32,057 bases of DNA from Candidatus Berkelbacteria bacterium (lineage in GTDB: Bacteria > Patescibacteriota > UBA1384 > 2-12-FULL-50-11), in the NCBI GenBank assembly GCA_024654065.1, contig JANLIQ010000047.1:1-32057 (forward strand), given 5' to 3'. The translations under genes and the position numbers were made by a program. Each line of letters starts with the position of its first letter. Position 1 is the first letter of the stretch. Shown here in pieces: positions 1-32,057 of the stretch. The notes under the pieces were generated by a model. The model searched no databases, was not told where the DNA came from, and worked only from the letters and a program-made list of their open reading frames with translations.

Positions 1-15
1 TACTCCCGACAAGCA

Positions 16-44
16 TTGACTATTTAGAGGAAATAAGGTACAAT
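16..44 (+). promoter_or_regulatory. sigma70-type promoter, leaderless start for the DUF192 gene
   Basis: TTGACT (16-21), 17-bp spacer, TACAAT (39-44), ATG at 52. Confidence 0.75.
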
Positions 45-51
45 CTCGGCA

Positions 52-552
52 ATGAAAAGCAAACTCATTAGTTTTGGAATATTGTCGGCACTAGTAATAG
101 TAGCCGGATTTGGTGTTAACCAAATTAAAACAAATCCAAGAACAACTCTTAGCGCCGAGACCGTTCAATACGCTCGTAGTGCCGTCCGGATTGGGGATAA
201 AACTTTTAGCGTTGAACTTGCCTTGACTCCAGAGCAGCAGTCTCTTGGTCTTGGTGAGCGTGACAGTTTAGCAAAAAACTCTGGAATGCTGTTTGTTTTC
301 AAACCAGCTGGTCAAGAAACTTTTTGGATGAAAGATATGCGTTTCGACCTAGATATGGTTTGGATTGCCGAAGGTAAAATTGTAGATATCTCACGACATG
401 TCCCGGCTCCTAAGGAAGGAATGAAAACTGAGAATTTACCTACTTACTCTCCTAATTCTGAAGTTGACTACGTCTTGGAAATTAATTCTGGTGAAGCCGA
501 CGAAATGAATATTGGTGACCGTGTTGAAGTCGTCAACTCTTCTCAAGTTTAA
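52..552 (+). CDS. DUF192 family secreted/membrane-anchored protein
   Basis: N-terminal hydrophobic segment; LTPEQQSLGLGERDSLAKNSGMLFVF...FWMKDMRFDLDMVWI is the DUF192 pattern. Confidence 0.85.
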   Translation: MKSKLISFGILSALVIVAGFGVNQIKTNPRTTLSAETVQYARSAVRIGDKTFSVELALTPEQQSLGLGERDSLAKNSGMLFVFKPAGQETFWMKDMRFDLDMVWIAEGKIVDISRHVPAPKEGMKTENLPTYSPNSEVDYVLEINSGEADEMNIGDRVEVVNSSQV

Positions 553-1301
553 CCTCCGTAGATTTTCAGCCAAGCCATAATTGCCACTCCAGCAACTATG
601 GCAAGTAATTGCATTAGTGAGCGACTCGGTCGCGTTTCTTTATGTAGTGGTGGAAGTAAATCTACTGCAGCAATATATAAAAATCCCCCGGCAGTCAGAG
701 GAATAGCGTAAGTTACTAATGCCTCTAAGCGACTACCTAGTAGTAGTGCCAAGACCGTTCCCACTACTGCTGTTAACCCAGTGGCGAAATTAAGCCAAAG
801 AGCTCTCTTTCGAGTAAATCCAGCGCTAATCAATACCCCAAAATCTCCAATCTCCTGGGGGATTTCATGCAGAATCACCGCCAGAGTTGTTGCAATTCCA
901 AGAGGGATTGAAACAAGGTAAGAAACTCCGATTAGTACCCCGTCTATAAAATTATGCATTGCGTCAGAAACTAAATTTATGTAGCCAACGGGGTGGATAT
1001 GTACCCCCGACTCTTCGTCGTGGTGATGATGCCAGTGGAAGTACTTTTCGACTAGAAAAAAGAGTAAAAATCCAGCCATAACTAGGTAAGCAACAGTTAG
1101 CTCGCTATCGAAGGATGTGTAGGCCTCTGGCAACAGATGAATCAGGGTGTCACCAAAAAGAGCGCCGACCGCCAGACTAACTAAAACAAAGACGATTCGG
1201 TTGAGTACCTCTCGCTTGATAGATAAAACAATAGCTCCGATTAAGGAGATCAGACTGACAGCAATTACGCTAAGCAAACTGTATAACCAAACTTCGCTCA
1301 T
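549..1301 (-). CDS. ZIP-family metal transporter
   Basis: Multi-TM protein with His-rich loop (HWHHHHDEE) and HNFIDGVLIG / HEIPQEIGDFGVL motifs. Confidence 0.88.
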   Translation of the reverse strand: MSEVWLYSLLSVIAVSLISLIGAIVLSIKREVLNRIVFVLVSLAVGALFGDTLIHLLPEAYTSFDSELTVAYLVMAGFLLFFLVEKYFHWHHHHDEESGVHIHPVGYINLVSDAMHNFIDGVLIGVSYLVSIPLGIATTLAVILHEIPQEIGDFGVLISAGFTRKRALWLNFATGLTAVVGTVLALLLGSRLEALVTYAIPLTAGGFLYIAAVDLLPPLHKETRPSRSLMQLLAIVAGVAIMAWLKIYGG

Positions 1302-1307
1302 CTAGGG

Positions 1308-1314
1308 TATATTA
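1308..1314. promoter_or_regulatory. overlapping divergent -10 elements (bidirectional promoter)
   Basis: TATATT (+, 1308-1313) and TAATAT (-, 1314-1309), each 7 nt from its ATG (1321 +, 1301 -). Confidence 0.6.
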
Positions 1315-1320
1315 ACAGCG

Positions 1321-1635
1321 ATGAGCTTCAAGGAGCAAGTAATAAAGAAAATTAAAGAGATTCCAAGCGGGAAAGTAGCGACGTACGGCCAGATCGCAGC
1401 ATTGGCTGGTAGTCCTCGGGGAGCGTTGATGGTTGGGCGTACTTTGCGTTACGCCAGCGAAAACGAAAAATTACCTTGGCAGAGAGTTATTAACTCGAAA
1501 GGGAGAATCTCGATTGTTAATATGAGCTACCCGGCTGAGCTTCAAGCACAGTTACTTCAAGAAGAGGGGGTAGTGGTTGAGAAACGAATCGACAGTTACT
1601 ACATTAATTTAAGTCGATTCCTCTGGCGGATTTGA
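1321..1635 (+). CDS. MGMT-fold alkyltransferase-like protein without the active-site Cys
   Basis: IPSGKVATYGQIAALAG and PWQRVI where O6-alkylguanine transferases have PCHRV. Confidence 0.8.
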   Translation: MSFKEQVIKKIKEIPSGKVATYGQIAALAGSPRGALMVGRTLRYASENEKLPWQRVINSKGRISIVNMSYPAELQAQLLQEEGVVVEKRIDSYYINLSRFLWRI

Positions 1636-1659
1636 CAACCACCAGGTCGCGACTAAACT
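1632..1659 (+). promoter_or_regulatory. promoter, leaderless start for ORF 1666
   Basis: TTGACA, 16 bp, TAAACT, 6 nt, ATG. Confidence 0.6.
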
Positions 1660-1665
1660 ATATAT

Positions 1666-2013
1666 ATGGCAGACAAAAAGCAAAAATCTTGGGGTGAGTT
1701 AGCGTTCTTGTTTGGAATCGCGTTGGCAATAGTCTTGAGTTTTTTTCCTGATACTTCCGATCGAACGACGCCGGGACTAGTTTTGGCCATCCTTGGCCTA
1801 ATCGTTGGGTTCTTCAATATCACTTACAAAGAAACTAGTAGTTTCCTAGTGGCGGCTATTGTTCTGTTGTTGGTCGGTAGTGCTGGACTCGATTTTCTGC
1901 CTTATATCGGCGACTGGCTCGGTACGGCCTTCATTAATATCAGCCATTTTGTGGCTCCAGCCGCGATGATTGTCGCCTTCAAAACCGTTATCGATCTGGC
2001 TAAAAACAGCTGA
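1666..2013 (+). CDS. small multi-TM membrane protein
   Basis: Several hydrophobic helices over 115 aa; intact ORF behind a promoter. Confidence 0.7.
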   Translation: MADKKQKSWGELAFLFGIALAIVLSFFPDTSDRTTPGLVLAILGLIVGFFNITYKETSSFLVAAIVLLLVGSAGLDFLPYIGDWLGTAFINISHFVAPAAMIVAFKTVIDLAKNS

Positions 2014-2056
2014 TTCTGGTCATTCAGGGCAAAATTTGAGAAAATACACCCGTTAT

Positions 2057-2127
2057 GCGGGAATAGTTTAATGGTAGAACGAGAGATTTCCAATCTTTCG
2101 GCACGGGTTCGATTCCCGTTTCCCGCT
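2057..2127 (+). tRNA. tRNA-Gly(TCC)
   Basis: Acceptor GCGGGAA/TTCCCGC, anticodon arm AGAGA-TTTCCAA-TCTTT, T arm ACGGG-TTCGATT-CCCGT; no encoded CCA. Confidence 0.93.
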
Positions 2128-2166
2128 CAATGATCTGATTTCCAGTTCAGACAGATCCCGTACGCA

Positions 2167-2195
2167 TTGAGCCCTCTTTTCATTTTTGCTATGGT
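2167..2195 (+). promoter_or_regulatory. promoter of TA-like pair
   Basis: TTGAGC, 17 bp, extended -10 TGCTATGGT, ATG 6 nt downstream. Confidence 0.55.
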
Positions 2196-2201
2196 AAAAC
2201 C

Positions 2202-2426
2202 ATGAAATATAGTCAGCTTATTTCTACCGAGCCGAACAAGCGCAGTGGCAAGCCCACTATCCGAGGTTCGCGTATTACCGTTTATGACGTTCTTTCCTAC
2301 CTCGCCGCCGGTCAAACTGCCGACCAGATCGTAGCGGACTTTCCCTCTCTTACTAAGGAGGATATTTTAGCCTGTTTAAGTTACGCCGCCGAGCACGAAA
2401 AACAATCTTTTGTTACTCATGCATGA
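2202..2426 (+). CDS. DUF433 family antitoxin-like protein
   Basis: KRSGKPTIRGSRITVYDVLSYLAAGQTADQIVADFPSLTKEDILACLSYAAEH is the DUF433 pattern. Confidence 0.88.
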   Translation: MKYSQLISTEPNKRSGKPTIRGSRITVYDVLSYLAAGQTADQIVADFPSLTKEDILACLSYAAEHEKQSFVTHA

Positions 2427-2755
2427 GATTGCTATTTGATCACAATCTCTCTCCCCGACTCGTAAATTATCTACAAAATGATTTTCCCGACTCTTCACAT
2501 GTAGCACTCCTGGATCTTGAACGCTCTTCAGATCAAGCAGTTTGGCAATACGCCAAGACCCATAGCTACATCATTGTTAGTAAAGATACCGACTTCAATG
2601 ATTTCGTGACGCTTTTTGGTTTTCCGCCTAAAGTGATATGGCTACGGGTTGGCAACTGCACCACATCACAGGTACTCAAGATACTTCAGACGCAAAAAGA
2701 AACGCTCCATCAATTCAGTAACGATCCAGCTTCGGGTCTTCTACTGATAGTATAG
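2423..2755 (+). CDS. DUF5615 (PIN-like) putative toxin
   Basis: LLFDHNLSPRLV...IIVSKDTDFNDF...PKVIWLRVGNC; overlaps DUF433 gene by 4 nt. Confidence 0.87.
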   Translation: MRLLFDHNLSPRLVNYLQNDFPDSSHVALLDLERSSDQAVWQYAKTHSYIIVSKDTDFNDFVTLFGFPPKVIWLRVGNCTTSQVLKILQTQKETLHQFSNDPASGLLLIV

Positions 2756-2787
2756 GGGTTGATCTGGGGAAGCAATGTATCTAAATC

Positions 2788-3207
2788 ATGATGGCTGAAA
2801 GAAGGTTACCTAAAGTTGGGGTGGGTGTGATTATCCGCAAAAATGGAAAGGTTTTGTTTGGGCAGCGTCTCAACGCCCATGGACACGGAACTTGGTCGTT
2901 TCCTGGTGGACACTTGGAATTTGGCGAAACATTTGAGCATTGTGCTAAACGGGAGGTGGCCGAGGAAGCCGGTGTAACGATTCAATTCGTTAAAATTGGT
3001 CCGGTAACAAATGACATTCATAAACGCGAGGATAAGCACTATGTCACAGTTTTTGTAATTTGCGATTGGGTAGGTGGAGTGGCTAAAAACCTTGAGCCGG
3101 ACAAGCTCCGACAGTGGAAATGGGTTAAGTGGGGCAAACTACCCCAACCTCAGTTCCTGCCGGTTGAGCAACTCCTGGCCACTGGATACTCGCCATTTAC
3201 CGACTAA
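2788..3207 (+). CDS. NUDIX hydrolase
   Basis: GGHLEFGETFEHCAKREVAEEAGV Nudix box. Confidence 0.93.
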   Translation: MMAERRLPKVGVGVIIRKNGKVLFGQRLNAHGHGTWSFPGGHLEFGETFEHCAKREVAEEAGVTIQFVKIGPVTNDIHKREDKHYVTVFVICDWVGGVAKNLEPDKLRQWKWVKWGKLPQPQFLPVEQLLATGYSPFTD

Positions 3208-3245
3208 GTCTCGACATTCCTAAAAATATCGTTATACTGAAATCC

Positions 3246-3602
3246 ATGTCTAAAACCGTTCGAATTATATTAATTATTGCCTTCATTATTTTTGTTGCCG
3301 GGATCACCTGGGCAATTATAGCTACTCGTAACAACAAAAAAGACACGGCTACAAAAACCGCTAATACACCGACACTGGTTGGTACGCCTAGCTCAACAAC
3401 CACACCAGCCGTAACAACTCCCGCCACAACGACTCCGTCAACACCAACCCCGCCAGTATCAAAACCTGCCCCTAAGAAGCCCGCCCCGAAGTATCGAATT
3501 GTATTTACTGAAGAAACAACCGAAGAGGTTTCGGCCAGCGCTTGGGCATCAGCCGGAACAAACGCTGACGGTTCTGCCTGGGCTTACGCTTACGCAGAGT
3601 GA
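3246..3602 (+). CDS. membrane-anchored Thr/Pro-rich hypothetical protein
   Basis: N-terminal TM, low-complexity T/P/K stretch; -10 TATACT 7 nt before ATG. Confidence 0.6.
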   Translation: MSKTVRIILIIAFIIFVAGITWAIIATRNNKKDTATKTANTPTLVGTPSSTTTPAVTTPATTTPSTPTPPVSKPAPKKPAPKYRIVFTEETTEEVSASAWASAGTNADGSAWAYAYAE

Positions 3603-3603
3603 G

Positions 3604-5310
3604 TTATTTCTTCAGTAACTCCACGAACACTTCGCTCGGTACTTCGACCCGACCAAGTTGTCGCATTCTTTTTTTACCTTTGCGCTGTTTGTCTAGCAGT
3701 TTGTTTTTTCGTGTTACGTCACCACCATAGAGTTTAGCGGTGACATCCTTACGCACAGCCGATATATCACTTCGGGCAATTATCTTTCCTCCAATAGCCG
3801 CCTGAAGTGTGACTTCGAAATTCTGACGAGGGATTAACTCTTTTAGTTTTTCAACCAATCGGCGACCGTAGGATTCCGCCTTGCTTCTTACCATGTATTG
3901 AGTTAAGGCATCGATCTTATCTCCCGCCACAAGCAAATCAACGGCGACTAAGTCTGCTGGTCTGTAATCTTTAAGTTGGTAATCCATGGATGCATAGCCA
4001 GAAGTTACGGATTTTAATTTGTCGTAAAAATCACTTATAACTTCCGAGAGTGGCGCTTCGTAGTGGCAAACCACTCGATCGGCAACATACTCAACATTAA
4101 TAAATACGGCTCTATTTTGAGAAACCAGATCACTAACTGCACCGTAATGCTCCTGGGGGCAAACCACTTCCAGCTCCACCCACGGCTCCATCCATTGCTC
4201 ATCCTCCTGTTTGTAGGCTACTGATGGGGTTGTTACTAGGATATTGATGTCAAACTCTCTATTAAGTCGTTCTTTTATAATCTCCAGATGAAGCAGTCCT
4301 AGAAATCCGATGCTGTAACCTGGGCCCAAAGCTTTTGAGCTAACTGGCTCGTAGGAAAGCGAGGCGTCGGAGAGTTTAAGTTTATCTAATGCTACCGTTA
4401 ACTCTCGTTCCTTACCTGGTTCAGGAAAGAACGAAGCGTAGATCATTGGTTTTGAGGTTTTGTACCCTGGTAGAGCGCTTGTCGCACCGGAGGCAACAAT
4501 TGTGTCACCAACCCGACAATCATGAACCGTTTTTAAGCCGGTCGCGACATAACCAATCTCACCACTTTCCAGGTGTCCGTTATCTATTCTTTTTATTTGT
4601 AGGTACCCAGACTGAAGACAGTCAAAGGCGGCACCAGTTGCTTTCATCAATAACGGTTGGTTCTTCTTTAAGTGACCGCTCACAACCTTTACGTAAGCAA
4701 CGACGCCTAAGAATACATCAAAAAAAGAATCAAAAACCAACGCTTGTAGCGGTTCCTCTGGATGCGGTTTGGGTGGAGGGATCCTTTTAGCAATCGCCTC
4801 TAATAACTCATCAACTCCCTCACCAGTTTTACCAGAAACAAAGCAAATATCATCCTCATCACATTTCAGAGCTTTTACTAATTGTTGGGCAGTAACTTCT
4901 GCTTGGGCATGAGGTAGATCTATTTTATTAACAACCGGGACAATTACTAAGTGGCTATCTTTGGCTAAGTGAAGGTTTGTTAGAGTTTGGGCTTGGATAC
5001 CCTGGCTGGCGTCAACAAGCAGCAACACTCCCTCAACCGCTGCGAGCGAACGAGAAACTTCGTAACCGAAATCTACATGTCCCGGAGTGTCTATTAAGTT
5101 TAGTTGGTATTTTTTACCATCGTGCTCATAAAACATTCTGGCAGGATTAAGCTTTATGGTGATACCTTTTTCCCGCTCTAATTCCATGGTGTCGAGTAAT
5201 TGATCTCCCGAGCCGACCTTAACTGTGCCTGTTTTTTCAAGCAAACGATCGGCAAGCGTTGACTTACCGTGATCTACATGAGCAATAACAGCAAAATTCC
5301 GAATCTCCAT
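3604..5310 (-). CDS. lepA: elongation factor 4
   Basis: IAHVDHGKSTLADRL, full-length GTPase with C-terminal GGDVTRKNKLLDKQRKGKKRMR. Confidence 0.97.
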   Translation of the reverse strand: MEIRNFAVIAHVDHGKSTLADRLLEKTGTVKVGSGDQLLDTMELEREKGITIKLNPARMFYEHDGKKYQLNLIDTPGHVDFGYEVSRSLAAVEGVLLLVDASQGIQAQTLTNLHLAKDSHLVIVPVVNKIDLPHAQAEVTAQQLVKALKCDEDDICFVSGKTGEGVDELLEAIAKRIPPPKPHPEEPLQALVFDSFFDVFLGVVAYVKVVSGHLKKNQPLLMKATGAAFDCLQSGYLQIKRIDNGHLESGEIGYVATGLKTVHDCRVGDTIVASGATSALPGYKTSKPMIYASFFPEPGKERELTVALDKLKLSDASLSYEPVSSKALGPGYSIGFLGLLHLEIIKERLNREFDINILVTTPSVAYKQEDEQWMEPWVELEVVCPQEHYGAVSDLVSQNRAVFINVEYVADRVVCHYEAPLSEVISDFYDKLKSVTSGYASMDYQLKDYRPADLVAVDLLVAGDKIDALTQYMVRSKAESYGRRLVEKLKELIPRQNFEVTLQAAIGGKIIARSDISAVRKDVTAKLYGGDVTRKNKLLDKQRKGKKRMRQLGRVEVPSEVFVELLKK

Positions 5311-5345
5311 ACCTGTAATTTTACCTTAAAAAGCTATTACTGTCG

Positions 5346-5492
5346 TTACTTGGAGCTTTTCCAAATCCACCAGGCCGCAAGTAATACCACAACGACAGTG
5401 ACCAGTACCCACCCAAAACAACCCCAGTTAGTCCGGTACCGGAACTTATCTACTTCTCCGTAGAATGATGGGTTGTTCTGATTAGTTGCCAT
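5346..5492 (-). CDS. 48-aa single-TM small protein (not in supplied ORF track)
   Basis: Minus-strand ATG at 5492: MATNQNNPSFYGEVDKFRYRTNWGCFGWVLVTVVVVLLAAWWIWKSSK*; overlaps the murJ 3' end. Confidence 0.6.
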   Translation of the reverse strand: MATNQNNPSFYGEVDKFRYRTNWGCFGWVLVTVVVVLLAAWWIWKSSK

Positions 5493-7063
5493 TGTTCTAG
5501 ATTAAATAGCTTTGCCCAAAGCATGTAAGTAACCAGCCCACAAAAGAGACTAGCAAAAATTACAAACAAGTTTTGAGATGAAGGTCCGTCAAGAAGCATC
5601 GGGGAGAGAGCCGTAAAGACTTTATAAGAAACAAACATCACGGCCCCAGCGAATACTCCGCCAAAAAAGATGGCTAAGAAATTCTGGCGAGATTCGCTAT
5701 CCTTCCAAAGAACCGAAAAAGGCAGACCCAAGCTAAACCAAAGCAGTAGGGCGTTAATAGTTGAGCCAATAGAGAAAGCGAGCGCAAGTGCTGCTGGGCC
5801 TAGATCCGTAAGACGAACAAGCCAGACCGCCGATATCCAGGCTACGGCAATAGAAATCAAACTAAAGATCGTTGGTCGGACGGTATCAGACCGTGCGAAG
5901 TAAGAACGAGCCAAAACAAGGATTGAGCCCTGGAAAGGTAGAGAGAGAATGAAATAGCGAAAAGTTCGAACCGCCCACTCAGTTTCAAGCGGACTGATTG
6001 AGTGGCCAACGCTGATATATAGGTTGATAATCGGACGGCTAAAAATAAGCAAAAATATCGTTACCGGAACAAAGATAAAGATGATTAGTCGTATGGTTTT
6101 GCCGATCAATTCTTTGAATTCGGCATGATCATCTCTAGCTATATGGCGAGCAAAGTCTGGCAGAACCGCCATTGCCAAAGTATTTGCCAGAAGTAAAACC
6201 GGCGCTGTTTGTAAATCATCTGTTAGACGATATATGGATATTGAGCCCTGTGCTAAACGAGAGCCCAAGTGATAGAAAGCCAAAAGTAACATTTGATTAC
6301 CAGTTAGGGCGATTGCTCGAGGGATCATCACCTTCATGACATGGCGAACCTTGTCGTGACCAAAACCTAATGTGAAACTAAAACGCCAACCCAATCGGAA
6401 AAGCATCGGTAGCTGAACAAGAAAGTGAGCACTCGCCCCGACAATGACACCGGCCACCAATACCGATAAGCCGTACTGTGGGATTAAGAGCGCTCCGCAG
6501 ATGATGGCAATATTGTAGATGATCGGTGCGATCGCTGGGGTTGTGAAGTGGCGTTTGGCCTGCAGGGCGGAACTAGATAGCTGTGAGATGGTGAAGAAAA
6601 GCGGACTTAGTAGCAGAACTCTCGCTAGCTCTACTGTTGTTTTCATAGTCGATGCGTCAAACCCGGTCACAATCAGCGGTAACACGTAGGGCATAGCGAC
6701 GTAGAGAACTATCATGGCTCCAACAATTACTGTGAAACCTGTTGAAATTAGAATATTGAAAGTTCGCCAAAATTCATTATCATCACCGTCGGTGTCAATT
6801 TTTACTAGTAGCGGTAGAACGGCCGTCGCCAGAGCCCCAACAATTAAAAAGTTGTAAAACAGATCCGGCAGCACAAAGGCCGCATAATAACTATCCAGCG
6901 GTCCGATCGTTCCGTAAGTTAAACCAACCCGGTTAGCAATAATAACATTGCGTGCCAAACCTAAAACATTACTAATTAGCACTGTTACAAAAAGAATTCC
7001 TACAGCCTGCTTGAGGTTATGACTTCCCCAAAACAGACTGCTGATACGACGGATCGGTGACAT
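5450..7063 (-). CDS. murJ: lipid II flippase, MurJ/MviN family
   Basis: 537-aa polytopic protein with MVF-family features (RNVIIANRVG..., ALQAKRHFTTPAIAPIIYN). Confidence 0.9.
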   Translation of the reverse strand: MSPIRRISSLFWGSHNLKQAVGILFVTVLISNVLGLARNVIIANRVGLTYGTIGPLDSYYAAFVLPDLFYNFLIVGALATAVLPLLVKIDTDGDDNEFWRTFNILISTGFTVIVGAMIVLYVAMPYVLPLIVTGFDASTMKTTVELARVLLLSPLFFTISQLSSSALQAKRHFTTPAIAPIIYNIAIICGALLIPQYGLSVLVAGVIVGASAHFLVQLPMLFRLGWRFSFTLGFGHDKVRHVMKVMIPRAIALTGNQMLLLAFYHLGSRLAQGSISIYRLTDDLQTAPVLLLANTLAMAVLPDFARHIARDDHAEFKELIGKTIRLIIFIFVPVTIFLLIFSRPIINLYISVGHSISPLETEWAVRTFRYFILSLPFQGSILVLARSYFARSDTVRPTIFSLISIAVAWISAVWLVRLTDLGPAALALAFSIGSTINALLLWFSLGLPFSVLWKDSESRQNFLAIFFGGVFAGAVMFVSYKVFTALSPMLLDGPSSQNLFVIFASLFCGLVTYMLWAKLFNLEQWQLIRTTHHSTEK

Positions 7064-8389
7064 CTATCTGGACCGGGCTAATTTATAGAAGCCTAGTCCC
7101 AGTACAAACAGACCGGCGACTAGCGCCAAAATTAGATTAATAGTTTTTTGGTCTAGACTCAGGCCAAGAAGAGGCTGGTTCGTACTAACCTCGGCTGTAT
7201 CTAGACTTGGGTCAAAAATAACATCCGCTGTATTGTACTTTTGACCGTTAGATAGCAAGGCATAGTGAACCGTCTGCTTTTTGGCGTCAAGCGAGCTAAG
7301 TGCCGCCTGGTACAGACCGGCAACTTCACTAAATTCTGTTGCAGAAGATTCTTCGGTATCAGACTGTAGTGAGGGTTCGAGACCACCAATAACTTTACTT
7401 TCTTTGTCGTAGAAAACGGCGTAAGCCATCGTGTTAGTAGCCGAGCGGGCTGGAAAGACCGTTAGCTGAGCTCTTTCTATGATATTGGTTGAACTCATAA
7501 CTGGTAGCTCAAAACTTTTTATTTGTCCTAATACACGATTAGTTGCATTCTCGTCTTCCGCTACCACTTGATAGTAATACCTCGTACCTGCTTCTAACCC
7601 AGCTATCCTAATGGCCGCCTGATCGGTTCGGGTTGAGTAGTCTGCTCGATTACCAAGTGAGGCAGTTTGACCGAAAGCAACCGAAACTCTGGAAGGATGT
7701 TCAAGACGAACCAAAAGCATTGCTGAGTTAGGCGTTAAAATTTGTGAGGTAGATATAATACGCTGGCTAGAGAAAACTAGATCGTCTTGAGAAGTTACTC
7801 CTTCGACTTTTAATGAATTGCCACTTGGTGTAGGAGTGGCTGTGTTCGAAACGCGAACTTGGGTATCTACAACCGACTCAACGATATTTTCAACGCCTTT
7901 AGCGCCTGTGGTATTAGTTACGGCAAGTAATGTATTGACGGGTGTAAGCGAGAGATTAGTTGCCCCCTCGACCAAGCTCGTAATAGTTAGACGAACCAAT
8001 TCCATTCCCGTTGCAGCCTTGCTTATTTGAGTCTTGTTTTCCAGAGGCACTAGTACGAGTAGCAGCTTCCCATTATCTACTCTAGAAAGAACTTGCTTCC
8101 ATAATGCTGCTGGTTTAGTGTCGGTTGGTTTAAGAATTTTAGGATCAAAGTTAAGCTCAATTTGGACACCGGTAATATCGGCGGGAGCAGATAGATCAGC
8201 AAGGATATCTACATTGAAAGCTGTTTCTGGTTTGGCGTTAATAGTGGGTTGACTAAAGTATACCGTAGCCGTTGAAGAAGCCGCTTTAAAAACTATCCTG
8301 CTTAGTACTACCGAACCGACGATAAGGACTAATGTTACTACACTAACTAGAACAAAAGCTGTTCTGGTTGAAATCAAATTATGTCTCAT
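7064..8389 (-). CDS. cohesin-like domain surface protein with C-terminal TM anchor
   Basis: ATVYFSQPTINAKPETAFNVDILADLSAPADITGVQIELNFDPKIL cohesin-like start; fibronectin-like segment; C-terminal TM plus KLARSR. Confidence 0.75.
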   Translation of the reverse strand: MRHNLISTRTAFVLVSVVTLVLIVGSVVLSRIVFKAASSTATVYFSQPTINAKPETAFNVDILADLSAPADITGVQIELNFDPKILKPTDTKPAALWKQVLSRVDNGKLLLVLVPLENKTQISKAATGMELVRLTITSLVEGATNLSLTPVNTLLAVTNTTGAKGVENIVESVVDTQVRVSNTATPTPSGNSLKVEGVTSQDDLVFSSQRIISTSQILTPNSAMLLVRLEHPSRVSVAFGQTASLGNRADYSTRTDQAAIRIAGLEAGTRYYYQVVAEDENATNRVLGQIKSFELPVMSSTNIIERAQLTVFPARSATNTMAYAVFYDKESKVIGGLEPSLQSDTEESSATEFSEVAGLYQAALSSLDAKKQTVHYALLSNGQKYNTADVIFDPSLDTAEVSTNQPLLGLSLDQKTINLILALVAGLFVLGLGFYKLARSR

Positions 8390-8967
8390 AACTTGCTCCA
8401 GTTTTTTCCGTCGGGTCGGACTGCACCAGCTCGATAGTTGACTCTCGTCAAGCTCAAGTCTAATACACTAACTTTCTTATCTCGGTCTATATCGTTTGCA
8501 GTAATTTGAATTGGGTCGATACCAAAAAGAGCATTTGCAACAAGGGTTTCATCGATTGAGTCTATTACATTATCCCCGTTAACGTCCCCTAAGCTAGGAG
8601 CGTATTGGTAGCGTCCCTTAACAGAGTCGATCTGTAACCTAAAGGCTAGGGCATTGGGTAATTTAACAAATAGCTGTCGTGGTTCACTAGCAAGCTCTAA
8701 AATTTCTTTTAATACTACGTAGCGACACTCATCTACGACCAGCTGTTTATCAAATAAAGCTTTTTCGGAGGTCTTAGTATTTGGTTCGAAAATAGCAACC
8801 TGGGCCTGTAGGGGACAGTATTGGTCAGGAAGGTTGGTTAGCTCAATAACGCCCTGGCGCTGTTGGGACGTGGATGGTCTCAACATAATATACGCTGCGA
8901 ACATTAACGCGACCACAACCAGGGCAATAATATATTTAAAACGCACCATCAGATTCCAGATTACCAC
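8386..8967 (-). CDS. dockerin-like domain protein with N-terminal TM
   Basis: GDVNGDNVIDSIDETLVANALFG...NDIDRDKKVSVLDLSLTRVNY: two dockerin type I-like Ca-binding repeats. Confidence 0.8.
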   Translation of the reverse strand: MVIWNLMVRFKYIIALVVVALMFAAYIMLRPSTSQQRQGVIELTNLPDQYCPLQAQVAIFEPNTKTSEKALFDKQLVVDECRYVVLKEILELASEPRQLFVKLPNALAFRLQIDSVKGRYQYAPSLGDVNGDNVIDSIDETLVANALFGIDPIQITANDIDRDKKVSVLDLSLTRVNYRAGAVRPDGKNWSKL

Positions 8968-8984
8968 TTATAGGCCTTCTGTTC

Positions 8985-9245
8985 CTAGTTGTTTGGTAGA
9001 TTATGGAAACGAATTTTTATCGACGCAAACCAGATAACTAAAAATATCCCAACTAGTACCGAGTTGACGACAACAAAATCTTTCATAGACCAGTTGGCCT
9101 GACATGGATTAGACAGGCACTCTGCTAAGGCCTGGGCACTTAAACTGAACTGACGAGCATAAAATACAACCAGCACTAGATTGGCAAGGAGAATGATAGC
9201 AACCGAAATCGTGAGATAGCTAACAGCAAAACGTCGCATCTTCAT
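8985..9245 (-). CDS. small two-TM hypothetical protein
   Basis: Intact 86-aa ORF with two hydrophobic helices in operon orientation. Confidence 0.55.
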   Translation of the reverse strand: MKMRRFAVSYLTISVAIILLANLVLVVFYARQFSLSAQALAECLSNPCQANWSMKDFVVVNSVLVGIFLVIWFASIKIRFHNLPNN

Positions 9246-9293
9246 TAAATAGCATACACCGCTTTTAGGACACGGTAAGATATATTAAGGAAG

Positions 9294-10898
9294 ATGAGAT
9301 TAATTCATGCTTTAGTAGGGACAGCGGTGCTAGCTGGAATGCTCTTGATTGCTCCTGGAGCTAGGGCTACCGTTGGCGTCAATAGCTTAAAGATTGATGC
9401 TAATCTTGGGTTAAATGGCTCCGTTACGGTTAAGGAAGAGATTGTATTGGCCGGATCAAGCGTCTTGGATTGGCAAGTATTTTCTAATCTACGTGGTCTA
9501 GTAGTTAGCGCCAATGGGGAGAGAGTTCCAAACAGTCAGCTTCGCTTTGCTAAGAAAGGTACTTCAACCAGATTGGTTTCTAATAGTCTAGCCTCAACCA
9601 AGTGGGAGTTAAGTTACAAGACAACGGGGACCTTAATTCGTCATAACGATCGCGATCAGTTCTTCTTTAAAGTTTTCCAGGAACCGGGCGTAACAATAAA
9701 CGAGATTCAATTAACATTCAGCCTGCCCGAAAGCTCAACGCAAACTGAAACTCAGACCTTAAGTGGCAATGTTTATGCTATTGGGGGTGTAATTGGTGCC
9801 AGTAGCGAATTAACCGGTTCTAGAACCATAACCTATAACGCAGACTACGCTGGTCCAAAAGGTCTAATGACAATTAGTGCTAGTTGGCCTAAATCTATTC
9901 TCCAACTAAACAGGGTACAGGAAGCAAAACTCGCACTTTTAAATTTAGACAGTTTACCTTGGATAATTCTTGGTGTCTCTCTACCAATGGCGGCTCTGTT
10001 TGTCTTACTCTTTTTGAGTATCCGCCAAAAGCGCCAAGACAGGGTCAAGCTTGGTCCAATGGTTAGTCAGCTGCCAAGCGAACTCTCCCCGATGATTGTT
10101 GGAGTTTTAGTTAACAAGAAAATATATCCAGAAGAGATCGTGGCACTACTGGTAGATCTTTGTTACCGCGGTTACCTAGTAATAATAAAAAACGGTCCTG
10201 ATTACTTCTTTGGTAAAAGAAAACCACCAGATCAGCACCTCCAACTCTGGGAAAAAAACATCTTAGAACAAGTATTACCGAAGTTGGAAACAAAAATTTC
10301 TAATGCAGATATCCTTAAATCCCATAAACAAGTTCTTTTTAGCCCAATGGTTCATGATGCTTTTAACGAGATTTACGAAATAATCACCCAACATCAGTAT
10401 TTCGTTGAGAATCCCCATCTAACAAGAATCCGTTACAAATTAATTGCCTTATGTTTTTACTTTGCTAGCGTTGTGGGATTAGTCTGGACAGCCGTGAGTG
10501 ACATTACTCCCTACCTCTTAATTCCATTAATTGGAACTATTATTCTTTCCTGGTTAATTCTTCGTTTAACGGCAAATCTAACCAGCTACACCGCTACCGG
10601 ACTTGCGCAACGATCAGCGTGGTTATCTTTTAGTCAGTTTTTGAGTGACCCGAATCCAATAGATCCAGCTATGGCTCGTAACCAAACTTTTGAAAAATAT
10701 TTAGCTTATGCGATTGCGCTAGACAAAACTGCCCAGTGGACATATCGTTTTGAACAATCTTCCAGTACTATCGTCAAACCAGACTGGCTAGTTGCTTACC
10801 AAGAATTAGATGCCGGTGCCTTGGGCGGAGAATTGGTTGAGTTTGTAAGTAAGACCTCAAAACTGCTAACGACGTTACGTGGACCGCTGGTAAACTAG
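9294..10898 (+). CDS. DUF2207-like membrane protein
   Basis: Signal peptide, beta-rich N-terminal domain (DWQVFSNLRG...), TM, cytosolic segment (PEEIVALLVDLCYRGYL), C-terminal TMs. Confidence 0.75.
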   Translation: MRLIHALVGTAVLAGMLLIAPGARATVGVNSLKIDANLGLNGSVTVKEEIVLAGSSVLDWQVFSNLRGLVVSANGERVPNSQLRFAKKGTSTRLVSNSLASTKWELSYKTTGTLIRHNDRDQFFFKVFQEPGVTINEIQLTFSLPESSTQTETQTLSGNVYAIGGVIGASSELTGSRTITYNADYAGPKGLMTISASWPKSILQLNRVQEAKLALLNLDSLPWIILGVSLPMAALFVLLFLSIRQKRQDRVKLGPMVSQLPSELSPMIVGVLVNKKIYPEEIVALLVDLCYRGYLVIIKNGPDYFFGKRKPPDQHLQLWEKNILEQVLPKLETKISNADILKSHKQVLFSPMVHDAFNEIYEIITQHQYFVENPHLTRIRYKLIALCFYFASVVGLVWTAVSDITPYLLIPLIGTIILSWLILRLTANLTSYTATGLAQRSAWLSFSQFLSDPNPIDPAMARNQTFEKYLAYAIALDKTAQWTYRFEQSSSTIVKPDWLVAYQELDAGALGGELVEFVSKTSKLLTTLRGPLVN

Positions 10899-10961
10899 CT
10901 GCTGTAAGTTTCAGGAACTATCCCGCCAAAATTACAATTACAGTTTCTAAGTCCCACCTCA

Positions 10962-10985
10962 TCTAATGTGGTATACCATATTAGA
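10962..10985. repeat. 24-bp near-perfect palindrome, operator-like
   Basis: TCTAATGTGGTATACCATATTAGA, 11 of 12 symmetric pairs match. Confidence 0.7.
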
Positions 10986-11084
10986 AAAGTATGTCTCCCG
11001 TATATTGTAAATGTGCGCTGTGAGACTAGATTTTTGACTAACTTTTCGATACAATTTGGCGGCTGGAATCATTTCGGCAGGAGG

Positions 11085-11663
11085 ATGTCTGTGCTCAAGC
11101 TCTTTTGCACCGCTCTCTACTTGCTGTGCGTCGGCATTGCCAATGCACAGCTCGTCAACACGATCACCTTTGATGACCTTAGCGAAGGTCAACACGTGGA
11201 ATCGAACCACTACCTTGCCCAAGGTGTGGTGCTATCTTCACAGCCGACCGGTTACCTCTACGGCTCTGGGTCGCATCAGAGTACGGGACAAGCCCTATGG
11301 GTGAATGGGAATGGCGTCGATAGGAAAGAAGTTTCCATCACCTTTTTCCTTCCCGGAACTTCAAGCATGGGGACTATCGACGAGTTCTATACGTTAGTAC
11401 GCGCACCAGGTTCCTGGACCGTTGAATATTGGGGTCCATTCGGAGAGTTCTTTGGAAGATACGCAAGCAACGATCTTGGCGTCGGGACGACCTTTGCCCA
11501 AGGAATGCATCCGCATCGATTGCTGTTCTACGGAGAGATTCCATGGTCAGAGATCTCGATCGACGACTTTCAATTCAGCGACATAGCCCCCGTTCCCGAA
11601 CCGGCAACGATCGGGCTGATTGGGTCAGCCTTGGTACTCGCTGCCCGGCGTCGACGACGCTGA
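11085..11663 (+). CDS. PEP-CTERM sorting-signal protein
   Basis: ATG 11085 directly after AGGAGG-like SD; signal peptide; C-terminus VPEPATIGLIGSALVLAARRRRR*. Confidence 0.88.
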   Translation: MSVLKLFCTALYLLCVGIANAQLVNTITFDDLSEGQHVESNHYLAQGVVLSSQPTGYLYGSGSHQSTGQALWVNGNGVDRKEVSITFFLPGTSSMGTIDEFYTLVRAPGSWTVEYWGPFGEFFGRYASNDLGVGTTFAQGMHPHRLLFYGEIPWSEISIDDFQFSDIAPVPEPATIGLIGSALVLAARRRRR

Positions 11664-11684
11664 AACCGTTTCCGGCACGAGCTC

Positions 11685-11715
11685 GCGGTGGGGGATTCCC
11701 CCGCCGCATTTTTTA
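11685..11715 (+). terminator. Rho-independent terminator
   Basis: GCGGTGGGGG-att-CCCCCGCCGC followed by ATTTTTT. Confidence 0.9.
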
Positions 11716-11780
11716 TAAAAATATATGCAAAATTTTCCTAATGAAATTGTTTTGAATCAAGTAATTTTTCGCTCTAGACA

Positions 11781-11809
11781 TTGACAAATCAAGGTCAGTT
11801 TAGTACTCT
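11781..11809 (+). promoter_or_regulatory. strong promoter
   Basis: TTGACA, 17 bp, TACTCT. Confidence 0.7.
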
Positions 11810-11815
11810 TAAGTT

Positions 11816-11866
11816 AAGAAAATCCCCTGCCGGAGATTTACAAGTCTCCAATCGGTGGGGATTTTT
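11816..11866 (+). ncRNA. putative ~50-nt small RNA / terminator hairpin
   Basis: Begins ~7 nt after the -10; AATCCCC...GGGGATT with inner GGAGA/TCTCC stem and a T run; also works as terminator for the minus-strand gene ending at 11868. Confidence 0.4.
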
Positions 11867-11867
11867 G

Positions 11868-12275
11868 TTACTCTGGCGGAAAAACAGAAATGAGGTGTTT
11901 CTCTTTTGCTTTTAAATCCTCTCGAATCTGAACATGGAACAACTCACCGTTCGGGCTTTTTCCGGAAAAGCGATAGAGCATCTCGCCACTTTCCTTACGG
12001 CTCGTTGGTCTGACCGTACTTAGTTGAACCAGTTCTAAGGCGCATCTATAATATTTCAGTCGTCGTTTGCGATCGCCGAAGTTTTTCTTTTCAAGGTGTT
12101 GCCAGAACTGGGTCAGGAAAATCTTTTCTTTATTGAAGTAGTTAGATCGAACATATGGCCTTCTTTTAGTTTTTTTCTCGATGTCGTGAAACACCCTTCG
12201 AGCAATTGGCGCAACATCAGAATATCTACGACCATAAATAGGCTTTGCTTTGCACTGATATGTGCTATCTGACAT
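11868..12275 (-). CDS. hypothetical protein
   Basis: Intact 135-aa ORF; C-terminal LYRFSGKSPNGELFHVQIREDLKAKEKHLISVFP resembles small nuclease-like domains, not certain. Confidence 0.55.
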   Translation of the reverse strand: MSDSTYQCKAKPIYGRRYSDVAPIARRVFHDIEKKTKRRPYVRSNYFNKEKIFLTQFWQHLEKKNFGDRKRRLKYYRCALELVQLSTVRPTSRKESGEMLYRFSGKSPNGELFHVQIREDLKAKEKHLISVFPPE

Positions 12276-12827
12276 TTAATGTGGCCGTTTTTGGGCTGCT
12301 TGGGCTTTGAGCTGGAAAATTTCTGAACCAATCTTACCGATTAGAAAGCTTTTTGGTACTGGTCCCCAGGCTCGGGAATCTGAGCTAGCAATACGGTTAT
12401 CTCCAAAAACAAAGTATTCATCAGTTTGGAGAGTTCGTGTTAGCTCACTTGAGGTTGTAACTTCGTTAGGGATGTAACTCTCTTCTAGGTGAGCTCCGTT
12501 TATAAAAACCTTACCATCACTAACTTGAATAGTTTCTCCCGGTAATCCTACGATTCTTTTTATAAAACGTTTTTCTGTTTCACCTGGCCAATACATGGCG
12601 ACTACATCACCACGAGCTGGGGGAGTATAGCGATAAGCAATTTTATTAATTATTAGTACTTCGCCATCAGTAAAATTAGGTAGCATACTCTTTCCCCTAA
12701 CTACCAAAACAGTAAAGAAGAAATAATGCGTCAGTAATCCCAGGATCAACAAAACAGTAGCGATTTTTGAAAAATCGTATACCCATCCCGTTACCCAAAA
12801 CAGTTTTTCAATTTTTTTAGGCGGCAT
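12276..12827 (-). CDS. lepB: signal peptidase I
   Basis: GKSMLPNF, KRIVGLPGETI, YFVFGDNRIASSDSRAWGPV. Confidence 0.95.
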   Translation of the reverse strand: MPPKKIEKLFWVTGWVYDFSKIATVLLILGLLTHYFFFTVLVVRGKSMLPNFTDGEVLIINKIAYRYTPPARGDVVAMYWPGETEKRFIKRIVGLPGETIQVSDGKVFINGAHLEESYIPNEVTTSSELTRTLQTDEYFVFGDNRIASSDSRAWGPVPKSFLIGKIGSEIFQLKAQAAQKRPH

Positions 12828-15800
12828 GCTTTGCTACTTTTAGTGTAGCAAAGACTGAGCGAAGATCTTCGTCTTCGAGAGTTTCTTTTTCCAATAACTC
12901 ATGTGCCATATGGTGAAGAACTTTGATTTCTTTCTTTAATAAGGCAACTGCCGTCTTCCATCCATTATCAATTAAACGACTAATTTCCTCATCGATTTTA
13001 GCTGCAACTTTTTCTGAATGAACTCGGTGCATACCCATTTCACGTCCCAAGAAAACCATCTCTTCACGTTCACCGAGCTTAACTGGTCCTAACTCACTCA
13101 TGCCATAAACCATAACCATGTTACGGGCGATCTCGGTCGCTCGCTCTAAGTCATTCGAAGCACCCGTCGTAACCTCCTTGAAGATCAGTTCTTCGGCTGC
13201 CCGGCCTCCGAGCAAACGAGCAAGCTCGTGCTCAAACTGGCTTTTTGGAATTAGTTTATTATCTTCTTTCGGTAAACTTAAGGTGAAGCCAAGGGCCATA
13301 CCACGGGAGATTATCGAAACTTTGTGGACTTCATCAGCATCAGCAAGCAGATGCCCAACAATAGCATGCCCAGCTTCATGGTAGGCAACGATTTCTTTTT
13401 CTTTATCTTTCATTAAATGACTGGTCCGTTCCGGACCGAGTAGCACTTTTTCAATAGAATTGCGGAAGTCTTTTTGTTCAAGTTTCTTGCGATTATCGCG
13501 AGCTGCCAAAATGGCTGCTTCATTGGCGACATTTCGTAAATCCGCTCCCGATAAGCCCGGGGTACTCTTAGCCACTTCCTCTAAATTAACATCTTTGCCT
13601 AGTGGCTTATTTTTAGAGTGGATTGCTAAAATCTCGGCCCGTTCTGGACGATCGGGCATATCTAAAACAACCTTGCGATCAAATCTGCCGGGACGAAGCA
13701 GGGCCGGATCCAAGACATCAGCTCTGTTCGTCGCGGCCAGAACTACAACATTTGCCTCGGTATCAAAACCATCCATCTCCACCAAAATTTGATTGAGGGT
13801 TTGTTCGCGTTCGTCGTGCGACCCGCCTAAACCGGTGCCACGCTGGCGACCGACCGCATCAAGTTCGTCGATAAAAATAACGGTTGGGGCAGTCTTTTTG
13901 GCCTTAGTAAATAAATCACGGACTCGGCTATTGTGAAGTAATACTGGCTTTTCTCCTCCGAAGAAGGCCTCGTTGTCAACTCCGCAAAGATCGTAGACAT
14001 AACCGTCGTATGGTTTCTCAACAATCTCTTTAATCGTTGTTTTACGACCGAAATCCGTCTCCAAGTCACCGGTCAGATGGTTGGCTGATTTTCCGATGGT
14101 AATTCGGTAATGCGTAGTGTCCGGGAGCGGAGACTTACTATTTTTTATATACCGGCCACCGTCTTGCTCATATTTGGTAACACTACAAGGCATGCCATGC
14201 ATGTGGAGAAGCCACGACAATTCGCTGATGAGTTGCGTCGAGCAGGAAGTCAACTCTATTAACCCCTTTTTACCTATATGTCCGTCCCCCTCTACAAGTC
14301 CATCGAGATAACTAATGAAATATTCTCTCGGCATGTCCCACATAAACTCTGGGACGTGCTTATTGTGTGCTCCTTCTCCACAGTGACTTGCGAAGAAACG
14401 TGTTAAGGGAACAGAATAAAATTCGATTTGCATCGCATTGTTCTTGGTTGGCGAGAAATGGGGATTAATATTGAATACTCGTCGCATTAAATCTACACAA
14501 TCACGATGGAGTTCTCTTTCATAAATCGCAAAACCAAATTTAACTGCTCTTCCATGATGCCAACCTTCAGCCGCATAATAACCAAGCAGCTTACAAAGAT
14601 CTCTTGTAATAGGAACGGAGTAAGTAAGTGTGTCAGTGGTATTTGCAATAACAGCGGTAACCGGTGAACTAACTGACCTAGTTACCAAGCCTGCTGATTG
14701 AAACGCATGGGCGACAGAACGGGGGACGAAACGATATTCTAACACCCCGTTTTTGACTGGCTCAGATATCCATACCGGCAATCGATTATAAGGAAGTCTT
14801 GTTGGAAACGGATGACTCTTAATTTTGTGGGTCGTGCCTACACCGGGAATAAATAGACTTCGGGTTTTATACGGAAGACTAACAAGCGTATCGCCAACTT
14901 TTAACTCATCAGTCCGTTTGGAAACTATGTAATTTTTTTCGCGAACAAAAACGCTGTGATCGGCCGTAACAGCTATATTACCGCCCGTGAACTTAATCTC
15001 ATATATTTTATTGACTCGGTGGCGATAGACCGCTCCGATTTTCTTCCATGCACTCGATCCGAAGAACTTGTTGCCACGGGCAAAATCGACTCCAATGGTT
15101 TGCGCGCCGACAACTGGAACAGTGAAACCTTCTTGATCGTCTTGGTAAAATTGATCAATAAATTCCCCGATCGGTAGAAGTTTCGTCGAATTCTTGTGCT
15201 TAATAAGGATTTTTGTATCAGGATGAACGCTCGCTCCAACTCCGACGAACATTTCCACAAATTCTGATGCTGATATTGAATAAAACGGTACACCGGCTTC
15301 ACCGGCGACGGCTTTGGCGAGCAAGGTTTTACCGACACCGGCCGGCCCGACCAACAAAACCCCGCGAGGAATTTCAGCGCCAAGAGCTTTGAATTTGGCC
15401 GGATTCTTTAAGAAATCAACGACCTCGACCAATTCTTGTTTAACATGCTTCATGCCGGCGACATCCTTGAAAGTAACACCTTTCTTGCCGTCGTCCAGCC
15501 GAGCCGTGGTTTTACCAAACGACATCGCTTGATTGTTACCCGAGCGAGCTTGGCGGGTCATAAAGTAAAGTAGTCCGCCAATGAGTAGAAACGGTAGGAA
15601 AACAGTTAGTAAGGTCGTCCAGAGGGCACCAGAGTCGGGATTTTTGATATTAACCGTTACTTTATCGCCGGTGATGCCGTAGTCTTTCAATCCTTGACTG
15701 GCTTCTTTGTAGGCAACGAGTTGAATTTTATCTTTGGTAACCGCAGTTATTTTATTACCCTCAACAATTATCTGATCGACGCGTCCATCGCTAACTTCTT

Positions 15801-15936
15801 TGACGATCTGCGAGATGGCAACGTCTTGAGTCGGCTTGGTTTTACCGACACCAAACAAACTCCAGGCAATCGCCATAATAAAAACGATTGTCAGGACTGA
15901 AAACAACTGACGGGAAAATCTGTTTCGTACAGGCAT
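12817..15936 (-). CDS. ftsH: FtsH AAA+ zinc metalloprotease interrupted by an intein
   Basis: [29 protein letters not shown]; start taken at MPVRNRF (15936), supported by a promoter 7 nt upstream. Confidence 0.96.
13930..15231 (-). mobile_element. 434-aa LAGLIDADG intein in FtsH
   Basis: In-frame insert between FVGVGA and SRVRDLF; begins [10 protein letters not shown], ends VLLHN/S; DOD motifs LLGYYAAEG and LDGLVEGDG. Confidence 0.95.
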
Positions 15937-15943
15937 ATTCTGA

Positions 15944-15972
15944 ATTCTAGGGTAAAGAACCAGCAAAATCAA
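15944..15972 (-). promoter_or_regulatory. ftsH promoter (leaderless)
   Basis: Minus strand TTGATT, 17 bp, TAGAAT, 7 nt, ATG 15936. Confidence 0.75.
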
Positions 15973-15993
15973 TGACTTACTCGGTATCTTGGC

Positions 15994-16022
15994 TAGACTG
16001 GAACAGCAATTTTAGGTACAAT
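15994..16022 (+). promoter_or_regulatory. promoter of tRNA-Met
   Basis: TAGACT, 17 bp, TACAAT; tRNA position 1 is 7 nt after the -10. Confidence 0.6.
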
Positions 16023-16029
16023 GACCGAC

Positions 16030-16102
16030 AGCGGGGTGGAGCAGTGGTCAGCTCGCGTGGCTCATAACCACGAGGTCGTTAGTTCGAATCTAACCCCCGC
16101 TA
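16030..16102 (+). tRNA. initiator-type tRNA-Met(CAT)
   Basis: AGCGGGG/CCCCGCT acceptor, D stem GAGC/GCTC with A11:U24, anticodon arm CGTGG-CTCATAA-CCACG, T arm GTTAG-TTCGAAT-CTAAC. Confidence 0.9.
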
Positions 16103-17757
16103 CGAGACGGGACTGTATAAGTAGCTTCCAATGACTTATATGGTTCACGTAACAGATATTGCTTGACCCCTCTATCTGTTACGAAAAAGTTCGAGAAAAT
16201 AGAACCAAGTATTATATCTAAATGTCTCAAAGTGCGTGCATGAGATATTTTTTCAGGTATAGACTTAAAAAGTTCGAGAAAATCGCTGTATGTGGGTAGT
16301 GCCTTCTTGGAAATCTCTATAGCTTCTCTCGTTTCCATAATCGTACTGTCAATTTCTGTTAATCGGCTCTTCAATTGGCCAACATCTTCTTCAAAGGTTC
16401 TCTTTACTTGAATATCGCTGGTTTGCGTCCTGTCCACAGCCTTACCTAGCTCAATCTTTATCTTCTCCCTCTCGTTAAGGAATCCTGTTAATTGATGCTC
16501 TAGCCTCCGCTTGTTTGTCTTAGCTTCAGACATTAAGACGTTTATATACTCATTAAAAGTTCCCTCTGTTGCCAGTTGCAGATTGCCCAGTGTTCTCACA
16601 GCAAACTCTGTAACTACACGTGCCTTGACATGCAGCCTTTTTCCCAGTTTCTTTTTAAAGCTACATTCAGTGTTATCGCATCTGTAAAAAAAGTAAGCCG
16701 TCTGTTTGCCATTTGAATTCTTCTTGGTTAGAGTTGCATGCATCGACGACTCACAGTAGCCACAGAAGACTTTCCCGTTCAGTAATCTAGCTACAACATT
16801 ACCTCTCGTTTTCTTGTCTCTCATAAACCCACTAGCCTTACCGCTATGGTTTAATCTGATATATTCCTCACGGGTTATCATGGGTTCGAAATCAAAACTG
16901 TCACTAAGGATAGTTGAGTCTGTTCCGTGGTGAGCTATTCCACAATAAACAGGGTTTGAAAAAATCCTTGAGAGCTTCTGTTTTGACCAAACAAAGTTTC
17001 TGTGCTCAATGACGCCTATGCCCTTTGCTTTTTTGTAATCTGATTCGTTCAGAAACTTGGCGATTTCTTTTTGTCCACAGCCCTCTAGCCTGAGTTCAGA
17101 TGCTCTCTTGATTAACTCGTGGTTTCTACCATCGGGTCTAAGGAATCTACCTCCGTCTTTAAAGTAGCCGTGTGTATCAGGTATTGATTTACCTGATTTT
17201 AGCGTGCTTTTATTGCCACTCTTAACATTTACGCTTAAGTTATCTGAATACTGCTTACTAACGGCGAATGTTATCGCTAATAATAACTTCCCGCTCGGTG
17301 AATTCTCAAAGCTGTAACTAACAAATTTCAAATCACGAATTAAACCCTCATCTAACATCTCAATTATTTCACCAGCATCTTTCATGTTCCGACTCAATCT
17401 ATCAGGATGCCATGATATTACGCCATGTATACGCCTTAACTTTAATTGATTGATAACCCAATCGAACTTTGGTCTAACCCCAGATTTCTTTGCGGATTTC
17501 GTTTCCTCAATTGTTTCTATCACTCGCAGGCCTTCTCTCGCAGCCAGCTCTTCACACGCCTCCCTCTGTCGTTCGATGGACTTAATTTGTTTCTCGTTAT
17601 CCTCGGTTGACTTCCTGGTGTAAATCACATACTTATAATTCTCGGGTTCAATCTGGTTTTTTCTAGACAAAACTTCTAGAGCATCAAGCCGGCTAATAAT
17701 TTCTTCGGGAGTGACGGTCTTACCACTTCCGTTGGACGGCACAGTCATACTAGTCAA
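16090..17757 (-). CDS. large serine recombinase (resolvase + recombinase + zinc beta-ribbon domains)
   Basis: YVIYTRKSTEDNEKQIKSIERQ, WHPDRLSRN, CGYCESSMHAT...CDNTEC; stop codon lies inside the tRNA. Confidence 0.95.
   Translation of the reverse strand: MTSMTVPSNGSGKTVTPEEIISRLDALEVLSRKNQIEPENYKYVIYTRKSTEDNEKQIKSIERQREACEELAAREGLRVIETIEETKSAKKSGVRPKFDWVINQLKLRRIHGVISWHPDRLSRNMKDAGEIIEMLDEGLIRDLKFVSYSFENSPSGKLLLAITFAVSKQYSDNLSVNVKSGNKSTLKSGKSIPDTHGYFKDGGRFLRPDGRNHELIKRASELRLEGCGQKEIAKFLNESDYKKAKGIGVIEHRNFVWSKQKLSRIFSNPVYCGIAHHGTDSTILSDSFDFEPMITREEYIRLNHSGKASGFMRDKKTRGNVVARLLNGKVFCGYCESSMHATLTKKNSNGKQTAYFFYRCDNTECSFKKKLGKRLHVKARVVTEFAVRTLGNLQLATEGTFNEYINVLMSEAKTNKRRLEHQLTGFLNEREKIKIELGKAVDRTQTSDIQVKRTFEEDVGQLKSRLTEIDSTIMETREAIEISKKALPTYSDFLELFKSIPEKISHARTLRHLDIILGSIFSNFFVTDRGVKQYLLREPYKSLEATYTVPSRSGG
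16184..16283 (+). repeat. two copies of a 17-bp direct repeat
   Basis: AAAAAGTTCGAGAAAAT at 16184-16200 and 16267-16283. Confidence 0.9.
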
Positions 17758-18259
17758 ATTCCTTTTTAGCCAGTTTCGCTAAGCTTTCATCATCGATTCG
17801 GAGTTCTTTCTTCAGCGACTCCACAATCTCTTGCCCTCTACTAATCGATACTTCGCAAGTTGCCTTCAGGTCAAATTCATCTCTTCGTTTACGTTCCAAG
17901 TACCACATTGCCACTTTTGGGTTACCGAGATTGTCCACGATAGTTTGTCTAGCTTTTAGTATCGGGGCTGTTTTAAAAGCCTCTTTTTCCTGACAGAACT
18001 TCGGATACTTAACTTGGTAGCGGTACAAGGTTCTGTCAGAGATGTGGGCATAGGTACAAGCTTCTACATCGCTACAGCCCCACAGAAAAGCTTCCTGAAG
18101 CCGTATTAGAACATAGGGAGTAATAACAGTCGGGGCACCACCTTTAGGGCGAGTAGAAAGCTTCTCATGCTCGTCTTCAAGTCCTGTCTTCGGCATCAAG
18201 TGTGACAAATCAAGAACCGGTATATCTATCGCCATCTCTTCAACCGCTGACTGCTCCAT
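17750..18259 (-). CDS. helix-turn-helix phage/element-type DNA-binding protein
   Basis: VITPYVLIRLQEAFLWGCSDVEACTYAHISDRTLYRYQVKYPKF...LKARQTIVDNLGNPKVAMWYLERKRRDEF; overlaps recombinase start. Confidence 0.65.
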   Translation of the reverse strand: MEQSAVEEMAIDIPVLDLSHLMPKTGLEDEHEKLSTRPKGGAPTVITPYVLIRLQEAFLWGCSDVEACTYAHISDRTLYRYQVKYPKFCQEKEAFKTAPILKARQTIVDNLGNPKVAMWYLERKRRDEFDLKATCEVSISRGQEIVESLKKELRIDDESLAKLAKKEFD

Positions 18260-18313
18260 CTGTTAGCAGTTAAGCACTTAGATGGAGGTGGGGGAAGAAC
18301 TTGGAACTGAGAG

Positions 18314-19030
18314 CTATTTTGGCTCAGGCTGAAGATGTATATCTTTTTCGGTGATGCTCTTTTGGATGGCCGGATGGATGTAGGCACTGCCACCAGCTCG
18401 TAGCTGGTTAAGAACGGGTTGGTACTCTAAATTCTTCCAGTTGTACTTCAGAAATTCTTCCTTAGACATAAATATCACAACGGCATCATCAGTCTTTTTA
18501 TTGCCATAAGTGTCAGTAAAGTCAGTTTTAAACTCAACTTCCAACTCGTTAACACCATCAATTTTAAATACCTGGCTGCCGTACCAAACAAAGACAAAAA
18601 CCGCTCCCTTAACTAGACTCTTTTCGTCATAGAAGGTTGGGCTGGTCTTGCTTAAAGTGACAGCCTTTGTTGCTTCACTATAATCTATCGCAATCCCGTC
18701 TCGGTTTTGCTTAATGGCGTCATATGCCACCCATAGCTTGTCTGCAGTTGTTTGTGGCAATGGGACGGGTACTGGTGTGCTTGCCTGTGTCGTAAGACCA
18801 GGCTCATCTGTCGCGGGTTGTTGACTCGCCCCACTACTAGCTTCCTTCCGAGAACCCGTCACGCCAATTGCTATAAAGAAGACCAGGATAGCAATACCAA
18901 AATAAGTGCCAACCTGCTTCCTGGTTAAATCGTGCCCCCTAATCAGTTTTGATAAAAGCTTAGGGCTGATTAACCCTACCGCCAGACCGACCAATGAAAG
19001 TAGAAGAAGTAGTACCAACACCGTACCCAT
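18314..19030 (-). CDS. membrane-anchored hypothetical protein
   Basis: Two N-terminal TM segments, P/T linker, soluble C-terminal domain. Confidence 0.65.
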   Translation of the reverse strand: MGTVLVLLLLLSLVGLAVGLISPKLLSKLIRGHDLTRKQVGTYFGIAILVFFIAIGVTGSRKEASSGASQQPATDEPGLTTQASTPVPVPLPQTTADKLWVAYDAIKQNRDGIAIDYSEATKAVTLSKTSPTFYDEKSLVKGAVFVFVWYGSQVFKIDGVNELEVEFKTDFTDTYGNKKTDDAVVIFMSKEEFLKYNWKNLEYQPVLNQLRAGGSAYIHPAIQKSITEKDIHLQPEPK

Positions 19031-19094
19031 TTACAGATACTATGCTACAAGCTGTCTGTGGAGTCAATATCTCTCGCCCCTTACGGTGACAGGA

Positions 19095-19313
19095 ATGGAC
19101 AAAGCAGAATTTCTAAAGAATTTTGGTCAAAGAGTTTCTAAGGTTCGTAGAGAGAAGGGAATGACTCAGGAAGAGTTAGCAGAGGCCATAGACGTTCACA
19201 GAACGTACGTTGGTTTTATTGAACAAGGAAAGCGAAACCCGCTGATTTTTAATGTTTATAAGATTGCTGAGGTGACGGGTGTTCCAGCATCGGAGTTGCT
19301 TCGGGAACTCTGA
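19095..19313 (+). CDS. XRE-family transcriptional regulator
   Basis: FGQRVSKVRREKGMTQEELAEAIDVHRTYVGFIEQGKRNPLIFNVYKIAEVTG; SD-like AGG before ATG 19095. Confidence 0.9.
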   Translation: MDKAEFLKNFGQRVSKVRREKGMTQEELAEAIDVHRTYVGFIEQGKRNPLIFNVYKIAEVTGVPASELLREL

Positions 19314-20315
19314 TTATCTGTTTACATAGTATCTCTGAAGAACCTTGACTAGAAATGCCCGCAAGAAATTGGGGAAGTAATCCAAGAGTCTGTTTGCTCG
19401 TTCGACTCTACTTGGCGGGAGAAAAGTATCACCACGCAGAATCATCTCCCTCTCATAAGGGTAGAAGCTAGCCAAGAATGACCTTCTGCGTCCGTCTCTA
19501 ATCTGTGCTTTCGTAAAGCAGTCACGAAAGCCAATAACACCTCTATCCTTCCTAACGATAAGCTTAACTTTAATGCTTAGCTCTCTATCGAAGTAAAGAC
19601 TCGAGGTTCGGGCAACTCGAACTGTCCTCGGCTTACTGTACCGTGCCCTGTGAAGGTCACTTAACATAACCAAGACCTCATAGTAAGCAAGAGCCTTATT
19701 AATGAGCGTGTGCCCTTCCTCGCGACTATAGATTCTGTTACCCCTTTCTATTTGGATGTTAGAGTTGTCGATGGCGTATTCAGAATGGAAGATGGCGTTT
19801 CTCAGCCTGAAATCGACAAACTCATAGAAATTTGGAATTTCGACATTGAGAGTCACGGCTTTCGCCTTGATTATTTCGATTTTTTTCCAGACCGGAACCG
19901 GTGTTGGCCTCCCGTCAGTAACATCATCGGGAAAGTTATCAACTGAAAAGTTCTGGTCGTCGAGAATGTTTAATAGATTTGCCATTAACTCGTACAAATC
20001 CGTTGATTCAATAATCAGGCCGTACGCAAAAAGGTGAACATGTAATACGAGTTGGTGGTCGAATTTGTTTACTTTCTTTACTTTGTTGACGGCATCGGTC
20101 ACTTCTTTCAAATTCTTCAGAGCGTCCCATGACGAATCAAGGTCTCTTATTCGCAATATCGTTCTGATGAATTCAAATTCGTTCTTCCTCTTCGCAAGAG
20201 TAAATAGGTAACTTAGGCAGTCGAGGTATTTGGTTATTCCTTCAGCATACGAGGAATGAACGCCTCTCAGAGGAGTTTTTAATCTAAACCTCCCCCGTTC
20301 TTCGATAAGAATCAT
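19314..20315 (-). CDS. hypothetical protein with HEPN-like Rx4H motif
   Basis: FRLRNAIFHSEYAID inside an alpha-helical protein. Confidence 0.55.
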   Translation of the reverse strand: MILIEERGRFRLKTPLRGVHSSYAEGITKYLDCLSYLFTLAKRKNEFEFIRTILRIRDLDSSWDALKNLKEVTDAVNKVKKVNKFDHQLVLHVHLFAYGLIIESTDLYELMANLLNILDDQNFSVDNFPDDVTDGRPTPVPVWKKIEIIKAKAVTLNVEIPNFYEFVDFRLRNAIFHSEYAIDNSNIQIERGNRIYSREEGHTLINKALAYYEVLVMLSDLHRARYSKPRTVRVARTSSLYFDRELSIKVKLIVRKDRGVIGFRDCFTKAQIRDGRRRSFLASFYPYEREMILRGDTFLPPSRVERANRLLDYFPNFLRAFLVKVLQRYYVNR

Positions 20316-20343
20316 CAGTAGGTCGAGAAGTTTTGTGCTATGG

Positions 20344-20502
20344 TCACTTCTTGACTATATTCTTAGGGTTTTCGTTCAAGTTTATAACTTCGCCATTGTC
20401 GCCAATAACTTGGTTTTCAGATGGGGGAGGGGAGCTAGTGTCAATTGACTGCAAAGTATTTGCTAGTTCTGCAATATCGCTTGGTCTCTCTTCGTTTTCC
20501 AT
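20344..20502 (-). CDS. 52-aa small acidic protein (not in supplied ORF track)
   Basis: MENEERPSDIAELANTLQSIDTSSPPPSENQVIGDNGEVINLNENPKNIVKK*; 28 nt upstream of the HEPN-like gene, same strand. Confidence 0.6.
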   Translation of the reverse strand: MENEERPSDIAELANTLQSIDTSSPPPSENQVIGDNGEVINLNENPKNIVKK

Positions 20503-20588
20503 TCTAGTCAGATACTAGCACTTCTTTTCTTTTTTACACAATCACGAAATATCCTATTCCCCAGTTCGAGAGATTTAGTGTTGATAAC

Positions 20589-20732
20589 CTACAAGACTGA
20601 AGACGGCACAAGTTCACCTGGCTCGCCTTCTTCCTGGGTTTGCATATGACGTAAGTTTTCTACAGCCTCGGCTATCTTCATATGTGCTTTCTTGATAAAA
20701 TTCAGAAGTTCGAGAGAAGTCCAGTTATGTCT
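20589..20732 (-). other. orphan 3' coding tail of the serine recombinase (joined only in the excised circle)
   Basis: Open frame RHNWTSLELLNFIKKAHMKIAEAVENLRHMQTQEEGEPGELVPSSVL* continues in the recombinase frame across CTACGAGA. Confidence 0.7.
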
Positions 20733-20737
20733 ACGAG

Positions 20738-20769
20738 AAGAAAAACCAGTCGAAAGACTGGTTTTTCTT
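20738..20769 (+). terminator. Rho-independent terminator, probably the ancestral tRNA-Met terminator
   Basis: Perfect 14-bp stem AAGAAAAACCAGTC-GAAA-GACTGGTTTTTCTT. Confidence 0.85.
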
Positions 20770-20798
20770 GAGTTAATCGATTAACATTACTGGTGTAG

Positions 20799-20871
20799 GC
20801 CGGCGTAGCTCAGTGGTTAGAGCGGACGTTTCATAAGCGTCAGGTCGGAAGTCCAATTCTTCCCGCCGGCA
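20799..20871 (+). tRNA. tRNA-Met(CAT), elongator type
   Basis: GCCGGCG/CGCCGGC acceptor, GCTC/GAGC D stem, anticodon loop TTCATAA; T loop TCCAATT (C at 55). Confidence 0.88.
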
Positions 20872-20884
20872 CAATTAGTTATAG

Positions 20885-21283
20885 TTATTCTCCAAAGAAG
20901 TATTGCCACCACAGCTGGATATTGGTTTTGGTGGTTGGGGAAGCGGGCTGAATATCGTTATATAGATTGTCACTAAGTCCTGGGTTTTGGTCGGTGTCGG
21001 TTGCTAGTCCTTTGATTGTATAAACGGTTTCATCTGGTTTTTTTAGTCCTAAACGCCTTCTGGCCTCTACTTCCTGAAACGACGGTGTTTGGTAGTAGGC
21101 AATCAACAACTTCAACTTACTGTTATTGAAGGCCTGTTGGGCGGTTTGAGTTCTCTTCTCTCGTAAGATTTGTCCTAATTTGTGATTACGGACTATAAGG
21201 TTAATATTCGAATAAACTGCAAAAATGAACAGTCCGATTAATAGCGCTTTCAACATAAATTCTCGCGACATTGCCCCCTTCAT
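20885..21283 (-). CDS. FtsB/DivIC-like septum formation initiator
   Basis: N-terminal TM, coiled coil, short ARRRLGLKKPDETVYTI segment. Confidence 0.75.
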   Translation of the reverse strand: MKGAMSREFMLKALLIGLFIFAVYSNINLIVRNHKLGQILREKRTQTAQQAFNNSKLKLLIAYYQTPSFQEVEARRRLGLKKPDETVYTIKGLATDTDQNPGLSDNLYNDIQPASPTTKTNIQLWWQYFFGE

Positions 21284-21298
21284 ATCTAAGTTGACTCT

Positions 21299-21352
21299 AG
21301 CAATAACAAAAACGATCCGCTAGTTGGCAGATCGTTTTTGTGAGCTATTGCT
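21299..21352 (-). terminator. terminator hairpin
   Basis: ACAAAAACGATC...GATCGTTTTTGT, flanked by outer AGCAATA/TATTGCT, directly after the stop at 21353. Confidence 0.75.
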
Positions 21353-23581
21353 CTACTTGCGACGGTTGCGTCGGTGACGTCGGCGTCTAGCCGTACCCGC
21401 AGCAGCATCTCCTTTCGATTCGGCTTTATTCCGATCGAATTCTTCTTCTGGTGTCTCTTGAACCGATCGCGATAGCGCATAGAAGCTACCTGCGATAATT
21501 AGTAGTAGCACCACTACCACTAAGATACGGACCCAATCGCGACTATTCTCAGTATCCGCTACAAGCGGGGGATTCGGTGCGGTTGGAGTTTCCACTACTG
21601 GCTCGGCTGCTTTAACCTTTGGTACAAACTGGGCCGGAGCAGGTTTTGGCGCTGACACAGGGGCGGTCTTTACTTCCGTTGACCCTGAAATACCTTCAGT
21701 CGTTGTCCCCGAACCAGTCACTGTCGTCTTAACCCCCTTAGTCAGGGCGATTGAGAAAACGTTGCTTTCCAAGCTCGGATTACCGTACTGGTCGTAGCCA
21801 ACTATCTTGAACAGATAGCTTTTGCCGCTCATTAAGTCCAGCGCCATTGAGGTGGTGGTGACTTCGAAAGTCGTAGTCGTCACTCCGTCAACAGTGTACT
21901 GAACTTTGTAGCTGGCCGTATCTGTCGAGCCCGCTTGCCAGTCTAAGGTGACTCGGCAGGTGGCTGATTCACAGTTAGCAACCGCTTTGATTAGAATCGG
22001 TGCCGTTGGACCGACAATATCGTTAGTGAGTTTCAACGGCAGGCTAGTATTGTCGCCCTCGTCAATCAGCACTAGCCAAACTTGGCTGTATATATTGTCT
22101 CCGATGCCAATAGCCGGCCACGATCCGTCAGGATTGCTTAGCACCCCACCAATAAGAGTGGCGGTTGGATCTTCGGGCGCGGCTGACAACAATGCTACTG
22201 CGACTTCTGGTTCGTTAGCTGCTCCCGCTAAACCAGCGACTGTGTCCGCCGTGCCTGGTTTGTTTTGATTGACGACAACCTTATTGGCGTCAATAACTGG
22301 CACCAAGTTGTCAAGTGCAGTCGCAGTAACAATAGCGCTTGGAGCCGAGTGTTGAGCGTTGAAATCAATTGACTCGACGGTGAATTGGTAATCGATCGGG
22401 TCATTGAACAGGCCGGAAACGACTTTTTCGAGAGCACTACCAGTAACAACACTTGTCCAAGTGGCGATACCAAGCTCGCGGTAGTTGAGCTGATAAGTAA
22501 CATCGTCTATCGAAGTTGAGGCCGTCCAAGTGGCTTTCAAACTTCCGCCGTTGTCTGACGGCATATCAATAACCGCTAAGCCAGTCGGCGTCGCCGGGTT
22601 AAGGATATCGATCGTAAAACCATCGCTGGCTTTAATAGCGCCAACAATCCCTGTCCCGTTGACCGGTTTAATAAGCGTGTAGAATGTCCCGGTCGTCGTA
22701 GCGCTAGGAAATAGGATTGTTTTGGTCAGGACATTGCCAACACTACTGAAGGGGCTGAAATCCGCCGCTGTTGGCGTGGTTCCAAGTCCTACCATGTAGT
22801 CGGTAATGCCAGACTCTGGATCGGTAAAACCGCTCCAATTCACAGTAATTTGTGCTGTATTGGCGCTCCAATCGATATCAACTCCAGCGCCGTCGTTAAC
22901 GATACCACCGATTGGCGGAGTTAAATCGCTCTCGTTAGTGGCTCTTGGCGAAGCAAAGTCGACGGCTCCCAAATCCAAATTGGTATGAGAGGCAGAGTCG
23001 TGCCAACTAGTAACCAATAGTCCGTCGGTGATGACGACATTGCGCTCCATCGCCTTCTTGACAGCTAAGTCACTGCCCGCAAGCGGGCTACCACCCGCAC
23101 TACCACAACCAGCGCTGTCGATGACAGTAGGCGGATCCGTTGGAAACGGATTTTGCAGCTTCATATAGACAGCCGTTCCGGCTTCGCAGTTCTTGACCAA
23201 AGAAATACTGGTCGTGACCCAGTCCGGTGCGACATCAAGGATCGAAGTGGTCGCGGTCTCACTGTAGTTACTGATCAGAAAATAACCGTTGGCTTCGATA
23301 CTATTACCGGCCGGAATGGTCAGTGTGCCGTTACTGGGCGCGGCGTGCGTCAACTGCCAGCCAGACAAGTCGATCGAGGCGCCAGTAGTATTGCGCAGTT
23401 CAATCCATTCGTCAGCTGTACTGGTATCCGTCCCCATCCACATTAACTCGTTTATCACAACTGCCGGCACGGGGTCGGCGGCCTGGGCTGATTTGATTGT
23501 CAGCAATTGAGCCGCGACTGTTCCCTGCAGGGCCAGGAGGACAACGAGAAAACGGACTAAGAATATTTGTATCTTATTCAT
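21353..23581 (-). CDS. lamin-tail-domain / fibronectin-like secreted protein with C-terminal TM and basic tail
   Basis: VVINELMWMGTDTSTADEWIELRNTTGASIDLSGWQLTHA (LTD); TM near C-terminus; SD GGAG upstream. Confidence 0.85.
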   Translation of the reverse strand: MNKIQIFLVRFLVVLLALQGTVAAQLLTIKSAQAADPVPAVVINELMWMGTDTSTADEWIELRNTTGASIDLSGWQLTHAAPSNGTLTIPAGNSIEANGYFLISNYSETATTSILDVAPDWVTTSISLVKNCEAGTAVYMKLQNPFPTDPPTVIDSAGCGSAGGSPLAGSDLAVKKAMERNVVITDGLLVTSWHDSASHTNLDLGAVDFASPRATNESDLTPPIGGIVNDGAGVDIDWSANTAQITVNWSGFTDPESGITDYMVGLGTTPTAADFSPFSSVGNVLTKTILFPSATTTGTFYTLIKPVNGTGIVGAIKASDGFTIDILNPATPTGLAVIDMPSDNGGSLKATWTASTSIDDVTYQLNYRELGIATWTSVVTGSALEKVVSGLFNDPIDYQFTVESIDFNAQHSAPSAIVTATALDNLVPVIDANKVVVNQNKPGTADTVAGLAGAANEPEVAVALLSAAPEDPTATLIGGVLSNPDGSWPAIGIGDNIYSQVWLVLIDEGDNTSLPLKLTNDIVGPTAPILIKAVANCESATCRVTLDWQAGSTDTASYKVQYTVDGVTTTTFEVTTTSMALDLMSGKSYLFKIVGYDQYGNPSLESNVFSIALTKGVKTTVTGSGTTTEGISGSTEVKTAPVSAPKPAPAQFVPKVKAAEPVVETPTAPNPPLVADTENSRDWVRILVVVVLLLIIAGSFYALSRSVQETPEEEFDRNKAESKGDAAAGTARRRRHRRNRRK

Positions 23582-23822
23582 TTTCCATTCTCCTTCTAGT
23601 TGTTAAAGGACGCTCAAGCGCCGCCAAATCTCAATCGAGTGTATTAACACCGAGAAACTTTGACGTTGCGAGCAATCCCTCCATTTATAATTCCCTCCTG
23701 ACCCTAGAAGAAGAACCCCTAAGATGTCTCAATCAAAATAGCAAATTCTTTTAACCTGTCAAATCTAGCACCCTGCGATGCTTTACCTTATGATGTAAAT
23801 TGAGTAAAATTATGGCGTTTTG

Positions 23823-23895
23823 GGGCTCGTAGCTCAGTGGTAGTAGCAGGCAGCTTATATCTGTCAGGTCGGAGGTCCGATCCCTCCCGAGCCCA
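23823..23895 (+). tRNA. tRNA-Ile(TAT)
   Basis: GGGCTCG/CGAGCCC acceptor, anticodon arm GGCAG-CTTATAT-CTGTC, T arm GGAGG-TCCGATC-CCTCC; D arm has C13:U22 mismatch. Confidence 0.8.
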
Positions 23896-23896
23896 C

Positions 23897-24775
23897 ATGT
23901 TAGTCATACTTGCTGGTGGACCATCGGCAGAGAGAGAGGTGTCGTTCTGGTCCGCTGAAACTATCGGCGTTGCGCTAAAGAAGTTGGACAAGAAATTTGT
24001 CGTTATAGATCCAGCCCAAAAAGATTGGCTAGCATTACTCAAAGCTTCCAAGCCGATACTGGTACTAATCGCCCTCCACGGTCCCTTTGGCGAAGACGGC
24101 CAGTTGCAAAAGATTTTAGAAAAAGAGGGGATACCGTTTAGCGGTTCCGATAGTCGTGTTTCGGCACTTGCGATCAACAAAGAGAAAGCCAAAAAAATGA
24201 TTGGGGGATTGGGGATAGCCACCCCCAAAAACTACCGCGTACGGAGTCGTCTTCCCTACCCCGTGGTCGTCAAGCCCCTCACCAACGGGTCGAGCTTCGG
24301 TGTCACCGTCGTAAAAGACGCGGCCACCCTCTCCCCCGCTTTAGTAGAGGCCAAAAAGTTCGGTCGGCTAATAATTGAGCAATACATCGCTGGCACCGAG
24401 CTAACATGCGGGGTGATTGACATTTTTGGTTCAATACAAGCCCTGCCATTGGTGGAGATCCGCCCGAATCGTCAGTTTTTCGACTTTGCCGCTAAATACG
24501 ACAGTGAGTCGGGCTGTCAGGAGATCTGTCCAGCCCCAATCGATGGAAAACTGACCAAGGAGATTCAAGAGCTGTCGATTAAAGTCTATAAGATACTCGG
24601 TTGCCGTCAGTACGCCCGTATCGATTGGATCGTGCGTGACGGCACCCCATACTTTCTTGAAGTCAACACTTTGCCCGGGCTGACTAAGAACTCTCTCATT
24701 AATAAGGAGCTGCTCGCGGCCGGTATTTCATTTGAAAACTTTATAGATCCACTAATCAAGAAAGTCCTGTTTTAA
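23897..24775 (+). CDS. ddl: D-alanine--D-alanine ligase
   Basis: MLVILAGGPSAEREVSFWSA; ALHGPFGEDGQLQ; ARIDWIVRDGTPYFLEVNTLPGLT; start 1 nt after the tRNA. Confidence 0.94.
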   Translation: MLVILAGGPSAEREVSFWSAETIGVALKKLDKKFVVIDPAQKDWLALLKASKPILVLIALHGPFGEDGQLQKILEKEGIPFSGSDSRVSALAINKEKAKKMIGGLGIATPKNYRVRSRLPYPVVVKPLTNGSSFGVTVVKDAATLSPALVEAKKFGRLIIEQYIAGTELTCGVIDIFGSIQALPLVEIRPNRQFFDFAAKYDSESGCQEICPAPIDGKLTKEIQELSIKVYKILGCRQYARIDWIVRDGTPYFLEVNTLPGLTKNSLINKELLAAGISFENFIDPLIKKVLF

Positions 24776-24808
24776 TAATCTCTCGCTAACCGGTACAATT
24801 GCAGTACA

Positions 24809-26248
24809 ATGTCTCGCAAAAGAATTGGGTTAATTACTGTATTTAGCTTTACAGCCGTCCTGTCGCTCGTGGCGGCACTTGGGGCAATTACTTCGCTCAA
24901 CTTCGAGGGTAGAGTTCTGCCCCGAACGATGGTCGCCGGCGTCGATATCGGCGGGCTACCGTACACAAACGCGACCGAGAAAGTTCAGCTCAAGGCCAGC
25001 GAGCTATCCGAGCTACCGCTGACTTTTAGTTTGGATGACAAATCGGCTAGCGCCACCTTGGGTGAGCTGGGTGTAAAACTGGACGATCTCACCACGCTTT
25101 CCCAAGCCGTTAGACCGTCGAATAGTTTTGATTGGTTAGCGCCCACTTACTGGAAGTCTATGTTTAGCATTAAGGAGCTATTCGTGTCGTATCACGCCGA
25201 CCCATCGGTTCTGCGCCAGAAAGTGGAAACACTTCTTGGTGTTACCACCGCCGCTAAGGACGCTGTGATTAGTTATAGCAATGGTCAGCTGGTGGTCAGT
25301 GAGGGCCAAAAGGGTATCTCGATTTCCGACACTGCTATCGACATGGCAATTAAAACGGCCCTGTCCACCGGTAGCGCTACTTCAACCAAGCTTGAGTACA
25401 CCGAAAGTTCACCGATTATCACTACAGACATCGCCACCCAAACAAAGACCGAGGTCGAGCAAAAATTTATCCCCATTTATCTCAAGTTTGAAGATAAGAA
25501 TTTCACCATTGCGCCGAGCGGTCAGTACTCATTTCTCGATTTCTCCCCTGTCGACGGAAAGATCAGTTACCAGGTGTCTCAAACCAAGATTAGTAACTAC
25601 CTTAGTTCGGCCGTCGCATCGAAGATTAATATTAAGATGCTGGTCAAAACAACTCAATCCGACACCCAGCAAGTGACCCAAGAGGGGAGAGACGGCCGGG
25701 AAACCGATCTTACCCGACTAGCCAAAGATGTTGCCCGTACAATTACCGAACATACTGACACCACTAGTTCACCGATTGCTATCAGCACTCGATCTATCCC
25801 CTTCACCGAGAAGACAGTCTACCCTGATTTTGTCGCCGGACTTTGGCCGGGCTTATATATTGACATCAATTTGACCAAACAACGACTATTCATTATGGTC
25901 GGTGAAGTTAAACAGGCCGAGTATGTGATATCGAGCGGTAAAAGAGGTACACCAACACCGTCGGGAGTTTTCTATATCAAAAATAAAATTCCTCTCGCCC
26001 AATCGCGATTGTTTCCTGGAATTTGGATGGAAAAATGGAATGCTCTGGCCCGAACTCCGGACGGTGGTGGTTACCAAGGTTATGGGCTACACCGTGTACC
26101 ATGCTTTGATCCGCAGTGTAATTCACGCGAATCAGCATCCCACTTGGGACGACCAGTTTCACACGGCTGTGTCCGGATAGAGAACGACGGTGCCGATTGG
26201 GTCTACGACAATGCCCCACCTGGCACACCAGTCAATATACACCTCTAG
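24809..26248 (+). CDS. L,D-transpeptidase (YkuD) with VanW/PG-binding_4-like repeats
   Basis: SHLGRPVSHGCVRIENDGADWVYD catalytic motif; N-terminal TM. Confidence 0.92.
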   Translation: MSRKRIGLITVFSFTAVLSLVAALGAITSLNFEGRVLPRTMVAGVDIGGLPYTNATEKVQLKASELSELPLTFSLDDKSASATLGELGVKLDDLTTLSQAVRPSNSFDWLAPTYWKSMFSIKELFVSYHADPSVLRQKVETLLGVTTAAKDAVISYSNGQLVVSEGQKGISISDTAIDMAIKTALSTGSATSTKLEYTESSPIITTDIATQTKTEVEQKFIPIYLKFEDKNFTIAPSGQYSFLDFSPVDGKISYQVSQTKISNYLSSAVASKINIKMLVKTTQSDTQQVTQEGRDGRETDLTRLAKDVARTITEHTDTTSSPIAISTRSIPFTEKTVYPDFVAGLWPGLYIDINLTKQRLFIMVGEVKQAEYVISSGKRGTPTPSGVFYIKNKIPLAQSRLFPGIWMEKWNALARTPDGGGYQGYGLHRVPCFDPQCNSRESASHLGRPVSHGCVRIENDGADWVYDNAPPGTPVNIHL

Positions 26249-26269
26249 AGGTAAGTCATAACTAGAGAC

Positions 26270-26506
26270 TCAAGATGTTTTGATGAGGCGGGAGAGGAGT
26301 TTTTTGTCTTCCGGATCGTCAGAGTTGATTAACTCCAGCCCGGCGTACTGGCTCAAGGCCGCTCGACTAGCCGCAATCACTGCTTCTAACTGGCCAACAA
26401 ATTTGACACGATCGTTTTCGGCCAATATCCTCTCCAACGACTGGGCTTGTCCAATCATACGCCTCAGTCTCGCCACAAACTTTCTCTTTTCTTGTTCTTC
26501 CATCAT
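26270..26506 (-). CDS. CsoR/FrmR (DUF156)-like helical repressor, ligand residues not evident
   Basis: RLRRMIGQAQSLERILAENDRVKFVGQLEAVIAASRAALSQYAGLEL; start taken at MMEEQ instead of the track's TTG. Confidence 0.6.
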   Translation of the reverse strand: MMEEQEKRKFVARLRRMIGQAQSLERILAENDRVKFVGQLEAVIAASRAALSQYAGLELINSDDPEDKKLLSRLIKTS

Positions 26507-26638
26507 ATTTCGTAATTTAGTAATTTTTTGCTTTCCACTATATACCCTAGCCAATCCCCAATATACCCCACCCTGGTATTACCATACCAGGAATTACCAG
26601 TTTTCAGTTAACAATTTAAAAAATCAGACGGATGTTGG

Positions 26639-27997
26639 TCAGACTTCGATTGAGGCGCCAATTTTGGGAATAATAATATTGGCGTTTGGCAGATGACTTT
26701 TGACGAAAGACAAATATTTCTCCGCTCGGTCTGGTTCGCTATGGACAATTGCCAAGCGACCGCCTGAGGGCATCTCGATCTTACGAAGCCATTGCATCAG
26801 TTCGGTATTATCAGCGTGGCCCGAAAAAGCTTCCGCCACCTCGATCTTGGCTCGGACTGCCACTTCTTGGCCGTGAATATGAACCGATTTAGCTCCTCCC
26901 AAAATCGCACTTCCAAGGGTTCCTGGCGCCTGAAAACCAATAATTAATAAATAGGTATCTGGTCGTGATAGATAATGCTTTAGATGATGAACAATTCGTC
27001 CTCCGGCCATCATGCCTGAACCTGCAATAATTACTTTCGGGTGTGGAGCTTCGTTGATATCCTTGGAATCTTCAACTGTTGGTGTCAGGGCAAGAGACCC
27101 AAAATCAAACAGATCATGTCCACCATGCTCATTTTTTACCACTTCGCGACGGTAAAGTTCCATATGGTGCTCAAATACTGCAAGAGCTTCTATAGCTAGT
27201 GGGCTATCAAGAAAAATGGGCATCTTTGGGAGTTGGTGTTTCTCAAACATCTCATGCAATAAAAAGAGAAGTTCTTGACTACGTTCGATCGAGAAAGCAG
27301 GAATCAAGAGTACGCCGTTGTTTTGGCTCGTCCAGTCGAGAGCCTTTTTAACAACCTCCTCTCGATTATCACTACCAACATGTTCCTCACCACCATAAGT
27401 AGCTTCGGTAACAACGATATCTGCCGCTGGAGGTGACTCAGGAGAGGCAAGTAAGGGACTTGGCCAGTGACCGATATCCCCAGAAAAAATTATTTTCTTA
27501 CCGCCAGCTTCAAGTAATACAGAGGCAGAACCAAGAATATGACCAGCGTCATAAAGCGTGAATTGATCAGTACCATTTAAACGACGGGCCTTGTGGTAAT
27601 CAATAGGTTGGAACTGCTGAAGGGTTCGGTTTAGGTCAACTTCTTCATACAGTAGAGGTGCACCTTCTCGCTGACTTCGCTCTTCCGCTAATCCTAAGGC
27701 GTCTTTTAAGACGATTGTTGATAGCTCAATCGTTGCTTCTGTTGCAAAGATAGGCCCACGATAGCCGTTCCTAACCAGGACTGGCAGACGACCGATGTGA
27801 TCAAGATGAGCATGCGTAACAATAACGTGAGTAACTTGGGCTGGATTGTAAGCCAAGGGATCATCATTAAGCTCAGAGATGGTGTCTCGACCCTGGAAGA
27901 GACCACAGTCGACAATATATTTATCGGTATCTGTCTCGATTAAGAAATTACTTCCTGTAACCTCTCCAGCAGCGCCGAAGAAGCTGACTTTAGTCAT
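26639..27997 (-). CDS. MBL-fold / beta-CASP RNA nuclease
   Basis: MTKVSFFGAAGEVTGSNFLIET, THAHLDHIGRLP, FSGDIG, SGMMAGGRIVHHLK; start at 27997. Confidence 0.92.
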   Translation of the reverse strand: MTKVSFFGAAGEVTGSNFLIETDTDKYIVDCGLFQGRDTISELNDDPLAYNPAQVTHVIVTHAHLDHIGRLPVLVRNGYRGPIFATEATIELSTIVLKDALGLAEERSQREGAPLLYEEVDLNRTLQQFQPIDYHKARRLNGTDQFTLYDAGHILGSASVLLEAGGKKIIFSGDIGHWPSPLLASPESPPAADIVVTEATYGGEEHVGSDNREEVVKKALDWTSQNNGVLLIPAFSIERSQELLFLLHEMFEKHQLPKMPIFLDSPLAIEALAVFEHHMELYRREVVKNEHGGHDLFDFGSLALTPTVEDSKDINEAPHPKVIIAGSGMMAGGRIVHHLKHYLSRPDTYLLIIGFQAPGTLGSAILGGAKSVHIHGQEVAVRAKIEVAEAFSGHADNTELMQWLRKIEMPSGGRLAIVHSEPDRAEKYLSFVKSHLPNANIIIPKIGASIEV

Positions 27998-27998
27998 T

Positions 27999-28562
27999 TT
28001 AAATAGTATCGCCGTCGATTCGGCCGATGTCTTCCCGAGCCATTTTGATAATTTTGGCCGCGAGTTTATCTGGGTCGTTGTCAAAAACAATCTTCGCTCG
28101 TCCGCGTTTTGCCAATATCAGGAGATGGTCGAGCTCATCGGAGATACCACCGCTTTCCGTCAGGATACCGATCGGTTTTTTATCCTCAAAAGCGATCGTG
28201 AACTCGTTTAAAGTCCCAATTCGACCACAGACAAAGATAACCGCATCAGTCGAACGAATGAAGAGTAGATTACGGCCGGAGTAGCCAAATCCGGTATACA
28301 TCGCAAAATCAATAAACTTGTGCGGAAGTTTGTACTTTTTTACATGCTCCAAGTAACTTGAGGCGGGAGAGATACCGACCGTGAAACCGCCCGCTTTCTT
28401 TGCTCCTTTGGCAGCGGCAAGAGGAATACCGGTTGTGTCACCAGTAACTACAACAACACCTCTTTTAGCTAAGTAAAACCCTAGTTGCTCGGCCTTCTTA
28501 AATGCATCTTGCGTGCAGATATCCTCAGCCGCACCTGAAATACCGATTTTGATGTGTTGAAT
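27999..28562 (-). CDS. LOG-family (lysine-decarboxylase-like / SLOG) protein, probable ATT start
   Basis: Frame open upstream of the called ATG: IQHIKIGISGAAEDICTQDAFKKAEQLGFYLAKRGVVVVTGDTTGIPLAAAKGAKKAGG...; AGGGAGG 5 nt before ATT. Confidence 0.75.
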   Translation of the reverse strand: MQHIKIGISGAAEDICTQDAFKKAEQLGFYLAKRGVVVVTGDTTGIPLAAAKGAKKAGGFTVGISPASSYLEHVKKYKLPHKFIDFAMYTGFGYSGRNLLFIRSTDAVIFVCGRIGTLNEFTIAFEDKKPIGILTESGGISDELDHLLILAKRGRAKIVFDNDPDKLAAKIIKMAREDIGRIDGDTI

Positions 28563-28657
28563 GCTTCCCTCCCTACAAATTAGATTACCAGGCAGGAGTC
28601 TTTTAGAAAAGCGGAGGGTTTACTAAGACAATTCCGGGGGGTATCGTAAAAGCCGAA

Positions 28658-29575
28658 ATGAGCACGGTGATCAGCGTAAAAAACTTGGTAAAGCGTTACG
28701 GTAAGCTTTCTGCCGTCGATGGTATTTCGTTTGAAGTGCAAAAAGGTGAGGTTTTTGGATTGCTGGGCGAAAATGGGGCTGGTAAAACAACTACACTAGA
28801 GATTATCGAAGGCCTACGCCAACTAACTAAAGGTACCGTAAAAGTTCTGGGACACGACGTAGCGACTGAAATGAGCTCCGTCAAGTCTAAGATTGGTGTT
28901 CAGCTTCAGTCCTCGGCTTACTATAGCTACCTCACCCTAAAGGAGATATTAGAATTGTTTGGTAGCTTCTATCCAAAAAGCCTAGAGGCAGGGAAACTTC
29001 TTAAATCTGTTAATCTCGAAGATAAGGCCAGCTCTTTTGTTGGTGCTCTTTCTGGTGGTCAACGACAAAGATTTTCAATTGTTGCTTCTCTCGTTAACGA
29101 CCCCCAAATAGTTTTCTTAGATGAGCCAACAACTGGCTTAGATCCGCTCGCTAGACGAAATCTCTGGGAGTTAATAACTCAAATTAAATCTCAAGGAAAG
29201 ACTATTATGCTTACGACGCATTACATGGAAGAGGCAGAGCTACTTTGTGACAGAGTAGCAATCATGGACAAAGGTAAAATTGTTGCCTTAGATAAAACCC
29301 ATAAGTTAGTTGAGAGGGCAAGTAAACCGTTCAAAATTAGCTTTATCTCCCCTAAGGCAGAGGGTATTGCACCTAAGTTAAGGAAGATTGGCACCCTGAC
29401 TGAGCTTGGTGGGAAGTCTGATCACTTTGAGCTTACGCTATCTACCCAAGCAAATCTCCATCGAGCATTAGACTTAATTCGCCCTCTTAATCCCGATTCC
29501 TTAACCGTTTCGCGAGCCTCACTTGAGGATGTATTTATTGAAAAAACTGGTCGTAATATTACCGAGGAAGGTTAG
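28658..29575 (+). CDS. ABC transporter ATP-binding protein
   Basis: GENGAGKTTTLEII, LSGGQRQRFSI, FLDEPTTGLDP. Confidence 0.96.
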   Translation: MSTVISVKNLVKRYGKLSAVDGISFEVQKGEVFGLLGENGAGKTTTLEIIEGLRQLTKGTVKVLGHDVATEMSSVKSKIGVQLQSSAYYSYLTLKEILELFGSFYPKSLEAGKLLKSVNLEDKASSFVGALSGGQRQRFSIVASLVNDPQIVFLDEPTTGLDPLARRNLWELITQIKSQGKTIMLTTHYMEEAELLCDRVAIMDKGKIVALDKTHKLVERASKPFKISFISPKAEGIAPKLRKIGTLTELGGKSDHFELTLSTQANLHRALDLIRPLNPDSLTVSRASLEDVFIEKTGRNITEEG

Positions 29576-30652
29576 ATGAAACTATTTATTGCTAATTTGA
29601 AGATGCTTTCTCGTAACAAACAGCTTCTATTTTGGAGTTTAGCTTTCCCGCTTATCTTTACCGCTATCTTTGGATTATTTTTTGGTAAAGATATTACAGC
29701 CGGTAATGTAATTTTAATTAACGAGAGTAAAAGTGAGCTTGCGACAACACTAGAAAAAACTTTTACGGATACGAATCTGTTTAAGGTTCGTAAAGAAACC
29801 GATGTTGAGGTTGCAAAAAAACTGTTAAAGAAAAACCAAGCTAGTTCAATTGTTGTTGTTCCGGCTACTTTTGGTGATGTGTCACCCGAAGCAAGTAAGA
29901 CTGTGACAGTTCTTTACGACCCAGCAAGCCAACAAGCTGGCTCAATTGTTATAAGTTTCGTGGATAAAGTTCTTACAGGCGTTAACTACCAACTTCAAAA
30001 CGCTAAACCGATATATGGAGTGACTGGAGAAAAAACAACTTCTGGTTCATTTAGTTATTTTAGTTTTGTTCTAATAGGTCTTATTGGTATGGCATTAATG
30101 AACTCTAATGTTCAGAGTTTAGCGATAAATATGGCGCGGTACCGTGAAGATAAAATCCTCAAGCGTATTACCACCACTCCACTTCCCACCTGGCAGTTTA
30201 TCTTAGCGGAAGTTGCTTCCCATTTAGTTTTAAATATCTTACAGGTTGGCCTAGTTATAGCAATTGGGGTTTACGTGTTTGGAGGTAGTGTCGGTGGGCA
30301 TGTCGCCTTACTGTTTGCGCTGTCTCTTCTAGGAGCTGTTCTTTTCCAGCTGATTGGTTTTGTTATTGCCAGTGCTACGAAGTCTGCCAGTGCGGCCGAG
30401 GGAATGTCGACAGCTATTACTGTACCGATGATGTTTCTCTCAGGAGTATTTTTCCCAATAGATCAGCTACCAAAATGGTTGTTCTCTGTTGTTCAGTACC
30501 TACCACTCTCGCCGTTACTGCGAATGATGCGTGAAGGAGCGCTCGAAAACCTTTCGCCCTGGAGTACACCGCAAAACTTTATTATTGTTCTGGCCTGGAT
30601 TGTAGCTGCGTTACTGTTTGCCATCCGTCGCTTCCGACTGACTGAGGAGTAG
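29576..30652 (+). CDS. ABC-2 type transporter permease
   Basis: ABC2 membrane topology, directly follows ATPase. Confidence 0.92.
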   Translation: MKLFIANLKMLSRNKQLLFWSLAFPLIFTAIFGLFFGKDITAGNVILINESKSELATTLEKTFTDTNLFKVRKETDVEVAKKLLKKNQASSIVVVPATFGDVSPEASKTVTVLYDPASQQAGSIVISFVDKVLTGVNYQLQNAKPIYGVTGEKTTSGSFSYFSFVLIGLIGMALMNSNVQSLAINMARYREDKILKRITTTPLPTWQFILAEVASHLVLNILQVGLVIAIGVYVFGGSVGGHVALLFALSLLGAVLFQLIGFVIASATKSASAAEGMSTAITVPMMFLSGVFFPIDQLPKWLFSVVQYLPLSPLLRMMREGALENLSPWSTPQNFIIVLAWIVAALLFAIRRFRLTEE

Positions 30653-30696
30653 GGCGTTTAGCAGAGTTTAGCACCAGATCTTATTAGGACCTTATC

Positions 30697-30724
30697 TTGA
30701 CTGGTGTAACGCTTTTGTTACACT
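30697..30724 (+). promoter_or_regulatory. promoter of TA pair (leaderless)
   Basis: TTGACT, 16 bp, TACACT, 7 nt, ATG 30732. Confidence 0.65.
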
Positions 30725-30731
30725 TTGGTTC

Positions 30732-30953
30732 ATGGCTACAACTAAGACTCGTATCAACATCACAGCCGAGCCAGAGATTGAAGCGGCTCTGAAAAATGCT
30801 GCTAAGCGCGACAAAGTTCCCTTAGCAACTAAGGCCGCCCAGCTTCTGGCGATCGGCTTAGAATTGGAGGAAGATATCGCCCTGGCGGCAATCGCCGATG
30901 AGCGTAGCAAGACTCCAAGAGGGGAATATATTCCTCATGATCAAGTCTGGTGA
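30732..30953 (+). CDS. RHH/RelB-like antitoxin
   Basis: TKTRINITAEPEIEAALKNAAKRDKVPLATKAAQLLAIGLELEED. Confidence 0.8.
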   Translation: MATTKTRINITAEPEIEAALKNAAKRDKVPLATKAAQLLAIGLELEEDIALAAIADERSKTPRGEYIPHDQVW

Positions 30954-31221
30954 CAATCTCTTCTTTCACCCTTTGGTAGTAAGGACAGATATACCTAAAC
31001 TTGGTGAGGATATCCGCCGACAAATTAAGACGGCCTTGGAAACAAAATTAGCACGTCATCCGGAGACATTCGGTTTACCGCTCCGAGGAATACTGAAGAA
31101 ATACTGGAAACTGCGCGTTGGAAATTACCGCATCGTCTACCAAATAGAAAAAAATAAAATATATATCGTTGCAATTGCCCACCGCAAAGAGGTTTACAAC
31201 ATCAGCACAAGACGGATATAG
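30937..31221 (+). CDS. RelE-family toxin
   Basis: PLRGILKKYWKLRVGNYRIVYQIEKNKIYIVAIAHRKEVY; overlaps antitoxin 3' end. Confidence 0.92.
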   Translation: MIKSGDNLFFHPLVVRTDIPKLGEDIRRQIKTALETKLARHPETFGLPLRGILKKYWKLRVGNYRIVYQIEKNKIYIVAIAHRKEVYNISTRRI

Positions 31222-31313
31222 CTAGACATCAGTGCGTGCCCTCACGGAGAGTAGCGATTGCTGTTACAACAGGTTTGCGCTAAACTAGTTTAAGCACCTT
31301 ACATTTTTTATAT

Positions 31314-31623
31314 TCTGGGGTAGCTCAGTGGTAGAGCGGTCGACTGTCAGATTGGCAGCCCGGTCGAGAAATCGATCGGTGATAATTGGGAGAATTGCGG
31401 GAAACCTAATCGAAAGAATGGCAATCCGCAGCCGAGCCCGAAAGGGAAGGTTCAGAGACTACCTACTTTTTCAAGAAGTAGGGTATCGGATTAAGTTCGA
31501 TATTAGCACCCAATACCTAAATTCACCGTTAGGTGGACATGGTAATGAGATAGTCCGCTCCACTAAGAAATTAGTGGGTAACGTGTAATCGATTGGTCGT
31601 GGGTTCGAATCCCACCCCCAGAG
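31314..31623 (+). tRNA. tRNA-Asn(GTT), interrupted by group I intron
   Basis: Exons TCTGGGGTAGCTCAGTGGTAGAGCGGTCGACTGT / TAATCGATTGGTCGTGGGTTCGAATCCCACCCCCAGAG form a complete cloverleaf. Confidence 0.93.
31348..31585 (+). ncRNA. group I self-splicing intron (238 nt, no ORF)
   Basis: 5' exon CUGU pairs with IGS GCAG (U.G at splice site); AATTGCGGGAAACC, AATCCGCAGCC, CAGAGACTACC, GAGATAGTCC core segments; terminal omega-G. Confidence 0.92.
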
Positions 31624-31659
31624 CAAGAAAGTGTCTAGAATAGAATCAGGATTGAATTC

Positions 31660-32057
31660 ATGAAGCGAAGTATTAACGTTCTATTAGAGCTGGGCGGTCA
31701 AAAATACAAATTTTTAAAGATAAGCGCCACAGCCAAAAACCCAAGTTATTATATTCACGATCACATCATGGGAGACGATGTTCCGTTTATGGTAAGTGAG
31801 CCCATAACTATCTTGAAGAAGAAGGGAATAATCTCAACAGAAGGTATCCCACGGCGTAGGGTTGACGGGAAAAACTGTCACCACCACATATCTCTTCACC
31901 CAAATCGTATTTACCTGAAAAAGAAGTCTCGCGAAGACAACACGGAAGAGCACTTAATTACTGAATTTAATCCCCAGCCCTTTAGCACCTTGGGGAGTAG
32001 ACTCGTTTGTATTATTACGCCCGCTCCCATTCCTGATCTACCAATTCATGCTACTAC
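31660..32057 (+). CDS. hypothetical protein, truncated by window end
   Basis: ATG 31660 open to window end: MKRSINVLLELGGQKYKFLKISATAKNPSYYIHDHIMGDDVPFMVSEPITIL... Confidence 0.6.
   Translation, partial: MKRSINVLLELGGQKYKFLKISATAKNPSYYIHDHIMGDDVPFMVSEPITILKKKGIISTEGIPRRRVDGKNCHHHISLHPNRIYLKKKSREDNTEEHLITEFNPQPFSTLGSRLVCIITPAPIPDLPIHAT

Follow-up and report, generated by a model that had tools for sequence, protein, structure and literature searches.

A large serine recombinase element at the 3' end of an initiator-type tRNA gene, and its tRNA-linked relatives in Patescibacteria

Background

Can a large serine recombinase (LSR) place its own element at a tRNA gene, and if so, is such a case isolated? 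According to the working rule, tRNA genes are the sites of tyrosine integrases, and island finders excluded serine integrases accordingly (PMC4383910). The question is raised by a tRNA-Met gene in the window analyzed here (the whole stretch of 32,057 nucleotides), the contig of which belongs to a 770-kb genome. Those of its relatives that carry names in public records are Patescibacteria.

The occupied tRNA gene and its empty counterparts

The element sits between an initiator-type tRNA-Met(CAT) gene (16030..16103, forward strand; tRNA prediction, Rfam RF00005 with 68.9 bits), which is intact in its occupied state, and the intrinsic terminator belonging to that same gene (20738..20769, forward strand). 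The latter is a perfect 14-bp inverted repeat (20738-20751 and 20756-20769) that the element has split from its gene. By strict identity the boundaries are two copies of CTACGAGA on the forward strand: the attL core across the tRNA 3' end (16100..16107) and the attR core at the far side (20731..20738), yielding an element length of 4,631 bp between the copies. The next chromosomal gene past the element is a second tRNA-Met(CAT), of the elongator type (20799..20872, forward strand), which is syntenic in the related genomes G001 and G003.

A base pair A11-U24 is typical of bacterial initiator tRNAs and C11-G24 of elongators. The D-stem of the target tRNA has A11-U24, accompanied by G30-C40 and G31-C39, and C11-G24 can be read from the sequence of the second tRNA. 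The target departs from the initiator textbook at position 29-41 (U-A) and is without the 1-72 mismatch; judged from these features, the label 'initiator-type' seems fair but not textbook.

A repeat of 8 bp could by itself arise by chance. The insertion boundaries are settled not by this repeat alone, which would be insufficient, but because G001, the sole same-genus genome reached for comparison, shows the empty site. Here the end of the initiator tRNA (...CCCCCGCTACGA) joins AAAGAAAAACCAGTCGAATGACTGGTTTTTCTT directly, without any element, AAAGAAAAACCAGTCGAATGACTGGTTTTTCTT being the terminator that stands 4.6 kb away from the tRNA in the window. Counted from CTACGA, 63 of 68 bases are identical between G001 and the right flank of the window, against matches of 9/30 and 7/30 (chance level) for the sequence immediately inside the element ends. 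An empty site (tRNA, then terminator) is present as well in five genomes of the same family (G002, G004, G005, G006 and G007). Together, the CTACGAGA repeat and the empty site meet the LSR criterion of precise insertion with a short common core.

Given these comparisons, we estimate a probability of about 0.87 that the segment of 4,631 bp represents an integrative element and that its own LSR inserted it site-specifically where the initiator tRNA gene has its 3' end. Neither excision nor a circular form was seen, and a search of IMG/VR for a free circular form gave only 5 weak matches and no close relative of the LSR.

The first-pass annotation had proposed a serine-recombinase element of ~4.6 kb at this tRNA 3' end, and had predicted that without it the tRNA would precede the perfect 14-bp terminator. 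The boundary repeats and the empty site in G001 bear out the former, and the same terminator directly after the tRNA in G001 the latter. Relatives lacking the element, which it advised looking for, do exist in the genus (G001) and the family (G002, G004, G005, G006 and G007), and in G003 an initiator tRNA is likewise occupied, by an element of 4.6 kb whose recombinase is homologous (49% identity). A constant set of genes from one tRNA-Met to the other among relatives would have refuted the proposal, but this set turned out to vary.

The recombinase and the other genes of the element

The recombinase (555 aa; 16090..17757, reverse strand) matches PF00239 (1.9e-23), PF07508 (1.9e-10) and PF13408 (4e-6), and its domain order (Resolvase, Recombinase, Zn_ribbon_recom) satisfies the architecture criterion for an LSR. 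The active-site criterion is met too: the catalytic Ser50 as well as R48, R120 and R123 are invariant across 14 homologs. Among solved structures, the closest in sequence are catalytic domains of serine recombinases, TP901-1 integrase included, and a Phage_integrase domain is lacking in all 5 element ORFs, so that the tyrosine-integrase criterion for Islander-type islands is not met. The reading frame passes through attL and its stop codon lies within the tRNA gene. Recombinase and tRNA are convergent, as first annotated; the overlap, then given as 13 bp, is 14 bp when the stop codon is included (16090-16103).

Next to it lies a gene for a 169-aa helix-turn-helix protein (17750..18259, reverse strand) similar to phage terminase small subunits (phrog_4102, 2e-19). 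A 238-aa protein (18314..19030, reverse strand; phrog_8263, 7.7e-5) has no assigned function and shows, by eye, N-terminal membrane segments. The element further encodes a 72-aa XRE-type regulator (19095..19313, forward strand; HTH_3, 3e-16), for which the start was set at an internal ATG of the ORF 18906-19313, and a 333-aa cargo protein (19314..20315, reverse strand) without family match. The cargo protein is absent from all other loci compared outside the source genome; proteins similar to the XRE regulator are present at other loci. No universal upstream gene common to the elements was found, and several small helix-turn-helix families recur. For LSRs in general, integration is unidirectional and excision needs a directionality factor. 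From its sequence, the 169-aa protein is a candidate regulator, directionality factor or TerS.

PICI-like satellites are small islands with an integrase, a repressor and terS, packaged by a helper phage. It is possible, if doubtful, that the element is such a PICI-type satellite, packaged by a patescibacterial phage; this would be compatible with site-specific integration by its own LSR. The combination of 4.6 kb with an LSR, a TerS-like protein (phrog_4102, 2e-19) and an XRE regulator fits the idea, and TerS-like proteins occur near the LSR also in G003 and at the loci L180 and L248. Nonetheless, TerS-like helix-turn-helix proteins may be mere DNA-binding regulators, no helper phage is known and IMG/VR holds no close relative of the LSR.

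A second occupied site and the history of the locus

In G003 (BroJett034, BOKZ01000001.1), which represents another genus of the same family, the same tRNA is filled by an LSR with 49% identity to that of the window. The element measures ~4.63 kb and its cargo is non-homologous to that of the window element. Since the tRNA is filled in the window and in G003 and empty in G001 and five family members, the locus is a real integration site; as far as these sequences tell, it has been filled at least twice, or once with complete turnover of the cargo.

The 8-bp CTACGAGA of the window comprises tRNA positions 71-74 plus 4 nt downstream. Directly before it in attR, only 4 of 15 bases match the expected tRNA fragment (counted by eye), which is the chance level and leaves a crossover in the T-loop unsupported for this element. 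The data leave two options, a crossover of the window LSR at the acceptor end, or a decay or rearrangement of attR.

It might be argued that we see an insertion that is old and immobile, or an ancestral gene block, inherited vertically and with the recombinase as a relic. Two observations would agree with this: the window genome and G003, of one family, both carry a related LSR at this tRNA, and attR is without a T-loop fragment. The idea is, however, hard to reconcile with the empty site in same-genus G001 and five family members, with LSRs only 49% identical and non-homologous cargo in the two occupied genomes, and with an intact recombinase ORF that has conserved active-site residues. We consider this explanation improbable and retain site-specific integration by the element's own LSR.

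Survey of LSRs at tRNA and tmRNA genes

For the seed survey, 289 relatives were searched with the window LSR, followed by tRNA prediction around the matches. (A single-protein search of genome contigs gave nothing; a 14-row profile reached 142 relatives.) After extension with 80 named loci, 151 distinct LSRs were scored, 11 of which were cut by contig ends, leaving 140 scoreable; the source sequences are mostly metagenome-assembled. As many as 121 of these 140 stop in a convergent tRNA/tmRNA gene or no more than 300 nt from its 3' end: the stop codon is inside the gene in 112 cases and at most 300 nt away in 9, with neither observed in 19. The tRNA/tmRNA-linked LSRs of the seed survey use 33 target types. 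Among the 289 relatives, homologs were seen at tRNA-Met, Pro, Asp, Ala, Gly, Gln, Leu, His, Ser and Asn and at tmRNA, and in the seed search those ending at tRNA/tmRNA genes are always convergent with them. The absence of stop codons before the tRNA was discarded as evidence, being a selection artefact (only overlapping ORFs had been counted); the fair measures are the 112 overlapping against 9 near cases and the tight motif spacing described below.

Because this survey is biased, its query being itself a tRNA-linked LSR, we took a second sample with Pfam PF07508 over 287 genomes of the phylum. In this sample, drawn by the Pfam domain alone, 38 of the 67 scoreable patescibacterial LSRs are tRNA-linked, compared to 12/46 in a control phylum (that of an Elusimicrobia genome) run through the same pipeline. 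An archaeal phylum, tried as a second control, provided only 5 LSRs in 3 genomes.

A tree was made of 249 LSRs, with phiC31, Bxb1 and TP901-1 included and without phiRSM1 and the recombinases of the mycobacterial tRNA-Leu AICEs. Of the 166 tRNA-linked LSRs on the tree, 157 fall into a single clade with 192 members (support 99), against 9/51 tRNA-linked outside the clade (Fisher 2e-17). The split persists when only the Pfam-drawn samples are considered (36/52 in the clade, 9/51 outside; Fisher 1e-7), and the tRNA-linkage label needs 35 changes on the tree where shuffles need at least 54. Sequences of the control phylum occur inside the clade, 6 out of 8 being tRNA-linked; the clade is therefore not confined to Patescibacteria. 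No tRNA was detected for 35 of the 192 clade members. Some of these unlinked LSRs have tRNA remnants or intron-bearing tRNAs.

Crossover position and attP

An exact-repeat search was run over all loci, where most far ends were outside the available DNA or without a long repeat; for most tRNA-linked LSRs the far-end repeat was thus not located in the DNA at hand. We kept att pairs that are at least 82% identical over the stretch between position 56 and the end of the tRNA, a threshold chosen because null repeat searches already reach 12-16 bp. Eight pairs were found, two of which were dropped as complete tRNA genes, so that six elements could be read: L106 (tRNA-Pro), L104 (tRNA-Ala), L108 (tRNA-Gly), L195, L113 (tRNA-Leu) and L099 (tRNA-Met, in G003). 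The identity of the displaced fragment starts at tRNA position 56 in five of them and at 58 in the one from G003, and extends, perfectly or with at most 2 mismatches, to about the acceptor end. To the left of this start it is at chance level, save for 6 bases at one spot in L108. The Islander-type criterion (an intact tDNA on one side and a displaced piece of its 3' part on the opposite side) is met in these six relatives.

In attR, everything to the right of the exchange point stems from the former chromosome, so that the crossover can be read from where identity begins on the left; in the six relatives it would accordingly fall in the T-loop, near the middle of the T-stem dyad. The T-arm is plausible as the attB core because serine recombinases act as dimers on sites of rough symmetry, but this part is inferred.

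In the middle 80% of 74 LSRs, 90-113 nt separate the last conserved motif of the recombinase (FSNF-like) from the tRNA 3' end, and this tight spacing implies that attP has a nearly fixed place in the 3' end of the gene. We infer that attP lies within the recombinase gene and that integration would exchange the C-terminal residues. The tails predicted for the circular form (47 aa for the window, 30 aa for G003) are dissimilar across elements. This rules out a conserved C-terminal extension in the circular form and suggests that a tail so poorly conserved probably serves no function.

The mechanism that we propose is inferred throughout. An LSR dimer would bind the T-arm of the tRNA gene, a natural dyad, and cut close to the centre of the T-loop. 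The attP of the element would bear the 3' part of the tRNA, so that the tRNA is restored on integration; as attP would lie in the last codons of the recombinase, its C-terminal residues would be replaced by ones encoded by the tRNA antisense strand. With some reserve we favour the view that an LSR clade, common in Patescibacteria and also present in a second phylum, has specialised on a T-arm attB with near-centre crossover and an in-gene attP, so that gene and site travel and retarget together, which allows the clade to spread to at least 33 target types. That the recombinase does not target tRNAs and used the terminator or other nearby sequence, the tRNA being incidental, is hardly credible: the strict repeat of the window does cover only the last 4 tRNA bases and 4 downstream, but 112 related LSRs end within tRNA/tmRNA genes, with 33 target types overall, and the displaced fragments of six relatives start at tRNA position 56 or 58.

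Comparison with known systems

The LSRs of TP901-1, Bxb1 and phiC31 resemble that of the window in their Resolvase, Recombinase and zinc ribbon domains, the invariant catalytic serine and a short boundary repeat, but they fall outside the 192-sequence tRNA clade; the best phage LSR matches are only ~22-25% identical. Islander-type islands share the target (tRNA/tmRNA 3' end), the restoration of the gene by the element (inferred here) and, in the relatives, the displaced tDNA fragment at the far end. They use a tyrosine integrase, whereas the window element and its relatives use a serine recombinase.

Serine recombinases at tRNA genes are rare according to Ghinet and colleagues, who list phiRSM1, which uses tRNA-Ser, and eight AICEs of mycobacteria, located at tRNA-Leu (PMC3218068). 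The phiRSM filamentous phages of Ralstonia employ a serine recombinase with a 13-nt attP/attB core identical to the tRNA-Ser 3' end, their Int being small and resolvase/invertase-like (PMC3816273). They differ from the window element in the small enzyme, the filamentous phage and the use of one tRNA only. The mycobacterial AICEs have a serine recombinase at a tRNA as in the window, but concern 8 closely related enzymes and one tRNA. In the streptococcal rumA ICEs, with a single serine integrase, the integrase gene contains attP at its 3' end and C-terminal ends are exchanged (PMC4701971); an in-gene attP is also what we infer for the LSR group described here, but the target of the ICEs is a protein gene and not a tRNA.

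The remark in the first-pass annotation that LSRs seldom use tRNA genes thus reflects the literature (PMC4383910, PMC3218068) but does not hold in Patescibacteria, where an entire clade of LSRs departs from it. We found no literature report of tRNA-targeting LSRs in this group, with preprints and most subscription journals outside our search. Later island surveys may contain such LSR sites without comment.

Conclusions

The window case belongs to a large, largely unremarked group of LSRs. Here the serine family has converged on the target of tyrosine integrases with a parallel layout of integrase gene, tRNA 3' end and displaced fragment. This makes it a testable question whether tRNA genes attract integrases through the chemistry of the enzyme or through the T-arm as a conserved dyad. 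If our reading is true, serine integrases directed at conserved tRNA sites would be on offer, and many islands in Patescibacteria would have been overlooked.

Group I introns in tRNA genes

The right end of the window carries a tRNA gene that is split by a group I intron (31314-31624; assigned to Thr(tgt) by ARAGORN), the intron being 238 nt long and matching RF00028 with 74.9 bits. A closely similar counterpart of this split tRNA was found on another contig of the same assembly (L393, contig C24 of G000, about 52-900), where the intron measures 538 nt against 238 nt in the window copy and encloses an HNH-like reading frame. Here another large serine recombinase (LSR) terminates at the 3' end of the split tRNA. 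Possibly, this is a strain variant.

Possible repeated insertions, and further genes of the window

At the tRNA-Met locus of the same-family genome BroJett034 (L099 of G003, 4844-4904), the displaced 17-bp tRNA fragment is present twice, with the copies 44 bp apart, as if two successive insertions had entered one tRNA. At a further locus (L101, 3531-9052), a tandem pair of tRNA-type LSRs lies downstream of a single tRNA-Pro; these look like stacked elements.

Within the window itself, the FtsH gene (12817-15972) contains an intein with a LAGLIDADG domain, and 10968-11663 encodes an exported protein of the PEP-CTERM type, a rare sight in such a genome.

The initiator tRNA of a same-genus genome

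In G001, a genome of the same genus, a group I intron about 248 nt long interrupts the anticodon loop of the initiator tRNA (L061, contig C27, 929-1382); the intron matches RF00028 with 43.7 bits, a score below the gathering score. Given that the window's initiator tRNA carries an LSR element, one and the same tRNA gene has been struck both ways, in different genomes.
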